This document shows positions 1-64,000 of a stretch of 64,000 bases of DNA, in pieces. The notes below the pieces were generated by a model, which worked only from the letters and a program-made list of their open reading frames with translations, made no database searches and was not told where the DNA came from. The DNA is from Solibacillus merdavium (GTDB taxonomy: Bacteria > Bacillota > Bacilli > Bacillales_A > Planococcaceae). Location of the stretch: positions 124,001 to 188,000 of the forward strand of contig NZ_JACSPW010000001.1 in NCBI RefSeq assembly GCF_014836935.1, written 5' to 3'. Made by a program: the position numbers and the translations under genes. Positions within the stretch are counted from its first letter, which is position 1. The number at the start of each line of letters is the position of its first letter.

Positions 1-247
1 TAAAATCGGTTGTTTCTAAATGTTGATGTTCTGATGTTTTTTCTTTTAATGTACACTCGATTGTTTCTCCAATCTCTCGAATTCGCAGCGCACATTGGAG
101 TTCCTTTAAATGGTTCCCGGATGTATCAAAGTAATGGTTAACTTGACGAATAATCTGCTCTGGCTGTATAGAAAAGGCCTGAAGAAGCCCTTCATATTGA
201 GCTTTTGTTATAATATTTTTAAATTCTATTTCGATATGCTGTGTCAT
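1..247 (-). CDS. yjbK: CYTH domain protein (YjbK-like), 3' end cut by window
   Basis: Reading the minus strand from ATG at 247 gives about 82 residues that run off the left edge. The N-terminus carries the EIEFK signature (ExExK) that defines CYTH triphosphate tunnel enzymes, which act on triphosphates or inorganic polyphosphate with divalent metal. Arg and Glu/Lys pairs further on (LRIRE, ECTLKEK) fit alternating tunnel strands. An AAGGAAG ribosome site lies 6-12 bases upstream of the start. The divergent neighbour is the UPF0738 gene, then the small alarmone synthetase, which matches the B. subtilis yjbK-yjbL-yjbM order although yjbK is inverted here. The exact substrate is unknown; the C-terminal half is not visible. 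Confidence 0.85.
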   Translation of the reverse strand, partial: MTQHIEIEFKNIITKAQYEGLLQAFSIQPEQIIRQVNHYFDTSGNHLKELQCALRIREIGETIECTLKEKTSEHQHLETTDF

Positions 248-444
248 TTTTTAATCTTCCTTTGCTGTCTTGGTTTTTCTTTTAAATCACTAAAACGAAA
301 CTGCACCAATTGATAGTCCTATGGTAAAATATGAAGTGAAGGTCCGTAGAGGATGGCATAGATTTTTCAACATAAATTTCATGCCCGTTTAAAAAAAATG
401 CAACATAACACGTTGAGGCGTTATTGAAAAAGGAGTTCAATTCA

Positions 445-822
445 TTGAGAAATGTATATATAGTTAATCAATTTCAAGCAGTACATAATGAAATCCATTT
501 TATTTTAAATGAAAAGAAACAACTTAGCCAATTACAACCTGTAGGACAAGTGATTGTTGATTCGGATAATGAGGCGTTTCTTTATATCATAGAAGAAAAT
601 GATGCATATAGTTATATTGGTTTTCCACAAGCTATATGGTCGCAATTAGTACAAATGTTAAAGTCAGGGCAACAGCCATATTTAAAAGTAGAAGATGGTT
701 TGATGCCTCTTAATCAGTTTACCGATGAATTAAAAGGATTGCTTTACAATATAGTAGGAAACAGTAACTATGGTAATCGCTTTGTAGAGGCCGTAGAAAA
801 GGAATTTGCTGATTTTTTGTAA
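445..822 (+). CDS. yjbL: UPF0738 family protein (YjbL-like)
   Basis: A soluble 125-residue protein with no signal peptide or membrane segment. I place the start at TTG 445, because an AAAAAGGAG ribosome site (428-435) sits nine bases ahead; a TTG at 424 in the same frame lies before that site. Length and context, immediately before the small alarmone synthetase and NAD kinase genes, match YjbL of B. subtilis, a family of unknown function. Visible sequence is acidic with aromatic patches (AYSYIGFP, GNSNYGNRF). No catalytic motif is apparent, so no function is proposed. Confidence 0.75.
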   Translation: MRNVYIVNQFQAVHNEIHFILNEKKQLSQLQPVGQVIVDSDNEAFLYIIEENDAYSYIGFPQAIWSQLVQMLKSGQQPYLKVEDGLMPLNQFTDELKGLLYNIVGNSNYGNRFVEAVEKEFADFL

Positions 823-989
823 AGAGTGAATCTGCAGTTTAAAGGTGTTGAAATGAAAAAAAGCGTCATTTCGTGCGATTTAAGTGTGAAATGTGTTTTT
901 CTTATGCACAAGAAGTATAATTGTTTGAAACAACGTGTTTTGGAATAGTGTGATATGAAAGTACTATTTCAAGTTGGGGGGCTTTGTAA

Positions 990-1667
990 ATGGGGCAGTG
1001 GGAAGTATTTTTAAGTCCATACCGACAGGCAGTGGACGAACTGAAAATTAAATTAAAAGGAATGCGTTCGCAGTTCGGGATCATGAGTGCAAATTCACCA
1101 ATTGAATTCGTAACAGGTCGCGTTAAACCACTTGCGAGTATATATGATAAATCGTTTGATAAAGGGATACCATTTGAACCGAATCCGCGCCTAGGCAATG
1201 AATTACAGGATATTGCAGGCGTACGTATCATGTGCCAATTTGTGGACGATATTGCTACAGTGACGGAATTGATTCACCAGCGTAATGATATGAAGGTTAT
1301 TGAAGAAAAGGATTATATTACACATAGTAAACCGAGTGGCTACCGCTCCCATCATATAATTGTAGAATATCCTGTAGAAACGATTCAGGGCCGCATTGTT
1401 GTCGTTGCCGAAATTCAAATCCGTACATTGGCCATGAACTTTTGGGCATCTATCGAGCATTCATTAAACTATAAGTATAAGGGAATTTTCCCAGAAGAAA
1501 TAAAAAATCGATTGCAAAGTGCGGCTGAGGCGGCATTTCGTCTGGATGAGGAAATGTCCTCAATTAAAAGTGAAATCCATGAGGCCCAAGCATATTTTAG
1601 TGAAGTAAAAGAAGCAACTAATACAGCTATTCATAAGTCAACTGACAAAGAGGAGCGTGAAAGCTAA
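990..1667 (+). CDS. relQ: Small alarmone synthetase RelQ/SasB (GTP pyrophosphokinase)
   Basis: A 225-residue single-domain RelA/SpoT-type synthetase that transfers pyrophosphate from ATP to GDP/GTP to make (p)ppGpp. Visible family features are the substrate-binding stretch GVRIMCQF near residue 76, KPSGYRSHH near 112 and the [17 protein letters not shown] block near 140-156; there is no hydrolase or TGS/ACT domain, as in SasB (YjbM) of B. subtilis. A GGGGGG ribosome site precedes the ATG by eight bases. The stop overlaps the nadK ATG by one base (TAATG), so the two are translationally coupled, as in other Bacillales. RelQ enzymes of this class are typically tetrameric and allosterically activated by pppGpp (family knowledge). 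Confidence 0.95.
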
Positions 1668-2461
1668 TGAAGTTTGCAATTCAATCACGCAGAGATGACC
1701 AATCAAATGAATTGATGGAGCTCGCAAAATCTTATTTAATCGATTTCGGGTTGAAATTTGATGAGGAAGAGCCTGAAATTGTTCTTTCCATTGGCGGCGA
1801 TGGGACATTATTGCATGCATTTCATCGCTATTTGCATCGTTTGGACAAAACAGCATTTGTTGGTATCCATACTGGGCATTTAGGTTTTTATGCTGATTGG
1901 AAACCTTCCGAGCTGGAAAAGTTAGTATTGTCTATTGCTAAAAGAGAATTTAACGTAGTTGAATATCCGCTGTTGGAAGTGCAGGTACATCGCCATCACT
2001 CGGACTCCAGCACTTATTTGGCACTGAATGAAGCTACGATAAAATCTCCGGACGTTACTCTTGTAATGGATGTTGAGCTAAATGGGGAGCATTTCGAACG
2101 GTTCCGTGGTGATGGATTGTGTATTTCGACACCATCCGGCAGTACAGCATACAATAAAGCTTTAGGTGGAGCAATTATCCATCCAACATTACAAGCGTTT
2201 CAAATTACAGAAATGGCTTCGATCAACAATCGTGTCTTTCGTACTGTAGGTTCATCCTTAGTGTTGCCTGCACATCATAATTGTGTATTAAAGCCAGTCC
2301 ATGAGCAGCAATTTAATATGACGGTAGACCACATAAGCATGACGGAAACAGATGTAAAGTCGATTACCTTCAATGTTGCAAATGAAAAAGTGCGATTTGC
2401 GCGCTTCCGACCATTTCCATTTTGGGAACGTGTACATGATTCATTTGTGTCGAATGAATAG
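1667..2461 (+). CDS. nadK: NAD kinase
   Basis: 264 residues, cytoplasmic; phosphorylates NAD to NADP with ATP or polyphosphate. The GGDGT signature ([11 protein letters not shown], residues about 43-53), the NEATI motif (about 124) and the [16 protein letters not shown] glycine-rich block (about 149-164) are all intact. Start ATG overlaps the relQ stop by one base. It is followed 11 bases later by the pseudouridine synthase gene, forming a three-gene operon like yjbM-yjbN-yjbO of B. subtilis. Length matches the family. Confidence 0.97.
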
Positions 2462-2472
2462 AATGAGGTTAT

Positions 2473-3357
2473 ATGGATAAAAGATTTCAATTACAATTTG
2501 TTAATTCAATAGAAAACACGCTGTTGCGTGATGCGATTGCTCAATGGGGAATTTCGAAGCGTGCTTTGACTGCCATCAAGTTTGATGGTGGTGAACTTTT
2601 GGTCAATGGGGAAGAAAAAAATGTACGGCATAAGCTTAAAATTGGGGATGTTGTAACAATTATTTTTCCGCAAGAGGAAGTTAGCGAAGGTCTGGCCGCA
2701 CAAGTAGGTGCTTTAGCCATTGTGTATGAAGATGAGGCATTACTCATATTGGACAAGCCCTCTTTTATGAATTCAATCCCTTCAAGAGAGCAGCTAAACG
2801 GCAGCATCGCAAATTATGTATATGGTTATTTCGTTCAACAGCAACTCGCTTCTACGGTGCATATTGTTACACGACTCGACCGTGATACATCAGGACTGAT
2901 GGTAATTGCGAAACATCGTCACATACACCATATCATGAGTGGTCAGCAAAAAAATGGATGCATTCATCGTGAATATGAAGCAATTGTAGAAGGGTATGTA
3001 GAACAAGATCAACAGTCTATAATTTTACCAATCGGACGAAAAGATACCAGTATTATTGAACGTGAAGTCCGTGCTGATGGTCAATTTGCACATACAGATG
3101 TATCGGTAATAGCGCGTAAAAATAATATGTCTCATATTCGCCTTAAGCTCCATACTGGGAGAACGCATCAAATACGAGTTCATATGGCTCATATAGGGCA
3201 TCCGTTAGTAGGGGACGAATTATACGGTGGAAGTAGGAAATTAATAAACCGTCAAGCACTCCATTGTCGAAGTATACAGTTCGAACATCCATTAACGAAA
3301 GAAAATATGCATTTTTGCAGCAAGCTCCCAACTGAAATATCGAGTCTTATTATTTAA
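2473..3357 (+). CDS. RluA-family RNA pseudouridine synthase (YjbO-like)
   Basis: 294 residues with an N-terminal S4-like RNA-binding portion (about 1-65) and the catalytic RluA fold. The active-site motif is clear: TRLDRDTSGLMV (residues about 136-147), where the second Asp is the nucleophile. The later HTGRTHQIRVHMAHIGHPLVGDELYG region is also typical. It should isomerise specific uridines in rRNA or tRNA; the site cannot be told from sequence. It is last in the relQ-nadK operon and is followed by a hairpin terminator. Confidence 0.92.
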   Translation: MDKRFQLQFVNSIENTLLRDAIAQWGISKRALTAIKFDGGELLVNGEEKNVRHKLKIGDVVTIIFPQEEVSEGLAAQVGALAIVYEDEALLILDKPSFMNSIPSREQLNGSIANYVYGYFVQQQLASTVHIVTRLDRDTSGLMVIAKHRHIHHIMSGQQKNGCIHREYEAIVEGYVEQDQQSIILPIGRKDTSIIEREVRADGQFAHTDVSVIARKNNMSHIRLKLHTGRTHQIRVHMAHIGHPLVGDELYGGSRKLINRQALHCRSIQFEHPLTKENMHFCSKLPTEISSLII

Positions 3358-3360
3358 TAG

Positions 3361-3397
3361 AAGATGCCAATTCCTGAATTGGTGTCTTTTATTTTTT
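3361..3397 (+). terminator. Rho-independent terminator after the pseudouridine synthase gene
   Basis: GATGCCAATT pairs with AATTGGTGTC around a short loop (two G-T wobbles), followed by a T-rich tail. The remaining 270 bases up to mgtE hold only a weak TTGACG-type -35 near 3520. I see no M-box magnesium riboswitch in this gap. Confidence 0.75.
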
Positions 3398-3668
3398 GAT
3401 GAAAAAGGGAATATACTGGAGAGGGACTATCTGAAAGTTGTTTATATATATGCATAGAAGGATTTCACACAATGGATATTTTTAATCTAACCGCATAGTA
3501 AAGACAATATTTTCCCTCCTTGACGAACTGGAAAAATTAATAATAAAATAGTTCGTTGCTATATTAATATTGATTATGGCAATATGAAAGTTAATTTTGA
3601 TGTTGCGAAAATTGGAAATTGTAAGCATATAATAGAATTACTACAGTAATTGAAAGGAGGGGACAAGC

Positions 3669-5039
3669 ATGATAGAGGAAAAAAAGAATGAAGTCCAGTA
3701 TGATGAGGAATTTTTGCGAATGCTACTCGATGAGGAAAATATTGAGGCATTCCGTGAACATTTTTTAGTTCTCCATCCATTTGATCAAGCAAAGTTTTAC
3801 GAAGAGGTAGGTCCAGATATAAGGCAGGTTATTTATCGTTACTTGTCTCCTCAGGAAATGGCCATTATTTTTGAGTCGACAGAAATTGAAGATGATGAAT
3901 ATGAAAATTATTTAAATGAAATGGATCCATCCTATGGTGCTGCGATGCTAGGATTTATGTATACCGATAATGCGGTGGATATATTAAATGAATTAGACAC
4001 TGAGCAACGAGAAAATTACTTAGATATGATGGATGACGAAACTGTTGATGAGATCAATGAGCTTTTAGGCTATGAGGAATACACAGCAGGGGCAATCATG
4101 ACAACTGAGTATGTTTCGGTTCTGGAGAGTTCAACTGTTCGTGAAGCGATGCGGGTATTACGCCAAGAAGCGCAGACTGCCGAAACCATTTATTATATTT
4201 TTGTTGTCGACAGCGCTCATCGACTACTTGGTGTCATGACGTTACGAGAATTGATTGTCGCAGAAGGAGATTTATATATTCGTGATATTATGAGTGATCG
4301 TGTCCTTTCGGTGAAGGTGACCGACGACCAGGAAAATGTCGCAAACTTAATGAAAGACTATGACTTTTTGGCAATTCCGGTTATTAATGAAAATCGAGAA
4401 CTCCAGGGCATCATTACATTCGATGATATTATCGATGTTATTGAAGAAGAAGCAGAAGATGACTACTCAAAACTTGCGGGTATTTCGGACATGGATGACA
4501 ATGATGCAGGACCGATTCGAGCAGCAGGAAAACGTTTGCCTTGGTTGATTATTTTATTATTTTTAGGGATGCTTACGTCAGGATTAATGGGGATATTTGA
4601 AGCAACTCTCGATAAAGTCGCATTACTAGCAACGTTCATTCCACTCATTTCTGGCACATCAGGAAATAGTGGTACACAGGCACTAGCTGTAGCAATTCGT
4701 GGTATTGCAACAGGAGATATCGGAGGCAAAAGTAAGTTCAAGCTTGTCCTTCGTGAATTAAGTACAGGTATAATTATGGGATTGGTCAGTGGTGCTATTG
4801 TAGTGGGGATTATTTTCTTTTGGAAAGGTACCTTGATAGTAGGTTTACTTGTCGGGGCATCGATCTGTTGTTCCATTGTTGTCGCCACATTAGCGGGATC
4901 ATTTATTCCGATTATCATGCATAAGCTTGGTGTCGACCCTGCCGTTGCATCAGGTCCTTTTATTACGACATTAAACGACGTCACGAGTATTGTTATTTAT
5001 TTAGGATTGGCTACGACCTTTATTGGTCTAATTCTATAA
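3669..5039 (+). CDS. mgtE: Magnesium transporter MgtE
   Basis: 456 residues in the standard MgtE order: acidic N-domain (about 1-130), a CBS pair (about 135-260, with MTTEYVSV and MSDRVLSV), a connecting helix, and five membrane segments from about residue 290 to the end. Conserved pore-lining sequence is visible (PLISGTSGNSGTQ near 325, PAVASGPFITTLNDV near 425). MgtE is a homodimeric Mg2+ channel gated by Mg2+ binding to the cytosolic domains. The ATG follows an AAAGGAGGGG ribosome site. No magnesium riboswitch is visible upstream, so control may be mainly by protein gating. Confidence 0.96.
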   Translation: MIEEKKNEVQYDEEFLRMLLDEENIEAFREHFLVLHPFDQAKFYEEVGPDIRQVIYRYLSPQEMAIIFESTEIEDDEYENYLNEMDPSYGAAMLGFMYTDNAVDILNELDTEQRENYLDMMDDETVDEINELLGYEEYTAGAIMTTEYVSVLESSTVREAMRVLRQEAQTAETIYYIFVVDSAHRLLGVMTLRELIVAEGDLYIRDIMSDRVLSVKVTDDQENVANLMKDYDFLAIPVINENRELQGIITFDDIIDVIEEEAEDDYSKLAGISDMDDNDAGPIRAAGKRLPWLIILLFLGMLTSGLMGIFEATLDKVALLATFIPLISGTSGNSGTQALAVAIRGIATGDIGGKSKFKLVLRELSTGIIMGLVSGAIVVGIIFFWKGTLIVGLLVGASICCSIVVATLAGSFIPIIMHKLGVDPAVASGPFITTLNDVTSIVIYLGLATTFIGLIL

Positions 5040-5088
5040 GTAACGATTTGAAACTTTATTGCATATTGTATGAAAAAGGATGTGGAAT

Positions 5089-5400
5089 GTGGAAATTCAT
5101 CCATTACTTTTTATTGCAAGTCCGAGTTATATTCAAGAAAAGAAAATTGAGGAGGAAAGTACGTCTATTTATGTACGTCCTATCCCTGAAAAAATTGAAA
5201 ACTCCCTCATTGCCCGACAGCTTAATTATTTCTCCAAGCCAATGAAGGAGCCAAGAATGTTATTGTTTATTTTACAATCAGGTGAAAGAATACATGCTTC
5301 CATTGATAAAATAAATGGCAGTCAAGTATTATTGAATTGTTTTCAGACAAAGCGCTGGATCCATGCAAATGAAATTGTAATGATTCATCATACGGTTTAA
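5089..5400 (+). CDS. CotO-like spore coat protein candidate
   Basis: A roughly 103-residue soluble protein. GTG 5089 is preferred because the AAAAAGG ribosome site (5073-5079) lies nine bases ahead; the in-frame ATG at 5080 touches that site. The beginning (EIHPLLFIASPSY) and the end, a compact beta-rich segment (SGERIHASIDKINGSQ, then HANEIVMIHHT), resemble the layout of CotO-family morphogenetic coat proteins: a short PLLYI-type N-terminus, a variable middle and a small C-terminal domain. The convergent neighbour is a CotZ/ExsY-type gene, as cotO sits beside cotZ in Bacillus. Homology is inferred by eye, so the name is tentative. Confidence 0.5.
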   Translation: MEIHPLLFIASPSYIQEKKIEEESTSIYVRPIPEKIENSLIARQLNYFSKPMKEPRMLLFILQSGERIHASIDKINGSQVLLNCFQTKRWIHANEIVMIHHTV

Positions 5401-5436
5401 AATGAGGAGCCAATTATTTGGCTCCTCATTTTTATA
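5401..5436. terminator. Bidirectional terminator between CotO-like and CotZ-like genes
   Basis: A 12-bp perfect stem (ATGAGGAGCCAA with TTGGCTCCTCAT) and a three-base loop, followed by T-rich sequence on the plus strand and preceded by A-rich sequence for the minus strand. It lies between convergent genes and can serve both. Confidence 0.9.
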
Positions 5437-5442
5437 TTTCAA

Positions 5443-5955
5443 TTAGTCACAAATGCCAAGGTCCACATCATCGATACATTGAACAGCACAGAAGCAATCT
5501 AAATCAACTGTAATACAGCTGTCTGAAGCTTCGAATTGTGTAACTCTACATACTTCACGGAAATCAATCTTAGAACCACAGTTACTTAATAAATCTACTG
5601 GATCCCCATTTGAATCTTCTGGTATTAGAACTCGTAATGTTGCACAGCAGCCATCAAAAATATCCTCTACACGGAAATAAATCGATACACATGGAGAAGA
5701 CGATCCGTTACCTGAAAATGTAGCAAAGAACGGTGAGCCATCTTTATTTAATAATGTAAACACACGTGTATCAGCATTTGAACGTGCAGGGTTAACAATT
5801 CCTCCAAGTGGCTCTAAGAAGCAGTTTGTTGTACATTTATTACAATCATCCTGTACTGCAGCATTTTGAATTTCTAAAATTGCGCGAACAACTTCACAAA
5901 CACACCCTTTTGAAGAGTGATTGCCTGAATCACTATTTCCTCTTCCACAACCCAT
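5443..5955 (-). CDS. cotZ: CotY/CotZ/ExsY-family cysteine-rich spore coat or exosporium protein
   Basis: 170 residues starting MGCGRGN. Start ATG 5955 is chosen because AGGAGGTG lies just upstream; a GTG at 5964 overlaps that site. The protein is Cys-rich (CVCEVVRAI, CNKCTTNC, CCATLRVL, CFCAVQCIDDVDLGIC), the hallmark of CotY/CotZ/ExsY, which self-assemble into disulfide-linked crust or exosporium lattices. A CATATTTTA sequence 31 bases upstream fits the -10 of mother-cell sigma factors. CotZ and ExsY cannot be told apart from this sequence alone. Confidence 0.9.
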   Translation of the reverse strand: MGCGRGNSDSGNHSSKGCVCEVVRAILEIQNAAVQDDCNKCTTNCFLEPLGGIVNPARSNADTRVFTLLNKDGSPFFATFSGNGSSSPCVSIYFRVEDIFDGCCATLRVLIPEDSNGDPVDLLSNCGSKIDFREVCRVTQFEASDSCITVDLDCFCAVQCIDDVDLGICD

Positions 5956-5985
5956 AATTTTCACCTCCTAAAACTTAACTCTATC

Positions 5986-5994
5986 TAAAATATG
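5986..5994 (-). promoter_or_regulatory. Possible sigma-K/sigma-E -10 element for the CotZ-like gene
   Basis: Minus-strand CATATTTTA fits the CATAnnnTA -10 of late mother-cell promoters, placed 31 bases upstream of the start codon. No convincing -35 is seen, so this is a candidate only. Confidence 0.4.
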
Positions 5995-6053
5995 ACCTGT
6001 TTCCTGAAAGAATCGGGCGAATGATGGGGCTTTATAAAACTTCCTTGGGCCAA

Positions 6054-6084
6054 TGAATAATTCAAAATACGACAGGTTATACTT
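6054..6084 (+). promoter_or_regulatory. Candidate forespore (sigma-G/F type) promoter of the spoVA operon
   Basis: TGAATA (6054-6059) and TATACTT (6078-6084) with an 18-base spacer resemble forespore promoters (TGAATA ... CATACTA). It lies 30 bases upstream of the lipoprotein gene that begins the spoVA-type operon, whose homologues are forespore-expressed. Inference from motif and position only. Confidence 0.5.
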
Positions 6085-6113
6085 GGAGAAAAATGGACAT
6101 AAGGGGGACTGTC

Positions 6114-6515
6114 ATGCGAAAAGCGCTCTTAGGAATAAGTTTAATTGTAATTCTTACTGGTTGTGGTGATCGTGAGAAGGTAGTGACTTATTCGAAAACA
6201 GACAATACGCAACATCAGCATGAAGTTGAAAAACTTTTTGAAAAGGATTCAGAAATTGAACAAGTAAATATTGTCGTAATTGAAAATGAATTATTTGTAG
6301 CAATGCAACTAAAGCCTTTAAAAAAGTGGAATCGTAAAAAAATTGAAGATCGTTGGCAGAAGAAGTTAGAAAAGCAATTTGCCAATACTACAGTAAATGT
6401 TTCGGCTGATTTTAAAATGTTTTGGGAGTCGACCAAACTTATGGAAGAAAAGGATCAAAAAAAAATGATGGAAGAATTACAGCATTTAAAAAAGCTTGCG
6501 AAGGAGGAAACGTAA
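6114..6515 (+). CDS. YhcN/YlaJ-type sporulation lipoprotein
   Basis: 133 residues. ATG 6114 is chosen for the AAGGGGGA ribosome site 7-14 bases upstream; the in-frame ATG at 6093 lacks one. The N-terminus is a lipoprotein signal (ILTGC lipobox, Cys at residue 16), so the protein is probably anchored to the inner spore membrane. The mature part is charged, with the beta-alpha pattern of YhcN/YlaJ proteins (VEKLFEKD, IEQVNIVVIENELFVAM). It lies two bases before spoVAC. A lipoprotein heading spoVAC-AD-AEb is the arrangement of accessory spoVA operons. Its molecular role is unknown. Confidence 0.75.
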   Translation: MRKALLGISLIVILTGCGDREKVVTYSKTDNTQHQHEVEKLFEKDSEIEQVNIVVIENELFVAMQLKPLKKWNRKKIEDRWQKKLEKQFANTTVNVSADFKMFWESTKLMEEKDQKKMMEELQHLKKLAKEET

Positions 6516-6516
6516 T

Positions 6517-6972
6517 TTGAAACAACAACAATACAATACTTTAAAGGATCAAATTACACCAAAAATACCTATACTCATAAACTGTTTAAAGGCTTTTGTT
6601 GTGGGCGGTTTAATTTGCTCTATAGGACAAGCAATATCATTTTTATACATGATCTTTTTTGATTTCACGGAAAAGACTGTGGGCAATCCGACTGTAGCAA
6701 CGATGGTTTTTCTCGCAATGCTTTTAACCGGGTTTGGTCAATATCGGAAACTCGGACAGTTTGCGGGGGCCGGAAGCGCTGTACCTGTAACTGGGTTTGG
6801 AAACGCGGTAATTTCTGCAGCAATTGAACATAGATCCGAAGGGCTTGTTTTAGGCGTAGGTGGCAATATGTTTAAACTTGCAGGATCAGTTATTTTATTC
6901 GGAGTTGTATCCGCTTTTTTTGTGGCGCTAATTAAATTGATATTAGTATCGGTAGGTGTCGCATCATGGTGA
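6517..6972 (+). CDS. spoVAC: Stage V sporulation protein AC
   Basis: 151 residues with about four membrane segments. The TTG start at 6517 follows an AAGGAGG site by eight bases; longer in-frame starts run through that site. SpoVAC is an inner-spore-membrane protein with mechanosensitive channel activity, required for movement of Ca-dipicolinic acid (family knowledge). The GGLICSIGQ and GAGSAVPVTGFGNA blocks are shared with the SpoVAEb subunit downstream, showing the two are related. spoVAD begins seven bases before its stop, so translation is coupled. Confidence 0.95.
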   Translation: MKQQQYNTLKDQITPKIPILINCLKAFVVGGLICSIGQAISFLYMIFFDFTEKTVGNPTVATMVFLAMLLTGFGQYRKLGQFAGAGSAVPVTGFGNAVISAAIEHRSEGLVLGVGGNMFKLAGSVILFGVVSAFFVALIKLILVSVGVASW

Positions 6973-7961
6973 TCGTATTTCAATCAAAACCAGCAATTCT
7001 TTCTTCGGGCGTTGTTGTAGGTCCATTAGAAAAGCGGAGTGTTTTCCAAACATATTTTGATAAGATAAGTCAGGATGAACGGGTTCAAAAATCCACGAAT
7101 GAGCAAGGTAATACAATGCTCATCTCAGATGCTTGTCAAATAATATTGAAGAAATCGAATTTAAATAATTTGGATATCGATTATTTATTAGGCGGCGATT
7201 TAGTCAATCAAATGACACCTACAAATTTTGCCGCACGTGAACTGGCGGTTTCATTTATAGGACTGTTTTCAGCATGCGCAACCTCTGTTTCATCGATGAT
7301 AATTGCAGCTTTGTTAACAGAACTCGGCGCAAGTGATTTCGCTATTGCTGGAGCATCTAGTCAGCACAATTCTGTCGAACGACAATTCCGTTATCCTATT
7401 GACTATGGTTCTCAAAAACCAGCTACTTCACAATGGACTGTAACTGCTGCAGGATTTGTTTTAATCGGAAAACATGAGCAAAAGCTTCCATATATAGAAG
7501 CGGCGACTGTGGGGAAAGTGATTGATTATGGTGCAACAGATCCCTATCATATGGGCGGAGCAATGGCGCCAGCAGCATTTGATACAATTCAAGCGCATTT
7601 ACAAAAGCGCTCACAAAAACTGGAAGATTATGATGTTATTATGACTGGTGATTTAGGGAAAATCGGATTAAAAATTTTAATTGCAATGTTCGCACAAAGC
7701 GGTGTGAAAAAAGAAGATTTATCAAGATTCCGTGATGCAGGTGCAGAGTTTTATGGGGAAGATGCATCGTTTTTAGCAGGGGCAAGTGGTCCAGGCTGTT
7801 CAGCTGCAGTTTATAGTGGCTACATGATGGAACAATTTAAAACAGGCCGCTATAAGCGCGTATTATTAGTAGCAACTGGTGCACTTTTATCGCCGCTTAC
7901 TTTTCAGCAGGGTGACACAATCCCGTGCACAGCACATGCAATCGAAATTGGAATGGGGTGA
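6966..7961 (+). CDS. spoVAD: Stage V sporulation protein AD
   Basis: 331 residues with a thiolase-like fold; SpoVAD binds dipicolinic acid on the outer face of the inner spore membrane. Typical sequence includes ACATSVSSM (about 105-113), [14 protein letters not shown] and the GDLGKIG and GASGPGCSA blocks. Length matches the family. It overlaps spoVAC by seven bases and the spoVAEb start by four (GTGA). The set here is C-D-Eb only: no A, B, Ea or F genes are present, so it is a partial, accessory-type spoVA operon. Confidence 0.96.
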
Positions 7962-8332
7962 GGACAATCGGCTTTTCATTTTTATTGGCATTCGTAGTAG
8001 GTGGTATCATTTGTGTAATAGGGCAGTTAATAATGAATATAGGAAAGTTGACACCCGGTCATACATTATCAATATTAGTCGTAGCAGGAGCGATTTTAGA
8101 TGGACTTAACTTATATGAGCCTCTGATTAATTTGGCAGGAGCAGGTGCGACAGTACCCATTACCTCTTTTGGGAATTCGTTAACACATGGGGCGTTGGCT
8201 GAGGCTGAAAAACATGGTTGGATTGGTGTTTTAACAGGCATGTTTGAGGTGACGAGTTCTGGAATAAGTGCAGCCATTATATTTGGATTTATTGCAGCAT
8301 TAATATTTAAACCAAAAGGCAAAGTAGACTAG
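7958..8332 (+). CDS. spoVAEb: Stage V sporulation protein AE (AEb type)
   Basis: 124 residues, about four membrane segments. Start GTG 7958 overlaps the spoVAD TGA (GTGA), the usual coupled arrangement; in-frame codons farther upstream lie inside spoVAD and give a hydrophilic non-family extension. GGIICVIGQ and [15 protein letters not shown] match the SpoVAC/SpoVAEb family. Works with SpoVAC and SpoVAD in dipicolinate uptake and release during sporulation and germination. Confidence 0.93.
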
Positions 8333-8394
8333 ACGAATACCCTCCTTTTTCTTGTGTGTATGCATACACTACAAAATAGAAAGGGGGGTTTAGT

Positions 8395-8568
8395 ATGTCA
8401 GGATACGGATATGGTTGGCAACAACAACAACAAGGTTGGCAGCAAGGTTGCGATTATGGATATCCAAGTTATGGATCTCCAGGTTATGGCGGTAGCAATA
8501 GTGGCACGTTTGTACTAATTGTTGTACTATTCATTTTACTTATTATCGTTGGTAGCGTGATCATTTAA
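8395..8568 (+). CDS. YjcZ-family small sporulation membrane protein
   Basis: 57 residues starting at ATG 8395 after AAGGGGGG. The first half is rich in Gly, Tyr, Gln and Trp (GYGYGWQQQQQ and similar), and the end is a single hydrophobic helix (FVLIVVLFILLIIVGS), the signature of the YjcZ/YtzL group of tiny spore proteins. Fourteen bases separate it from spoVIF. The family is associated with sporulation; molecular function unknown. The Gln-rich expansion makes it longer than the usual 25-50 residues. Confidence 0.85.
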   Translation: MSGYGYGWQQQQQGWQQGCDYGYPSYGSPGYGGSNSGTFVLIVVLFILLIIVGSVII

Positions 8569-8582
8569 GGAGGTATTTTCAA

Positions 8583-8831
8583 ATGGAACGTTCATTTTTT
8601 AAAAATATTGAGCGTAAAACAGGCGTTGACTTTGATGAAATTATGAATCTTGCAAATGCATTGACATATGCAGATTTTTCGGATGAAAAGCAAGTTCGTA
8701 AAATCGTCAAAAAAGTGAGTAAACTAGCAAATAAACCGGTATCTAGTGAGCTAGAAGAAAAAATCGTGGCATCAATCATTCAGGACGGTAAATCATTAGA
8801 TTTTTCAAAAATCGAAAAAATGATGAAATAA
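8583..8831 (+). CDS. spoVIF: Stage VI sporulation protein F
   Basis: 82 residues, soluble. Strong family resemblance: FFKNIERKTGVDFDEIM at the start, DEKQVRKIVKKVSKLANKP in the middle and GKSLDF near the end, all features of SpoVIF (YjcC). SpoVIF acts in the mother cell during late coat assembly and helps GerR-dependent gene expression in B. subtilis. AAGGAGG ribosome site overlaps the end of the yjcZ-like gene. Genome position next to yjcZ and yjcF-G-H matches Bacillus. Confidence 0.92.
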   Translation: MERSFFKNIERKTGVDFDEIMNLANALTYADFSDEKQVRKIVKKVSKLANKPVSSELEEKIVASIIQDGKSLDFSKIEKMMK

Positions 8832-8916
8832 AGTTCACTGCAGTTCAAGATATGAGATAATCTGGAAAGACACGTGAATACAGATTGTGCTTATTTTTAG
8901 CAACATCTATAACAAT

Positions 8917-8956
8917 GATAGCCACCAAGCAAATCTACTTGGTGGCTATCGTTTCC
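8917..8956. terminator. Hairpin terminator between spoVIF and yjcF
   Basis: A 13-bp perfect stem, GATAGCCACCAAG with CTTGGTGGCTATC, separated by seven bases, between convergent genes. The T-run after it is short, so efficiency is uncertain, but its position suits both strands. Confidence 0.75.
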
Positions 8957-9001
8957 TATAAATAGATATAACATATCATATGGAAAGAATAATACAATCT
9001 T

Positions 9002-9430
9002 TTAAATACTCTTTTCCATGGCACGATGCGGAATGCCGGCGTCCATGAACTCAGGAGAAATTACAGCGAACTCCAACTTTTCGTAGAAAGGTACGGCATA
9101 GCTTTGAGCATTAAGCTTAAGCTTTTTAAATGCTGCATTTTTTGCATATTCTTCCACTGCCTGCATAATTAATACACCGAGGCGCTTCCCTCGATAGCTA
9201 TTCAAAACACATACTCGCTCCACCTTGCCAACTTTTGGCTCGATTTCACGTAGACGCGCTGTAGCAATCGTATTTTCACCTTCATTTACAAGAAAGTGGA
9301 TGGCTGTTTCATCATATTCGTCTATTTCTAAGCTTAGTGGAACACCTTGCTCTTTGACGAAAACTTCTTTCCGTAAAGCATATGCGCGTTCACGGTCTTC
9401 GTCAGTTGTTACTAACTTTACTTCAAACAC
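9002..9430 (-). CDS. yjcF: GNAT-family N-acetyltransferase (YjcF-like)
   Basis: 142 residues with the GNAT acetyl-CoA site: VERVCVLNSYRGKRLGVLIMQ contains the R/Q-x-x-G-x-G/A-type loop (RGKRLG), followed by an AQSYAVPFYEKLEF segment typical of the C-terminal strand. It acetylates an unknown amine. It lies three bases after the yjcG stop, so the two are co-transcribed, as in B. subtilis. No special feature in the start region. Confidence 0.9.
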   Translation of the reverse strand: MFEVKLVTTDEDRERAYALRKEVFVKEQGVPLSLEIDEYDETAIHFLVNEGENTIATARLREIEPKVGKVERVCVLNSYRGKRLGVLIMQAVEEYAKNAAFKKLKLNAQSYAVPFYEKLEFAVISPEFMDAGIPHRAMEKSI

Positions 9431-9433
9431 GTA

Positions 9434-9955
9434 TTACTCAGCTCCAGTCAATTTGTATGTTTCATAAGTTGTCCATGAGCCATCTTCTAATTGGTACAGT
9501 AAATGGAAACGATCGATTACATCCTTTTCATCAACACCTACCATGCGCAGCTGACCATAAACATCATCATGTTCGGAAGCGCTCAACTTTTGTGCAATTG
9601 TAATATGTGGTACAAAGACATGCTTTGGCGCACCAAAATTGATTTTTTCTTGAATCAGCTTTTGAATGTTTTCCAATTGCGGTGTTGGATCAATTCGGAA
9701 AAAAATCGTATTCGTAATAGGGTAAAATGAACTGATTCGTGAAGCATGAATTTGTAAAGGGGCAAATTGTGATGCCACCTGCTGTAAATTGCTGGATATT
9801 TGATCCATTTGGGCTTCATCCGCATCAAATGCATCTTTCAAAGTAATGTGAGGTGTAATTAACGCATAATGTGGGTCATAACGTTTGCGATAAGTGTTCG
9901 CTAAATCTTGTATTTTCTTAGATGGAAAAGCAACAATACCATATTTCAAATTCAT
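9434..9955 (-). CDS. yjcG: 2H phosphoesterase / 2'-5' RNA ligase superfamily protein (YjcG)
   Basis: 173 residues. Two H-x-T-x motifs, HITL (about residues 37-40) and HITI (about 122-125), are intact and define the 2H phosphoesterase superfamily that acts on 2'-5' or cyclic phosphodiester bonds. The natural substrate of YjcG is unknown. The start ATG is followed by NLKYGIVAFPSK, the usual N-terminus. First gene of the yjcG-yjcF pair. Confidence 0.93.
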   Translation of the reverse strand: MNLKYGIVAFPSKKIQDLANTYRKRYDPHYALITPHITLKDAFDADEAQMDQISSNLQQVASQFAPLQIHASRISSFYPITNTIFFRIDPTPQLENIQKLIQEKINFGAPKHVFVPHITIAQKLSASEHDDVYGQLRMVGVDEKDVIDRFHLLYQLEDGSWTTYETYKLTGAE

Positions 9956-10118
9956 TACCCCCTAGAAAATTATTCAAATTTTATCAGCCTTTAGGTGCCC
10001 AATTTTCCCTTGGGAAATTTTTTCAGTAAATTAAAAAAACTGGACATTAATACCCCGTAGGCGCAATTGATATAAGTATAACAGAAAAAACTATGAATAA
10101 ACATTTAAGAACCCATTA

Positions 10119-10838
10119 TTATCCGAAAATTTCAATTAATGCGCGTTTTAAATCGGGCTTCCAATATGTCCATGTATGATTGCCATCGAATTCATCATAA
10201 AAGGTCTCAATCCCATGGTTTATCAACAATTGGTGAAGTTCACGGTTTGGTGTCAGAAAATCTTTGACGGTATTATCTTTTAAAGTCACTTTATCTTCTT
10301 GTAGTCCGATAATATGGTACACCGAAAGAAAATTGATGTTGTTTGCACTGCGAACAGCTTGTAATACATATTCATCTACATAAGGCGATTGCAAAGCAGC
10401 TTTACCGAAAATATTTGGATAATGGATAGCAGTCATTAATGAAATCGTTGCAGCCATGGAATCTCCGATTAAAGCGCGCCCGCCACCTATTTGTGCCGTT
10501 GAGTACTCTTCGTCTAAGTAAGGCACAAGCTCATGCGCCAAAAATCGCATATATGCTTCAAATTGGTCGCCTGTTGGAGTATATTTTCGCTTACGATCCA
10601 CATAATTTTTGTATGGGACACCGACGATAATTGTATTTTCGATAATATAGCCATCTATTAGTTCGTCCGCTAAACGTGGTATGCCACCAAGCTGGAAGTA
10701 ATCTTTACCATCGGAAGCGATTAAGATGTTATATTCGTACAGTGGAGAATAGTTTGCTGGAATATAAATTAACAGCTCCAACTCCTCGTTTAATGCCTTG
10801 CTAAAAAAAGCAACGTCTTTTACTGTGCCTTTTTCCAA
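10119..10838 (-). CDS. yjcH: Esterase, alpha/beta hydrolase (YjcH-like)
   Basis: About 239 residues related to esterase D / enterochelin-esterase-like hydrolases. The nucleophile elbow GDSMA (LIGDSMAATIS) and a C-terminal FDGNHTWTYW with the likely catalytic His are visible. TTG 10838 is favoured because AGGGG lies eight bases upstream; GTG 10847 in the same frame overlaps that site. Cytoplasmic, no signal peptide. Substrate unknown. It is separated from yjcG by about 160 bases without a clear gene. Confidence 0.88.
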   Translation of the reverse strand: MEKGTVKDVAFFSKALNEELELLIYIPANYSPLYEYNILIASDGKDYFQLGGIPRLADELIDGYIIENTIIVGVPYKNYVDRKRKYTPTGDQFEAYMRFLAHELVPYLDEEYSTAQIGGGRALIGDSMAATISLMTAIHYPNIFGKAALQSPYVDEYVLQAVRSANNINFLSVYHIIGLQEDKVTLKDNTVKDFLTPNRELHQLLINHGIETFYDEFDGNHTWTYWKPDLKRALIEIFG

Positions 10839-10957
10839 AGTTGTCACCCCTGTCTATTGATGTATTCAAAATTGTATCATAAAGAAAAATAAAGGTGTAA
10901 TATAGAGGGTAGACAAGTGAATGGGCGCTTAATATAAATAAAGGTGAGGATATATTT

Positions 10958-11539
10958 ATGCATAATAAAAGAATTCGTGTACATTCAGATGAAGTGACGA
11001 AAGCTACACATGACGCTCTAGAACGCCGCCATGTAACTATTGAAGATATTGCTGAAATCGTTTATACGATGCAATCCCCATATAATGAAGGTTTAACGAT
11101 TGAACATTGTATTCAGTCGGTTGAACGTGTGCTAACTAAACGTGAAGTACAGCATGCGGTCTTAGTCGGAATAGAACTTGATGAACTAGCCGAAAAAAGG
11201 TTATTATCTGCGCCGCTTCAAGCTATAATTGAATCAGATGAAGGGTTGTTTGGGGTGGATGAAACACTGGCATTAGGTTCTGTATTTACTTATGGAAGCA
11301 TTGCGGTGACAACATTCGGTCATTTAGATAAGCAAAAGATCGGTATTATTGAGAAGCTTGATACAAAGGCTGGGGAATCAGTTAATACATTTTTGGATGA
11401 TTTAGTTGGAAGTATTGCGGCTTGTGCAGCATCACGCCTGGCACACCGTATGCGCGATTTAGAAGAAGAAGGCGGGACATTTGCAGATATTCCCCCGGTT
11501 GAATTAGGACCTGCACCAAAGTTGAACACGGAGATATAG
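10958..11539 (+). CDS. pgpA: Phosphatidylglycerophosphatase A family protein (YutG-like)
   Basis: 193 residues, no membrane segment. The N-terminal part (RHVTIEDIAEIVY, KREVQHAVL) and the C-terminal GESVNTFLDDLVGSIAACAASRLAH block are characteristic of the YutG branch of the PgpA family, which dephosphorylates phosphatidylglycerophosphate or a related phosphate ester. Ribosome site AAGGTGAGG precedes the ATG. It is followed 20 bases later by the thermonuclease gene on the same strand. Enzymatic activity of this soluble branch is less certain than for the membrane-bound E. coli enzyme. Confidence 0.85.
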   Translation: MHNKRIRVHSDEVTKATHDALERRHVTIEDIAEIVYTMQSPYNEGLTIEHCIQSVERVLTKREVQHAVLVGIELDELAEKRLLSAPLQAIIESDEGLFGVDETLALGSVFTYGSIAVTTFGHLDKQKIGIIEKLDTKAGESVNTFLDDLVGSIAACAASRLAHRMRDLEEEGGTFADIPPVELGPAPKLNTEI

Positions 11540-11559
11540 AAAGGGTTTAAACGATAACA

Positions 11560-12195
11560 ATGGAATTAAAAGATATTAAAACGCTCATTACGAGTGGAAC
11601 AATCATTTTAGCAGTAGGGTTATATTTAGTATTCAGCGAACCGAAGCAAGAGACAGAGCAGACAGATTCACCGGCAATTACAGAGCAAAATAGTGCATAT
11701 AACATTACACCTGAAATGGTAATGGACAAAACAGGGAAACAACTGGTTGATGTGAAGTTTTTAAATGCTAATGACGGAGATACATTCAATGTTGAAATTG
11801 ATGGTAAAACAGAGCGAGTGCGCTTACTTATGATCGATACACCTGAAATGAACTATAATAAAGGCGAACCGATGCCATATGCTGAAGAAGCGAAGGCACG
11901 TACTACCGCGTTATTGGAAAAGGCGGATTCAGTTCAGCTATTGTTCGACAAAGGTCCAGAAACGGATAATTATGACCGGCTGTTAGCATACGCATTTGTT
12001 GATAATATCAGCTTGCATGAAGTTTTATTAAGTGAAGGCCTTGCTGCAGTGCGTTATGTAAATAAACCGAACGATACATTGGAAAAAGAGCTGCTGGAAA
12101 TTCAACAACAGGCTGAACAGAAAAAACTCAATATTTGGGCCCACGACAATTACTTACAGCATGACGGATTTCATCCAGAAGAAGTGAGTAAGTAA
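11560..12195 (+). CDS. Secreted or membrane-anchored thermonuclease (SNase, YncB-like)
   Basis: 211 residues: an N-terminal hydrophobic anchor (IILAVGLYLVF, about 14-24), a Thr/Glu-rich linker, and a staphylococcal-nuclease domain from about 60. Catalytic features are intact: NDGDTF (Ca2+ Asp), RVRLLMIDTPE (Arg, Asp, Glu) and the later DRLLAYAFV Arg. It should hydrolyse extracellular DNA/RNA with Ca2+. The AAAGGG site is 14 bases from ATG 11560 but eight from an in-frame ATA at 11554, so the true start is slightly uncertain. A strong terminator follows. Confidence 0.93.
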   Translation: MELKDIKTLITSGTIILAVGLYLVFSEPKQETEQTDSPAITEQNSAYNITPEMVMDKTGKQLVDVKFLNANDGDTFNVEIDGKTERVRLLMIDTPEMNYNKGEPMPYAEEAKARTTALLEKADSVQLLFDKGPETDNYDRLLAYAFVDNISLHEVLLSEGLAAVRYVNKPNDTLEKELLEIQQQAEQKKLNIWAHDNYLQHDGFHPEEVSK

Positions 12196-12217
12196 ATAGA
12201 TTTCTCTTAAAAAAATT

Positions 12218-12265
12218 GACTATATGCAAATCGAGAAGGTTCGATTTGCATAAGTCTTTTTTTAT
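12218..12265 (+). terminator. Rho-independent terminator after thermonuclease gene
   Basis: GACTATATGCAAATCGA pairs with TCGATTTGCATAAGTC around a six-base loop with one bulge, followed by a TTTTTTT run. It isolates the downstream riboswitch operon from the thermonuclease gene. Confidence 0.9.
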
Positions 12266-12314
12266 TTACAGTGGAAACAATTTTTGAAAAATATATTTGT
12301 TCTCTCGAAACATT

Positions 12315-12343
12315 TTGAAGATTTGGAAGTGATATGGTACACT
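12315..12343 (+). promoter_or_regulatory. Sigma-A promoter of the cobalamin operon
   Basis: TTGAAG (12315-12320) and TACACT (12338-12343) with an exact 17-base spacer. Transcription would begin about 12350, just ahead of the riboswitch aptamer at 12371. Confidence 0.7.
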
Positions 12344-12370
12344 CATTGTTATGTGAATAAGGATTGCAGA

Positions 12371-12541
12371 ATAAAGGTGCTCAATTTGAGCTTAAAAGGG
12401 AATTCGGTGAAAAACCGAAGCTGTTTCCGCAACTGTAAATGTAGACGACCACAGAGTATACCACTGTCGAATGAAGAAAAATGCTTCTAGTAGATGGGAA
12501 GGTTCTGAATGGGATACATGAGCCAGGAGACCTACCTTTAT
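12371..12541 (+). promoter_or_regulatory. Cobalamin (B12) riboswitch aptamer
   Basis: Canonical AdoCbl-class elements occur in order: closing stem ATAAAGGT (12371-12378) pairing with ACCTTTAT (12534-12541); AAAAGGGAA followed by CGGTGAAAAACCG; the GCTGTTTCCGCAACTGTAA core; a CCACTG arm; ATGGGAAGG; and the B12 box AGCCAGGAGACCTACC (12521-12536). It lies in the leader of the 1968-residue surface protein gene and upstream of an intrinsic terminator, so the expected action is transcription termination when cobalamin binds. Confidence 0.96.
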
Positions 12542-12550
12542 TTTATCGTA

Positions 12551-12681
12551 TTAACTCTCTTCGGAAGCTAGGAGAACTTACGGCAAATAGACGGGCAGGT
12601 ATATTTTATACCCTTTTTTTCTGTTGTTTACCGGTGTTTCTCTAAATGGAGAAGCACCGTTTTTTTGTTGTAGAGAGTTAA
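12551..12681 (+). promoter_or_regulatory. Expression platform enclosed by a 10-bp complementary pair
   Basis: TTAACTCTCT (12551-12560) is perfectly complementary to AGAGAGTTAA (12672-12681). The enclosed region holds a second B12-box-like string (AGCTAGGAGAACTTACGG, 12566-12583), a weak GGTATA/TATACC hairpin with a T-run (12598-12619), and the strong terminator at 12632. What the long-range stem does is unknown; it could act as an antiterminator or hold the terminator together. Confidence 0.5.
12632..12667 (+). terminator. Riboswitch-controlled intrinsic terminator
   Basis: CGGTGTTTCTC pairs with GAGAAGCACCG (one G-T wobble) around a six-base loop, followed directly by TTTTTTT. Located 91 bases after the aptamer and 57 before the first start codon, the usual place for a riboswitch terminator. 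Confidence 0.88.
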
Positions 12682-12723
12682 GAGCAAAAACATTCACTAT
12701 AACAAAATAGGAGGTTTTTGTAA

Positions 12724-15700
12724 GTGAAAATTTATAAAAAGTGGTTAAGTATTGCGATTATATTCATATTGTCATTTTCGCTATTATCACCCGCTGCAAT
12801 CGTGAAAGGGCAAGGATTTGAAGCAGAAGAATCAAATGCCACTTCTAGTACATACAACCATGATGAACAGAGTCTTCACCCTAATGATGAGACGTCAAAG
12901 AATGCACCTTCATTACCGACAACGAGTGACAGTGCGCAAATCAATTCCTCAAACTTATCTGAAGTTCTCCCTTCAGGCTATGTGACGGTATCAGTAGAAA
13001 AATTTACACTTGGACAAGGATATGCAATTGACCCCATCCAAGTTCCTTTTTATGAAGGGGAAATGGCAGGACAAGTAGTTGCCAGAGTACTTGGAAGTGG
13101 TAACTATAATAATGGTATGGATGAAGAAAATATCTCATACCTTGCGAATATTAAAGATGCAGAAAGCACTGTTAATATTCCGACATATATTCAGAAGGAA
13201 ATTTTGAAAAGCGGTTCTACAATAGGAGCGAGAACTAACAGCGACTGGCTTGGACAGTTTGACTATACCGATATGTCAGGCTGGATGTATACTGCCAATC
13301 ATAAATTGCCGGATGTAGGTATGAGTGAATATGAAGTTACAGACGGAAGTGTAATTCGGTTACAGTTTACAGTATACGGTTACGGTGGTGACCTTGGTTT
13401 TAGTTTTGAATTACCCTATATCGAAGTCGCTAACAAAGACAGGCTTACAGCAAAGGTTGCCGAAATTAATAGTAATCCGGATAAAGGAGTAATTTTAGCT
13501 AATCAAAGTGTAAAATCTGCCTACGACGCTGCTTATGAACAGTTAAAAGATATGGAAAGCAGTCAAACAAATATTGATGACGCTTTAAAACAATTAGAAG
13601 CTGCTCTTGAGGGGCAAGTAGATGTAATAATAACTGATAAAACTGTATTACAAACAGCAGTTAATACTGCTGAAGTAAATAAAGATTCAGTAAAAATAAG
13701 CTCTAATGGCAAAGATGTGGAACCTATAGAGTATTGGGTTACTCAAGCCGAGTTTGACGCTTATACAAATATCATTGTTTCTGCACAACAGCTTATTGCA
13801 GATCAAGCAGTAATTCAAGATACTATCGATGCTAAAGTTTTGGCACTAAATCAAGCAACAGATTCATTTAATGCAGTAAAAAAAGAAGGATTAAAAAATG
13901 CTGTACCTACAGTAAATGAAGTGAAATTCACTATTGCACCAAAGACCGTTACATTCAAGCTTTTTGATGCTAACAATCAGGAAGTAAATATCGGAACTGG
14001 TGTTGTAGGTACGTATAAAGTATATACAGCAAATTTACAAGCCGGTGATTACCGTTATGAAGGTTTTGACAGCAGCGAGAAAAGTGTTGGTGGTGGTAAA
14101 CTAACTGTTACAACTGAACCAAAGCAGGAATATCAGTTCCGTCAGCTTAATTTTAAGGCAACCAACACAAACTGGAAAGTCGGAAATGACTATACCATTA
14201 AAGTAGGCCTGGATAGCTACGACGACACGTCATTAAAGTTTGGTGATGAACTGTCAAGTGGTCACATACCTGTATTAGGTCTCACAGGAAAAACATACTT
14301 TTACTCTTTTGAACCTATTTCAACACACAAGGAATACACAGCTCTAAAAAATAGTATTACAGTAACAATTGCAGGATCGGCACAATCAATTAGCGGGTCC
14401 ATTCCTTTTTCAGGGAATGTAACATTCACAGTACCTCTGGAAGCGGAATTGTTTTTAGGACGAAAAATTAAACATTTCATTTCATTTGAAGAAATTAAGC
14501 CTGAAGGTGAAGCGACTGTAAATAGTAATGGAACAAAAACATTTTCGTACAAGCTTGCTAACAATGGGCAATATAACTACCGTGTTAGCCAAGAAGGAAA
14601 ACTTACAAATACAGGTATATTTACAGCCAACGCACAAAATGCTGCCTTGGAAGTCACACAAAAGCAGCTGGATATTTTATCACCGAGAGCAGTCTTAAAT
14701 AAAGGTACACATTTCGAGGGGAATATTTATCTAAATATCAACGAACAAAACCATTTAAAATTAAGTCAAGGCGATAACTTTAAATTGCTTCCTCTTCGTA
14801 GTTGGCAAGCTCTAATAGATGGCATTACGAACTACTTCTTCGAGCCTGATTTTAACTATGAAATCATTACAGGTAATGACGTAGTTGAAATTGAGCCTGG
14901 AAAACCAGGGAGCTATGCCATAGTAAAAGCAATAAAAAATGGGACAGCTATTGTAAAAGTTACGTACGATGCTCTGAAGGTTAATGGTTCAACAGATATT
15001 AAAGCGGCAGATGATGCGTATAGCGCCATTTGGCCAGAAAATGTCGGTGTATTCGTAGTAACTGTTGGTCAAGGTAAAACAGGTATTTCAACAGGAATTG
15101 AAAGTAATAAAGAACGTAATCAAAAGGCAAATGAAAAAAAGGTAAATAACCTTCAAAACGGCATTTATGATGCAGATATTGATAGTGTTTACTATGTTAA
15201 AGGTGAGCCGGGAGCGTTTTTCAAATTTACGCCAACTGCCAATAGTACAGTAAGTATTTTACGCCCTGAAATTAATCATGCAGCAGGTACTGTTTCTTAT
15301 GGCAATGCTGAATTTTCAACAGAAAATATAACGTTAAACGAAGATGGTTCTTATACGGTATTACTAACTGAAGGACGTAATATAGTTAAAGTTGAGAAGG
15401 ACGGTAAGGCTGAATATCATGTAATGACTGCGCGTCCGCTTGACATAACAATTGAGAATGTTACAAATCCTAATGGGGAAATTGCAGCAGGAGATAAAGT
15501 GAAAGTTACATTTAAAGGTATTTCTTTCCCGGCCAACAAATTATCAGGAATATATAATTTCCGTGGTCAATTAAAATACCTAGGTGGAAATAATCATACA
15601 TCCATTGTTGGTCAAGCAGTTCAATATAATATGACAACAATTGGAAACAGTATAACTTTTACAATTCCAGAAGACTATGAGGGCGAATACAGTTTGCATG

Positions 15701-18630
15701 ATGGTCATATCCAATTAAGCTTTTTCGGAAGTCCTATCGGTGACCATCGAAATATTAACCCAACTGTAGGGGCAAATCCTAACTTTGCTGCTTCCGAAAT
15801 AGAGGCATACTACGGCATTTTCCCGAAAATTACAATTATCGATGGTCCTGTTGATAAAACCAAACTACAGACATCGATTATTGAGGCTGGAGTAAATAAA
15901 GATTCCGTAAAAATAAGCAATGATGGAAAAGATATAGATCCAACAGAATATTGGGTAACGCAAGCGGAAGTAGATACTTATACAAATATCATTGTCTCAG
16001 CACAACAACTACTTGCAGATGAGAATAAAACACAAGTTGCAATCGATGCAAAAGTATTAGCATTAAACCAATCCACGGAAACATTTAATCAAGCGAAAAA
16101 ATTAGGTGCAAAATCTAAAGTAATTATACCAACTCAACAGGCTTACAATACTGTTGGAAAATACATGATAGATAAATTACCGAATCCTAAATTCGGCAGT
16201 GAATGGTGGATTATTACTTTAGCTCGTGGTGGATATGAAGTTCCTGAATCCTATTACAACACTTATTACAATAATGTAGTGGACTATGTCATTTCAAAAA
16301 ATGGCGACTTAGATCAAAGGAAATACACAGAGTATTCACGTCTAATCATTGCTCTTACCGCTATTGGAAAAGATCCTTCAAATGTCGGCGGCTATAATTT
16401 AATTGAAAAACTGTCAGATTACGATAAAGTCGTTTGGCAAGGTGTAAATGGTGCCTATTTTGCATTAATTGCGCTGGATACTTGGGGATTCGACTTACCA
16501 AATTCAGCAACTACTACACGTGAGAAACTGATTGATTTTATTTTAGATAAACAACTAGCAGACAAAGGCTGGGCTCTATCAGGAACTAAGGCAGATCCTG
16601 ATATGACAGGGATGGCTATCCAATCGTTAGCGCCATATTACAACAGTAACCCACAAGTAAAAGAATCTGTTGATCATGCATTAGCTACATTATCTGCTAT
16701 TCAAGAGGAAAATGGCGGCTATAAATCATGGAATACAGAAAATGCTGAAAGTGCAGCGCAAGTTATCACAGCACTAGCTAGCTTAGGAATAGATGCAAAT
16801 CAAGACCCTCGTTTTAATAAGGTCATCTCGAATATTATGACCTACTACAGTAAAGAAGATGGTGGCTTTAAACATGTTCTGACTGAAACGAAAGCGAATG
16901 GTATGGCAACTGAACAGGTAGGATATACATTAGCTGCCTATCATCGCTTGTTAAACGGGCAAACAGCACTTTATGATATGACCGATACTAAGCAAAATAA
17001 TCCATCAAATCCAGGAAACGGTGGAAACAATCCATCAAATCCGGGAGATGATGAAAATAATCCTTCTAAACCTGGTGACAGTGAAAATGGAAGTAAACCT
17101 GGCGCTGGAGGAGGAAATAACAGTCCAGGTGGTAATCTCGCATACGGCAAAACAACATTCCTAATTAAAATTTCCTCATCGGAAATTCCATTAAGAGCAA
17201 CAACTGTTGATTTATTCCCAGGGGAAACAGTAGTTGACGTGTTAAAGCGTGTAACAGCAGAGAACGGTATTTCGTTAAGTTACCGTGAAACGCAATATGG
17301 TACTTATATTGAAGGTATAGCAGGTCTTTATGAGTTTGATCGTGGTCCATTAAGTGGATGGATGTATCGTGTAAATGGAAGCTTCCCATCATACTCTGCG
17401 GGAATTTATACGTTATCTCCCGGTGATACTGTTGAATGGCTGTACACACTGGATCTAGGAAAAGATATTGGCGGCTATGTGGATGGAATCGAAAATGGTT
17501 CAGCACCTGGTGCCACTCCTGGTGGAGGAGCAGAGTGTAAGGACGAAACAAAGGATTGTAAAGAAAAAAATAAATGTACAGATGAAGATAAACAATGTAC
17601 AGAAGAACCAAGCAAGGATGAAGACAGTGAGGAAGAAAGCAAAGAGAATACAAAAGCTGAAATAACAGTTGAAGATGGCAGTGACAAAGCATTTATTACA
17701 GCTGAGAATATTCAGAAATACCTTGAAAATGATATGCAAACACTTGTCATTAAAATTAATGGCAAAAATTTAGAACTCCCAACGTCTTCATTAAAAAGCA
17801 TTATTCTTGCAGAAGATGAAAAATTAGTTGCCTCTATTGTTTCAAGTACTGAGAGCAAAGAATTTACGGTGAATTTTGGAGTTGAGACTTCACAAGGACA
17901 AATAAAGCCTATTTCTCTGGGCAAAGAATATGTGAAAGTAACGCTACCAGCTGATGAGGTGAAACCAAATACTGTTGTTCTACAGCTTATTGATGGCGAG
18001 TATAAGCCTGTTCCACATAAAGTGATTAACGGCGAAATTGTATTATTTACAAAAATAAGCGGTACATTTGTCATTATTGAAAAGCAAGTTACTTTTAAAG
18101 ATATAGAAAAGCTTGCAAATAAAGATGAAATAGAGTTTTTAGCCAGCCGTCTTATAATTCAAGGTAAAACTCCGGAGACGTTTGAACCAAACAAGCCAAT
18201 AACACGTGCACAATTTGCCGCATTAGTTAGCCGGGCGCTGGGATTACAAACATCAGGAGAAAATCCGTTTAATGATACATCGGGCAAATGGTATGAGAAA
18301 GATATCCAAGCACTGTTTGAGGCCGGCATTACGAAAGGTACAACTGCTTCCACATTTAATCCGGAAGCGCCAATTACACGTCAGCAGGCAGCCGCATTTA
18401 CAGGACGTATCCTTGAATATCTAAATGTAATGGCTAAGGAAAATGGTGACATTCATTTCAAAGATGCTAATAGAATCAGCGCTGAATATTTACGTTATAT
18501 TGAGCTATTAAGCAGCCTCGATATTATGACAGGTAAAGAAGACGGAACATTTGATCCAAGAGAAAGTTTAACGAGATCGCAAACAGCAAAAATCCTGAAA
18601 CGTGCGTTAACTATAGCAGACATGATGTAA
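12724..18630 (+). CDS. Giant SLH-anchored transcobalamin/intrinsic-factor-like surface protein
   Basis: 1968 residues; GTG start nine bases after AGGAGG. Order seen: signal peptide (1-30); DUF4430/transcobalamin C-terminal-like domain 1 (about 83-230, with MSGWMYTANHK and YGYGGDLG); helical FIVAR-like segments (about 236-390); Ig-like beta region (about 395-1040); a second copy of the FIVAR-like unit (1044-1128); an alpha-barrel domain like prenyltransferase-fold B12 carriers (1140-1420, Gly/Trp-rich helical repeats such as WQGVNGAYFALIALDTW); Gly/Pro/Asn linker; DUF4430 domain 2 (1474-1584, LSGWMYRVNG, LYTLDLGKDIGG); a four-Cys acidic stretch (1605-1625); beta domain; three SLH repeats (1789-1968). 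Barrel plus DUF4430 is the architecture of transcobalamin and intrinsic factor. With the riboswitch upstream and ECF genes downstream, a cobalamin-capture role is inferred; binding is not shown. Confidence 0.88.
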   Translation: MKIYKKWLSIAIIFILSFSLLSPAAIVKGQGFEAEESNATSSTYNHDEQSLHPNDETSKNAPSLPTTSDSAQINSSNLSEVLPSGYVTVSVEKFTLGQGYAIDPIQVPFYEGEMAGQVVARVLGSGNYNNGMDEENISYLANIKDAESTVNIPTYIQKEILKSGSTIGARTNSDWLGQFDYTDMSGWMYTANHKLPDVGMSEYEVTDGSVIRLQFTVYGYGGDLGFSFELPYIEVANKDRLTAKVAEINSNPDKGVILANQSVKSAYDAAYEQLKDMESSQTNIDDALKQLEAALEGQVDVIITDKTVLQTAVNTAEVNKDSVKISSNGKDVEPIEYWVTQAEFDAYTNIIVSAQQLIADQAVIQDTIDAKVLALNQATDSFNAVKKEGLKNAVPTVNEVKFTIAPKTVTFKLFDANNQEVNIGTGVVGTYKVYTANLQAGDYRYEGFDSSEKSVGGGKLTVTTEPKQEYQFRQLNFKATNTNWKVGNDYTIKVGLDSYDDTSLKFGDELSSGHIPVLGLTGKTYFYSFEPISTHKEYTALKNSITVTIAGSAQSISGSIPFSGNVTFTVPLEAELFLGRKIKHFISFEEIKPEGEATVNSNGTKTFSYKLANNGQYNYRVSQEGKLTNTGIFTANAQNAALEVTQKQLDILSPRAVLNKGTHFEGNIYLNINEQNHLKLSQGDNFKLLPLRSWQALIDGITNYFFEPDFNYEIITGNDVVEIEPGKPGSYAIVKAIKNGTAIVKVTYDALKVNGSTDIKAADDAYSAIWPENVGVFVVTVGQGKTGISTGIESNKERNQKANEKKVNNLQNGIYDADIDSVYYVKGEPGAFFKFTPTANSTVSILRPEINHAAGTVSYGNAEFSTENITLNEDGSYTVLLTEGRNIVKVEKDGKAEYHVMTARPLDITIENVTNPNGEIAAGDKVKVTFKGISFPANKLSGIYNFRGQLKYLGGNNHTSIVGQAVQYNMTTIGNSITFTIPEDYEGEYSLHDGHIQLSFFGSPIGDHRNINPTVGANPNFAASEIEAYYGIFPKITIIDGPVDKTKLQTSIIEAGVNKDSVKISNDGKDIDPTEYWVTQAEVDTYTNIIVSAQQLLADENKTQVAIDAKVLALNQSTETFNQAKKLGAKSKVIIPTQQAYNTVGKYMIDKLPNPKFGSEWWIITLARGGYEVPESYYNTYYNNVVDYVISKNGDLDQRKYTEYSRLIIALTAIGKDPSNVGGYNLIEKLSDYDKVVWQGVNGAYFALIALDTWGFDLPNSATTTREKLIDFILDKQLADKGWALSGTKADPDMTGMAIQSLAPYYNSNPQVKESVDHALATLSAIQEENGGYKSWNTENAESAAQVITALASLGIDANQDPRFNKVISNIMTYYSKEDGGFKHVLTETKANGMATEQVGYTLAAYHRLLNGQTALYDMTDTKQNNPSNPGNGGNNPSNPGDDENNPSKPGDSENGSKPGAGGGNNSPGGNLAYGKTTFLIKISSSEIPLRATTVDLFPGETVVDVLKRVTAENGISLSYRETQYGTYIEGIAGLYEFDRGPLSGWMYRVNGSFPSYSAGIYTLSPGDTVEWLYTLDLGKDIGGYVDGIENGSAPGATPGGGAECKDETKDCKEKNKCTDEDKQCTEEPSKDEDSEEESKENTKAEITVEDGSDKAFITAENIQKYLENDMQTLVIKINGKNLELPTSSLKSIILAEDEKLVASIVSSTESKEFTVNFGVETSQGQIKPISLGKEYVKVTLPADEVKPNTVVLQLIDGEYKPVPHKVINGEIVLFTKISGTFVIIEKQVTFKDIEKLANKDEIEFLASRLIIQGKTPETFEPNKPITRAQFAALVSRALGLQTSGENPFNDTSGKWYEKDIQALFEAGITKGTTASTFNPEAPITRQQAAAFTGRILEYLNVMAKENGDIHFKDANRISAEYLRYIELLSSLDIMTGKEDGTFDPRESLTRSQTAKILKRALTIADMM
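13636..13890 (+). repeat. Internal repeat copy 1 (FIVAR-like unit) in the giant surface protein
   Basis: Encodes about 85 residues (305-389) that recur at 15853-16107. Shared strings include NKDSVKIS, EYWVTQAE, YTNIIVSAQQL and IDAKVLALNQ; overall identity is roughly 70 percent by eye. Helical surface-spacer unit of the FIVAR/sugar-binding-like type. Confidence 0.85.
15853..16107 (+). repeat. Internal repeat copy 2 (FIVAR-like unit) in the giant surface protein
   Basis: Second copy (residues 1044-1128) of the 85-residue unit at 13636-13890. It sits immediately before the alpha-barrel domain, whereas copy 1 follows the first DUF4430 domain, so each copy is next to a carrier-type domain. Confidence 0.85.
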
Positions 18631-18636
18631 TTTCAA

Positions 18637-18674
18637 ACTAACCCAATAGCACTTTGCTTTTGGGTTAGTATCTT
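18637..18674 (+). terminator. Intercistronic hairpin (possible partial terminator)
   Basis: ACTAACCCAA and AGC pair with GCT and TTGGGTTAGT, giving a stem of about 13 bp with one internal mismatch, followed by ATCTTTT. The weak T-tract suggests partial termination or an mRNA-processing/stability element between the giant protein and the rest of the operon. No separate riboswitch follows it. Confidence 0.6.
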
Positions 18675-18698
18675 TTAACTAGAATTGGGGATATCTAA

Positions 18699-20240
18699 AT
18701 GAAGCAAAAATTAACGATGTTTATTATGCTACTACTTGCTGTTTTATTAATAGTTACACCCGTTTCTGCACAAAGTATTTCAACAATAGATGCTTATAAA
18801 ACGACGGGTGATTATATTGTAAAACAAGCACCAAGTCCTAAGTTCGGTGATGAATGGTTTATTATTGCACTTGCTCGCGGTGAATATAATGTTCCAAAAA
18901 ATTATTATGAAACGTATTATGAAAACGTTCTAAAACATATTCAGTCCATGAAAGGTGAATTACACAATCGTAAATATACGGAGTATTCACGTCTAATAAT
19001 TGCTCTTACTTCAATTGGAAAAGATCCAACTAATGTAGGAGGATATAATTTAGTTGAAAAATTGGGGGATTTCGATAAAGTCATTTGGCAAGGTCCGAAT
19101 GGTGCCTATTTTGCATTAATTGCGTTAGACACTTGGAACTTTGAACTTCCAAAAAGTGCTACGACTACAAGAGAAAAATTAGTAGATCATATTTTATCAA
19201 AGCAATTAGCTGATGGTGGATGGGACTTATCCGGAATGAAAGCAGATCCTGATATGACTGCAATGGCCGTGCAGGCACTGTCTACCTATAAAGATCGACC
19301 AAATGTAGAAAAATCAATAAATCGAGCGTTAGATACTTTACAAAAAATACAGGACGTTAATGGTGGTTATAAAAGCTGGGGAACATCCAACTCGGAAAGT
19401 GTAGCTCAAGTTATTACTGCATTATCCAGTATAGATATAGATTCAAAAGAGGATGCACGATTCTCTAAAGCATTCAATAGCTTTTTTACTTTCTACAATG
19501 CTAAAGATGGTGGGTTCAAGCATGTATTGACTGAAACAGCTTCTAACGGTATGGCAACAGAGCAGGCTTCCTATACACTGGCAGCCTATAATCGACTTTT
19601 GGCAGGAAAAACAAAATTATATGACATGTCGGATACAAAGAAAAATAAGCCTTCAACACCTGTTGAGCAAGAGAAACCAATTATAGCTCCTACTAAATTA
19701 AGCTTTAAAGATATTCAATCACATTGGGCAAAGGGTGATATTGAAGCTGCGGTAGCTAAAGGCTTATTAAAAGGATATGAGGATAATACGTTTAAGCCAA
19801 ATAATCATTTAACACGTGTCCAAGCTGTATCCATTTTAGTTCGTTCATTAAACTTGACGAGTACACAACAAGCGCCATTTACAGATATAGACCGTTATAG
19901 TGAAATTACGAAAAAAGAAATCGCAGCAGCGTATGAGGCAAAACTATTAACCGTCAATTCAGGTGAATTTTTACCATCGGCACCTATAACACGTGAGGAA
20001 TTATCGATTATGCTTTATCGTGCCTATACGTCTATAAATGGTCAAGCTTATATACCGAGCAAGGTAGTACCATTAAACGATATTAACAAGCTTTCGAATG
20101 AGTCAAAAAATGCGATTGCTTTATTATATGATTTTAATATTGCACAAGGTTCTAATGGAGCGTTTCAACCATTCAATTCATTAACAAGAGCGCATGCCGC
20201 AAAAATGTTTATTAACTTTTTAAAGGTAGTGGATAAATAA
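18699..20240 (+). CDS. SLH-anchored barrel protein, transcobalamin/intrinsic-factor alpha-domain-like
   Basis: 513 residues: signal peptide (1-25, ending VSAQS); an alpha-barrel domain (about 30-312) closely similar to residues 1140-1420 of the giant protein (shared KYTEYSRLIIALT, VGGYNL, NGAYFALIALDTW, DGGFKHVLTET); and three SLH repeats (about 334-513, SFKDIQSHWAKGDIEAAVAKG and following). It lacks a DUF4430 domain. The next gene, overlapping by one base (TAATG), encodes a lipoprotein with only the DUF4430 domain. I infer that the two together form a split two-domain corrinoid carrier, the barrel held at the S-layer and the other half at the membrane. Annotation pipelines would likely call it a prenyltransferase-repeat protein; an enzyme role is unlikely given the SLH anchor. 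Confidence 0.88.
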   Translation: MKQKLTMFIMLLLAVLLIVTPVSAQSISTIDAYKTTGDYIVKQAPSPKFGDEWFIIALARGEYNVPKNYYETYYENVLKHIQSMKGELHNRKYTEYSRLIIALTSIGKDPTNVGGYNLVEKLGDFDKVIWQGPNGAYFALIALDTWNFELPKSATTTREKLVDHILSKQLADGGWDLSGMKADPDMTAMAVQALSTYKDRPNVEKSINRALDTLQKIQDVNGGYKSWGTSNSESVAQVITALSSIDIDSKEDARFSKAFNSFFTFYNAKDGGFKHVLTETASNGMATEQASYTLAAYNRLLAGKTKLYDMSDTKKNKPSTPVEQEKPIIAPTKLSFKDIQSHWAKGDIEAAVAKGLLKGYEDNTFKPNNHLTRVQAVSILVRSLNLTSTQQAPFTDIDRYSEITKKEIAAAYEAKLLTVNSGEFLPSAPITREELSIMLYRAYTSINGQAYIPSKVVPLNDINKLSNESKNAIALLYDFNIAQGSNGAFQPFNSLTRAHAAKMFINFLKVVDK

Positions 20241-21136
20241 TGAAAAGAACAATTCGCTTACTAACAGTTGTTATCTTCGTTTTTTTATTAGCGGCGTGTA
20301 ATATTCAATCAGTCGAACAATATGAACAAATGAAAGAACAAGAGCGAAGTTTAGATTCAAAGTCTAAAATAGGCCAAGAACAAACAGTAAATCAGGAAAT
20401 AAAAGATTCAGAAAAAAATCATGAAAATATAAAAGAAGATAAATCAGAATCAGATAATGAAGAAGCTAGCCCTCCAAAAAAAGAGGAAACTTCAGAAATA
20501 AATAATAAGAAACAACCAATAGAAAACCAGGAAAAGAAAGTGGAAGCTAAAGAAGAAGCAAAGGACTCGATAAAGTCAGAGCGGCAGCCTCACAAAGAAT
20601 TACCGCCAAAAGAGGAGACTTCCAATAAAAAAACTGCTACTGATAATCAGAAAGTAGAAAAGCCGAAGCAGGTTCCTGTCGAAAAAAGTGAACTTCTAGC
20701 TGAAAAAAAGAAAACTGTTACAATTGCAATTCGCGTAGACACTTTGCTTAAAAATTGGGATAAGTTAGATCCAGCACTACAAAGTGATAAATATGTACCT
20801 AAAAACGGAGTCATATTAAAGCCGACAACGTACGAGCTATTATCTGAAAAAGATACCGTTTGGGACGTTCTACAACGTGCAACGAAAGAACATAAAATTC
20901 AACTTGAATATCAAGGGGCAAACGAAAATATTTATAACAGTGTTTATATAGAGGGAATTAATCATCTATATGAATTTAGCGCGGGTGAATTAAGTGGATG
21001 GATGTATAAAGTGAACGGTGTGTATCCTAATTATGGCTGTAGTCAATATGTTTTGAAAGATGGCGATGTAATAGAATGGCATTACACAGTTGATTTAGGA
21101 CGCGATTTAGGACATGTCTGGAAAAGCAGCGAATGA
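20240..21136 (+). CDS. DUF4430 (transcobalamin C-terminal-like) lipoprotein
   Basis: 298 residues. Lipoprotein signal with FLLAAC lipobox (Cys 20); a long Lys/Glu-rich, probably extended stalk (about 25-155); and a DUF4430 domain (about 158-295) with LSGWMYKVNGVYPNYG and WHYTVDLGRDLG near the end, matching domain 2 of the giant protein. In transcobalamin and intrinsic factor the equivalent beta domain covers the upper face of cobalamin (family knowledge). Overlaps the upstream gene by one base and EcfT by four (ATGA), so it is made with both. The stalk would let it reach from the membrane towards the barrel protein. Likely the membrane-proximal receptor half that passes ligand to the ECF transporter (inference). 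Confidence 0.88.
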   Translation: MKRTIRLLTVVIFVFLLAACNIQSVEQYEQMKEQERSLDSKSKIGQEQTVNQEIKDSEKNHENIKEDKSESDNEEASPPKKEETSEINNKKQPIENQEKKVEAKEEAKDSIKSERQPHKELPPKEETSNKKTATDNQKVEKPKQVPVEKSELLAEKKKTVTIAIRVDTLLKNWDKLDPALQSDKYVPKNGVILKPTTYELLSEKDTVWDVLQRATKEHKIQLEYQGANENIYNSVYIEGINHLYEFSAGELSGWMYKVNGVYPNYGCSQYVLKDGDVIEWHYTVDLGRDLGHVWKSSE

Positions 21137-22014
21137 AATCATTTGAAACTTTTCATCCACTGGTTATTTTCGCTTTTTTTGCTGCAGCTATTGGACTATC
21201 AATGTTTTTTATGCACCCGGCTTATTTAGTGATTACTATTTTCCTAGCAGTAAGCCTGAATATCGCCTTACGTAGAGGGCAGTTTTTTAAGGATTGGAAG
21301 CTATATGTTCCTTTATTTTTCCTTATGGCTATTATAAATCCATTAATTAGCCATAATGGGAAACTAGTATTGTTTTATATAAATTACAATGCCATTACAG
21401 TAGAGGCAATTGTTTACGGATTAAGCATTGCCACAATGATTGTTTCAATTATCCTATGGTTTAGCTGCTATAACGAAACGATAACTACAGATAAGTTTAT
21501 TTACTTATTCGGTAAAATATCGCCGGTATTCTCTTTAACGTTATCGATTAGCTTAAGGTTAGTGCCACGTTTTCAACAGCAATTACACAAAATATCAAAT
21601 GCTCAAAAGGTAATTGGCATGGATTATCGAAGTGGATCCTTATTACACCGTATTAAATGTACTCTTCGAATTATATCCATTCTAATTACTTGGGCATTGG
21701 ACAATGCAATAGATACGGCAGATTCCATGAAGGCGAGAGGTTATGGTATAGGGAAGCGGACATCCTTCTCTTTATTTATTTTTGAACGTCGCGACGGAAT
21801 AGTTTTGCTTTTCATTATGTTCCTTTTAATGGTGAATATTTGGGCAAGTATAATAGGTACAACAACTTTTTATTTTTATCCGACTTTTTCAATCATTCAA
21901 TGGGATTTAAAAAATATCCTATTTTATTGCAGTTATTTTCTCCTGCTTGCTATCCCAATAATAATCGAGATAAAGGGGGGAATCGAATGGAAATTGTTAA
22001 AGTCGAAAATGTAA
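21133..22014 (+). CDS. ECF transporter transmembrane coupling subunit EcfT (CbrV-like)
   Basis: 293 residues, about six membrane segments. The cytoplasmic coupling motif ADSMKARGYG (ARG type, about residues 197-206) is present, as in EcfT/CbiQ proteins that connect the ATPases to the S component. Its start overlaps the lipoprotein stop by four bases and its 3' end overlaps the ATPase gene by 28 bases. A dedicated EcfT beside its own S component indicates a group I ECF system. Function in cobalamin import is inferred from the riboswitch. Confidence 0.9.
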   Translation: MKSFETFHPLVIFAFFAAAIGLSMFFMHPAYLVITIFLAVSLNIALRRGQFFKDWKLYVPLFFLMAIINPLISHNGKLVLFYINYNAITVEAIVYGLSIATMIVSIILWFSCYNETITTDKFIYLFGKISPVFSLTLSISLRLVPRFQQQLHKISNAQKVIGMDYRSGSLLHRIKCTLRIISILITWALDNAIDTADSMKARGYGIGKRTSFSLFIFERRDGIVLLFIMFLLMVNIWASIIGTTTFYFYPTFSIIQWDLKNILFYCSYFLLLAIPIIIEIKGGIEWKLLKSKM

Positions 22015-23633
22015 GCTTTACATATCCAAATGAGTCAAAACCCATTTTGAAAAACATTAATTTAACTGTTGAACAAGGTGAATTCATTATTCTAATTGGT
22101 CAATCTGGTTGTGGAAAAAGTACATTACTACGACATTTTAAAAGTGAACTTTCTCCTCATGGTAAGAAAGCAGGTACATTTTTTTATGATGGTAAAAGGT
22201 TGGATGAAGTTATGCCTGAAAAGGCCGCATCGGAAATTGGCTATGTCTTTCAAAACCCGGACAATCAAATTGTAACGGATAAGGTTTGGCATGAATTAGC
22301 ATTCGGTTTAGAAAGCTTGGGAGTAGATAAACATACGATGCGTAGGAGAGTAGCGGAAATGGCTAATTTCTTTGGTATTCAGAAGTGGTTTCACCAAAAA
22401 ACTTCAGAGTTATCTGGAGGACAGAAACAGCTTTTAAACTTAGCCTCAATTATGGTGATGCAACCAAAACTACTATTGTTAGACGAACCAACATCTCAGC
22501 TTGATCCGATTGCTGCTATGGAGTTTATTCAAACGTTAAACCGTTTAAATAAAGAATTAGGCATAACTATAATATTGGTTGAGCATCGTCTTGAGGAGGT
22601 CCTTCCTATTGCTGACCGTGTTTTAATAATGGAAAAGGGGGACTTATTATTTGATGGCGACCCCCGGGAAATTATCAATACATTACCCCCAAAACATGAA
22701 TTGATTACAGCATTGCCAACAGCTACAAAAATGTACCACCTATTAGATGGTGAAGGACCAGTACCTCTGACGATTCGAGAAGGACGAAAATGGCTAGCAA
22801 AGAAAAAGGTCGATTTACATACTGGGAAACAGCTTCCTGTGGCCAGTGGCATTTCTAATACAATAGTTTTGGAAGCAAAAGATGTAGCTTTCCGTTATGA
22901 AAAAAATGCTACTGATATTATCCAGCACTTAAATTTACAAGTGAAAAAAGGAGAATTTCTAACTATTATCGGAGGTAATGGAACAGGGAAATCAACGGTC
23001 TTGTCATTATTGGCTGGCTTACAAAAACCATATCGAGGGAAGATTCTCCTGCACGATAAATTATTGAAAACTTATCGTAATAAAGAGCTTTATCAAAAAT
23101 TTATAACATTGTTACCACAGGAACCTAAAACATTGTTTGTTCAAAAAACGGTAAAGCAAGAGTTGGAAGATACAGCAAAATATCATAATATTTTGGATGA
23201 TAAAGTTGAGGAAATGATAATGCAATTTCAGCTAATTCATTTACTGCAGCGGCACCCCTATGATTTAAGTGGTGGTGAGCAGCAGAAATTAGCCCTTGCA
23301 AAGCTATTATTAATAGAGCCGGAAATATTACTGCTAGATGAGCCGACAAAAGGGCTGGATGCTTATGCAAAAGAAGAATTGGCTACTATTTTGAAAAAAC
23401 TACAAGTAAATGGACTGACAATTGTTATGGTGACACATGATATTGAATTTTCTGCTCAGCATAGTAGTCGCTGTGCTTTATTATTTGATGGAAATATCGT
23501 TTCAGAGGCTGATCCGCGTACTTTTTATAGTGGAAATAACTTTTATACTACTGCTGCACACCGTATTGCTAGAGGAATAATGAATGAAGTAATTGTTTGT
23601 GACGATTTGGTGATATTATGCAAAAAAGATTAA
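21987..23633 (+). CDS. Fused double ATPase of ECF transporter (CbrU-like)
   Basis: 548 residues with two complete ABC ATPase halves: Walker A GQSGCGKST with LSGGQKQ and LLLLDEPTSQLD in the first; GGNGTGKST with LSGGEQQ and ILLLDEPTKGLD in the second. This replaces the separate EcfA and EcfA' of general ECF modules. ATG 21987 is chosen for the AAAGGGGGG site 6-14 bases upstream; upstream in-frame codons lie inside ecfT. It overlaps EcfT by 28 bases and the S component by 16, so the three are coupled. Energises substrate uptake from the cytoplasmic side. Confidence 0.94.
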   Translation: MEIVKVENVSFTYPNESKPILKNINLTVEQGEFIILIGQSGCGKSTLLRHFKSELSPHGKKAGTFFYDGKRLDEVMPEKAASEIGYVFQNPDNQIVTDKVWHELAFGLESLGVDKHTMRRRVAEMANFFGIQKWFHQKTSELSGGQKQLLNLASIMVMQPKLLLLDEPTSQLDPIAAMEFIQTLNRLNKELGITIILVEHRLEEVLPIADRVLIMEKGDLLFDGDPREIINTLPPKHELITALPTATKMYHLLDGEGPVPLTIREGRKWLAKKKVDLHTGKQLPVASGISNTIVLEAKDVAFRYEKNATDIIQHLNLQVKKGEFLTIIGGNGTGKSTVLSLLAGLQKPYRGKILLHDKLLKTYRNKELYQKFITLLPQEPKTLFVQKTVKQELEDTAKYHNILDDKVEEMIMQFQLIHLLQRHPYDLSGGEQQKLALAKLLLIEPEILLLDEPTKGLDAYAKEELATILKKLQVNGLTIVMVTHDIEFSAQHSSRCALLFDGNIVSEADPRTFYSGNNFYTTAAHRIARGIMNEVIVCDDLVILCKKD

Positions 23634-24313
23634 GTCTCATAATTTCTTTAGTTATCATTTTTATATTCATCCCTCTCACTTTATACGCCGGCATTGTACT
23701 GTTTAATGATAGAAAATATTATTTTATATCAATCATGATAATAATTTTAGCATCGATTCCATTTTTCCTTTCGTTTGAGAGAAGGAAGCCACAGCCTAGA
23801 GAGATATTGATAATAGCAGTTATGTCAGCCATTTCTGTCACAGGGCGTGCATTATTTGTTATTACACCGGGTTTTAAGCCTGTTGCAGCAATTGCAGCAA
23901 TAACAGGTTTTTCACTTGGAGCTGAGGCAGGTTTTTTAACAGGTGCTATATCTGCTCTTGTATCCAATATGTTCTTTGGTCAAGGACCTTGGACTCCTTT
24001 TCAAATGTTTATGTGGGGAATGATTGGTTTTATTGGCGGACTATTAGGAAGGACAGGAATTATGCATAAAAAAATACCACTTATATTATTTGGGATTTTT
24101 GCGGGCATCCTATTTTCGTTTGGCATGGATATTTGGGGGACGATGTCTTTATATGGAGTGTTTAGCATGGAAGCTTATATAGTTGCTCTGACGTCAGCAG
24201 TTCCATTTACGATTGTTTATGCAGTGTCCAACGTAATTTTTTTATTAATACTTGCAAGGCCAATTCGTGAAAAGTTGGAGCGGATTAATAATAAATACGG
24301 GACATTTCAGTAA
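23618..24313 (+). CDS. cbrT: ECF transporter S component, probable cobalamin-specific (CbrT-like)
   Basis: 231 residues, about six membrane segments. Characteristic S-component sequence is visible: PGFKPVAAIAAITGFSLGAEAGFLTGAISALVSN followed by FGQGPWTPFQMF in the middle. It is the substrate-binding membrane protein of the ECF complex. Position as last gene of a B12-riboswitch operon with transcobalamin-like proteins supports cobalamin or another corrinoid as ligand; the family includes cobalamin (CbrT) and other vitamin transporters, so specificity is an inference. Overlaps the ATPase gene by 16 bases; a terminator follows. Confidence 0.82.
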   Translation: MQKRLSLIISLVIIFIFIPLTLYAGIVLFNDRKYYFISIMIIILASIPFFLSFERRKPQPREILIIAVMSAISVTGRALFVITPGFKPVAAIAAITGFSLGAEAGFLTGAISALVSNMFFGQGPWTPFQMFMWGMIGFIGGLLGRTGIMHKKIPLILFGIFAGILFSFGMDIWGTMSLYGVFSMEAYIVALTSAVPFTIVYAVSNVIFLLILARPIREKLERINNKYGTFQ

Positions 24314-24371
24314 AAGGTATAGGGCAAGTGAAATTCGGTATAAGGAAAAAAGTTCAATTTCTTCTCTGTTA

Positions 24372-24419
24372 GACTGTAGACGAACTCGTATAAATTCGAG
24401 TTTGCTTACAGTCTTTTTT
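24372..24419 (+). terminator. Terminator of the cobalamin operon
   Basis: GACTGTAG-C-AACTCG pairs with CGAGTT-GC-TACAGTC with small internal mismatches around an AT-rich loop, followed by TTTTTT. Ends the riboswitch operon and separates it from the heme operon. Confidence 0.88.
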
Positions 24420-24588
24420 AATTAAATATAGGTTGAAAAATACCTAAGTGAAAAGTATATAATAATACAGTATAAATATAGTCAAGTTAAAATAACGACA
24501 AATTTATGAAGTTTTAATCGATTCACAAAAATTTTATACTAAAGAAGAATGTTGGTATTTGAGAAACAATCACTTTTATGGCATGCTA

Positions 24589-24615
24589 TATAATGGCATT
24601 GAGAAATATTCTCTA
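24589..24615 (+). promoter_or_regulatory. Promoter -10 and Fur-like operator of the heme-uptake operon
   Basis: A TATAAT -10 (24589-24594) is followed at once by TTGAGAAATATTCTCT (24599-24614), a palindrome whose arms GAGAA/TTCTC match the 7-1-7 Fur box TGATAATnATTATCA in about 10-11 of 14 positions. Location over the transcription start suits iron repression. A related half-site (TGAGAAACAATCA) begins at 24560. No good -35 is seen at the normal distance. The rest of the gap (24420-24588) is AT-rich with no gene. Confidence 0.55.
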
Positions 24616-24656
24616 TTAGTTAATTACATATTATGAAGAAAAGGAGGAGAATTCGT

Positions 24657-25436
24657 ATGAAAAAAAACTTCTTCATGATTTTTGCGGCGCTTTTTTTGGT
24701 AGCGTTTACTTTGCCAAACACTTCATTTGCTGCAATTGCCGATGGGACTTACGAAGTGAACTATCAAGTAAATAAACCTGGCAGCAATTCGGCTTCCATG
24801 GCTAATGATTATTTTTTAAAGCCTGCCAAGTTAATTGTAAATAACGGTAAGATGACAATGCAGCTTACGATAAAAAACAGTAGCTGGGTTACAGAGTTTA
24901 AACCTCCGGGCGGGGCAAAAGTAATTAGTACAAATGAGTCTGCAGGTCAACGTACTGTTCAGTTTCCAGTGTCGAATGCAAATTTAGTAACAATCGCCAT
25001 GAAAATAGATATTGATGATATTGATTACCACCATGCCTATAGTGTGGATTTTGTATTCAACAGTTCAGGTTTACCAGAAGCAAAAGTGGACGAGCCTAAA
25101 GCGCAGGTAAAGCCAGTAAAAGAGGAAACAAATCAAGCAACATCTGCTAAGGAGTCAACAACACAATCGTCAGGAAGTAATACTTCTTCAAATAAAACAG
25201 CACCATCAACTGAACCACAAAAAACAGAATCATCAACAGAGCAAGCAACTACAGAAGCAAATACAGATGATTCTACAAAGACAGATGAAGAAAATGCATC
25301 TGAAATGGCGCAAGCTGAAAATTCAGAGGTAGTAGAAAATCCGGAGACGAGCGATGAATTACCGCTTGTGGCGATGATGTTATTCATCGTAGCGGCGATT
25401 GTATTTATTCGCACAAAACAAACAAAAACAAGATAG
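24657..25436 (+). CDS. isdC: IsdC-like NEAT-domain heme protein with sortase B signal
   Basis: 259 residues. ATG 24657 follows AGGAGGAG; the in-frame ATG 24633 precedes that site. Signal peptide (1-26, SFAA), one NEAT domain (about 28-145) with the heme-contact helix SMANDYF and a YHHAY (YxxxY) motif in the last strand, a Thr/Ser/Glu-rich linker, then NPETS (228-232), a hydrophobic helix and a charged tail. NPETS fits the NPxT[N/S/G] sorting signals used by sortase B, whose gene is 4.7 kb downstream in the same operon. IsdC-type proteins sit within the wall and pass heme to the IsdE lipoprotein. Confidence 0.9.
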   Translation: MKKNFFMIFAALFLVAFTLPNTSFAAIADGTYEVNYQVNKPGSNSASMANDYFLKPAKLIVNNGKMTMQLTIKNSSWVTEFKPPGGAKVISTNESAGQRTVQFPVSNANLVTIAMKIDIDDIDYHHAYSVDFVFNSSGLPEAKVDEPKAQVKPVKEETNQATSAKESTTQSSGSNTSSNKTAPSTEPQKTESSTEQATTEANTDDSTKTDEENASEMAQAENSEVVENPETSDELPLVAMMLFIVAAIVFIRTKQTKTR

Positions 25437-25455
25437 AAAATTGGAGGAAATGAAA

Positions 25456-27264
25456 ATGGTTAAAAAATCAAAAGCAACAAAAGCGGTCTTGGCATCGCTA
25501 TTAGCAACATCTGCAATTGTACCAGCAATGGCAGTATCTGCTGAAGTAGGTGGGGAAACGACTCGTACGGGTGAAGCAACAACTACTGCAGCGGCAAAGA
25601 CGATTGATTTTAAAGTAGATGCCCCTGAATCTTTACAGCGCTTTATTCCTACTACAGGTAAATTAGTTGAGCGAAATGGTCAGCAATTTATTAATCTGGA
25701 ATTATCTGACGCAGTATTAGGTATGGTAAATAGCGTAACAGTAGCGGGTCAACCAGCAATGGCTGAATTTAACGGAAAAAAACATATTAATATTCCAGTA
25801 ACAGCTGATTATGCGCCAGTGGAAGTAACTTTAAATATGACAATTACTTTCGTTGGTAAAGATCCGGTAGATTATAAAGTTACATTAACTCCAGATGCAA
25901 AATCAATAAAAGAAGCAACAGAAACAACTAAACCCGTTGAAGAAGCAAAAGAAGAAAAAATCTTCAAAGTAGGTAAAACATTCGATTCAGTAGCAGACGG
26001 TACTTATGATATTAAGTGGGATGCTTATAAAGATAAAGTAGGAAACTACAAAGCAATTACAAGCCATTTTTCACCTGATGCAAAATTAATCGTAAAAGAT
26101 GGCAAATATTCAGTACAGCTAACTATTACTGAAGATTCAAAAGCAATGGTACCGGATGTAACAATTGCGGGTAAAAATGTTGTTGCAAAAGATGGCATCG
26201 TTACTTTAGAAATTCCATCAATCAGTGATTTACATGAAGCTTCAGTACACGTTGTTGTACCTGCAATGAATATGGATAAACCTTATCCATTTGGCTTCGC
26301 TATTGAAACGGCTAACTTAGAATTACCAAAAGCAGAAGCTGCACCAGCACCAGCTCCGGTTGAAGCAACAAAAATGCCTGTTACTGTATTTAAAGATGGA
26401 ACAAAAGAACAATCAATTATGCAAGGCACATATTTAGCTAATGAAGTAATGGTTACTTCTACTGAGGGCGGATACGATGTTGATGTAACATTCCCACAAG
26501 GTCAATGGTTAAATGACTTCAAAGTTGAAGGTGCGACAGTAGCATTGAAATCAGAAGAAACTGTAGGGAAAAATACAGTTCAAATTTACACGATCTCATT
26601 AAAAGATATTAATGAGATTTATAATGCAACTGTTGATTTAACAGTTGATGCTGCTGGTGTAAAATATGATTCAGTTCATAAAGTACAATTACAATTCGGT
26701 GAAAAGAAACCAGTTCCTGTAGCAGCTCCATTTAAAGATATTGCTAACAACGGAAACAAAGATGCAATCGTTAATCTATTCAACAAAGGTATTTTCATCG
26801 CTGCAGACAACTTTAATCCAGGCAATAACGTTACACGTGCTCAGTTCGCTTTAATGTTAAACCGTGCATTAAAATTAGATGTACCAGCAAAAGCGGCGTT
26901 CACAGATATCGTGAAATATGGTGACGAAGCGAAAAAAGCGATTAACGCTTTAAATGGTTATGGCATCATCAATGGTAAAACAGCTACTACATTCGCACCT
27001 GCACAAGATGTGACTCGTAAACAAGCTGCATTAATGATCTACCGTTTATTAGAGAAGAATGGTTATACTGCAACTGGCGATACAGCTAAATTCTCTGATA
27101 TGCCAAAAGAAGTGGAAGCTTCAAAAGCAATTTCTGAATTAAATAAATTAGGTATTATTTCTGGTTTTGAAGGTAAGTTTAATCCAGAAAACAAATTAAC
27201 TCGTTCACAAATGGCTAAAATTTTAAACAATACTTTAACAGTTGTTGAAGGTTTAAAAAAATAA
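25456..27264 (+). CDS. NEAT-repeat surface protein with SLH anchor
   Basis: 602 residues. ATG 25456 lies eight bases after GGAGG; the ATG at 25450 is too close. Signal peptide (1-29, AVSAE); an N-terminal beta domain (about 43-150), then two NEAT-like domains (about 178-300, ADGTYDIKWDAYKD...; and about 308-420, MQGTYLANEVMV...), and three SLH repeats (425-602). The NEAT-like domains lack the SxxxxY helix and have YPFGF or YDSVH where heme-binding NEATs have YxxxY, so heme contact is doubtful and hemoprotein binding or scaffolding is possible. SLH anchoring replaces the sortase A-type anchor of IsdA/B/H. Confidence 0.82.
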   Translation: MVKKSKATKAVLASLLATSAIVPAMAVSAEVGGETTRTGEATTTAAAKTIDFKVDAPESLQRFIPTTGKLVERNGQQFINLELSDAVLGMVNSVTVAGQPAMAEFNGKKHINIPVTADYAPVEVTLNMTITFVGKDPVDYKVTLTPDAKSIKEATETTKPVEEAKEEKIFKVGKTFDSVADGTYDIKWDAYKDKVGNYKAITSHFSPDAKLIVKDGKYSVQLTITEDSKAMVPDVTIAGKNVVAKDGIVTLEIPSISDLHEASVHVVVPAMNMDKPYPFGFAIETANLELPKAEAAPAPAPVEATKMPVTVFKDGTKEQSIMQGTYLANEVMVTSTEGGYDVDVTFPQGQWLNDFKVEGATVALKSEETVGKNTVQIYTISLKDINEIYNATVDLTVDAAGVKYDSVHKVQLQFGEKKPVPVAAPFKDIANNGNKDAIVNLFNKGIFIAADNFNPGNNVTRAQFALMLNRALKLDVPAKAAFTDIVKYGDEAKKAINALNGYGIINGKTATTFAPAQDVTRKQAALMIYRLLEKNGYTATGDTAKFSDMPKEVEASKAISELNKLGIISGFEGKFNPENKLTRSQMAKILNNTLTVVEGLKK

Positions 27265-27333
27265 TTAAATGAACTGCAGACGGTTTGAGTAACGGATTTT
27301 AAAAAAGCCATCAGCAAATAGTTATAGTAGGTA

Positions 27334-27368
27334 GGGTTGTGTTAAAAGTGTTACTTTTAGCGCAGCCC
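27334..27368 (+). repeat. Inverted-repeat hairpin, copy 1 of a family also at 51221
   Basis: GGGTTGTGTTAAAAG pairs with CTTTTAGCGCAGCCC (several G-T wobbles) with a TGTTA loop. The left arm resembles GGGCTGTGTTAAAAG of the hairpin at 51221-51267. Located after the NEAT-SLH gene; it may act as a partial terminator, with the ATTTTTA tail being weak. Confidence 0.6.
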
Positions 27369-27412
27369 CAATCCTATTTTTACGAAAAATATTTATAAGA
27401 TGACGCTTAAAT

Positions 27413-27455
27413 TGAAGTAAAATTCCATCTATGTTGGAGATGAAATTTTACTTCA
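27413..27455 (+). other. Long hairpin in the leader of the IsdE-like gene
   Basis: TGAAGTAAAATTCCATCT pairs with AGATGAAATTTTACTTCA (one mismatch) around a seven-base loop, just before the AGGAGG ribosome site of the next gene. No T-run follows, so a mRNA stability or processing element that changes the ratio of surface protein to transporter is more likely than a terminator. Confidence 0.6.
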
Positions 27456-27480
27456 GTTTAAACACTAGGAGGAAAAATAA

Positions 27481-28386
27481 ATGAAAAAGTGGCTTATCGG
27501 ACTCGCACTAAGTGGTGCTGTACTTGCGGGTTGCGGAGATGGAGAGAAACAAACAGAAAACGCCGAAACAGTGGCAGAAAATACGGCTTCAGGCCAAGCG
27601 TCTGCTATAGAAGAAGAGCATCGAATTATTGCGGGAACAGTGGTAATCGCGCAAATTCTGGATCGATTAAATCTTAATGCTGTAGCGATTCCCGATACGG
27701 TTAAGGAATTGCCCTCGCGTTTTGATGGACTGCCTGACATTGGAAATGCGATGGACCCTGACGCAGAAATTATTAAGTCACTTAATCCTACTGAGGTATT
27801 GTCAGTTTCAACATTGGAATATGATTTAAAGGATAAATTTGAACAATTAAAAATTCCTGTAGATTTTGTGGATCTAACAAGTATTGAAGCAATGATGGAT
27901 GAGATAACGGTACTTGGAGAGCGCTACAATCGTGTAGAAGAAGCGAAACTATTAAATGATGAGTTACAGACGGAAATTGATGCAGTAAAAGTAGCTGCAA
28001 GTGATAAAGAAAAACCACGTGTCTTGATTTTACTAGGTGTACCAGGCAGTTATTTAGTAGCAACAGAAAATTCGTACGCGGGCGACTTAGTTCGTTTAGC
28101 CGGCGGGGAAAATGTAATGGCCGGTCAGGATGCAGAATATTTGCCTTCTAACACTGAATATTTATATTCTTCAAATCCTGATATAATTTTACGTTTAGCT
28201 CACGGCATGCCAGATGAAGTAATAAAAATGTTTGATGAAGAATTTGTGAAAAATGATGTTTGGAAACATTTTAATGCAGTGAAAAATGGACAAGTATTTG
28301 ATCTAGAAGAAGAGTTATTCGGTACGACAGCAGCATTGAATGTACCAGATGCACTTCATCAATTGGAGAAAATTTTCTATCAATAA
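27481..28386 (+). CDS. isdE: Heme ABC transporter substrate-binding lipoprotein (IsdE-like)
   Basis: 301 residues; lipoprotein signal with LAGC lipobox (Cys 18), then a bilobed TroA/periplasmic-binding fold typical of class III binding proteins (GLPDIGNAMDPDAEIIKSLNPTEVL near 80-105; ALNVPDALHQLEKIFY at the end). IsdE takes heme from NEAT proteins and gives it to the permease. AGGAGG ribosome site eight bases upstream. Followed by the matching permease and ATPase. Heme rather than siderophore specificity rests on the NEAT/SrtB context. Confidence 0.9.
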   Translation: MKKWLIGLALSGAVLAGCGDGEKQTENAETVAENTASGQASAIEEEHRIIAGTVVIAQILDRLNLNAVAIPDTVKELPSRFDGLPDIGNAMDPDAEIIKSLNPTEVLSVSTLEYDLKDKFEQLKIPVDFVDLTSIEAMMDEITVLGERYNRVEEAKLLNDELQTEIDAVKVAASDKEKPRVLILLGVPGSYLVATENSYAGDLVRLAGGENVMAGQDAEYLPSNTEYLYSSNPDIILRLAHGMPDEVIKMFDEEFVKNDVWKHFNAVKNGQVFDLEEELFGTTAALNVPDALHQLEKIFYQ

Positions 28387-28449
28387 CAATGTGAAAAAGC
28401 AAAGCCTTGAGGGAGGTTTTGCTGTTTCCTTACATAAAGGGTGTTTGCT

Positions 28450-29403
28450 GTGACAAAAAAAATCATTAGCTTTATAGCTGTTGCTGTTTTATTAATCATA
28501 ACTGTTATTTATGCCGCGACAACTGGCAGTATCCAAATGTCATTTATTGAATTTATAACAAATTTTTTTAATCCAGATAATGCAGATATGGCTGCCATTA
28601 AAGACTTGCGCTTTCCACGAATTATCGTTGCATTATTTGCTGGAGCAGCGTTATCAGTTGCGGGCGTATTGCTGCAGGCCATTATGAGAAATCCATTAGC
28701 CGATGCAGGATTTATTGGAATTTCCGCCGGGGCAGCATTTACTAAACTATTTATTGTTAGCTTCGTACCAACACTATTTTTCTTCACGCCTATCGCGGCA
28801 TTTATCGGTGGTGCGCTAGCTTGTTTCTTCGTTTTTTTACTTTCATGGAAATCAGGATTGAATCCATTAAAATTAATATTGGTCGGCATTGCGATTAATG
28901 CAATGTTTTCTGGTCTTACAGAAGCAATGATTAGCTTTGGTGCTTCTGCATCAGGATCGATTACATCTAATTTATCATTTAAAACTTGGGATGACGTATC
29001 GTTAATCGTAACATACGGCTCAATCGGACTTATTTTGGCAATAATTTTATATGCTTCCTGTAATGTCCTCGTGCTATCTGATAAAACAGCTAAAAGTGTG
29101 GGCTTTAACGTAACGGCTGCAAGAATAGTTATCGCCGCTGTTGCCGTTCTATTGGCGGCGGCTTCGGTTGTCGTAGCAGGTGTCATTTCTTTTGTCGGAA
29201 TATTAGTGCCACATATTGCGCGCCGACTTGTTGGTTATGATCATAAAGTGCTGATTCCTTTTACAGCACTATTAGGAGCATTTATTATATTATTAGCAGA
29301 CACGTTAGGTCGTACGATGTTTAGCCCGATGGAAGTGCCGGCTTCGACAATTATGGCGATTATCGGTGGTCCGTTCCTCATATTTTTACTTAGAAAAGAG
29401 TGA
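28450..29403 (+). CDS. isdF: Heme ABC transporter permease (IsdF-like, FecCD family)
   Basis: 317 residues, about nine to ten membrane helices, FecCD/BtuC type (RIIVALFAGAALSVAGVLLQAIMRNPLADAGFIG block; GVISFVGILVPHIARRLVGYDH coupling region). GTG 28450 is preferred to GTG 28441 because AAAGGG is eight to nine bases ahead. Forms the channel for the IsdE-like lipoprotein. The ATPase gene begins five bases after its stop. Confidence 0.92.
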   Translation: MTKKIISFIAVAVLLIITVIYAATTGSIQMSFIEFITNFFNPDNADMAAIKDLRFPRIIVALFAGAALSVAGVLLQAIMRNPLADAGFIGISAGAAFTKLFIVSFVPTLFFFTPIAAFIGGALACFFVFLLSWKSGLNPLKLILVGIAINAMFSGLTEAMISFGASASGSITSNLSFKTWDDVSLIVTYGSIGLILAIILYASCNVLVLSDKTAKSVGFNVTAARIVIAAVAVLLAAASVVVAGVISFVGILVPHIARRLVGYDHKVLIPFTALLGAFIILLADTLGRTMFSPMEVPASTIMAIIGGPFLIFLLRKE

Positions 29404-29407
29404 CAAA

Positions 29408-30178
29408 ATGGAAATTAAACAAGTAGTCGTTTCGCATGATGGTAAGGCGCGGCATTTAAATGAAGTATCCACAGTCATTCCGAAAGGGAAAGTAACGACA
29501 ATAATTGGTCCAAATGGTTGTGGGAAGTCGACATTATTAAGTGTAATGTCACGAAACAAGGTTCCGCTCGAAGGGAAAGCTACTCTTGAAAACCGAGATT
29601 TAGTCGAATATAAACCGAAAGAATTCGCAAAAAAGTTTGCGATTGTTTATCAGCAAAATGATATTCCGGCAGATTTAACTGTGGAGAAGCTTGTCATGTA
29701 TGGTCGCATGCCACATAATTCCCTATTTAAAAAGAAGACTAATGAAGATGAAGAGGCAGTAACATGGGCATTGCAATGTACGAATTTACTTGGTAAACGG
29801 CATAATGATTTATCTGCCCTATCAGGTGGGGAGCGTCAACGAGTATGGATTGCGATGGCACTTGCTCAGCAATCTGAAATACTGTGCCTGGATGAGCCGA
29901 CAACGTATTTGGATATTTATTATCAACTTGAACTGTTAGAGCTTGTAAAGCAATTAAATGAACAATATGGTTTAACGATTGTCATGGTTCTTCATGATAT
30001 TAATCAGGCAATTCGGTACAGTGACCATGTTATTCTAATGAAAGCCGGAAAAATCATTGCAGAAGGCCTTCCACGCGATGTCATTACAAAGGAAGTCATT
30101 AAGGAAGTATACGGTGTCAATTCCGTGTTTCATGAAGATGAAAAACTGGGACTTTATATGATGCCGTTAAGCATATGA
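29408..30178 (+). CDS. Heme/iron ABC transporter ATPase
   Basis: 256 residues, FepC/FhuC-type ATPase: Walker A GPNGCGKST (about 35-43), signature LSGGERQ, Walker B ILCLDEPTTYLDI, and an H-loop VLHDINQA. ATG 29408 follows the permease stop by five bases; the in-frame ATG at 29366 lies inside the permease gene and lacks a site. Partner of the IsdE-F-like proteins. In S. aureus the Isd system uses an ATPase encoded elsewhere, so an in-operon ATPase is a useful difference. Confidence 0.93.
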   Translation: MEIKQVVVSHDGKARHLNEVSTVIPKGKVTTIIGPNGCGKSTLLSVMSRNKVPLEGKATLENRDLVEYKPKEFAKKFAIVYQQNDIPADLTVEKLVMYGRMPHNSLFKKKTNEDEEAVTWALQCTNLLGKRHNDLSALSGGERQRVWIAMALAQQSEILCLDEPTTYLDIYYQLELLELVKQLNEQYGLTIVMVLHDINQAIRYSDHVILMKAGKIIAEGLPRDVITKEVIKEVYGVNSVFHEDEKLGLYMMPLSI

Positions 30179-30864
30179 TTATGCGACAATGGATTCGTGT
30201 ATTGAGCGCAGTTGTAATGATTGTTTGTGCAGTTATCGTTGTTCGGCATTACTTAGGATATAGTGAAGTAAACGAAAAGCTAGAACAGGCACAGCAAACA
30301 ATGGAACTAGGTGAGCTTAAGGAACTTCAGCAACAAAATAATAATATCATCGGGTGGCTTACATTGGAAAATACCCGATTAAATAATCCTGTATTACAAA
30401 CGGATAATAATGAATTTTACTTAAAGCATAATTATTTAGATGAAAAAAGTCGTGGTGGAAGTATTTTTGCTGATTTCCGAAATGATGTAATGGAAGATCG
30501 GCATACGATTTTTTATGGGCATGTTTTACGTAATGGTACGATGTTTGGCGATTTAACGAAGTTTAACGAGCAAGCTTATGCAGTAGAGCATGCTGTTTTT
30601 TATTATGAGACAGATGCCAATCGCTATGCTCTGCATGTATTTGCTGCATATGAAACGACAACAGATTTTTATTATATCGAAACGCAATTTACGAATGATA
30701 CATTTGACCAGTTCTTATTAGATATTCAACAAAAATCTTCAATAAAAATGCCAGTCGAAGTAGCAAATTCTGATAAAATCGCGACTTTTTCGACTTGTAC
30801 GACATCCCCTGACGACAAAGAACGATTTGTTGTTCATACAAAGGTAGTCGAACTAGAAAAATAA
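30175..30864 (+). CDS. srtB: Class B sortase
   Basis: 229 residues; an N-terminal membrane anchor (about 7-27) then the sortase domain with catalytic His116 (FYGHVL), Cys208 (STCTT) and Arg217 (ERFVVH) all present. Sortase B links IsdC-like proteins to peptidoglycan; the NPETS signal of the first gene in this operon is the expected substrate. The start overlaps the ATPase stop by four bases (ATGA). Confidence 0.95.
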   Translation: MIMRQWIRVLSAVVMIVCAVIVVRHYLGYSEVNEKLEQAQQTMELGELKELQQQNNNIIGWLTLENTRLNNPVLQTDNNEFYLKHNYLDEKSRGGSIFADFRNDVMEDRHTIFYGHVLRNGTMFGDLTKFNEQAYAVEHAVFYYETDANRYALHVFAAYETTTDFYYIETQFTNDTFDQFLLDIQQKSSIKMPVEVANSDKIATFSTCTTSPDDKERFVVHTKVVELEK

Positions 30865-30877
30865 GAGGTGAATCAAT

Positions 30878-31702
30878 ATGAAAAACAGAAAAAAAATAAT
30901 GTTTGCTTTGCTTGCAGTAGGATTATTGTCTGCATGTGGCACAAAAGAGGAAAATCCAGTAACAGAGCCTGTAGAACAGCAAGAAATTAAAATAGATGTA
31001 GCTGACGAGGCAGAGCAGTATAAATCACTAGTATTGGGGCAAACGGACAGCTTCACAGCAGATACCGAGCTTCTTGCCACATATGTGAAAGAAGGGAAGC
31101 TGGAAGAAGCACAAAAGCTATATCCTTTAGTAACAATGTACTATGAACGAATGCAGCCTCTTGCGTCAAATTTTCAGGAGCTTGACGTGAAAATTAATAG
31201 TGAAGTAGAAGAGGGAAAAGAAGCGGAGGCATCGGGCTTCCAAAGTTTGGCCCATGGATTATTTGTAGAGAAAAAAACTGCAGGCTATGAGGGAGTTGCC
31301 GATGAGCTTGTTGAAAATGTGAAGGCATTACAGTCAGAGCTTCCTACGATGGATGTTTCCGAAAATAATGTGTTAGCTTCAGCTATAACGATGTTCAACA
31401 CGATGGCAACGAACCGTTTGTCTGCACAAAGCATTTCTAATAATGAAGTATACGCTGTCAAAGCACAGACAGAAGCTGCGGAAGATTTATTGGAGATATT
31501 TATTCCCCGCGTCTCGACAGAAAGTGCTGAAACTACATCAGAAGCTTTGAAAGAATTAAATGAAATTGTCGCTTATTATGAAGTAGGAAAAGAAGACTAT
31601 GTGAACTATAGCTTCTTTACAGCAAAACAAAAAGAAGAGCTGAAAACAGCTGTTCAGCGTGTAGGCTCTGCATTACAGGAAATGAATGATTCATTGAAAT
31701 AA
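30878..31702 (+). CDS. EfeM/EfeO-like (peptidase M75 family) lipoprotein lacking the HxxE metal motif
   Basis: 274 residues; lipoprotein signal with LLSAC lipobox, Cys 20, then a four-helix-type EfeO/EfeM domain (YVKEGKLEEAQKLYPLVTMYYERMQPLA, GFQSLAHGLFVEKKT). In EfeM/EfeO proteins the central helix carries GFHRIE with the HxxE metal site; here the same place reads GFQSLA, giving Gln122 and Ala125 instead of His and Glu. It closes the heme operon, 13 bases after srtB. No EfeU permease or EfeB peroxidase is nearby, so it is probably not a classical ferrous-iron uptake part. A role in handling heme or iron at the membrane is conjecture. Confidence 0.78.
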   Translation: MKNRKKIMFALLAVGLLSACGTKEENPVTEPVEQQEIKIDVADEAEQYKSLVLGQTDSFTADTELLATYVKEGKLEEAQKLYPLVTMYYERMQPLASNFQELDVKINSEVEEGKEAEASGFQSLAHGLFVEKKTAGYEGVADELVENVKALQSELPTMDVSENNVLASAITMFNTMATNRLSAQSISNNEVYAVKAQTEAAEDLLEIFIPRVSTESAETTSEALKELNEIVAYYEVGKEDYVNYSFFTAKQKEELKTAVQRVGSALQEMNDSLK

Positions 31703-31732
31703 ATGTTCGAATGTAACAGAGAACAATACAAA

Positions 31733-31782
31733 AAAGCAGTACAAATTTTTTAAGTTAGGTAAAAATTTGTACTGCTTTTTTT
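31733..31782. terminator. Bidirectional terminator ending the heme operon
   Basis: AAAGCAGTACAAATTTTT pairs with AAAAATTTGTACTGCTTT around a ten-base loop, with a T-run on the plus strand and A-run before it, between convergent genes. Confidence 0.9.
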
Positions 31783-31813
31783 GTATGGAGTATAGATTAT
31801 GTCCAGGCTCTTT

Positions 31814-32311
31814 TTAGTTTAAAGCTGCATGCTTTATATATTGTTTTGCCGCTTGAGGTATATCTTTATATGAGATTTCATTAATTGTTTGAAGTGTTTG
31901 AGCATCGAATGCCAATGTGAATACTTCCGTATTTTTATTTTGCACCGGTCTGAACCATTTCAATGTGACATCATTTAAAGCTTCTACATGCTGGAGCTCA
32001 TTTAATAAATTGTAACTGTCTTTTAACAATGTAGTTTCATGTAAAAATTCAGTTGCCTGAAGTGAAATGGTAACATTATGTTTATCATCCATTGGTGTGA
32101 TTTCAATATTAAGTATAATATTTTCAATAAATTGTTGGAGCACAATTTCAGATATGGCAAGCATCGTTTGGAGCTTCAACTGTTCCGGAGAAACAGCAGC
32201 TTGGGCCTCTTCAATCGATTCTAGATGTTCCAAATTGTTTTTTTTCATAATATATTGTACTGAAATGACACAGACGAAAATAAGTAAAAATATTAGCATG
32301 AATTTCAGCAT
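31814..32311 (-). CDS. Membrane-anchored protein of unknown function
   Basis: About 165 residues: one N-terminal hydrophobic helix (MLKFMLIFLLIFVCVISVQYI) and a soluble, acidic, probably extracellular part with mixed alpha/beta pattern. Not recognised. The start is odd: a perfect AGGAGG (32332-32337) lies 20 bases upstream of ATG 32311, but eight bases upstream of an in-frame ATT at 32323, which would add MLNK before the helix. Whether ATT is used is unproven. It is convergent with the heme operon and downstream of the small 50-residue gene on the same strand. Confidence 0.65.
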   Translation of the reverse strand: MLKFMLIFLLIFVCVISVQYIMKKNNLEHLESIEEAQAAVSPEQLKLQTMLAISEIVLQQFIENIILNIEITPMDDKHNVTISLQATEFLHETTLLKDSYNLLNELQHVEALNDVTLKWFRPVQNKNTEVFTLAFDAQTLQTINEISYKDIPQAAKQYIKHAALN

Positions 32312-32393
32312 TTTATTTAAAATAAGGATGACCTCCTATGGACTTTGACCAAATTTCTATTATATATAGTCATTATGCCATAGAAAAATGCAA

Positions 32394-32423
32394 AAAAGGA
32401 CTGACAAATGTGACAGTCCTTTT
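32394..32423. terminator. Short hairpin terminator
   Basis: AAAAGGACTG pairs with CAGTCCTTTT around a ten-base loop between the small 50-residue gene and the membrane-anchored protein gene (both minus strand). Symmetric A/T flanks allow function on either strand. Confidence 0.7.
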
Positions 32424-32427
32424 ACGG

Positions 32428-32580
32428 TTAAGTATTTTGTTCTTCATGAGGAATTGTAGCAACAAATTCGTCGAAGTATAAAAATGATTCATCCTCTAGC
32501 TGCTTAATCTTTTGTTCATTTAATCCAACAGATAATGGTCCAGAAAAAATTTCGCCCCACCAAGTTTCAGTCATAATCAT
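32428..32580 (-). CDS. Small conserved-looking protein of 50 residues, unknown function
   Basis: Minus-strand reading frame from ATG 32580 (MIMTETWWGEIFSG...) to TAA at 32428. An AAGGAGG ribosome site is eight bases upstream and a hairpin terminator follows, so it has all the marks of a real short gene. The product is acidic with WW near the start and ends in HEEQNT; no membrane segment or known motif. A second ATG two codons in is less well spaced. Confidence 0.65.
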   Translation of the reverse strand: MIMTETWWGEIFSGPLSVGLNEQKIKQLEDESFLYFDEFVATIPHEEQNT

Positions 32581-32824
32581 TTATATAGCCTCCTTGTACG
32601 ATTGTTTTACAGTAGTATTATGTCTGTTTAATTAATTACTTATGAATTTCCCACTTAGACTTTCCAGTAAACATTTTTCAGGAAATTGATATTACCTCCT
32701 TACATAACTTCCTTGCTAATATTTGAAGGAATTAATTTTAACTTTGTAGTAGTTATTACTATAGTTAATATGTGTGAACAGCTATAATTTATGCATACAT
32801 TTCTTTTTGAAAGGATGATAAAAA

Positions 32825-34213
32825 ATGAATTTTACTGCACAAGATGTAGAACAAATGATTGAAGATCAACGCTCGTTTTATTTTACCGGCGCCACAAAAA
32901 ACATAGAATATCGTAAAGAACACCTCATATTATTAAAGGAAACAATAAAAAAATATGAGGAACAAGTAATAGAAGCATTAGCACTGGATTTAAGAAAAAG
33001 TGAATTTGAGGCGTATTCCACTGAAATCGGAATTGTCTATGATAGTATTTCCTATTTCTTGAAAAATATAGATGGCTGGATGGAACCAGAGCCTGTGAAA
33101 ACACCCATACATTTCCAACCCGCCAAAAGTTACATTGTCCGTGAACCATATGGGGTTACATTAATTATTGGACCTTTCAATTATCCTTTTCAATTAATTA
33201 TGGAGCCATTAATCGGGGCGATTATCGGAGGCAATACAGCGATTGTCAAACCATCTGAAACTGCCGTTCATACTGCAATTATGGTAAAGAAAATTTTAGA
33301 GGAAGTTTTCCCACCTCATTATGTTCGTGTTGTGGAAGGTGAAAGAGAGGAAGTTACTGCCCTGATTCATGCGCCATTTGACTATATTTTCTTTACGGGT
33401 AGTGTAGCTGTTGGGAAAGTAGTAGCAAAGGCTGCTGCAGAGCGTCTAACACCTATTGCATTGGAACTTGGAGGCAAGAGCCCTGCCATAGTAGATCAAA
33501 CCGCTAATTTAGACGTGGCGGCAAAACGTATTGTTTGGGGGAAATTTAATAATACAGGGCAAACATGTGTAGCACCTGATTATTTGCTTGTTCACTCTTC
33601 AGTAGCTAAAAAGTTTACACGTTTACTTAAGAAAACGATTCGTGAATTCTTTGGAGATGATGCACAGCAAAGTCCGGACTATGGGCGAATAATCAATGAG
33701 CGCCAATTTGACCGTCTACAAACTATATTGGATAACGAACGTGATACGGTAACATTTGGTGGTCGAACGGATCGAGAAGATCTATATATGGAGCCTACAG
33801 TGTTGGAAAATATTACGTGGGATCGTCCATCAATGGAAGATGAGCTATTTGGACCAATATTACCGATTTTGACTTACGAGCAATTACCAAAAGCGATTCA
33901 TGAAATACGCCAATTGCCTAAGCCATTAAGTGCCTATCTGTTTTCCGAAAATGAAAAGGCAATCGCTTATTTCCTACAGGAGCTGCCATTTGGCGGAGGC
34001 TGTATAAATGATGTTATTACACATGTAGGAAATACTCATTTACCGTTTGGAGGGGTTGGTCCTTCAGGCGTAAAATCCTATCATGGAAAGGCAAGCTTCG
34101 AGAACTTTACACACCCTAAATCGATTATGCAGCGCTCTAATAAGCTGGCAAATAGTTTACTATATCCGCCGTACAAACAAAAAGTCAAACTTGTACGTAC
34201 GATTATGAAGTAA
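32825..34213 (+). CDS. Aldehyde dehydrogenase (class 3 / YwdH-like)
   Basis: 462 residues. NAD(P)-dependent oxidation of aldehydes to acids. Visible motifs: the nucleotide-binding FTGSVAVGKVVAKAAAE, catalytic Glu in LELGGKSPAIV (Glu about 217) and catalytic Cys in NNTGQTCVAPDY (about residue 251). Like class 3 enzymes it has a C-terminal hydrophobic tail region (ANSLLYPPY), which may attach it to membranes. Fatty-aldehyde oxidation is the likely role by family. A strong terminator follows. Confidence 0.93.
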   Translation: MNFTAQDVEQMIEDQRSFYFTGATKNIEYRKEHLILLKETIKKYEEQVIEALALDLRKSEFEAYSTEIGIVYDSISYFLKNIDGWMEPEPVKTPIHFQPAKSYIVREPYGVTLIIGPFNYPFQLIMEPLIGAIIGGNTAIVKPSETAVHTAIMVKKILEEVFPPHYVRVVEGEREEVTALIHAPFDYIFFTGSVAVGKVVAKAAAERLTPIALELGGKSPAIVDQTANLDVAAKRIVWGKFNNTGQTCVAPDYLLVHSSVAKKFTRLLKKTIREFFGDDAQQSPDYGRIINERQFDRLQTILDNERDTVTFGGRTDREDLYMEPTVLENITWDRPSMEDELFGPILPILTYEQLPKAIHEIRQLPKPLSAYLFSENEKAIAYFLQELPFGGGCINDVITHVGNTHLPFGGVGPSGVKSYHGKASFENFTHPKSIMQRSNKLANSLLYPPYKQKVKLVRTIMK

Positions 34214-34232
34214 CAGTAGTAATGCATTTAAA

Positions 34233-34266
34233 GAGGCTTTCTTGAACAACGATTCAAGAAAGCCTC
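34233..34266. terminator. Bidirectional terminator, aldehyde dehydrogenase / PAS kinase
   Basis: GAGGCTTTCTTGAA pairs perfectly with TTCAAGAAAGCCTC around CAACGA, between convergent genes. Confidence 0.88.
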
Positions 34267-34270
34267 AATT

Positions 34271-35845
34271 CTAATTTTCCATTAATACTGGAAATGATAA
34301 TAATATTTCTGTCCCTACGTTCAGTTGACTATTGATTTTAATTGTTCCATTGTGATCTTGAATGATTTTGTTTATGATAACCATTCCGAGACCGGTACCT
34401 GCAGTTTTCGTTGTATAAAAAGGCTCAAAAATCCGATCCAATACTTGGGGGGAAATACCGCATCCCGTATCGACTATACTAATGTATATGTCTTTCTCAT
34501 CTTTGCATACTTCTACCGTAATTATTCCACCATCTGATATTGCTTCAATAGCATTTTTAAATAAATTTATAAATACTTGTTTAATTTGATTTTTATTACC
34601 TAAAATAGTCATGTGGGAATATTCATTCGAAATATTTACGGTAATGGATTTTTGTTGAAGCTCATATTGGAAAAAATTCGCTACTTCTGTTAAGGCTTCC
34701 ACTAAGTTAATCGGTATAAACTGATTTGGTTGTGGTTTTGATAATACAAGGAACTCAGATAAAATCAATTCTATTCGCTCTGTTTCGCTTTGGATAAGCT
34801 TTGTATACTCATAGTATGGCGAATTGGGGTTTTCATTCATCATTTGAACATAACCGGAAATGACAGTCATGGGGTTACGTATCTCATGTGCAACCCCGGC
34901 AGCAAGTTCACCGACAAGCTTTAATTTTTCGGATTGCAAAATTAGATTTTCATTTTCCTTAATATATGAAATGTCCCGTGAAATTACAGATGACGCTATT
35001 ATTTCGCCGTGTGGACTTAAAATCGGAGACAAAGAGATTTGGGCATCAAACACCGTACCATCTTTTTTCATATCAATTGATTCAAATAAATGGAAGCTTT
35101 GTCTCTGTTTCAGCATGTTTATCCGCTTTTTGGCCTCTTCTTTATGTTCTGGAGGAACAAGGGGCAATTTCCTTCCGATTGCTTCATCCTTTGTCCAGCC
35201 ATATAATTTTTCAAATGCAGGATTCACCGCAATCACACGATCTTCCAAATCAAATACCGCAATTGCATCATTAGCCTGCTCGAAAAACAAATGTAAATAC
35301 GCATGTTTGGAATTCAAATAATATTCACGGTCAATTGCACTTTTCTCTAACTTTAACCAAATATTTTTAATAAAGTAACTTTGACCAATACTCATGATAC
35401 AAACTGCAATTAAAAAACCGAGAAGTAAAAGATAACCATCCGATTTAAAACTTAGATATGGAATCATCGATAACTTATCCAAAATAAAAATCTCAATGAA
35501 CACTAGAGCAATGTTGATGAAAGTAATAATAAATGAACGGTAAATTGTTAATATCGCTATAAGCCAGATAAAAGTATAAAACGAAAGTATAGTTACATTT
35601 TGATAGTTAAAAAGGAAAACGATCATATGCCAGGTACAAATCAAAATAATTTGAAGTACTTTTGGCGGCGTTTTCACATAATACAAGGCAAAAAGTATAA
35701 GACAACTTCCAATACTAATACCTAAAAAATAATAAGGTTGATTGAACAGCTGTGAAACAATGACTGTGGTAAAAATAAGCGTCGAGAAAAAATAAGTAAT
35801 AACCATAAGCAAGTTGCGCTTATTCAGAATTTCATTTTGCTGCAT
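34271..35845 (-). CDS. Membrane PAS-domain sensor histidine kinase
   Basis: 524 residues. ATG 35845 is chosen because GAGGTG lies seven bases upstream; the frame is open farther but without a ribosome site. About five to six membrane helices (1-175), a PAS domain (about 205-320: IAVFDLEDRVIAVNPAFEKLYGWTKDEAIG), HisKA with the phospho-acceptor His in GVAHEIRNPMTVISGY, and an HATPase (NLFKNAIEAISDGG, DTGCGISPQ, GTGLGMVI). This layout resembles sporulation kinases KinA-E, which lack a paired regulator; no response regulator gene is adjacent. Feeding the Spo0 phosphorelay is plausible but inferred. Confidence 0.9.
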   Translation of the reverse strand: MQQNEILNKRNLLMVITYFFSTLIFTTVIVSQLFNQPYYFLGISIGSCLILFALYYVKTPPKVLQIILICTWHMIVFLFNYQNVTILSFYTFIWLIAILTIYRSFIITFINIALVFIEIFILDKLSMIPYLSFKSDGYLLLLGFLIAVCIMSIGQSYFIKNIWLKLEKSAIDREYYLNSKHAYLHLFFEQANDAIAVFDLEDRVIAVNPAFEKLYGWTKDEAIGRKLPLVPPEHKEEAKKRINMLKQRQSFHLFESIDMKKDGTVFDAQISLSPILSPHGEIIASSVISRDISYIKENENLILQSEKLKLVGELAAGVAHEIRNPMTVISGYVQMMNENPNSPYYEYTKLIQSETERIELILSEFLVLSKPQPNQFIPINLVEALTEVANFFQYELQQKSITVNISNEYSHMTILGNKNQIKQVFINLFKNAIEAISDGGIITVEVCKDEKDIYISIVDTGCGISPQVLDRIFEPFYTTKTAGTGLGMVIINKIIQDHNGTIKINSQLNVGTEILLSFPVLMEN

Positions 35846-36216
35846 AAAACACCTCGGATAAGTAATAATAACTGTAATCATACAGTAATTTCTAATGTCG
35901 ATAAATGGCGAATTTTGATATGATAGATATAACGTATAAATAAAATAGGTGAACAAAGAGAAGTCTTTATATAAATACGGTATTTTAGTTCATAATTTCT
36001 GGACGTTGAGTCAATAACTAGAAAATTGAACTTATGTATTATATGTCCAAAGTCCTTATTTTGCAAACATGTTTATTTTGTACGGGATCATTACAGTTAA
36101 TGAAAAGCATGGAAATTTCAATCTATGAGCAGTATGATGGTTAATACATATAAATAACAATACTTAACTGAAAAAATTAGATTCGCAAGTATATTGCAAG
36201 TGTGGGGGAAAAAATT
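35846..36216. other. Intergenic region without a recognisable gene
   Basis: 371 AT-rich bases between the divergent kinase and murE genes. It must hold both promoters, but I see no convincing -35/-10 pair, riboswitch or hairpin terminator. The only open stretch (35878-36066, minus) has no ribosome site and non-protein-like composition. Confidence 0.6.
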
Positions 36217-37686
36217 ATGTATGCAGAAGAGCTTTTAAGTACACTCATGCAAAAGAAAATAGTAGGGCAATTGCCGAAGATGATTACGGATATTGCGATT
36301 GACTCTCGCAGTGTACAGCCGAACAGTGTGTTTATTTGCATTAAAGGTTTTACGGTAGATGGTCATGATTATGCGCAAAAAGCTGTCGATGCGGGTGCAA
36401 CAATTATCGTAACAGAGCGTCTATTGGAGTTAGAGGGCGTCATTGCACAAGTAATCGTTAAGAATACGACACGTACATTAGGTATTCTAGCAGCAAAGTT
36501 TTTTGACTACCCATCGAAAGACATTATGATGATTGGGGTAACAGGTACAAACGGGAAAACAAGTGTATCTGGCATTATCCACAACATTCTAATTGGATTA
36601 GGTGAAAAGTCAGCATTGTCTGGTACGATAGGATTCAATTTAAATGGCGTACTATATGAATCGGCCAACACAACTAGTGACTCTTTAAATACTCAGCAAA
36701 TGATTTTCCGAGCTAAAAGTGAAGGCTGCCGTGCGATGGTAATGGAAGTTTCGTCACATGGTTTAGCACTTGGTCGTTTAGCAGGCGTCGATTATGATGT
36801 CGCGGTATTTACAAATTTGACACATGATCATTTAGATTTCCATGGAACGATGGAAAACTACGGTAACACGAAAGGCTTGTTGTTCTCTCAGCTTGGTCAG
36901 GACCTGGAAAAGAACAAGCATGTCGTATTAAATGCAGATGATCCATGGTCAGAGCGCTACGCCCAAATAACGCCGTTTCCGATTTGGACATATGGCCTAA
37001 AAAATAATGCTATATTCCGCGCAGTAAATTGCCACTATGAAAATGGGATGACACAATTTGATATGGAAACACCTGAAGGTACATTCCCAGTGACTATGCA
37101 TTTGTTGGGGGAATTCAATATTTACAATGTACTTGCAGCAACAGCGGTGTTTTATGCACGTGGCTTCCCGATTGAAGTCATTATTGAGCAGATTGAGATG
37201 CTTCCACCGGTCAAAGGTCGTATGGAAAAAGTGGAATCGGATCTACCGATTCAAATTTTTATTGATTACGCACATACACCGGATGCAATTGAAAAAGCGA
37301 TCAATGCGGCCCTTCCATATAAAAAACCGGAAAATAAATTGATTTTCCTTGTTGGAACGGGTGGTGGCCGTGACAAAACGAAGCGTCCAACGATGGCAGA
37401 AAAGGCATCAGTTGCAGATTATGTTGTACTTACAACCGACGATCCACGCTATGAGGAGTACGACAGTATTACAGGCGATTTAGCTAAAGGGATGCTGCAT
37501 AATAACTATGCATGTATCGGTGATCGTGCAGAAGCCGTTAGACATGCTGTGAGCGTAGCAAATCCTGGTGATATTATTATTTTTGCCGGTAAAGGACATG
37601 AAGATTACCAAATTATCGAAAATACGAAATACCCGCATAGTGATGCAAAAATTGCGATTGAAGCTGGGAAGTTAAAATTTGTATAG
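36217..37686 (+). CDS. murE: MurE-type UDP-MurNAc-tripeptide synthetase, likely L-lysine-adding
   Basis: 489 residues. ATG 36217 is ten bases after GGGGG. Adds the third residue to UDP-MurNAc-L-Ala-D-Glu. ATP loop GVTGTNGKTSVSGI is intact, as are the central (MEVSSHGLALGRL, NLTHDHLDFHGTM) and C-terminal domains. The substrate motif that reads DNPR in meso-diaminopimelate enzymes is DDPR here (residues 408-411). That change argues against a strict diaminopimelate enzyme and fits the Lys-type wall of the Lysinibacillus/Solibacillus group. It is not in a division/cell-wall cluster, so a second MurE for spore cortex may exist elsewhere. Confidence 0.9.
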   Translation: MYAEELLSTLMQKKIVGQLPKMITDIAIDSRSVQPNSVFICIKGFTVDGHDYAQKAVDAGATIIVTERLLELEGVIAQVIVKNTTRTLGILAAKFFDYPSKDIMMIGVTGTNGKTSVSGIIHNILIGLGEKSALSGTIGFNLNGVLYESANTTSDSLNTQQMIFRAKSEGCRAMVMEVSSHGLALGRLAGVDYDVAVFTNLTHDHLDFHGTMENYGNTKGLLFSQLGQDLEKNKHVVLNADDPWSERYAQITPFPIWTYGLKNNAIFRAVNCHYENGMTQFDMETPEGTFPVTMHLLGEFNIYNVLAATAVFYARGFPIEVIIEQIEMLPPVKGRMEKVESDLPIQIFIDYAHTPDAIEKAINAALPYKKPENKLIFLVGTGGGRDKTKRPTMAEKASVADYVVLTTDDPRYEEYDSITGDLAKGMLHNNYACIGDRAEAVRHAVSVANPGDIIIFAGKGHEDYQIIENTKYPHSDAKIAIEAGKLKFV

Positions 37687-37705
37687 ATGAACCTATATCT
37701 TTTTC

Positions 37706-37750
37706 AAATCCGCCGTGTTAACGTAATTGCGTTAACGGTGGATTTTTTTT
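37706..37750 (+). terminator. Terminator after murE
   Basis: AATCCGCCGTGTTAACG pairs with CGTTAACGGTGGATT (one bulge/wobble) around AATTG, followed by TTTTTTT that runs into the next ribosome site. Confidence 0.88.
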
Positions 37751-37766
37751 GGAGGTGAAAGAAAAA

Positions 37767-38327
37767 ATGATTCATTCCTATTTACTTAGTATGATTGGGT
37801 ATTGTATATTGAGTTTTCCTTTTTATATAATCAGTCGAACACTATACTTAAAAAACAAAAAGAAAGATATGCTTCGTGAGCTTGTCATGCTCGTATTTTT
37901 CCTGTATTGCGTGAGCATTTTTTCGCAAACGATTATACCGAATTTTTATATTTCAAATGGACAAATTGTATTAGATACATCTACTGCCTATGTCCGCAGT
38001 AATTTCACCCCATTACAAACAATTCTTTTATATTATGATCAATTAAATGGACCATTAGCGAATATCGCATTTTATAATTTGGCAGGCAATATTGTTCTGT
38101 TTATTCCTTTTGGTTTTTTTATACCTTGGCTATGGAAAAAACTAAGAGGCTGGCGCAAAATGCATATCGTTGCATTCAGCATTCCGTTATTTATAGAAGG
38201 GACACAATATTTTATCGGTCGCAGCATTGATGTAGATGATGTATTATTAAATGCGATTGCAATTGTCATAGGCTTTGTCCTATTTAAAATAATGAGAAGA
38301 ATACGCAAAATGCTATCTCAAAAGTAA
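37767..38327 (+). CDS. VanZ-family membrane protein
   Basis: 186 residues with about four to five membrane helices. Start ATG 37767 lies ten bases after GGAGGTG; in-frame TTG 37749 and GTG 37755 overlap that site. VanZ-like sequence: NFTPLQTILLYY, NLAGNIVLFIPFGFFIPWLW, IEGTQYFIGRSIDVDDVLLNAIA. VanZ gives low-level teicoplanin resistance in enterococci, but most members have no known role. No vanA-type genes are present here. Confidence 0.88.
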   Translation: MIHSYLLSMIGYCILSFPFYIISRTLYLKNKKKDMLRELVMLVFFLYCVSIFSQTIIPNFYISNGQIVLDTSTAYVRSNFTPLQTILLYYDQLNGPLANIAFYNLAGNIVLFIPFGFFIPWLWKKLRGWRKMHIVAFSIPLFIEGTQYFIGRSIDVDDVLLNAIAIVIGFVLFKIMRRIRKMLSQK

Positions 38328-38393
38328 AAAAGGTTGTAACGAATGACTATTGTCTTTTAAAATAAGAAAGTATGGAAAAAGGAGACGAAAACA

Positions 38394-39965
38394 ATGACTT
38401 TAGAACAAGATATATTATCGCGTCGAACATTCGCCATTATCAGTCACCCTGATGCTGGTAAAACGACGATTACCGAAAAGCTTTTATTATTCGGTGGTGC
38501 AATCCGTGACGCGGGTACAGTAAAAGGGAAAAAATCAGGAAAGTTCGCAACATCCGACTGGATGGAAATCGAAAAACAACGTGGGATTTCAGTTACATCT
38601 TCTGTTATGCAATTCGATTATTCAGGCTGTCGCGTTAACATTCTTGATACACCTGGTCACCAGGATTTCTCGGAAGATACGTACCGTACTCTAATGGCAG
38701 TAGACTCTGCTGTTATGGTAGTCGATGCTGCAAAAGGGATCGAAGCACAAACATTAAAGCTATTTAAAGTATGTAAAATGCGCGGGATACCGATTTTTAC
38801 ATTTATAAATAAATTAGACCGTCAAGGAAAAGAGCCATTGGAGCTTATTGAAGAACTGGAAGAAGTGCTGGGTATTTCAGCATATCCGATGAACTGGCCA
38901 ATCGGTATGGGGAAAGAGTTCCTTGGGATATACGATCGCTATAATAAACGCATTGAGCAGTTTCGTACAGATGAGGCGAATCGTTATTTACCACTAAATG
39001 AAGAGGGTGGATTAGCGGTTGATCATCCAATGAAAGTAACATCTTACTATACACAGGCAATGGATGATATCGAATTGTTAAATGAAGCGGGTAATCAATA
39101 CTCGGAAGATAAAATACGTCGTGGGGAATTAACACCAGTATTCTTTGGATCGGCATTGACTAACTTCGGGGTACAAACATTCCTTGATACGTATTTAAAA
39201 TTTGCACCAACACCACAGCCTCGTATTACAGAAGATGAGCAATTTATCGATCCTGTAGAGCACAAAGATTTTTCAGGATTTATTTTCAAGATTCAGGCAA
39301 ATATGAACCCTGCTCACCGTGACCGTATTGCGTTCGTACGTATCGTTTCCGGTAAGTTTGAACGTGGGATGAATATGACGTTAGCTCGAACAGGGAAATC
39401 ATTCAAAGTAACCCAATCAACTCAGTTTTTAGCAGATGACCGTGAAATAGTGGACGTAGCAGTTGCAGGGGATATTATCGGTCTATATGACACTGGTACT
39501 TATCAAATTGGCGATACAGTGGTTGGCAGTAAAAAAGGATTTAACTTTGAGAAGTTACCTCAATTTACACCGGAGATTTTCATGCGCGTTTCGGCGAAAA
39601 ACGTAATGAAAGGTAAGCAATTCCAAAAGGGTGTACTACAGTTAGTCCAAGAGGGTGCAATTCAATACTTCAAGACTTTACACACTGAAGATGTCATTCT
39701 TGGTGCAGTAGGTCAATTACAGTTCGAAGTTTTCCAACACCGTATGATTAACGAATACAATGTTGAAGTAACGATGGAGCCAATCGGCAGCAAGATCGCA
39801 CGTTGGATTGAAAATGAGGAAGATGTAAAGGAATCAATGCATTCTCAGCGCTCAATGCTAGTGCGTGACCGTTTTGACAACAAAGTATTTTTATTTGAAA
39901 ATGAATTTGCAATGCGCTGGTTCTCTGAAAAGAACGAACAAATTCAATTATATAGCTTGCTGTAA
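38394..39965 (+). CDS. prfC: Peptide chain release factor 3
   Basis: 523 residues. A translational GTPase that removes RF1/RF2 from ribosomes. G1 SHPDAGKTT, the RGISVTSSV switch I block, G3 DTPGHQDF and G4 NKLDR are all intact; RF3-specific [13 protein letters not shown] is present. Usual length. Preceded by AAAGGAG. A strong terminator follows. RF3 is missing from many Bacillus but found in other Firmicutes. Confidence 0.97.
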
Positions 39966-39979
39966 CAGGCAATTTTACT

Positions 39980-40022
39980 ATACCCGGCAATTTCTCAGTA
40001 AGAAAAATTGCCGGGTATTTTT
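39980..40022. terminator. Bidirectional terminator, prfC / NRDE gene
   Basis: ATACCCGGCAATTT pairs perfectly with AAATTGCCGGGTAT, eleven-base loop, followed by TTTTATA; lies between convergent genes. Confidence 0.9.
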
Positions 40023-40026
40023 ATAT

Positions 40027-40833
40027 TCATTTATCATCATCTACAACTTGACTAGCTTTCGATTCAGTCTCGTTCTGTGTTTTAATAGAAAAAGGACGAT
40101 CAAATAGAATGTTACCTTCATTGTATGTCCGTTCCAAAAAATCGATTGTTCCATTTTTATTATAAGTAATGGCTGTTGAACAACGCGTACCATAATTGGG
40201 TAATTTCACAAATTGTGCTGAGAGTGCTCGTTCTAAATGAATGCCTACCCCAGTATTTGGCAATACTTCATCATGTGCAATTTTATCATCTGCTAATAAT
40301 AAAATCAGATCTTGTACTTCAAATTGTTTATTTTGAGTACTGTTTATTAATGAATTTTTCGCTTTTTCGACTTTTGGCCAAGACGTATTTAATGTAGCAT
40401 TACTAAGACCGTAAGTACCTGGTTCGATCTTATTGTGCTCGTCAAATACGTTATTGTAATGATGCATTTGCTGCCCATCGAACAATAAAACGTTGTAGCC
40501 TCCATACAGATTCTTTTTTTCCCGTAATGAATCAATGAAGGATTCAATTGGCTGAGTAGAAAGTAAAAACTGGGAGACGATCTCTCCACGTGATAGGAGC
40601 ACTGTTTCTGGCTGGCTTGGTTCGCGATAATTCGTAATGGCAGCAAATCGCCCATTCTTTGAGAGCCCCATCCAGCTGCCATGTTGCAGTAAATCCCTGC
40701 CACCTAATATAGAAGGCTTATCCTCCCAAAAATGGGCAGCAGCTGTAGGTCGATCATAAAATTCGTCGCGATTTGCAATGATAAAAAGTGGATAATTTGG
40801 ATGAACTTTATATGAAAATGCAATTAAACACAT
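40027..40833 (-). CDS. NRDE (TANGO2) family protein
   Basis: 268 residues. ATG 40833 is chosen: GGGGG is eight bases upstream and the protein then begins MCLIAF, placing a Cys directly after Met, as in Ntn-hydrolase-like NRDE proteins. The NRDE motif is seen at IIANRDEFYDRP, followed by GGRDLLQHGSWMGLSKNGRFAAITNYRE. The family is widespread; TANGO2 homologues are linked to heme or lipid handling in eukaryotes, with no settled bacterial role. Confidence 0.92.
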   Translation of the reverse strand: MCLIAFSYKVHPNYPLFIIANRDEFYDRPTAAAHFWEDKPSILGGRDLLQHGSWMGLSKNGRFAAITNYREPSQPETVLLSRGEIVSQFLLSTQPIESFIDSLREKKNLYGGYNVLLFDGQQMHHYNNVFDEHNKIEPGTYGLSNATLNTSWPKVEKAKNSLINSTQNKQFEVQDLILLLADDKIAHDEVLPNTGVGIHLERALSAQFVKLPNYGTRCSTAITYNKNGTIDFLERTYNEGNILFDRPFSIKTQNETESKASQVVDDDK

Positions 40834-40976
40834 AGTTAAACCCCCGAAAGTATATTGTTTGAAAATTTGTAACATTTTATTTTAGGAAAGTATTTTATTG
40901 TTGAATGGTAAAGGGAAAAGGAACCTTTACACGAATTTTAAATAATACGATGACAAAATGAAAGGATTTAACATCC

Positions 40977-43900
40977 ATGAATATAAGCAGATTTTCTATT
41001 AAACGTCCCGTGTTTACGATTGTTTCGATGATCTTTGTATTAATATTGGGAGTTGTTTCTTTATTTAAAATTCCAATTACTTTAATACCCGATTTGAATC
41101 CGCCTATTGGAGTTGTTGTGACAAGTTACCCTGGCGCAAGTCCAATTGAAGTTAACGAGAAAGTGACAAAGCCATTAGAAGCTTCTCTTGCTACATTGCC
41201 AGGGATAAAAAAGGTGCAGTCGACATCCCTTGAAAGCTCGAATTTAATCATTTTAGAGTTTAATTGGTCAACAAATATGGATAAAGTGCAAACTGATATA
41301 TTGCAGCGCATTGATCTTGTCCCTCTACCTGAAGATGCTGGGAGACCTAGTTTTTTGAAATTCGATCCTGCGCAGTTTCCGGTTATTCAGCTTGCACTGG
41401 CTGCTGAGAATGAAGAGATAGATATCCGACAGATAGCGGAGTCGCTGGAACAGGAATTACAACGGACTGATGGGGTAGCAAGTGTAACCGTTTCAGGGAA
41501 AATTGTTGAAGAGATTCAAATAGAGCTGGATGCGCAAAAACTTGAACAAAAAAATTTAACGCAAACGGACGTCATGCAAGTCATACAGGCAAGTAATATC
41601 TCGATGCCTGGAGCAGAATTAAGTTCAGAAGATAATCAATTATTAACGACACGTGTAGTGAGTTTATTCAATCACCCGGATGAAATAGCGAATCTTGTAC
41701 TGTCCGTAAATCCATTAACAGGGGAAACCCTTAAAATTCAGGATATTGCGACTGTAGAACGAAAAGAGCAGGAAACAAATACAATAACGCGTGCAAACGA
41801 TCAGTCGGCAGTTCTGATTTCGGTTCTACAGGAATCGGGTGCAAATACTGCGAGTGTTTCTGAAACATTTCAAAAGGAGCTCGATCGTTTATTAAACGAA
41901 CCACAATATAAGGGAATTGAAGCAACCATTTTATTTGACCAGGGAGATTATGTACGTTTAGCGATTAGTAATATCAGCTCATCTCTCATTTTTGGCGGCT
42001 TATTTGCAATGCTTGTACTTCTATTCTTTTTATCTGGTATAAAAAGTCCACTTATTATTGGGATTGCAATTCCGTACTCGGTAATCGTAACATTTGTACT
42101 CATGTACTTTGCAGACTTTTCTTTAAATATTATGACGCTTGGAGCGCTTGCTTTAGGAATTGGGATGCTCGTCGATAATGCCATAGTTGTTATTGAAAAT
42201 ATTGAGCGGCATTTAGAGCTCGGTGAAAGCCCAATAGAAGCAGCAATTAATGGCACAAAGGAAGTAGCTTTAGCGATTACTGCTTCAACCGTGACAACTA
42301 TTGCGGTTTTTGTACCTGTTATTTTTATAAGTGGACTAATCGGTAAAATTTTTATGGAGTTCGCATTAACCATTTCATTTAGTTTGATTGCTTCACTAGC
42401 GGTTGCATTAACAGTCGTTCCAATGCTTGCAAGCCGCTTTTTACGTACGAAACCGGCAAATTCTGTTGATAAGAGACAAAGCAAGGGGCTCTATCGAAAT
42501 TATACTAAAGCATTGAAATGGGTATTAAAGAGACGGACGCTCATTTTATCAATTACGGTAGGTTTACTTGCTTTATCGAGCTTTGCGGTTTACAAAACAG
42601 GTACAGAATTTTTGCCTCCGACAGATGAGGGGTTTGTATCGTTATCCGTTAAGCTTCCAAACAGTGCATCGGTTGGAAAGACAGAGGAAATTGTTAGTGA
42701 AATAGAGGAGATGGCAAGGAAATATGAAGAAGTTGATGTCGTAGTAAGTTTAATAGGCGGCAATCAGCAATCTTTATCACGGGGGACCAGCAAGCAAAAT
42801 GAAGGGGAAATTTCGATTAAGCTTGTTGAATTATCCGAACGTAATCGTTCGATTTTTGACTTTGTAGAGCAATTTGAAAAGCGGGTTCAGCAGCAAATTG
42901 GAGAGCGAGCGGAAGTAAGCTTTTCACTTTCTTCTTCATCAGGTTCGACTCCAAATTCATTATCATTCCGAGTCACCGATAGTAATGAACAGCGGTTAAA
43001 AGAGACAGTCACTCAAATTCAGCAAAAGCTTACAAATATTGATTCGATTGTCGAGGTTACAACTGATTTGGATGAGGTGAAAGAAGAAATCCAAGTGGAA
43101 GTAAAGCGGGATGAAGCAAATCAATATGGCTTGTTGCCTTCACAAATTGCTCAAACAGTCAATATGATGACTCGTGGTGCCTTTACAACACAGATTATCG
43201 CTGATGACAGTGAAGTGTTGGGCGTGTATACAGGCTTTGGCAAAGCTTTTCGGGAAGATGTAGAAGCTCTTAAAAAGATGAAGCTTCGTACGAATGCTGG
43301 TGTATTTGTAGAACTGCAGGAAATTGCAACAATTGAAATCCAAGAATCGCAGACGGCCATTCGTCGGTCGGATCAAGCCGCAGCTATTGCAATTTTTGTG
43401 AAATATCAAACTTCAGAATCATTGAGCGGTATTTCCAAAAAGGTGGATGAAGCAATTCAGCAAATAGGGATTCCATCGACAATGAAAATTGTATTTGGCG
43501 GTGACCGAGAACTATTTGATAGCGCAAAGCAAGATATGATCTTAGCGATTATACTTGCTGTAATACTTATTTATCTCGTAATGGGCGCTCAATTTGAGTC
43601 ATTTAAGCTTCCATTTGTTATGATGTTTAGTGTTCCTTTAATGTTAATAGGGGTTGCAGCTTCATTATATTTAACAAATACATTGCTAGGGGTAACGGCG
43701 ATTATTGGGATACTCATATTGGTGGGGATTGTTGTAAATAACGGAATTGTCCTTATTGATTATATTAACCAAAAACGTCAGCGAGGATTAAATGTTACGG
43801 ATGCAATTATTGTAGGGGCTCAAGACCGGATACGCCCAATATTAATGACGGCTTTAACGACAATTCTAGGCTTAGTCCCATTAGCACTTGGAATAGGAGA

Positions 43901-44021
43901 AGGTACGGAAATGAATCAACCAATGGCCATCGTTGTTATTGGGGGGTTAATAAGCTCAACAATTTTAACATTGTTTATCGTACCAATCATTTACAGCTTA
44001 ATTGAAAAAGAAACAAAGTAA
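40977..44021 (+). CDS. RND-family efflux transporter (SwrC/AcrB-like)
   Basis: 1014 residues; twelve predicted helices with two large extracellular loops. N-terminal FSIKRPVFTIVSMIFVLILGVVSL, TM4 GIGMLVDNAIVVIENIERH and the second-half GIVVNNGIVLIDYINQKR are typical. Proton-driven export of amphiphiles; SwrC in B. subtilis exports or gives tolerance to surfactin. In TM4 one Asp is followed by Asn where AcrB has a double Asp. No membrane-fusion or outer-membrane partner gene is nearby, as expected for Firmicutes. Confidence 0.93.
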   Translation: MNISRFSIKRPVFTIVSMIFVLILGVVSLFKIPITLIPDLNPPIGVVVTSYPGASPIEVNEKVTKPLEASLATLPGIKKVQSTSLESSNLIILEFNWSTNMDKVQTDILQRIDLVPLPEDAGRPSFLKFDPAQFPVIQLALAAENEEIDIRQIAESLEQELQRTDGVASVTVSGKIVEEIQIELDAQKLEQKNLTQTDVMQVIQASNISMPGAELSSEDNQLLTTRVVSLFNHPDEIANLVLSVNPLTGETLKIQDIATVERKEQETNTITRANDQSAVLISVLQESGANTASVSETFQKELDRLLNEPQYKGIEATILFDQGDYVRLAISNISSSLIFGGLFAMLVLLFFLSGIKSPLIIGIAIPYSVIVTFVLMYFADFSLNIMTLGALALGIGMLVDNAIVVIENIERHLELGESPIEAAINGTKEVALAITASTVTTIAVFVPVIFISGLIGKIFMEFALTISFSLIASLAVALTVVPMLASRFLRTKPANSVDKRQSKGLYRNYTKALKWVLKRRTLILSITVGLLALSSFAVYKTGTEFLPPTDEGFVSLSVKLPNSASVGKTEEIVSEIEEMARKYEEVDVVVSLIGGNQQSLSRGTSKQNEGEISIKLVELSERNRSIFDFVEQFEKRVQQQIGERAEVSFSLSSSSGSTPNSLSFRVTDSNEQRLKETVTQIQQKLTNIDSIVEVTTDLDEVKEEIQVEVKRDEANQYGLLPSQIAQTVNMMTRGAFTTQIIADDSEVLGVYTGFGKAFREDVEALKKMKLRTNAGVFVELQEIATIEIQESQTAIRRSDQAAAIAIFVKYQTSESLSGISKKVDEAIQQIGIPSTMKIVFGGDRELFDSAKQDMILAIILAVILIYLVMGAQFESFKLPFVMMFSVPLMLIGVAASLYLTNTLLGVTAIIGILILVGIVVNNGIVLIDYINQKRQRGLNVTDAIIVGAQDRIRPILMTALTTILGLVPLALGIGEGTEMNQPMAIVVIGGLISSTILTLFIVPIIYSLIEKETK

Positions 44022-44197
44022 TGTTTGCTAAAGCACATTTATTTACTTCAGAACATGGAACTGCGTAGCATCCGACAGAAGGACATCATACTATAATGCT
44101 GGTCCCAAGAAAGCGTCGTAAGTGAATTTACGTAATACAGCAAAGAGTATTAAATTTATTTCATTTGTAAAGTTTTGATGATTTTTGGAAGAAAGAT

Positions 44198-44226
44198 TTG
44201 ATTTTTCAATACATTATCGTTAAAAT
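44198..44226 (+). promoter_or_regulatory. Promoter of the terC riboswitch transcript
   Basis: TTGATT (44198-44203) and TAAAAT (44221-44226) with a 17-base spacer, about 40 bases before the riboswitch. The preceding part of the gap (44022-44197) shows no gene. Confidence 0.6.
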
Positions 44227-44263
44227 AGCAATATAATTGAATTGAATATCCATTGACATTTGT

Positions 44264-44396
44264 CAAAGGGGAGTAGCTATAAGGAATTAAAATAGTAGCT
44301 TGTTAAGATGGCCACTACTTTTAGTTGAACTTACTTCACATTCGTCATTACATGGTTAGGAGCCATCGGGTGTGATAGCATAAAATGTGCTTAGCA
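44264..44396 (+). promoter_or_regulatory. yybP-ykoY (manganese) riboswitch
   Basis: Hallmarks in order: AAAGGGGAGTAGC (44265-44277), GTAGCTTGTTAAGATGGCCACTAC, TTCGTCA (44341-44347), ATGGTT-GGAGCCAT stem, and the 3' AAGACCTTTGCC that enters the terminator. Position in front of a TerC/YkoY-type gene is classic. Binding of Mn2+ stabilises the aptamer and prevents the terminator forming (established for the class). Confidence 0.93.
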
Positions 44397-44437
44397 AGAC
44401 CTTTGCCTATTTTTATAGGCAGAGGTCTTTTCTTTTT
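44397..44437 (+). terminator. Terminator of the yybP-ykoY riboswitch
   Basis: AGACCTTTGCCTAT pairs with ATAGGCAGAGGTCT around a T-rich loop (one mismatch), followed by TTTCTTTTT. Its 5' arm is the riboswitch 3' strand, so the two are mutually exclusive. Confidence 0.9.
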
Positions 44438-44523
44438 GGCAAAAATAAGTGGATTTTTTTCAACTATCAATAATAAATGCCTGAATATTTGGCTACAAGT
44501 AAATTATTAGGAGGGAAACTTTC

Positions 44524-45288
44524 ATGGAAGCAATTTTATTAGAATATGCATGGGTACTACTTGTATTAATTTTCCTTGAGGGGCTTTTGGCTGCTGATAA
44601 TGCAGTCGTAATGGCGGTAATGGTAAAACATTTACCGAAAGAGCAACAGAAGAAAGCATTATTTTACGGATTATTTGGGGCATTCTTGTTCCGCTTTATC
44701 GCACTGTTTTTAATAACGTTTTTAGCAAAATACTGGGAAATACAAGCGCTTGGTGCAGCTTATTTATTATTCATTTCCATAAAGCATTTATATGATAATC
44801 ACTTTAAGAAGCAAGATGAGAGTCTAGAAATAAAAGAAGGAAAAGGCTCTGGCTTCTGGATGACAGTGTTAAAAGTCGAGCTTGCTGATATTGCTTTTGC
44901 AATTGACTCAATGCTTGCAGCAGTAGCGATTGCAATTACGTTGCCGCATATCGGTGACTATCATATCGGTGGAATTAATGCAGGTCCATTCGCGGTTATG
45001 TTCCTAGGTGGTTTTATCGGACTTGTTATTATGCGATTTGCAGCTCAAATGTTTGTTAAGCTATTAAATAACTATCCAACACTGGAAACGACAGCTTTCC
45101 TAATTGTAGGCTGGGTTGGGGTAAAGTTAGCGGTGTTAGCATTAGGTCACGAAAATCTAGCTATTATTGACCCACATTTCCCGCATTCAACAATGTGGAA
45201 AGTCATCTTCTGGGCAGTACTGCTTGGTCTTGTAATCGGCGGCTACTTAGTAAGTGTGTATAAAAATAAAAAAGAACAGGCAAGTTAA
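44524..45288 (+). CDS. TerC-family membrane protein (YkoY-like, probable Mn2+ exporter or metalation factor)
   Basis: 254 residues, seven or so membrane helices with acidic residues inside them (EGLLAADNAVVMAVMV; ELADIAFAIDSMLAA), the TerC ion-binding pattern. TerC proteins under the manganese riboswitch protect from Mn2+ excess or load exported proteins with Mn2+. AGGAGGG site precedes the ATG. A hairpin terminator follows at 45301. Confidence 0.93.
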   Translation: MEAILLEYAWVLLVLIFLEGLLAADNAVVMAVMVKHLPKEQQKKALFYGLFGAFLFRFIALFLITFLAKYWEIQALGAAYLLFISIKHLYDNHFKKQDESLEIKEGKGSGFWMTVLKVELADIAFAIDSMLAAVAIAITLPHIGDYHIGGINAGPFAVMFLGGFIGLVIMRFAAQMFVKLLNNYPTLETTAFLIVGWVGVKLAVLALGHENLAIIDPHFPHSTMWKVIFWAVLLGLVIGGYLVSVYKNKKEQAS

Positions 45289-45300
45289 ATGTTTTTTTGG

Positions 45301-45330
45301 AGATACTTCTGTAATGAAGTATCTTCTTTT
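45301..45330 (+). terminator. Terminator after terC
   Basis: AGATACTTC pairs with GAAGTATCT around TGTAAT, then TCTTTTC. Confidence 0.8.
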
Positions 45331-45389
45331 CATTTCCAAAAGAATTCATTATACTAGAAAAAATGTAACAATTATTGGAGGCCATTTGT

Positions 45390-46739
45390 ATGCCTTTTAA
45401 AAAAATAGAAAGGCGAACTATTACGCCTTTCCAAATACTAATCACATATTATTCTATTGCTATTCTTATTTCATATTTACTGTTACGTATTCCAGGGGTT
45501 CATATAGAGGGTGTGAGCGTTTCACATTTAGATAGCTTTTTTACGGCTGTGAGCGCGGTCAGTGTGACAGGTTTAACAACGGTTACGGTTGCTGAAACGT
45601 ATAGTGGCTTTGGGCTAACGATGATATTGCTCATCCTTCAATTTGGAGCTATTGGTATAATGTCAATCGGTACTTTTCTTTGGCTGCTGTTCGGAAAAAA
45701 GATTGGCATGCGTGAACGACAGCTAATCATGATTGACCATAACCAATACAATTTATCCGGAGTTGTTGCATTAATTCGCCAAATTGCAAAGCTGCTTTTA
45801 ATGATTGAATTTACAGGTGCACTTATTTTAGCTATACATTTCAAGCGTTATTTTGCGACTTGGGAAGAGGCAGCGATAAACGGAATATTTGCAGCGATAT
45901 CTGCAACGACAAACGGTGGCTTTGATATTACCGGGATGAGTTTACAGCCATTTCATCACGACTATTTCGTTCAGTTTGTTTGTATGATTTTAATATTCCT
46001 AGGAGCAATTGGTTTTCCTGTTTTAATTGAAGTGAAGACATATTTAATGAAAAAAGACCCGGCATTTCGTTTTAGTTTATTTACGAAGGTGACAACTGTA
46101 ACGTATGTAGCGTTATTTGCTTTAGGTGCTGTCGTTATTTTTATCATTGAAATTTTTCAGTCATTTAAAGGAATGCGGTGGCATGAGGCGGTATTTTCAG
46201 CAATGTTCCACTCAGTCTCTACAAGATCTGCAGGTTTAACAACATATGATGTCACCTCATTTAATGAAGCGACTCAGCTATTTATGAGTGTGCTCATGTT
46301 TATCGGAGCATCGCCTAGTTCTGTTGGTGGGGGAATTCGAACGACAACATTTGCGATTGTTATTTTGTTTTTAATTGCATTTTCCCGTGGACAATCCGAC
46401 ATACAGGTTTTTAATCGTGAAATTCACCTTATCGATGTTTACCGCTCTTTCGCAGTGTTAATTTTTGCAATAATTATGGTACTGGGCGCGGCGATGGTGT
46501 TATTTATTACAGAAACACATGCTACGATGATTGAAGTCATATTTGAAATAACCTCGGCTTTCGGAACATGTGGGATGTCGCTAGGCATAACGGAAGAGCT
46601 GACTGCCTTTGGGAAAATGGTAATTATGGTTCTTATGTTTGTAGGCCGAGTTGGACTAATCTCATTTCTCTATACAATCGGAGGTTCATCAAGCAAGAAA
46701 AAATACCATTATCCAAAAGAGCGGATCATCATAGGATAA
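45390..46739 (+). CDS. Ktr/Trk potassium uptake channel subunit (KtrB-like)
   Basis: 449 residues; four repeated M1-P-M2 units. Filter glycines are visible in each pore: SVTGLTTV, TTNGGFDI, STRSAGLTT and FGTCGMSLG. ATG 45390 is nine bases after TTGGAGG; the in-frame TTG 45375 is within that site. It should take up K+ together with a cytosolic KtrA/C gating ring, whose gene is not in this window. Terminator follows. Confidence 0.93.
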   Translation: MPFKKIERRTITPFQILITYYSIAILISYLLLRIPGVHIEGVSVSHLDSFFTAVSAVSVTGLTTVTVAETYSGFGLTMILLILQFGAIGIMSIGTFLWLLFGKKIGMRERQLIMIDHNQYNLSGVVALIRQIAKLLLMIEFTGALILAIHFKRYFATWEEAAINGIFAAISATTNGGFDITGMSLQPFHHDYFVQFVCMILIFLGAIGFPVLIEVKTYLMKKDPAFRFSLFTKVTTVTYVALFALGAVVIFIIEIFQSFKGMRWHEAVFSAMFHSVSTRSAGLTTYDVTSFNEATQLFMSVLMFIGASPSSVGGGIRTTTFAIVILFLIAFSRGQSDIQVFNREIHLIDVYRSFAVLIFAIIMVLGAAMVLFITETHATMIEVIFEITSAFGTCGMSLGITEELTAFGKMVIMVLMFVGRVGLISFLYTIGGSSSKKKYHYPKERIIIG

Positions 46740-46766
46740 ATATTAAATTGATTATATTCTTAAGTA

Positions 46767-46805
46767 AAACATCCATTTCTCGAAGGGGAAATGGATGTTT
46801 TAATT
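46767..46805. terminator. Terminator after the Ktr-like gene
   Basis: AAACATCCATTTC pairs with GAAATGGATGTTT around TCGAAGGG, with AATTTT after; lies between convergent genes. Confidence 0.88.
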
Positions 46806-46818
46806 TTCAGTAATAAAC

Positions 46819-47106
46819 TTATCGTTCCTCCAGTGTTAGAACCATTAATCTATAAATAACATAAAGCCCGATGTACGCACCAGAAATTAAAAAAAGTTCA
46901 TTTAAAAATAGGGCATGTATTTTCGTCATAAATACAGCATCATCAATAATGATTTGATATATCGAAGTGGATGCAATACTGCCAAAAATAATGACAAAAA
47001 TAACTGCCAATATATTAAAAACAATTGCTAACTTACTGATTTTTTTTCTTAAATAAATCATAATGAGCGGAACAACAATAGTTGAAGCTACTAAAATAAT
47101 TTTCAA
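46819..47106 (-). CDS. Small three-helix membrane protein of unknown function
   Basis: 95 residues from TTG 47106, which follows GAGAGGAG by six or so bases. The frame stays open farther upstream, but without a ribosome site. Three hydrophobic helices (KIILVASTIVVPLIMIYL, AIVFNILAVIFVIIFGSIA, FLISGAYIGLYVIYRLM). Not recognised. The 198 bases between it and the radical SAM gene show no further gene. Confidence 0.65.
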   Translation of the reverse strand: MKIILVASTIVVPLIMIYLRKKISKLAIVFNILAVIFVIIFGSIASTSIYQIIIDDAVFMTKIHALFLNELFLISGAYIGLYVIYRLMVLTLEER

Positions 47107-47304
47107 AACTACACTCCTCTCTTTTATTTGAATTATGCCCTCTTTTTTGGGGTATAAAACGAATAGGTTGACTGTAGCTCTGATAAGAATGGACACCATG
47201 AAAAACAAATGAATGATTCTAAAGCGAAAAAGTAATAAGTATTCACTTCATATAAAAACGCTGCCCACTCAATATCAAGAGTTTGCAGCGTTTTTAGATT
47301 TAAA

Positions 47305-49038
47305 TTATTTAAATGTACTGAAATAAGGCTGTTGCCCGTTGCGGAAGTAGGTGAATAAATAACCCGTTTTCTTTTGTGGGGCACCGACTTCATAATTTTG
47401 TAAATCGATGTGGAACGGAATAATTAAAGAATGCTTAAATAATTCCCTTTCAGGAATTTGCATTGCTTCAAATTTCTCGCCTACGAGAGAGGGATTTTCT
47501 TTAATACTTCCATAGACATCCTTCATTTCATCCTCAGAAAGGCGATCGTCCCACCAAAGTTTACGTGGCTGGAACTGCTGGCCCTGAAGGAAGTCGTATT
47601 TCATCAAGCTTGTAATCACTTCTAAATCGACATCCTGGACCGTTTGCAGAAACTCAAGTAAGCGACGGAATAAATCCTCAAGCTGATGTCCGATTCGTGA
47701 CCAACCTTTCGTTTCCCAATACGTACCAAAGCTTTGGAAGAAATCGAATGGCGTATCAAATACTTTTGTTACTAAATATTCAATCGTATTGTCCATACGG
47801 TGTGCATTCCAATACTTTTCCAGCACGTCTTCTGCATGTTTAATCCGTACGATATCATCGAACGTTAACACATTATTGGAGAAAATCTCATAAGGCGAAA
47901 TATCAACATATGTGTAGCCATACTTTTCGGCTTCCAGTCGTAAGCCTGTCCCACGCAATAGTTTTAAGAAGCCAAGCTGTAATTCTTCAGGACGCATTGC
48001 AAATACATCATTAAAAGTTTTGCGGAATGATGCATAATCTTCTTCAGGCAGACCGGCAATTAAATCCAGATGCTGATCGATTTTGCCGCCCTCTTTTACC
48101 ATTGTGACAGTACGTGTAAGCTTTTCAAAGTTTTGGCGACGTTTTACCAGGTCATTCGTTAAATCATTTGTTGATTGGACACCGATTTCAAAACGGAACA
48201 GCCCTTTTGGAGCATTATCATTTAAAAACTGAATAACTTCAGGACGCATAATGTCGGCTGTAATTTCAAACTGGAACACGACACCTGGCTGATGCTCATC
48301 AATTAAAAATTGGAACATTTCCATCGCATAGCTTCGGCTAATATTAAAGGTACGATCTACGAATTTAATCGTTCTTGCGCCATTGTCCATTAAGTAGCGG
48401 ATATCTTCTTTAATCTTTTCACGGTTAAAGTAGCGGACTCCTACTTCAATTGAAGACAAACAGAATTGACAGCTAAAAGGACACCCACGGCTCGTTTCAA
48501 TATATTGAATTCGTTTACCTAAATGAGGTAAATCTTCTTCGAAACGGAAAGGTGAAGCAATTTCACGTAAATCGATTTTAGGCGGTTGTGCGTGGATTTT
48601 TAATTTGCCTTCTTCCAAATAGCAGATTCCAGGTACTTTTTCTAATGGAAGCTCTCCATTAAAATAACGGAGCATTTCCTTAAATGAAACTTCTCCTTCA
48701 CCCATTATAATGTAGTCAATTTCTTCGTGTTTACGAATCCATTCATGGACATCGTAAGAAACTTCCGGACCGCCCAATACGATTTTGACATTGGGTAATA
48801 CCGTTTTTAACATACGAATTACAGCAATCGTCTCATTGATGTTCCAAATATAACAGCTAAATCCAACAACATCCGGTTTCTTCTGGAATATATCAGATAC
48901 AATATTAAATGCAGGATCTTTAATCGTATATTCAGCAAGCTCACAATCGAATTCAGGCTGGGCTGCTGCTTTTAAATAGCGAATCGCTAAATTTGTATGA
49001 ATATATTTTGCATTAAGTGTACTTAATATGATTTTCAT
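47305..49038 (-). CDS. B12-binding radical SAM protein (DUF4080 type)
   Basis: 577 residues: an N-terminal cobalamin-binding-like Rossmann domain (about 1-145; GFSCYIWNINETI, LGGPEVSYDV), radical SAM core with CPFSCQFC (CxxxCxxC, about residues 190-197) that holds a 4Fe-4S cluster, and a C-terminal DUF4080 region. Substrate unknown; B12-dependent radical SAM enzymes commonly methylate or rearrange unactivated carbons. The full DxHxxG base-off motif is not present in the N-domain, so cobalamin binding mode is unclear. A plausible user of B12 in this cell. Confidence 0.9.
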   Translation of the reverse strand: MKIILSTLNAKYIHTNLAIRYLKAAAQPEFDCELAEYTIKDPAFNIVSDIFQKKPDVVGFSCYIWNINETIAVIRMLKTVLPNVKIVLGGPEVSYDVHEWIRKHEEIDYIIMGEGEVSFKEMLRYFNGELPLEKVPGICYLEEGKLKIHAQPPKIDLREIASPFRFEEDLPHLGKRIQYIETSRGCPFSCQFCLSSIEVGVRYFNREKIKEDIRYLMDNGARTIKFVDRTFNISRSYAMEMFQFLIDEHQPGVVFQFEITADIMRPEVIQFLNDNAPKGLFRFEIGVQSTNDLTNDLVKRRQNFEKLTRTVTMVKEGGKIDQHLDLIAGLPEEDYASFRKTFNDVFAMRPEELQLGFLKLLRGTGLRLEAEKYGYTYVDISPYEIFSNNVLTFDDIVRIKHAEDVLEKYWNAHRMDNTIEYLVTKVFDTPFDFFQSFGTYWETKGWSRIGHQLEDLFRRLLEFLQTVQDVDLEVITSLMKYDFLQGQQFQPRKLWWDDRLSEDEMKDVYGSIKENPSLVGEKFEAMQIPERELFKHSLIIPFHIDLQNYEVGAPQKKTGYLFTYFRNGQQPYFSTFK

Positions 49039-49204
49039 TATTTTATTCTCCTCTTCATAGACTCTATTGTAGCAGTGTAAACAGCTTCAAACAATATGGG
49101 ATAATATACCCATTTTATTACAAATGTAAATATGAAATAATATAATAATAACAAGTATATTTCAGAAAATTCTATAACTTCTAAAAAATGGGGGAAATAA
49201 TGTA

Positions 49205-50665
49205 TTGGAAGGACAATTGCCTATGATGGTAGAAGCGCTTTTTAATGAATCGAATGAGCAAATTATTATCTTTAACCGCCTTGGAAACTTAGAATTTATT
49301 AATAATAAGGCGGAGGAAACTTTAAGATCTGTGCATCTTCTTTCAAACTTTTGGAGTAACACTGATAAAAATAATAGCGAATGGGAACGATTTATACGTA
49401 CCGTAATAGAAAATTCAACTTCGAGTACTACTTTGTTTTTAGTAAATAAATATCATCAAAAAATGCCAATAAAGATTTGGGGATATTATCTTCAGCAGAA
49501 ACAGTTGATTTTTACGCGAATTCAATTAAACCCATCTAAAGTTATTTCATTTGAAGAAAAAAATGAGATGCTACAATTTCAGAATTTAATTAACGGGATG
49601 GCACAGGGCGTTATATTGACGATGCTAAATGGAAAGATATTATCGGTGAATGAGATGGCCTTACATTTATTGGATAGAAAGCCTGCGCAAATAGAAAACA
49701 GAAGCTATGATTATCTGTTTGAAGATTGCCAATATGAGTCTTCGGTTATTGTCCAGTATTATAAAAAGATTTCAAACCGTGAAATGGCCAGCCTCTTTGT
49801 GAAAAGGGAAACCGCTGACGGCAAAACAGTTTATTTGAACTTCATAAGTAAAGTAGATGAAAATCTGGGGCTTTTAGTAACAACAATTATTGATCAGACA
49901 GAAGAGATGATGTTGCTTAAAAAGATTGAGCATCAGCAGTCACTATCTTTCATTGGGCAAAACATTGCATCAATTGCTCATGAAATTCGTAATCCAATGA
50001 CTTCTATCCAAGGATTTATTCAAATGATTAAAAGCAGTTTGAATGAGGAGCAAAATCCTTATTTTCAAATTGTAGAATCGGAACTAAAACGAATGGATGA
50101 CTTGCTCGTGGATTTATTGAGTATCGCTAAACCTAAAAGGCAGGTCTTTAAAAACCTAGATATGAAATTGCTCGTTGATGAAGCGATTCAACTTATGCAG
50201 CCGACGGCAATGAGTACCAATGCTATGATTGTATTTGAATATGAGGAAGAAATTGAATATATCATGATGGGAGATTATAGCCGTTTAAAACAAATGGTTA
50301 TAAATATTCTTAAAAATGCTATAGAATCAGTGGAATACAATAATTATATTGTTGTGAAATTACATTATTCTAAAGGTGACTTTATTAAGCTCTCCATTAA
50401 GGATAGTGGGAAAGGCATGGACTCTGTTGATTTGGAAAATGCATTGAATCCGTTCTATACAACGAAAGAATATGGTTCTGGATTAGGGCTTTTACTCGTT
50501 CAGTCAGTTATAAAAGAGCATAATGCGACCCTTCATATTGAGAGTGAGGTCGGTGTTGGTTCCAATTTTATAGTTGAATTTAATTTACAGAGTGATATAG
50601 AATATTTGAATCCTTTGCATGCCTACAAAATAGGTGAGAATAAAATTTCGGCATATATGAAGTGA
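49205..50665 (+). CDS. Cytoplasmic PAS-domain sensor histidine kinase
   Basis: 486 residues without membrane helices. Two PAS-like sections (about 8-110 and 125-235; IIIFNRLGNLEFINNKAE and ILTMLNGKILSVNEMA), HisKA with SIAHEIRNPMTSIQGF, and HATPase with ILKNAIESVEYNN, DSGKGMD and GSGLGLLLV. TTG 49205 lies ten bases after GGGGG. An orphan kinase, no adjacent regulator; KinA-like feeding into Spo0F is possible. It precedes a MhqR-like gene, similar to the kinD-mhqR order in B. subtilis, although KinD itself is membrane-bound. Confidence 0.9.
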   Translation: MEGQLPMMVEALFNESNEQIIIFNRLGNLEFINNKAEETLRSVHLLSNFWSNTDKNNSEWERFIRTVIENSTSSTTLFLVNKYHQKMPIKIWGYYLQQKQLIFTRIQLNPSKVISFEEKNEMLQFQNLINGMAQGVILTMLNGKILSVNEMALHLLDRKPAQIENRSYDYLFEDCQYESSVIVQYYKKISNREMASLFVKRETADGKTVYLNFISKVDENLGLLVTTIIDQTEEMMLLKKIEHQQSLSFIGQNIASIAHEIRNPMTSIQGFIQMIKSSLNEEQNPYFQIVESELKRMDDLLVDLLSIAKPKRQVFKNLDMKLLVDEAIQLMQPTAMSTNAMIVFEYEEEIEYIMMGDYSRLKQMVINILKNAIESVEYNNYIVVKLHYSKGDFIKLSIKDSGKGMDSVDLENALNPFYTTKEYGSGLGLLLVQSVIKEHNATLHIESEVGVGSNFIVEFNLQSDIEYLNPLHAYKIGENKISAYMK

Positions 50666-50730
50666 TTTTGACAAAACTTTCAATCCATCGCTATAATAAG
50701 CATATTACTCAAAAATAGAGGATGGTATTT

Positions 50731-51177
50731 ATGGCTTCAGAGGAAGTAAAACAATCGTTGAAATTATTTATTGTATTATCAAGAGCTCATAAAGCAATAA
50801 GTGAAGCGACGAATCAATTTATACAAAAAAATGGATTAAATCCAACAGAGTTCGCAGTACTTGAGCTTTTATACCATAAAGGTCGCCAGCCATTGCAACA
50901 AATAGGAACAAAAATTTTATTGGCTAGTGGTTCTATTACATATGTTGTTGATAAATTGGAGAAACGCGAGTTTTTGGCTCGGATATCCTGTCCAAACGAT
51001 CGACGTGTAACATATGCGGAAATTACCGATTTAGGTGCTGAATTCATGGACAAGTTGTTTCCTGAGCATGAGCAGCATTTACATGAGTTGTTGGGCGCTT
51101 TATCAGGAGAAGAAAAGCAAACAGCAATTGAATTACTAAAAAAACTCGGGCTTTCTATAAAAGATTTATCTTATTAA
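50731..51177 (+). CDS. MarR-family transcriptional regulator (MhqR-like)
   Basis: 148 residues; ATG 50731 follows GAGGATGG by six bases. Winged helix-turn-helix seen as LNPTEFAVLELLYHKGRQPLQQIGTKILLASGSITYVVDKLEKR, wing SCPNDRRVTYAEIT, and a C-terminal dimerisation helix. In B. subtilis MhqR senses quinones, but no dioxygenase or azoreductase gene is adjacent here. The target is unknown. No Cys other than Cys in ISCPND, near the wing, is obvious as sensor. Confidence 0.85.
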   Translation: MASEEVKQSLKLFIVLSRAHKAISEATNQFIQKNGLNPTEFAVLELLYHKGRQPLQQIGTKILLASGSITYVVDKLEKREFLARISCPNDRRVTYAEITDLGAEFMDKLFPEHEQHLHELLGALSGEEKQTAIELLKKLGLSIKDLSY

Positions 51178-51220
51178 AATATAGGGTCTGGAATAAAATA
51201 ATAGTTCTAGTTCTTACAGA

Positions 51221-51267
51221 AAGGGGGCTGTGTTAAAAGTTGAATTAACTTTTATCACAGCCCCCTT
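51221..51267 (+). repeat. Inverted-repeat hairpin, copy 2 of the family at 27334
   Basis: AAGGGGGCTGTGTTAAAAGTT pairs with AACTTTTATCACAGCCCCCTT with one mismatch in 21 bp and a short loop. The arm GGGCTGTGTTAAAAG is shared with the hairpin at 27334. Between convergent genes; may end transcription from both sides, though a short A/T tail is all that follows. Confidence 0.65.
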
Positions 51268-51352
51268 AACATTTGTATGGTTAATCCTAAAATTGAATCT
51301 TAAAAAGCAATTAGGACGGAGGAATTCCGCTTATATTACTTTACCGGCAATA

Positions 51353-52045
51353 TTATTGAATTGTTAAACCCATTTGTAAAAAGGCATCTGTTAAGTCTGC
51401 TTGAGGTGTATCGTAAATAGTTAATGTAGCAATTAAATTAGTACGTTCAAGAACTACTTTTACGACTTTTTCTCCGTCTACTACGCCTTCATATCCCGTA
51501 ATATTTAAAATCTCTGGACGTTCTGTTAAAATTGTTGAGAAATCAAGATCCTTTACATTATCTGGTGCAATTGCAGAAATCGCTTCTTTTGCTGTTGCTT
51601 TCATTTGCTCGAAAGTAGCCTCTTCTTTATTGACAACTTCAATTTGCATTGAAAGGCCATCATCCTTACTAAAAATAAGTTGATCTACACCAGGTTCCTC
51701 TGCTACTAGGGTATAATTTTCAAAATGCTGAATTGAATAATTCATTTCCTCACTTTTTGCTTCAACTACTTCCTCAGTAAAAGGTTGACTATTGGAAGAA
51801 TAAGTTAATGTTGTAATCTCTTCTTTATTTACTTCCTGTTCATCCTGTGTTTCTTCAATTGGTTCTGTTGATTCGGTTTTTTCTTCTTGTTGTTCCTCTT
51901 GCTGTACCTCATTTTGAGCATTTTCGTTTTCTAACTGCTCTTCGCTTGCGGATGTCGTAATAGGCTCATCTGTGTCTGTATTACAAGCTGCTAATACAGT
52001 AGATAGAATAAGTGCTGCACTGATTGCTGTTAATGATTTTTTCAT
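51353..52045 (-). CDS. Lipoprotein of unknown function with Glu-rich linker
   Basis: 230 residues; lipoprotein signal with VLAAC lipobox (Cys 21), then an extended Glu/Gln/Thr-rich stretch (about 35-75), and a C-terminal domain of about 150 residues (TYSSNSQPFTEEVVEAKSEE; GYEGVVDGEKVVKVVLERTN) with the alternating pattern of a beta-rich fold. GGGGGA ribosome site. Not recognised. Extracytoplasmic membrane surface expected. Confidence 0.8.
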   Translation of the reverse strand: MKKSLTAISAALILSTVLAACNTDTDEPITTSASEEQLENENAQNEVQQEEQQEEKTESTEPIEETQDEQEVNKEEITTLTYSSNSQPFTEEVVEAKSEEMNYSIQHFENYTLVAEEPGVDQLIFSKDDGLSMQIEVVNKEEATFEQMKATAKEAISAIAPDNVKDLDFSTILTERPEILNITGYEGVVDGEKVVKVVLERTNLIATLTIYDTPQADLTDAFLQMGLTIQ

Positions 52046-52108
52046 ATTGCTCCCCCTCTTTAAATGTATAGACGGAATTTTGAAAGATAAGTTTCTGCTT
52101 TAATTGTA

Positions 52109-52720
52109 TCAGAATAAAGGTAAAACTAAAAATAATAGCAAAACAAACACGATATGGGAAACGATAATTAGTGGTAAACTTTTCTTCCATTCGTATAGAG
52201 TGCCCCATAAAATACCTGCGACAATAGCTGCTAATGCACCTGGGAGAAAGCCGCTAACCGCTAGTGAAAGCGAAAACAAAATAGAGGTAACAATAACCGC
52301 CCAAAAAGGTGATGTGAACTGTTTTAATTGTTGTTGTACATAGCCACGCCAAAATATTTCTTCCCCAACAGCAACTATAAATATTAACATTAGGTAATGA
52401 AAAATATTTTGTGGACCGTACACATCCAAAAATTTTGTGATTTCATTTACAGCATTTTTATCGATATAAGGCAGGAGCATATAGCCGAGTTTTACGAGAC
52501 CATATGTAATCGTTCCATAACCTATACCAAAAATTAAATATTGCCAGGTTGGGATACGATCTTCAAATTTCCCCGCCACTAAACTTATAGCGATTCCTAC
52601 TAGCAATGTAAACGCATATAAATACCAAAATACAGATTTTTCTTGAAATGTAAAATACATCATACTAAAAATAAAAACTAATGATACAAGGAGAATAATA
52701 ATTTGTTTCTTGTTTTTCAA
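52109..52720 (-). CDS. CPBP-family intramembrane metalloprotease
   Basis: 203 residues, about six to seven membrane helices. Motif 1 EEIFWRGYVQQQL (EExxxR) and motif 2 HIVFVLL, plus the WGTLYEWKKS segment, mark the CAAX protease/bacteriocin-processing (Abi) family. Substrate unknown; often involved in bacteriocin self-immunity or prenyl-protein processing. AAGGAGGC ribosome site precedes the ATG. Confidence 0.9.
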   Translation of the reverse strand: MKNKKQIIILLVSLVFIFSMMYFTFQEKSVFWYLYAFTLLVGIAISLVAGKFEDRIPTWQYLIFGIGYGTITYGLVKLGYMLLPYIDKNAVNEITKFLDVYGPQNIFHYLMLIFIVAVGEEIFWRGYVQQQLKQFTSPFWAVIVTSILFSLSLAVSGFLPGALAAIVAGILWGTLYEWKKSLPLIIVSHIVFVLLLFLVLPLF

Positions 52721-52805
52721 TGATTTCAGCCTCCTTTAACGTATGTTAACAAAAAATACCCCTTTTATCATCATCTCAATGTTAAAAAGGGTATTTTGCA
52801 TTAAA

Positions 52806-52991
52806 TTATTCGTTATTAGCTAATATTTTATACCGTTTGTGATTAACAACTGTCTTTTCTTCCATTTCTAAATCATGAAAATTATCCGTAATTGTAATAT
52901 CTACAATGACCGAATTCTCATTCACCTTTTCAACGACACCTTTAATGCCGTCTTTAAACTCGATTATATTTCCAACTTCAGCAATTTTCAT
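52806..52991 (-). CDS. DUF2187 family small protein (YkvS-like)
   Basis: 61 residues, KOW-like beta fold: VGNIIEFKDGIKGVVEKVNENSVIVDIT, then VNHKRYKIL at the end. Matches YkvS/DUF2187 of Bacilli in length and pattern. Function unknown; the fold suggests RNA or protein binding. Confidence 0.85.
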   Translation of the reverse strand: MKIAEVGNIIEFKDGIKGVVEKVNENSVIVDITITDNFHDLEMEEKTVVNHKRYKILANNE

Positions 52992-53169
52992 ACACAGTCA
53001 GCCCCTTCATCGACTATTAATTAACAGTTTGTTTGAAATTATACTATAAAGTTCTGTTAGTTTGAATAATTTTGTCATTTTAATATTATTTATTTATTTT
53101 TTCTTTTAGATTAGGAGCTTAATATATGGGATAATAAAAGGAAAAATTAGAAGAAGGAAGTGTGTTTAA

Positions 53170-53358
53170 ATGGCTGACTATCAAGCGATACTAGACCAAT
53201 TAAGAAACGGAGAAGTCAAGTCTGTATTAATTAAGAAGAGTGAATTTTTACAATTTCGTGAACATTTGGTGAAAGATCAGCAATTTAAACATTTCCGCGG
53301 AGTAGCCAAGCAAGGCGGAGACGTTGAATACACATTTTTAAAAAATCCAAGAACATAA
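53170..53358 (+). CDS. Small conserved-looking protein, unknown function
   Basis: 62 residues: MADYQAILDQLRNGEVKSV then FLQFREHLVKDQQFKHFRGVAKQGGDVEYTFL. Ribosome site AGAAGGAAG precedes the ATG. Soluble and basic, with helix-helix-strand pattern. I recognise the general type from Bacillaceae genomes but no function. Confidence 0.75.
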   Translation: MADYQAILDQLRNGEVKSVLIKKSEFLQFREHLVKDQQFKHFRGVAKQGGDVEYTFLKNPRT

Positions 53359-53450
53359 TTATTGTCGAATTTTGCATAATGATTTTTTTGTAAGATCCTT
53401 ACAAAGAGAGTATAATAATGGTAATCCACTATGATGAGGAGGGTGTAGGA

Positions 53451-53654
53451 TTGGGTAGAGCAATGCAGGATAGGGCGCTACTAATCGAAATTGAATTGAA
53501 ACGCAAACAAATGATTCAATCAGGCTTAGAAAATGGATTACAAAGTGATATTACCCTTCAATTAAGCAAACAAGTTGATCGCTTAATAAATACTTTTGAT
53601 CAATCACAAAATGCAAAAACAATGATACATTCGGCAAATGAAAATAATTTATAA
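53451..53654 (+). CDS. Spo0E-like aspartyl-phosphate phosphatase
   Basis: 67 residues from TTG 53451, seven bases after GAGGAGGG. Two-helix hairpin typical of Spo0E: IEIELKRKQMIQSG in helix 1 and LSKQVDRLINTF in helix 2. The signature SQELD appears as SKQVD; the key Asp is kept. Spo0E proteins dephosphorylate Spo0A~P and delay sporulation. Two orphan kinases in this window could act on the opposite side of the same relay. Confidence 0.8.
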   Translation: MGRAMQDRALLIEIELKRKQMIQSGLENGLQSDITLQLSKQVDRLINTFDQSQNAKTMIHSANENNL

Positions 53655-53724
53655 TTTTATGTTTAAATTTCTAATAAGGGGGAATAATATCTTTGAACAC
53701 AGCAACATTCTCATTTCCCCCTTT

Positions 53725-53762
53725 AGAGTAGAAGCGGACAAACGCTACTGCTCTCTTTTTTT
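53725..53762 (+). terminator. Terminator after the Spo0E-like gene
   Basis: AGAGTAGAAGCG pairs with CGCTACTGCTCT (one wobble, one mismatch) followed by CTTTTTTT. A second pair, AAGGGGGAA (53676) and TTTCCCCCTT (53714), lies directly upstream and may form a larger structure. Confidence 0.8.
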
Positions 53763-53863
53763 ATGTATAATACATAAAACTATTCTCAATATTTAGAAAT
53801 TACTGACATTGAAGTTTATCCTAGGTTTGTTAAAATAAAAGAAAATACTAAAGGGGAATAATT

Positions 53864-54730
53864 ATGGAATCAAAAAAGATTGGCTTCATAGGCACAGGGG
53901 TAATGGGAGCAAGCATAGTAAAGCATTTACTCAATGCAGGTCACGAAGTTACGATATACACAAGAACAAAAGCCAAAGCGGATGGTCTAATTGAATTAGG
54001 AGCGAAGTGGGCGTCATCACCCGCAGAGGCTAGTAAAGAAAAACAAATTATATTTACGATGGTTGGATATCCAAAAGATGTAGAAGAAGTATATTTTGGT
54101 ATCGATGGCATTTTCTCTGTTGTAAAAGAAGATTCGATTCTCGTAGATATGACTACTTCCGAACCAACATTTGCGAAGAAAATTTATAATGAGGCAAAAA
54201 ATAAAGGTATACATAGTTTAGATGCGCCTGTGTCAGGTGGCGATATTGGAGCAAAGAATGGAACACTATCCCTTATGGTAGGTGGCGACTTAGATATATT
54301 CGAAAAAATGAAACCTATTTTCGAAGTGTTTGGTCAAAATATAATTTATCAGGGGGAAGCTGGCAATGGTCAACATACAAAAATGTGTAATCAGATAGCA
54401 ATTGCTTCAGGAATGATAGGCGTATGTGAATCGATGGCTTATGGGCTAAAGGCGGGTCTTTCAATGGATGAAGTTCTTCGCTCGATTACAGCTGGGGCAG
54501 CAGGCTCGTGGTCCTTATCGAACCTTGCTCCGCGCATACTTAAGGGTGATTTGGATCCTGGTTTTTATATTAAACATATAATTAAAGATATGAAGATTGC
54601 TCTTGATGAAGCAGAACGTATGAATCTCCAACTACCTGGTTTGGCATTAGCCAAATCGATGTATGACCAATTGCTTGAACAAGGGTATGGCGATAACGGT
54701 ACTCAGGCATTAGTTAAATACTATAAGTAA
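53864..54730 (+). CDS. NAD(P)-dependent beta-hydroxyacid dehydrogenase (YkwC-like)
   Basis: 288 residues, 3-hydroxyisobutyrate dehydrogenase superfamily. Dinucleotide site GFIGTGVMGASIVKHL (residues about 6-21), substrate loop DAPVSGGDIGAKNGTLSLMVGG, and catalytic Lys in GNGQHTKMCNQI (about 170). The usual substrate is a beta-hydroxy acid such as 3-hydroxyisobutyrate or tartronate semialdehyde; YkwC is not clearly assigned. Confidence 0.93.
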   Translation: MESKKIGFIGTGVMGASIVKHLLNAGHEVTIYTRTKAKADGLIELGAKWASSPAEASKEKQIIFTMVGYPKDVEEVYFGIDGIFSVVKEDSILVDMTTSEPTFAKKIYNEAKNKGIHSLDAPVSGGDIGAKNGTLSLMVGGDLDIFEKMKPIFEVFGQNIIYQGEAGNGQHTKMCNQIAIASGMIGVCESMAYGLKAGLSMDEVLRSITAGAAGSWSLSNLAPRILKGDLDPGFYIKHIIKDMKIALDEAERMNLQLPGLALAKSMYDQLLEQGYGDNGTQALVKYYK

Positions 54731-54821
54731 GTAATTTGACATAATATTTATAGTAGATACAAATGCTGCGTGGTACAATAGAGTTATTGTAAACCTGGGA
54801 GTTTGGAAGGAGAGTCATGTA

Positions 54822-55727
54822 TTGGAAAATCAAAAAGGAATTTTACTGGAAAGTGGAACAAATGAACTTGAAATTGTTGAATTTGAAGTAGCAAATAATA
54901 AATTTGGTATTAATGTAATTAAAGTGAAGGAAATTATTCAACCAATTCCAGTCACATTTATTCCACATGCACATCCACATGTAGAGGGAATTATACAATT
55001 ACGTGGAGAAGTGTTGCCGGTGGTTGATATGCTTAAAGTGTTGGGGATTCCGACAGAAAACCGAAATTCACAGCAAAAGTATATCGTGGCAGAATTTAAT
55101 AAGCAGCGTGTAGTATTTCATGTAGATAATGTTACGCAAATACACCGTATATCCTGGGATCAGATAGAAAAGCCTTCTGATATGTATCAGGGAGGGACAT
55201 CACAAGTAATTGGTGTTATAAAGCATAACAGTGAAATGATATTACTTTTAGACTTTGAAAAAATAATGGTTGATATTAATCCTGAATCGAGTATCAGTGT
55301 AGAAGCAGTGAAAAAGCTTGGTAAGCGTGAGCGAACTGAAAAGAAAGTCATAATTGCAGAAGATTCACCATTGCTCCGTAAATTATTGTACGATACGATG
55401 ATCGAAGCAGGCTATGTCAATACAGAGTTTTTTGAAAATGGCCGTGATGCTTACGATTATTTGGAAGCATTAGTCAAAGCGGATAAAGAAATTGAAAAGT
55501 ATGTCCAATTGGTTGTTACAGATATTGAAATGCCCCAAATGGATGGACATCATTTAACGAAGAAAATTAAATCCCATCCGGATTTACAAAAGCTCCCTGT
55601 AATTATTTTCTCTAGCCTAATTACCGACGATTTACGTCATAAAGGGGAAAAAGTAGGAGCAGAAGATCAGATTTCCAAGCCTGAAATTACAGAGTTAATT
55701 TTACGTATGGACAAGCTGATTCTGTAA
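54822..55727 (+). CDS. cheV: Chemotaxis coupling protein CheV
   Basis: 301 residues: CheW-like domain (about 15-155; GINVIKVKEII, GIIQLRGEVLPVVDM) and receiver domain (about 170-300) with acidic pair AEDSP, phospho-acceptor Asp in VVTDIEMPQMDG and Lys in ISKPE. Couples chemoreceptors to CheA and adapts by its own phosphorylation. TTG 54822 follows AAGGAGAG by nine bases. No other chemotaxis genes are close. Confidence 0.95.
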   Translation: MENQKGILLESGTNELEIVEFEVANNKFGINVIKVKEIIQPIPVTFIPHAHPHVEGIIQLRGEVLPVVDMLKVLGIPTENRNSQQKYIVAEFNKQRVVFHVDNVTQIHRISWDQIEKPSDMYQGGTSQVIGVIKHNSEMILLLDFEKIMVDINPESSISVEAVKKLGKRERTEKKVIIAEDSPLLRKLLYDTMIEAGYVNTEFFENGRDAYDYLEALVKADKEIEKYVQLVVTDIEMPQMDGHHLTKKIKSHPDLQKLPVIIFSSLITDDLRHKGEKVGAEDQISKPEITELILRMDKLIL

Positions 55728-55779
55728 ATGTTCATTCAATGAATTGATACTTCCTTATAAAATGTATAGAATAATGAAA

Positions 55780-55817
55780 AAGCCGGGTACTTGTAAAAGT
55801 AATTCCGGCTATTTTTG
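55780..55817 (+). terminator. Terminator after cheV
   Basis: AGCCGG-TACTT pairs with AAGTA-CCGGCT around a short loop with unpaired bases, followed by ATTTTTG. Confidence 0.75.
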
Positions 55818-55925
55818 TATAATGAAATGTAAAATTTCTTTAATGATAGAGTAGCTCTTATACAAATTTGGAAATTTACACCTACTTATGAATTGGAAAC
55901 ATGAAGAAAGAGGCGATATGCACCT

Positions 55926-57467
55926 ATGAAAAAAATAAAAACAGCAATTATTGATATAGGTTCAAATACAATTCGACTTGTACTCTATTCTTATAGTAAA
56001 AATGAAGGATTAAAGGAATTTGGAAATATTAAAACAGTAGCACGCCTTCGCACATACCTTATGCCTAATGGAGAAATGTCCGAAGAAGGGATTCAATTAT
56101 TGGCAGAGACGCTTAAGTCATTCCGATTAATATTGGCAGATTATGAAGTGACCGATATAAAGGCCGCTGCAACTGCTGCGGTTCGCCAAGCGATAAACAA
56201 TGAAGCAATCATTAGCCGTATGAAAGTAGAGACAGGCATTAATGTGGAGATATTATCAGAAGAAGAGGAAGCATATTACGGTTTTGTTGCAGTAGCACAA
56301 TCGATGGATACACCCTCTGCCGTGACAATAGATATTGGTGGGGGATCTACCGAAATTACATTGTTTACAAATAAAAAACTTCAAAAAACAATCAGTTTTC
56401 CATTTGGAACCGTTACATTAAAACAGAAATTTGTAGGCAATACCCTTATAAGTGAAAAGGAACGAGAGAAGCTTCGTACTTTTCTGCTGGAACAATTTTC
56501 TTCTTTAAAATGGATTGTGGATGCTAAATTACCAGTTATCGCAATTGGTGGCAGTGCCCGTAATATCGCGCAAGTTCACCAACAGCAAATAGGCTATCCA
56601 TTATCAGGTGTCCATCATTATGAAATGAAGCATAATGAGCTAAAAAAGCTAGGCGGCTTTTTAATAGCATTAACGTACGAAGAATTAATGCAGCTCGATG
56701 GACTTTCCTCAGATCGTGCAGATACGATTGTACCCGCTCTCGAAGTATTTATTGCGCTCATGTCAGTTGTAGATACAGAAATTTTTCAGATTAGTAAGAA
56801 AGGTTTGCGAGAAGGTCTAATTATTAGCCGCGTATTGCAAGGAAATCCAAAAGCATATGATAAATATAATGTTTTTGAAGAGAGCGGTCGGCAGCTTGCT
56901 TTAGCTTATGGGCGTTCTGAAGAAGAAGCTGCCACATTAGAAAAACTGACAGAGCAATTTTATGTAGAATGCTGTAATGGTAAATTATTTGAATACAATG
57001 AAGTTGACTTACAGCTCTTAAAAAAATCCGCTAAAGTTTATGCAATAGGAGAATATATTGAACTGGATTCCTCAAGTCAGCATACATTTTATTTAATTTC
57101 AAACCAATCTATAGCTGGTTTATCCCATTTAGATAGAGTAAAGCTTGCCCTGCTCGCATCTTATAAAAACCGGGATTACTTTGCAAGGTTTGCCAAACCA
57201 TATGAGACATGGATTTCAAAGGAAGAATTGAAGAAGCTCCGTGATTTTGGTGCCATCCTGAAATTCGCTTATGCTCTCAATATGACGAAGCGTAATGTTG
57301 TAAAGAAACTAACGATAAAAAAAGTAAATGATTATCTTCAAATAGAAGTAATTACAACAGAACGCGCTATTGCCGAATTGGCACAAGCAGAAAAACAAAA
57401 AAAGCATATAGAACGTGTTTTCAAAAGTGAAGTGAAACTTTTATTCAAAGAAGAAGGGTGGAATTAG
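55926..57467 (+). CDS. ppx: Exopolyphosphatase / guanosine pentaphosphate phosphohydrolase
   Basis: 513 residues. ASKHA-fold N-terminus (IDIGSNTIRLVLY, residues about 9-21; second phosphate loop IDIGGGSTEITLF about 136-148) and a C-terminal HD-like helical region. Releases phosphate from polyphosphate and/or converts pppGpp to ppGpp. It ends two bases before the ppk ATG, so polymer synthesis and breakdown are made together. The RelQ gene at the window start is functionally linked if it acts on pppGpp. Confidence 0.94.
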   Translation: MKKIKTAIIDIGSNTIRLVLYSYSKNEGLKEFGNIKTVARLRTYLMPNGEMSEEGIQLLAETLKSFRLILADYEVTDIKAAATAAVRQAINNEAIISRMKVETGINVEILSEEEEAYYGFVAVAQSMDTPSAVTIDIGGGSTEITLFTNKKLQKTISFPFGTVTLKQKFVGNTLISEKEREKLRTFLLEQFSSLKWIVDAKLPVIAIGGSARNIAQVHQQQIGYPLSGVHHYEMKHNELKKLGGFLIALTYEELMQLDGLSSDRADTIVPALEVFIALMSVVDTEIFQISKKGLREGLIISRVLQGNPKAYDKYNVFEESGRQLALAYGRSEEEAATLEKLTEQFYVECCNGKLFEYNEVDLQLLKKSAKVYAIGEYIELDSSSQHTFYLISNQSIAGLSHLDRVKLALLASYKNRDYFARFAKPYETWISKEELKKLRDFGAILKFAYALNMTKRNVVKKLTIKKVNDYLQIEVITTERAIAELAQAEKQKKHIERVFKSEVKLLFKEEGWN

Positions 57468-57469
57468 TT

Positions 57470-59629
57470 ATGACTAAGAATATTGAAACAGATTCCTTTT
57501 TCGAAGAGAATAATGAGGAACTGAATTCTAGAATTCATATTCTTGAGGAGATTGCCAAGCCCCAATATTATAATAACCGTGAATTGAGTTGGTTGGCATT
57601 TAATGAGCGTGTTCTGGAAGAAGCGGAGGATAAGAACAATCCGCTATTAGAGAGATTGAAATTTTTGGCAATATTCAGTTCGAACCTGGATGAGTTTTTT
57701 ATGGTTCGTGTCGCGGGGTTGCAAGATCAAATTCGTGCAGGATTCCACAAACCTGAAAATAAATCGGGATTGACACCAAAAGAGCAACTTGCAAAAATTG
57801 CTGAGCGTACACAAGCATTAGTTCGTCGTCAAACTGAAGTATATCGCTATTTAGTATATGAATTATTGCCGAAAGAAAATGTGCATATTCGCGATTTGAA
57901 ATTATTGAATCCCGAGCAGAAAAACTTCGTAAATGAATTATTTGAAGAGACTATTTTCCCTGTATTAACACCAGTTGCTGTCGATGCTTATCGCCCATTT
58001 CCAACTTTGTTAGGACGTACGCTTAACTTACTTGTCCGGTTGGAAAACAACATTCCGGACCCAGAAAATATGGATAGAGTGGCAATAGTACAGGTTCCGT
58101 CTGTATTGGACCGTTTTATTAAAGTACCATCAACAGGGAATGAAACGGTATTCGTATTATTGGAGGATGTAATTTCAAACAATATAAACCGTTTGTTTTT
58201 CGGTTATAAAGTAAAATCGACCCAAGCCTTTCGTTTAACAAGAAATGCTGATTTAACGATTCACGAGGAGGGCGCACAGGATCTTTTAGTAGAAATCGAA
58301 AAAGAGCTGAAAAAGCGTAAATGGGGCGTTGGTTCACGTTTGGAAGTCCGTGACGGTGAGATGAATGATGATGTTTTAGAGTATTTATTGGATGAATTTG
58401 AAATCGAGGAATCCGATGTATTTAAAATTGATGGACCGCTTGATTTAACAGCTATGTTTGCTTTTGTAAAGGTGATATCAGCGGGAAGAGAGCATTTAGA
58501 ATATGAAAGCTTTATTCCTCAGCCACCCCAAGATCTACAATCAGATGAAAATATTTATGAAAAAGCATTAACGCAGGATTTATTTTTCCATCATCCTTTT
58601 GAATCGTTTGTACCTATTGTCGACTTTATTTCTGAAGCAGCTGAAGATCCGAGTGTATTAGCAATTAAGCAAACCTTATATCGAGTAAGTGGAAATTCGC
58701 CCATTATACAAGCATTAAAACAAGCTGCAGAAAATGGCAAGCAGGTGACTGTGCTGGTGGAACTTAAGGCACGTTTTGATGAAGAAAATAATGTACATTG
58801 GGCAAAGCAGCTAGAACAGGCAGGCTGTCTTGTAATATATGGAATGAATAATTTGAAAACACATTCAAAAATTACACTAGTCGTGCGTCGAAGACAAGGA
58901 AAAATTGAGCGTTTCGTTCATTTAGGTACGGGCAATTATAATGATGCAACAGCGAAAATCTATACAGATATGGGTATTATTACTTCAAATAAAGAATTTG
59001 GTATTGATGCGACTAACTTCTTTAACTATTTGAGTGGCTATACGAGTAAGCCTAAATTTAATCATATTGTCGTTGCTCCTTTTGATATCCGCGATGAGTT
59101 CCTAAATTTAATCGAAAGGGAAATTGCGTTACATAAACAGCATGGCAATGGCTTTATCCGAGCAAAAATGAACTCATTAACGGATAAGGATTTAATGATG
59201 AAACTTTATGAAGCTTCTATTGCAGGGGTAAAAATCGAGCTTATTATTCGAGGGATTTGCTGCATTCGCCCAGGAATTCCCGGAATTTCGGAAAATATAA
59301 CTGTGTTAAGTATTGTAGGGCGATTCCTTGAGCATTCAAGAATTTTCTGGTTCCATCACAATGGAGAAAATAATATATATTTATCATCTGCTGATATGAT
59401 GACAAGGAATATGATTAAACGTGTAGAAATTCTATTCCCGATATATTCCGAGGAAATTAAAGAACGTATCCAACGAATTATGCTGACACAAATCGAGGAC
59501 AACCAAAAGGCAAGAATTCAAGACTCGAATGGTAATTACCGTTATAGGGAAGATCATAATAGTGAGCTTCGCATTAATAGTCAAGAAATCTTTTTAATTG
59601 AATCGCTTGGTACGATTGTAGAGGAATAA
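57470..59629 (+). CDS. ppk1: Polyphosphate kinase 1
   Basis: 719 residues. ATG 57470 chosen; the GTG at 57458 lies against the AAGGG site and within ppx. Four-domain PPK1: N-domain (NRELSWLAFNERVLEEAED), head domain, and two catalytic phospholipase-D-like domains. The autophosphorylated His is in NLKTHSKIT (His465), and RFLEHSRIFWF holds the second catalytic His. Makes inorganic polyphosphate from ATP. Downstream partner of ppx. Confidence 0.96.
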   Translation: MTKNIETDSFFEENNEELNSRIHILEEIAKPQYYNNRELSWLAFNERVLEEAEDKNNPLLERLKFLAIFSSNLDEFFMVRVAGLQDQIRAGFHKPENKSGLTPKEQLAKIAERTQALVRRQTEVYRYLVYELLPKENVHIRDLKLLNPEQKNFVNELFEETIFPVLTPVAVDAYRPFPTLLGRTLNLLVRLENNIPDPENMDRVAIVQVPSVLDRFIKVPSTGNETVFVLLEDVISNNINRLFFGYKVKSTQAFRLTRNADLTIHEEGAQDLLVEIEKELKKRKWGVGSRLEVRDGEMNDDVLEYLLDEFEIEESDVFKIDGPLDLTAMFAFVKVISAGREHLEYESFIPQPPQDLQSDENIYEKALTQDLFFHHPFESFVPIVDFISEAAEDPSVLAIKQTLYRVSGNSPIIQALKQAAENGKQVTVLVELKARFDEENNVHWAKQLEQAGCLVIYGMNNLKTHSKITLVVRRRQGKIERFVHLGTGNYNDATAKIYTDMGIITSNKEFGIDATNFFNYLSGYTSKPKFNHIVVAPFDIRDEFLNLIEREIALHKQHGNGFIRAKMNSLTDKDLMMKLYEASIAGVKIELIIRGICCIRPGIPGISENITVLSIVGRFLEHSRIFWFHHNGENNIYLSSADMMTRNMIKRVEILFPIYSEEIKERIQRIMLTQIEDNQKARIQDSNGNYRYREDHNSELRINSQEIFLIESLGTIVEE

Positions 59630-59637
59630 ACAAAGTA

Positions 59638-59675
59638 AAACTACTATGGGTGAAAAGACCATAGTAGTTTTTAAA
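59638..59675 (+). terminator. Terminator after ppk1
   Basis: AAACTACTATGG pairs perfectly with CCATAGTAGTTT around GTGAAAAGA, then TTTAAATTT. Confidence 0.88.
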
Positions 59676-59800
59676 TTTAAAATATAGAAAATTCCTGCTT
59701 AAAACAGAAAAATTTATATTTTAGTATGTATTTGCAGTCTATTGTAGTAAAATATAAATATGAATGGTTGTTCATTTTATATTCAAAGGGGATGTATGGA

Positions 59801-60568
59801 ATGCTACAAAATAAGACGATTATTATTACAGGTGGCTCTAGCGGGATGGGGCTTGGGATGGCGAAGCAGTTCGTGAAAGAGGGAGCAAACATTGTTATTA
59901 CCGGCCGCGATACAGAACGCCTTGAAAATGCAAAGAAAGAAATTTTAGCGATTGGTTCAACTATTGAGGTATTTCAAATGGATGTTCGTGAACCAGAGCA
60001 TGCTCAGGCAATGGTCGCTTTTACTGTAGAAAAATTTGGTCAAGTAGACGGCTTGGTAAATAATGCAGCGGGGAATTTTATAGTCCATGCTGAAAAATTA
60101 TCGCCAAATGGTTGGAAAGCGGTTATTGATATTGTTTTAAATGGTACATTTTATTGTTCTTCAGCAGTAGGGCGTTATTGGATTGAAAACGGTATTAAAG
60201 GTTCCATTCTTAATATGGTAGCAACATATGCATGGGGCGCAGGAGCAGGAGTTGTCCATTCTGCGGCTGCTAAAGCGGGTGTATTATCACTGACGCGCTC
60301 ACTAGCTGTTGAATGGGGAGGGCAATATGGTATTCGGGTGAATGCTATTGCTCCAGGTCCAATTGAACGTACAGGTGGCGCGGATAAATTATGGGAATCA
60401 GAGGAACAGGCAAAGCGTACAATTAATTCTGTACCTTTAAAACGACTTGGTACCCCAGAAGAAATCGCGGATTTAGCAACATTTATGCTATCTGATAAAG
60501 CAAGATATTTAAATGGTGAGTGCATTACATTGGACGGTGGTCAATGGCTGAATCAACACCCGTTCTAA
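59801..60568 (+). CDS. SDR-family 2,4-dienoyl-CoA reductase-like oxidoreductase (YkuF-like)
   Basis: 255 residues. ATG 59801 is nine bases after AAAGGGG; other in-frame ATGs upstream lack that spacing. Rossmann motif TGGSSGMGLGMA (about 10-21), NNAAGNF, and GGxW-type end with LDGGQWL. Catalytic Lys is in SAAAKAGVLSLTRSLAVEWG, but the usual Tyr of YxxxK is replaced by Ser (SAAAK), as in peroxisomal-type 2,4-dienoyl-CoA reductases, which use other residues. Role in unsaturated fatty-acid oxidation is inferred from YkuF. Confidence 0.88.
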   Translation: MLQNKTIIITGGSSGMGLGMAKQFVKEGANIVITGRDTERLENAKKEILAIGSTIEVFQMDVREPEHAQAMVAFTVEKFGQVDGLVNNAAGNFIVHAEKLSPNGWKAVIDIVLNGTFYCSSAVGRYWIENGIKGSILNMVATYAWGAGAGVVHSAAAKAGVLSLTRSLAVEWGGQYGIRVNAIAPGPIERTGGADKLWESEEQAKRTINSVPLKRLGTPEEIADLATFMLSDKARYLNGECITLDGGQWLNQHPF

Positions 60569-60635
60569 AAAGTATAGTCTGCCATTAATTGCTACATACT
60601 ATTGCTAATCGTAGAAGGAGGCGATCGCGATAGGT

Positions 60636-60866
60636 ATGTGGCTATATCCAACGATTTTCGTTGTGATTCTTCTTAGTTTTATTGGCTACTATTTGACGGT
60701 TCGTGTTGGTCATAATATAGAGGATAGTGGGCAAGAGCGAGATTCTGAAGTGCCTGAAGAAATTCAGGAGCACCCTTTTTTGCTTAATCCGATTATTTTA
60801 TCCTATGTTGTTTTTGGAGCATTTACCGGGGTTATTATTTTCTATTACTGGGCAAGAGGATACTGA
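60636..60866 (+). CDS. Small membrane protein with two helices, unknown function
   Basis: 76 residues: helix 1 (TIFVVILLSFIGYYLTV), an acidic loop (EDSGQERDSEVPEE), helix 2 (IILSYVVFGAFTGVIIFYYW). Start is uncertain: AAGGAGG (60615-60621) is 14 bases from ATG 60636 but eight from an in-frame ATA at 60630. Not recognised. Confidence 0.7.
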   Translation: MWLYPTIFVVILLSFIGYYLTVRVGHNIEDSGQERDSEVPEEIQEHPFLLNPIILSYVVFGAFTGVIIFYYWARGY

Positions 60867-61079
60867 CTTTTATGCATAATGAGACGTTTTTACTCGTCTA
60901 ATTATGCTTTTTCTTTTTTTGAATAGGCACCTTTCTTAGTAATAAAGTTGATTGGTATGGTATTATAAGTATGAGAGAAGTTGTTTTGTCATAGGGCAGA
61001 ACATACGAATGACGGTAGTGGTTTTAGGTTATTGACTATTGGGCTACTTGTTATTAGCGGGAAAAAGGAGTAGAATGTC

Positions 61080-61523
61080 ATGATTTCAACGAACAACAGA
61101 GCTTTACTAGATATGCCTATTAAAGACTTTATTATTTCATCTGAGAAGGTAGCACATGTACAAAGTGGCAATAGCGCAGAGCATGCATTATTAGTATTAA
61201 CGAAAACCGGATATTCTTCCATTCCAGTATTGGACGTAAAGTATCGCTTAAAGGGGTTATTAAGTACAAAAATGATTACAGAGTCGATTTTAGGGCTAGA
61301 GCGAATTGAATATGATAAATTGGCTGATATTCGTGTCGATGAAGTAATGAATCAAGAAGTCGTGTATTTAAAAGTTTCTGATACGTTCCAGCGTGCCCTT
61401 GATTTAGTCATTAACCATGCCTTTTTATGTGTTGTCGATGACGAAGGTACATTTGTCGGTATAATGACTCGTAGAATTATTTTAAAACAATTAAAAAAAT
61501 ATATTTATCAACATAACGCTTAA
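61080..61523 (+). CDS. cbpB: CBS-domain protein CbpB/DarB (c-di-AMP-binding type)
   Basis: 147 residues consisting of a CBS pair (about 12-70 and 85-145). LLDMPIKDFIISSEKVAHV at the start and TGYSSIPVLDVKYRLKGLLS match YkuL/DarB, which binds c-di-AMP and, when free, stimulates the RelA/Rel alarmone synthetase and pyruvate carboxylase in Bacillus. Upstream of ccpC exactly as ykuL precedes ykuM in B. subtilis. Confidence 0.9.
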   Translation: MISTNNRALLDMPIKDFIISSEKVAHVQSGNSAEHALLVLTKTGYSSIPVLDVKYRLKGLLSTKMITESILGLERIEYDKLADIRVDEVMNQEVVYLKVSDTFQRALDLVINHAFLCVVDDEGTFVGIMTRRIILKQLKKYIYQHNA

Positions 61524-61530
61524 ATAGGAG

Positions 61531-61567
61531 ATCGGCAAAGTCCAAATGGATTTTGTCGATTTTTTAA
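61531..61567 (+). terminator. Terminator between cbpB and ccpC
   Basis: ATCGGCAAAGTCC pairs with GGATTTTGTCGAT (two G-T wobbles) around AAAT, followed by TTTTTAAT. Confidence 0.85.
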
Positions 61568-61593
61568 TCGATTAGATAGAAGGGAGAATGGCA

Positions 61594-62499
61594 ATGACAG
61601 CAACGGAAGCCGAAATTATTAAAGTATTGGCAGAAGAAAAAAACATGCGAAAAGCGGCAGAGCGTCTATTTTTAACACAGCCTGCTTTATCGCAAAGATT
61701 ACAATCAATTGAAAAGGAATGGGGGGCCCAACTTTTTATACGTTCCCAAAAGGGGCTGACACCGACACCTGCGGGAGAGCTCGTTATTCAATATTCGAGC
61801 GAAATGATTATAAAGCGGGAAGACATTTTTGAAACAATCCAAGCATTGAATTCAAAGGTTCATGGTACATTAAAAATTGCGTGTGCCTCGATTGTAGGGC
61901 AAAATTGGTTACCAAAAGTGTTAAAGGATTATGTAACAAAATATCCTGATACAAAAATCTCTCTCATGACTGGCTGGAGCTCGGAAATCGTAAAAGCACT
62001 CTATGATGGAGAAGCGCATATCGGTATTGTCCGCGGTCAATCGGAATGGAAGGGAAAAAAGATACACTTATTTCGAGATACAATGTATTTAGTAGATAAA
62101 GAAATTAAAGATATGGAAGATATTATTACATCGGATAGACCTTTTATTCAGTTTAAAAGTGATTCAAACTATTATCAGGAAATTCAGCAATGGTGGCAGC
62201 GTCATTTCAACTATAATCCAAAGCATCAAATTATCGTGGATCAAATTGAAACATGTAAGCAAATGGCATTGAACGGAATTGGCTATGCAATTTTACCTTC
62301 TATTACGTTAAACGGTGAGGAAAATGTTCATAAAATTTCCTTAACAAATAATGAAAAAGATGATGGTTTAGGTTTAACACGTGATACTTGGCTGATAGGC
62401 TATGAATCAACATTTGAACTGCGTCAAGTGCAGGCATTTGTTGATGTGGTGCAAGATCATGCGCGCTGTCTTTATGATTATTCAAAAGAAACCAATTAA
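61594..62499 (+). CDS. ccpC: LysR-family regulator CcpC (YkuM-like)
   Basis: 301 residues. ATG 61594 is preferred (AGGGAG seven bases upstream); the in-frame ATG 61588 is too close to it. LysR helix-turn-helix MRKAAERLFLTQPALSQRLQSIEKEWGAQLF, then an effector domain. CcpC represses citB and citZ in response to citrate in B. subtilis. Position between cbpB and dapH is as in B. subtilis. Confidence 0.87.
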   Translation: MTATEAEIIKVLAEEKNMRKAAERLFLTQPALSQRLQSIEKEWGAQLFIRSQKGLTPTPAGELVIQYSSEMIIKREDIFETIQALNSKVHGTLKIACASIVGQNWLPKVLKDYVTKYPDTKISLMTGWSSEIVKALYDGEAHIGIVRGQSEWKGKKIHLFRDTMYLVDKEIKDMEDIITSDRPFIQFKSDSNYYQEIQQWWQRHFNYNPKHQIIVDQIETCKQMALNGIGYAILPSITLNGEENVHKISLTNNEKDDGLGLTRDTWLIGYESTFELRQVQAFVDVVQDHARCLYDYSKETN

Positions 62500-62573
62500 A
62501 AAAGTTTTAATTTGGCTGAAAATTTAGTACAATTAGTCGTGTTAAAAAAACTAACATGCAGTGGGGTGTCTAT

Positions 62574-63287
62574 ATGGAAAAATTAAATGCACAACAAATT
62601 ATTGATTTTATTTCTCAATCTAAAAAGGTTACACCAGTAAAGGTTTATGTAAAGGGTAACGGTGTTGCAGATTTATCATATGGTGAACAAAGTAAAGTTT
62701 TTGGTGAAGGGAACCATGCTGTTGTATTCGGTGAATGGTCAGATATTGAGGCTTCGTTAAAAGAACATGCTCAACACATTGAAGATTATGTTGTAGAAAA
62801 TGATCGCCGTCATTCAGGTGTTCCACTTTTAGATTTAAAACATGTAAACGCACGTATTGAACCAGGTGCAATTATCCGTGATCAAGTAACGATTGGCGAT
62901 AATGCAGTCATTATGATGGGTGCAATTATTAATATTGGTGCTGAAATCGGAGCAAAAACGATGATTGATATGGGCGTTGTATTAGGTGGTCGCGCAACAG
63001 TCGGAGAAAATTGCCATATTGGTGCCGGATCGGTACTAGCAGGTGTCGTGGAGCCACCTAGTGCTTTACCAGTTGTAGTAGAAGATGATGTAGTAATCGG
63101 TGCTAATGCGGTTGTATTGGAAGGTGTGCGTATCGGTAAAGGAGCGGTTGTAGCAGCTGGTGCGATCGTTATTAAAGATGTAGAACCATACACAGTCGTG
63201 GCAGGCGTTCCTGCTCGTGAAATTAAAAAATTAGATGAAAAAACGAAGTCAAAAACAGAAATTATAGATTCATTAAGACAGTTATAA
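62574..63287 (+). CDS. dapH: Tetrahydrodipicolinate N-acetyltransferase DapH
   Basis: 237 residues with a small N-terminal domain and a left-handed beta-helix made of hexapeptide repeats (about 90-200: [24 protein letters not shown] and following). ATG 62574 follows GTGGGGTG. Makes N-acetyl-L-2-amino-6-oxopimelate in the acetylase branch of diaminopimelate/lysine synthesis. Operon with dapL, 14 bases apart. Supplies lysine for the wall and dipicolinate-pathway relatives for spores. Confidence 0.96.
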
Positions 63288-63301
63288 GAAGGTAGGGTGT
63301 T

Positions 63302-64000
63302 ATGAGCCATCTCATTGATATAAGACGGGACCTACATAAAATTCCGGAAATAGGATTTAAGGAATTCAAAACACAAAGCTATTTATTGCAGTTCATTTCA
63401 AGCTTAAATCAACAATATCTGCAAATCACAACGTGGAAAACGGGTATCGTCGTTTATATAAAAGGAACGAATCCAACAAAACTAATCGGTTGGCGAACAG
63501 ATATTGATGGGCTTCCAGTACAGGAGGAAACGGGATTACCGTTTTCTTCGGAGTTTGGAGGGTATATGCATGCCTGTGGACATGATTGTCATATGGCGAT
63601 TGCGCTTGGTTTAGTTGAAGCTTTTTCAAAACAGCCTCCAATACAGAATGTCGTAATCTATTTTCAGCCGGCAGAGGAAGGACCAGGGGGAGCAGAACCG
63701 ATGCTTGAGTGGTTAAGAGCCGAACACCCACTGCTTGTTGCCGATGAAATCTATGCACTGCATATTGCTCCTGAGTATCCTGTAGGGACCATTGCGACTA
63801 AGCCAGAACTATTATTTGCGAATACGTCTGAGCTATTCATCGATTTAAAAGGTATTGGCGGGCATGCAGCCTACCCACATAAGACACGAGATATGACAAT
63901 TGCAGCGGCGAATTTACTTTTGCAGCTCCAAACAGTTATTAGCCGGAATGTTGACCCGATGGATAGTGCAGTTATTACGGTAGGAAAAATGACAGCCGGC
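63302..64000 (+). CDS. dapL: N-acetyldiaminopimelate deacetylase, 3' end cut by window
   Basis: First 233 residues visible. M20 metallopeptidase fold: [14 protein letters not shown], metal ligands in [10 protein letters not shown] (about 91-100), catalytic EEGPGG and the lid domain starting near [18 protein letters not shown]. Removes acetate from N-acetyl-LL-diaminopimelate. Follows dapH as ykuR follows ykuQ. Continues beyond the right edge. Confidence 0.94.

Follow-up and report, generated by a model that had tools for sequence, protein, structure and literature searches.

Capture of vitamin B12 outside the membrane has been little studied in Gram-positive bacteria as compared with the BtuB/BtuG systems of Gram-negatives. 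A 64-kb stretch of Solibacillus merdavium DNA (the whole stretch that was analyzed, hereafter the window) contains six co-directional genes behind a cobalamin riboswitch, whose parts match those described in an earlier reading made from the sequence alone (ORF list of the window). The question raised by this locus is what surface proteins, an ECF transporter and a B12-responsive leader accomplish together. We consider it probable that they constitute a dedicated uptake system for cobalamin (B12 and related corrinoids), in which transcobalamin-like halves at the cell surface would capture the ligand and an ECF transporter of the CbrT type would import it. The observed basis of this reading comprises the gene order, the riboswitch, the fold match, the CbrT family of the transporter and the conservation of the operon across the phylum. 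The features of the locus are as follows:

12223-12252, + strand: terminator-like hairpin 3' of the upstream gene, operon boundary (terminator scan)
12315-12343, + strand: weak candidate promoter, TTGAAG-N17-TACACT (agrees with the consensus at 8/12 bases; identified by eye)
12358-12553, + strand: cobalamin (AdoCbl-type) riboswitch aptamer, RF00174 (106.2 bits, E=1.4e-25)
12632-12659, + strand: predicted intrinsic terminator in the interval from aptamer to gene 1 (12-bp stem, T7 tail; terminator scan)
12724-18630, + strand: exported giant of 1968 aa (signal peptide, barrel, two DUF4430, three C-terminal SLH)
16129-17007, + strand: residues 1136-1428 of the giant, alpha/alpha barrel (domain search; modelled)
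17218-17457, + strand: residues 1499-1578 of the giant, DUF4430 resembling the transcobalamin beta-domain (Pfam, modelled)
18699-20240, + strand: exported barrel protein of 513 aa bearing three SLH domains (ORF, Pfam)
18780-19655, + strand: residues 28-319 of the 513-aa protein, barrel (domain search)
20240-21136, + strand: DUF4430 lipoprotein, 298 aa (lipobox LAAC, Pfam)
20846-21097, + strand: DUF4430 of the lipoprotein, residues 203-286 (Pfam, domain search)
21133-22014, + strand: EcfT transmembrane coupling protein (Pfam CbiQ, 3.3e-11)
21987-23633, + strand: fused EcfA-EcfA' double ATPase, 548 aa, from the ATG at 21987 (Pfam)
23618-24313, + strand: EcfS substrate-binding component, CbrT family (phmmer and profile match)
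24371-24414, + strand: operon terminator, between the operon and the isd heme locus (-22.6 kcal/mol, z=-6.6)

The giant ORF starts with GTG and is preceded by AGGAGG. Genes 2 to 6 are spaced from the preceding gene by +68, -1, -4, -28, and -16 nt, the last three values bearing out the earlier description of EcfT, the fused double ATPase and the S component as encoded in overlapping frames. The canonical cobalamin riboswitch of that description is likewise confirmed, since RF00174 scores far above its cut-off of 31.5 bits over model positions 1-189 and is the sole Rfam match within the window. The hairpin that follows the aptamer is terminator-like and placed as in a transcription-attenuating riboswitch, and is predicted to be the expression platform. 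The promoter that had also been claimed stands in part: a consensus-like sequence is present, but it is weak and absent from the list of the promoter/terminator scan. Downstream, at 24633, lies an isd heme locus (IsdC, NEAT proteins) which is unrelated to the operon.

The three exported proteins had been described as built from DUF4430 and a prenyltransferase-type barrel. Both modules occur in the operon, but only the giant combines them on one chain, the barrel (residues 1136-1428) being followed by a DUF4430 (residues 1499-1578). Pfam detects in this protein three SLH domains and two copies of DUF4430 (PF14478; 95.4 and 67.8 bits, cut-off 23.8 bits), with Prenyltrans below the cut-off; long stretches of the giant are without assigned function. 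The 513-aa protein consists of a barrel plus SLH domains (Prenyltrans, SQHop_cyclase_C, and three SLH), and the lipoprotein has DUF4430 alone, at its C-terminal end. Display on an S-layer, as originally proposed, holds as far as attachment to the cell wall by SLH domains is concerned; an S-layer is not necessarily implied.

Barrel homologues are encoded by 56 of the 250 family genomes and by 76 of the 399 phylum genomes that were sampled. The loci fetched for comparison were selected by the barrel, and independent evidence therefore comes only from the other parts of the operon. A B12 riboswitch on the same strand lies no more than 250 nt upstream of 60 of the 67 barrel/DUF4430 gene groups in these loci, which are related by descent, against an expectation of about 2 in 10,000 genes (some 6 riboswitches per 3.8 Mb); the association between riboswitch and operon is thus far beyond chance. 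Among the 55 EcfT loci of the family, 54 contain DUF4430, 49 EcfS and 51 the riboswitch; the corresponding figures for the 30 EcfT loci of the phylum are 30, 29, and 26, the last having risen from an initial 22 through four more recognized with Rfam or in further DNA (L124, L127, L130, and L159, which lies upstream of L118). Consistent lack of B12 riboswitches in homologous operons had been named in advance as an observation that would speak against an uptake function; at 51/55 and 26/30 loci they keep it. Flanking genes differ among genomes, and the operon and its riboswitch are retained.

The smallest form of the operon comprises riboswitch, barrel, DUF4430 lipoprotein, EcfT, EcfAA', and EcfS (e.g., L073, L079, L099). 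In such short forms the barrel is a secreted protein and DUF4430 resides on a lipoprotein, so that the two transcobalamin-like halves are encoded apart and the device would often be a split carrier. One genome (L137) encodes a single 523-aa lipoprotein in which the barrel precedes a DUF4430 that scores below the Pfam cut-off, which is the arrangement of animal transcobalamin. A single chain can carry as many as three barrels, with DUF4430 and SLH domains fused to them.

From locus to locus the large surface proteins differ greatly in length and in the arrangement of their domains, and the transporter is constant. This variability, together with the long regions of the giant that lack an assigned function and the fact that CbrT of Lactobacillus delbrueckii functions without such a partner (PMC5997447), would suit an arrangement in which the importer does all the B12 work and the barrel and DUF4430 proteins are non-binding scaffolds, or receptors for a B12-loaded partner such as the binding protein of another microbe or of a host. 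We hold this to be improbable: small barrel and DUF4430 proteins occur in nearly every operon, even where the giant is absent, the structures that the fold matches are direct B12 binders, and polar residues at helix N-ends are among the most conserved of the barrel.

The fold was examined with an AlphaFold model of residues 1131-1586 of the giant (nine-row alignment, mean pLDDT 73), in which the barrel is confident and DUF4430 moderately confident. Searched with Foldseek against 350,542 PDB chains, this model retrieved transcobalamin, haptocorrin and intrinsic factor chains at all of ranks 1-15 (E 4e-9 to 1e-6, prob 1.00), followed by terpene cyclases at 4e-5, and the alignment covers both domains in the order of the animal carriers. 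The predicted fold thus agrees with transcobalamin and intrinsic factor on a point at which, according to the sequence-only reading, a mismatch would have counted against it. The TM-scores are 0.39-0.44 (by query length) and the whole-chain rmsd is about 23 A, a large global value because the model does not predict how the two domains sit relative to each other; each domain fits singly. A model of DUF4430 by itself was poor (pLDDT 58) and its transcobalamin matches were not significant.

Direct sequence proof of homology with transcobalamin was sought, with profiles and hhalign giving weak or negative results. The barrel of the window has no match to PF01122 (Eukaryotic cobalamin-binding protein) at E<=1, and this profile matches 7 of 40 relatives (best E 8e-4); one member for which a score is given reaches 13.1 bits against a cut-off of 25 bits. 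The alignment of the barrel with a 118-residue transcobalamin segment obtained 15% probability in hhalign, and the DUF4430 profile reached E=0.74 against the beta-domain of transcobalamin-2. The operon proteins are best called built like the animal carriers and not members of the animal family, since sequence profiles alone do not prove homology.

Across 111 barrels, the most strongly conserved polar residues lie at the N-terminal ends of consecutive inner helices: D185 is invariant (111/111), followed by Q289 (107/111), T187 (106/111), N134 (92/111), and Q237 (90/111). Asp176, Asn224, and Gln273 of human transcobalamin, which we take to be cobalamin-contact residues, were located in structure 2BB5. 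Their spacing is similar to that of D185, Q237, and Q289, and N-x5-Q is common to both, although the residue alignment is unreliable; this resemblance in spacing is suggestive only.

By sequence, the closest PDB relatives of the barrel are squalene-hopene cyclases (1.5e-18), and the alignment pairs D185 with the middle Asp of their DVDD motif. These relationships would fit an extracellular squalene-hopene/terpene cyclase or a related alpha/alpha-toroid enzyme acting on a corrinoid or a cell-wall substrate. Such an enzyme is very unlikely, as the DxDD motif is lost (85 of the 111 barrels have Met or Ile at its last position, where Asp is not among the common residues), the barrels occur in repeats and in fusions with DUF4430 and SLH, which is what one would expect of binders, and Foldseek places the B12 carriers above the cyclases.

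The transporter argues for cobalamin as the ligand. The S component alone matches CbrT (6FNP chain A) with phmmer at 8.2e-10, and the EcfS profile finds the same chain at 8.3e-26 over residues 58-231, the next PDB match being at 0.0016; by these comparisons it is of the CbrT (cobalamin) family. ECF-CbrT (6FNP) imports cobalamin and cobinamide, and hemin is no competitor (PMC5997447). The genome has a separate housekeeping EcfA1A2 ATPase pair, so the ECF set of the operon is dedicated; the claim of a dedicated ECF transporter is thereby sustained, and its S component proves to be specifically CbrT-like. Heme or another vitamin (e.g., riboflavin) as the substrate, with a riboswitch serving some other purpose, might be suggested by the isd locus downstream, by the Pfam label ECF-ribofla_trS of the S component and by the existence of ECF heme importers (PMC7299338), but is rejected in view of the strong terminator between the two loci, a CbrT match more than 20 orders of magnitude better than the next, the lack of inhibition of CbrT by hemin (PMC5997447), and an operon that keeps its riboswitch beside differing neighbours.

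The physiology of the organism is compatible with B12 uptake. CbiC was not found in the genome, MetH is present, and the remaining B12 riboswitches precede metE, a cobinamide-salvage operon, a ribonucleotide reductase operon, and btuFCD together with an adenosyltransferase; the organism therefore uses B12 and is probably unable to synthesize it de novo. As a riboswitch-controlled BtuFCD is also encoded (locus L104), the operon is not the sole route for B12.

From these observations we infer the binding of cobalamin by barrel and DUF4430, its enclosure between them and its hand-over to CbrT, the proposed uptake proceeding as follows. When AdoCbl is scarce the riboswitch would let transcription past the terminator and the operon would be expressed. 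The two SLH-held cell-wall proteins (the giant with barrel and DUF4430, and the barrel protein) and the DUF4430 lipoprotein would then pick up cobalamin on the outer side of the membrane. The likeliest mechanism is that of transcobalamin: the corrinoid would be sandwiched by the barrel mouth and the DUF4430 beta-domain, whether both belong to one chain or are contributed by the separate barrel protein and the lipoprotein. The latter would hold the loaded complex at the membrane, where the CbrT-type S component would take the ligand, and EcfT and the fused EcfAA' would drive its ATP-dependent import.

In the animal carriers cobalamin lies between two domains; either domain, alpha or beta, binds it in isolation, the two associate only in its presence, and release requires proteolysis (PMC11107200). 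A split carrier is plausible for the reason that isolated domains bind and associate in this manner, and its halves could join on cobalamin and separate again at CbrT with no proteolytic step. That a split transcobalamin of Bacillota clamps cobalamin at the membrane and frees it to CbrT in this way, and that the animal carriers descend from such proteins, is a doubtful extension which we advance tentatively.

If the uptake reading is right, about one fifth of the sampled Bacillota genomes (by barrel matches) carry transcobalamin-like proteins, and most inspected loci adjoin a CbrT importer. An ECF transporter would be fed by extracellular binding proteins, which are absent from the standard ECF scheme; the animal B12 carriers would gain possible bacterial relatives; and DUF4430 and the unnamed barrel family would become directly testable candidate B12 binders. 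CbrT, the riboswitch and the DUF4430/transcobalamin domain are already known; what is new is their assembly as a proposed Gram-positive surface B12-capture system. No prior description of the combination was found in a library of 5.4 million open-access papers. One SEED/RAST annotation role reads "additional lipoprotein component of predicted cobalamin ECF transporter," and the lipoprotein partner may thus have been noticed earlier.

Among known systems, BtuFCD resembles the operon in having a B12 riboswitch and a lipoprotein with an ABC importer, and differs in its Peripla_BP_2-type binding protein and type II ABC permease, without homology to barrel or DUF4430. ECF-CbrT of L. delbrueckii shares an S component of the same family, EcfT and two ATPases; the present operon differs in that its two ATPases are fused, that a complete, dedicated ECF set is encoded alongside the S component, and that it also contains genes for cell-wall proteins and a lipoprotein. 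We know of no extracellular partner for the L. delbrueckii transporter. Animal transcobalamin, intrinsic factor and haptocorrin likewise consist of an alpha/alpha barrel followed by a beta-domain of the DUF4430 type, a name that has been applied to their C-terminal domain (PMC4350170). Identity with them is about 13%, and the bacterial barrel falls below the PF01122 cut-off where scored; the animal proteins are disulfide-bonded whereas the alignment shows no cysteines in the modelled residues 1131-1586 of the giant, and the bacterial proteins are anchored to the cell wall or by lipid, have repeated domains or are split over two proteins. The surface B12 binders BtuG, BtuH, and BtuJ of Bacteroidetes feed an importer together with BtuB (PMC6143338, PMC8941943, PMC13398666). 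A Gram-positive counterpart of BtuB/BtuG, as the operon had been called, is apt for the role of surface capture on behalf of an importer but not for the proteins, which are unrelated in fold; Pfam finds no BtuG-type lipoprotein or TonB-dependent receptor domains in the operon, and in place of the outer-membrane TonB route it has Gram-positive cell-wall anchoring and an ECF transporter.

The B12 operon of the window is followed by a heme-uptake (isd) locus, a separate transcription unit comprising an IsdC-like NEAT protein, a NEAT+SLH protein and a binding lipoprotein. Elsewhere in the same genome, a riboswitch-led operon for cobinamide salvage encodes a BtuF-like protein, an adenosyltransferase and CobU/CobS-like enzymes, as well as a second small ECF S component. 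The positions of these features are:

Window 24633-28386: isd heme-uptake locus, after the B12 operon
C11:505001-525000 (L105): own-genome stretch with the cobinamide-salvage operon
L105:9738-10232: second small S component, within the salvage operon

Among related genomes, a larger form of the operon occurs in seven stretches (L076, L077, L080, L081, L088, L092, and L101) and includes several barrel proteins and DUF4430 proteins. It also encodes giant surface proteins, one of which carries Listeria-Bacteroides repeats. Most of these loci contain EcfT and the ATPase; EcfS was not recognised nearby in the examined stretches. Some loci have more than one riboswitch. The Bacillus ndiopicus contig (L010, examined as L042) contains two tandem giant-surface-protein sets, each headed by a riboswitch, upstream of a single ECF transporter. 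Another B12 riboswitch, its third, lies downstream of ecfS. In L078 (5278-6811) divergent and tandem B12 riboswitches lie within 1.6 kb around surface-protein genes.

In four other stretches (L067, L068, L093, and L098) the riboswitch precedes barrel surface proteins, with or without DUF4430, and no ECF genes were found in the stretches examined. These are putative orphan capture proteins, and perhaps share an importer encoded elsewhere.

In eight genomes of the phylum (L119, L120, L123, L124, L127, L130, L131, and L132) both ECF ATPases and a CbrT-like S component are joined in a single chain of 831-940 aa, for example:

L131:14835-17435 (+): fusion of both ATPases and the S component

Such tethering of the S component to the ATPases is relevant to a debated point, namely whether the transport cycle requires S components to detach from the ECF module.

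Follow-up and report, generated by a model that had tools for sequence, protein, structure and literature searches.

An EfeM-like lipoprotein lacking most ligands of its family's metal sites is encoded last in a Solibacillus Isd heme-uptake operon

M75 proteins, Isd operons and the Solibacillus locus

Two potential metal sites have been described for EfeM of P. syringae (excerpts of PMC9174327). Site III comprises Tyr82, His126 and Glu129 of the HxxE motif, and Glu189 and Asp190 of GEEDRY; site IV comprises Glu90, Glu93, Glu97, Asp103, Asp107 and perhaps Glu179, and the metal in the Algp7-Cu and EfeO-Sm structures was matched to it. In S. aureus, FepA and FepB are both needed for heme-iron use in E. 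coli; FepB was 98% heme-loaded alone and about half apo with FepA, and a FepA mutant in which HKIE was changed to AKIA did not abolish growth (excerpts of PMC3577903). According to the same excerpts, no data at that time tied HxxE to metal binding. The role of EfeO, EfeM and FepA is therefore at issue, FepA being needed for heme-iron use and its named metal motif being dispensable. PIBO and IPPA, also M75 proteins, were without specific heme binding (excerpts of PMC3143127).

Isd operons of staphylococci, bacilli and listeriae bring together NEAT proteins, isdE, isdF, an ATPase and srtB. In S. aureus, isdG comes after srtB (excerpt of PMC5020093), and Listeria lmo2180, numbered beside srtB (lmo2181), is listed as hypothetical or Gp157-like (excerpt of PMC4481299). 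Among the matches listed in the open literature, no title or abstract opening placed an M75 protein in an Isd operon.

The locus described here lies in a 64,000-nucleotide stretch of the Solibacillus merdavium genome (hereafter the window), an assembly of 56 contigs rated 99.99% complete. It holds the same Isd gene set but, unlike those operons, ends with an M75 lipoprotein. On the + strand, the operon encodes an IsdC-like NEAT protein (24633–25436; NCBIfam IsdC 175.5 bits against a cut-off of 155.85; Pfam NEAT), whose translation carries a C-terminal sorting signal of NPETS, a hydrophobic stretch and a basic tail; a surface protein with NEAT and three SLH domains (25399–27264; Pfam NEAT, SLH), the true start of which is probably slightly downstream of the listed TTG; the heme-binding lipoprotein IsdE (27481–28386; NCBIfam IsdE 391 bits, cut-off 298.65); the FecCD permease IsdF (28441–29403; Pfam FecCD, E = 1e-80); the ABC ATPase of the heme importer (29366–30178; Pfam ABC_tran, E = 2.6e-30), which NCBIfam siderophore/heme ATPase models match, none over its cut-off among the 25 matches listed; and sortase B (30175–30864; NCBIfam sortase_srtB 200 bits, cut-off 153.75). 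The M75 gene (30878–31702, +) encodes 274 amino acids with a lipoprotein-type signal (lipobox LLSAC, Cys20 in the translation). It begins 13 nt behind srtB and is followed by an intrinsic terminator at 31730–31781, a near-perfect inverted repeat plus T-run (fold −29.9 kcal/mol, z −6.1), which makes it the last gene of an isdC-NEAT/SLH-isdE-isdF-ATPase-srtB-M75 operon, as the first-pass annotation of this DNA had proposed. Our promoter and terminator scan performed near chance level and missed this terminator, the loop of which exceeds the length permitted in the scan.

Upstream of isdC, a Fur-box-like palindrome, TTGAGAAATATTCTCTATTAG (24599–24619, +), lies beside a conserved promoter-like element (TGGCATGCTATATAATGG). 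Among the 12 orthologous upstream regions in the genus, 11 retain the palindrome with slight variation. The classical Fur consensus is absent from the window; looser Fur patterns were not clearly above chance there, and the TGAGAANNATTCTC match alone was not above chance. The palindrome makes the isd operon a candidate for Fur control. On the other side of the operon, between it and an aldehyde dehydrogenase gene, is a 165-aa ORF with a hydrophobic N-terminus (31814–32311, −), conserved across the genus whether or not isd is present and lacking a Pfam match at E 0.001.

The coordinates and residues first reported for the M75 gene were correct (the translation reads SGFQSLAHGLF, with Gln122 and Ala125), and so was the homology to EfeM. 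The protein matches NCBIfam EfeO (E = 5.8e-37; 127.6 bits, short of the cut-off of 270) and Pfam Peptidase_M75 (E = 0.0041; 17.2 bits, short of 23.5), and phmmer against the PDB retrieved EfeM of P. syringae (7q1g, E = 7e-19), EfeO (3e-18) and Algp7 (8e-18). An AlphaFold2 model built from four sequences (pLDDT 79.3, pTM 0.76) matched EfeO, Algp7 and EfeM with Foldseek E values of 5e-10 to 9e-9 and Z scores of 26–28 across 235–243 residues. Matches that scored below Z 13 in VIA-align, among them talin, catenin, FAT domains and designed heme bundles, were set aside as common helical bundles. Model and homology place the M75 two-bundle helical fold at residues 37–274; judged by these matches, the window protein belongs to the M75/imelysin fold family as a distant member. 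In Solibacillus faecavium, the closest named relative, the M75 protein is 89% identical and the six upstream operon proteins are 89–99% identical. A search for a second, intact EfeM elsewhere in the window genome returned this single full-length M75 match and, beyond it, nothing more than a 21-bit hit covering the first 48 positions of the profile.

The window protein shares with P. syringae EfeM and the C-terminal M75 domain of EfeO (7q1g, 7wgu) its fold, 22% identity, export and an iron-linked context. Unlike them, it keeps only Y82, E90 and D103 of sites III and IV, and its gene sits in an Isd operon instead of an FTR1 and DyP operon. Like FepA of S. aureus and YwbM of B. subtilis, it is a short M75-only lipoprotein without a cupredoxin domain, and FepA, too, is tied to heme iron use (excerpts of PMC3577903). 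FepA, however, keeps HKIE and works with FepB, a DyP protein, whereas the window genome is without FepB or FepC relatives and the neighbours are IsdE, IsdF and SrtB. IPPA of Psychrobacter arcticus (3pf0) has the M75 fold (Z 20.4, 13% identity) and has likewise lost the motif His (GxxxxE), with few site IV residues conserved (excerpt of PMC9174327). IPPA nevertheless keeps the motif Glu, unlike the window protein with its A125; only two orthologues introduced below, L002 and L003 (RxxE), fit the IPPA type. Of the EfeM-defining features that we tested, this EfeM homologue retains the fold and no other, and it is best called an Isd-linked, metal-site-less M75 lipoprotein.

Metal sites of isd-linked and efe-linked proteins

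The phmmer alignment to 7q1g runs without gaps from residue 38 through site IV, so that EfeM and window residue numbers coincide there. At the EfeM ligand positions of this region, the window protein has Y82, E90, Q93, S97, D103 and N107: in the former site IV (codons 89–108, YERMQPLASNFQELDVKINS; 31142–31201, +), E90 and D103 are kept and the changes are E93Q, E97S and D107N. Further on, G-F-H126-R-L-E129 of 7q1g pairs with G-F-Q122-S-L-A125, GFQSLA thus replacing GFHRLE of site III (codons 120–125; 31235–31252, +). The region that held E179 and GEEDRY (codons 174–189; 31397–31444, +) has T175 at the E179 position and a loop shorter by two residues, and has lost its acids and its constraint.

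For the residue counts, 84 distinct M75 proteins were aligned: 14 isd-linked, the window protein included, and 70 efe-linked. Of the latter, 50 came from the family (in which 92 genomes have such a match) and 20 from outside, taken from the 107 non-family genomes with a match in the class-level search. Rows identical over the C-terminal 150 residues were merged into one, and the G253 fragment and the G156 remnant were excluded from the counts. For each of the 70 efe-linked proteins, a DyP/EfeB gene lies no farther off than about 20 nt; FTR1 was not seen near eight of them, all with short flanks retrieved.

Every efe-linked protein (70/70) keeps Y82, E90, E93, E97, D103, D107, H126, E129, E179 and E189 (P. 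syringae EfeM numbering). In the isd-linked set, E90 and D103 are present in 14/14 and Y82 in 13/14; E93, E97 and H126 are each found in 0/14. D107, E129 and E189 occur in two members each, the same two (L002 and L003), and E179 in two others (L038 and L039), with Asp at that position in a further three. In 12 of the 14, the GEEDRY loop is shorter by two residues; E188 is present in none, E189 in two, and an acid at 190 in none. L002 and L003, with their RxxE motif, have retained D107, E189 and the loop length, and they lie on the opposite side of the deepest split within the isd-linked group; to judge from them, the break-up of the sites may have been stepwise.

The loss of HxxE reported in the first pass therefore holds beyond this genome: the window protein reads QxxA, and the motif His, present in 70/70 efe-linked homologues, is absent from all 14 orthologues adjoining srtB, where the same loss had been suggested as a check. 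A strain-specific mutation, one of the two findings named beforehand as undoing the claim (the other, an alternative metal site, is weighed below), is ruled out by this count. An ordinary EfeM with a lone motif change is ruled out as well, since site IV and GEEDRY are also broken; with sites III and IV and GEEDRY all changed, the HxxE substitution is one part of a break-up of both sites.

Distribution, constraint and linkage to Isd

M75 matches occurred in 107 of 261 genomes in the family-level search (the order-level search also spanned 261 genomes and listed the same ones). A profile of the isd-linked proteins set 14 matches apart at 408 bits or more, all remaining matches in these genomes scoring at most 206 bits. 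No further isd-type member was found in 398 genomes drawn from the class, in which only the window's own genome exceeded 206 bits. The gene occurs in Solibacillus and the Lysinibacillus odysseyi group, described as soil bacteria, where it is the 3'-terminal gene of the Isd operon; in all 14 cases it is directly behind srtB, with 2–40 nt between the ORFs. In an unrooted tree, a branch 3.4 changes per site long, with 100/100 support, separates the 14 isd-linked proteins from all others; the tree program warns of long branches elsewhere in the tree.

Among the 16 genomes of the genus, the M75 gene is present in exactly the 12 with IsdE over the cut-off and intact in none of the other four. The first pass had remarked on the absence of EfeU and EfeB nearby, and this absence extends to the whole window genome, in which neither FTR1 (EfeU) nor DyP (EfeB) has a match. 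FTR1 over its cut-off together with DyP was found in three of the 16 (G150, G151 and G156) and in 0/12 carriers of the M75 gene (the EfeU/EfeB searches left out G059 and G061); G153 is without the isd-linked M75 gene, IsdE over the cut-off, FTR1 and DyP. We found no M75 or SrtB match in G150, G151 and G153 at the syntenic place, within the roughly 14–15 kb that precede the shared aldehyde dehydrogenase gene. The corresponding place in G156 holds a remnant of the isd-linked M75 gene, consisting of the C-terminal 92 codons and a stop (L047:8519-8794), with no isd match there and an efe operon elsewhere in the genome. By this survey, an intact copy of the isd-linked M75 gene is missing in 4/4 genus genomes without this Isd operon. 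As members of a genus are related, the 12/12 co-occurrence represents few independent events.

The tie concerns this Isd type only, since G151 and G156 lack an intact copy of this gene and yet have a distant IsdE-like importer. Their IsdE-like proteins score 216 and 212 bits, below the cut-off of 298.65, and similar ones exist in the M75 carriers G160 and G161; the four genes (L107, L108, L111 and L112) score 175–216 bits, and their neighbouring permease and ATPase are only 35–45% like those of the window, so the distant IsdE-like protein belongs to another importer. Conversely, of the 98 family genomes in which IsdE exceeds the cut-off, 84 are without the isd-linked M75 gene, and Isd thus works without it. 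At 20 other isd loci in 19 genomes, some of them ended by the contig, no M75 gene was seen closer than 6.5 kb to isdE on the same strand. A general mutual exclusion of Isd and Efe was rejected because, outside this lineage, G182 and G056, among others, carry an efe-type M75 match together with IsdE over the cut-off.

Two minor observations concern these loci. In other isd operons of the family, the ORF behind srtB (L176, L178, L179, L180, L181 and L189) encodes what we take to be a YceI-like protein, and a similar ORF adjoins the M75 remnant in L047. In G042, two IsdE copies of identical score lie on one contig (C1:11441-12319 and 4664596-4665474), perhaps a duplicated isd region or a contig-end overlap.

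Mean dN/dS (NG86) of the M75 gene was 0.177 against the nearest relative (SrtB 0.253) and 0.146 among five close relatives (10/10 pairs; SrtB 0.149). For the window compared with those five, where dS is near saturation, it was 0.139 (SrtB 0.133). The M75 protein is thus constrained; its values are comparable to those of the faster-evolving genes of the operon and exceed those of IsdE, IsdF and the ATPase. The position of the constraint has moved. Codons 233–245 (31574–31612, +) encode a loop, YYEVGKEDYVNYS, that is a new near-invariant block of the isd-linked clade, with a mean entropy of 0.12 in the 14 isd-linked versus 1.47 in the 70 efe-linked proteins. Residues 172–184, beside the old GEEDRY loop, show the reverse (1.52 isd-linked versus 0.24 efe-linked); the two sets differ in size and diversity, their overall means being 1.00 and 1.20, respectively. 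The model has helices at 164–180, 189–211, 214–235 and 249–273, from the topology of which the old GEEDRY-side loop and the 233–245 loop would be expected to share one end of the C-terminal bundle; the model is of low confidence there (loop block means 58–64).

Proposed role and rival explanations

The first-pass annotation took the loss of HxxE to mean that the protein seems repurposed, perhaps towards heme or a structural task. Repurposing is favoured by the clade-wide loss, the purifying selection, the shift of constraint and the co-occurrence with Isd, but the argument from HxxE alone is weak, because changing HxxE to AxxA in S. aureus FepA leaves activity (excerpts of PMC3577903). The stronger point, read from the alignments, is that the acidic site IV, the one matched to metal in the Algp7 and EfeO structures, is broken as well. 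Fold, lipoprotein signal, operon place, ligand loss, purifying selection, constraint shift, the tie to Isd and the lack of EfeU/EfeB matches in the genus's carriers are all established at the sequence level; from the ligand loss and the gained conserved loop, the analysis suggests that the protein aids heme uptake without metal binding of its own.

As a specific form of this, we propose, with about an even chance of being right, a metal-independent, EfeM-derived accessory of the Isd importer that would dock through the YYEVGKEDYVNYS loop on IsdE or a NEAT protein and aid heme hand-over. An EfeM would have been recruited into the Isd operon; the protein encoded there has lost most ligands of both family metal sites. 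The lipoprotein would sit on the membrane's outer face beside IsdE, with the conserved loop as its contact to IsdE or a NEAT protein; these are the likely partners, given that FepB and FepC relatives are missing and that IsdE, IsdF and NEAT proteins are the neighbours. There it would promote heme hand-over or turnover without metal, much as FepA acts on its partner FepB. Because FepA acts without its HxxE motif, an M75 protein can help a partner turn over heme without HxxE. In that precedent, the partner of FepA was a DyP peroxidase, and the recombinant proteins were apparently active in the E. coli cytoplasm (excerpts of PMC3577903).

Other functions must be weighed against this one. NEAT proteins use Tyr as a heme ligand, and the M75 protein might itself bind heme in a relay from NEAT protein to IsdE, with a Tyr ligand in the loop (Y233, Y234, Y241 or Y244) or at Y88/Y89. 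Its place in the Isd operon and a Tyr-rich loop invariant in 14/14 would fit such a relay; however, the efe-linked homologues listed mostly have an aromatic residue where Y234, Y241 and Y244 stand, so that these are not new, and there is no invariant His in the isd-linked set. In addition, the cleft of M75 proteins was considered too small to hold heme unless changed, and two M75 proteins were negative in heme tests (excerpts of PMC3143127). We therefore regard direct heme binding as the weaker rival to an accessory role, and as unlikely. Somewhat less probable again is residual metal binding, in which E90, D103, Y82 and acids at 101 and 190 would form a re-shaped site feeding free iron to some other importer. 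Conservation of E90 and D103 (14/14), Y82 (13/14) and Glu at 101 (13/14) and 190 (12/14) speaks for it, yet E93, E97, D107, H126, E129, E189 and D/E190 are lost in 12/14, mostly to uncharged residues, and FTR1 has no match in any of the 12 carriers in the genus.

We think it improbable that the protein serves wall assembly instead of heme transfer, as a chaperone for SrtB or its NEAT substrates. The gene is always next after srtB (14/14) and its dN/dS is similar to that of srtB, but this place is also simply the operon end, and other isd-srtB operons have no M75 gene. A decaying EfeM copy without function, to which the long branch leading to the clade (3.4) and the broken remnant in one relative (G156) might point, is very improbable: we reject it on dN/dS values of 0.14–0.18, the gene is intact in 14 genomes with a near-invariant block at 233–245, and the G156 remnant occurs where this Isd operon is also gone.

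The 14 natural orthologues, without most ligands of both metal sites and under selection near a heme importer, help to separate the metal-carrier from the heme-protein-partner role of M75 proteins, and the loop at 233–245 is singled out as a candidate functional site. The gene is also a lineage-specific addition to a kind of heme-uptake operon that is well studied. A broader proposal, to which we give rather less than an even chance, is a separate M75 class in which an iron-binding EfeM turned into a metal-free accessory subunit of a sortase-B/NEAT heme importer, constraint having left the metal cleft for an adjacent loop, which would dock on IsdE or a NEAT protein. If true, this would suggest that M75 proteins serve at their core in partner-assisted hand-over of heme or iron, not in metal binding.

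Upstream of isd, at 18699–24313, the window encodes a surface protein that combines an alpha/alpha-toroid (prenyltransferase-like) domain with SLH domains, followed in our listing by a DUF4430 lipoprotein and by the parts of an ECF transporter: a CbiQ-like T component, an ATPase that looks double in translation, and an S component. Toroid and DUF4430 together, as we take it, resemble the two domains of intrinsic factor/transcobalamin, and by this likeness the region may serve to capture corrinoids at the cell surface and take them up through an ECF importer of its own.
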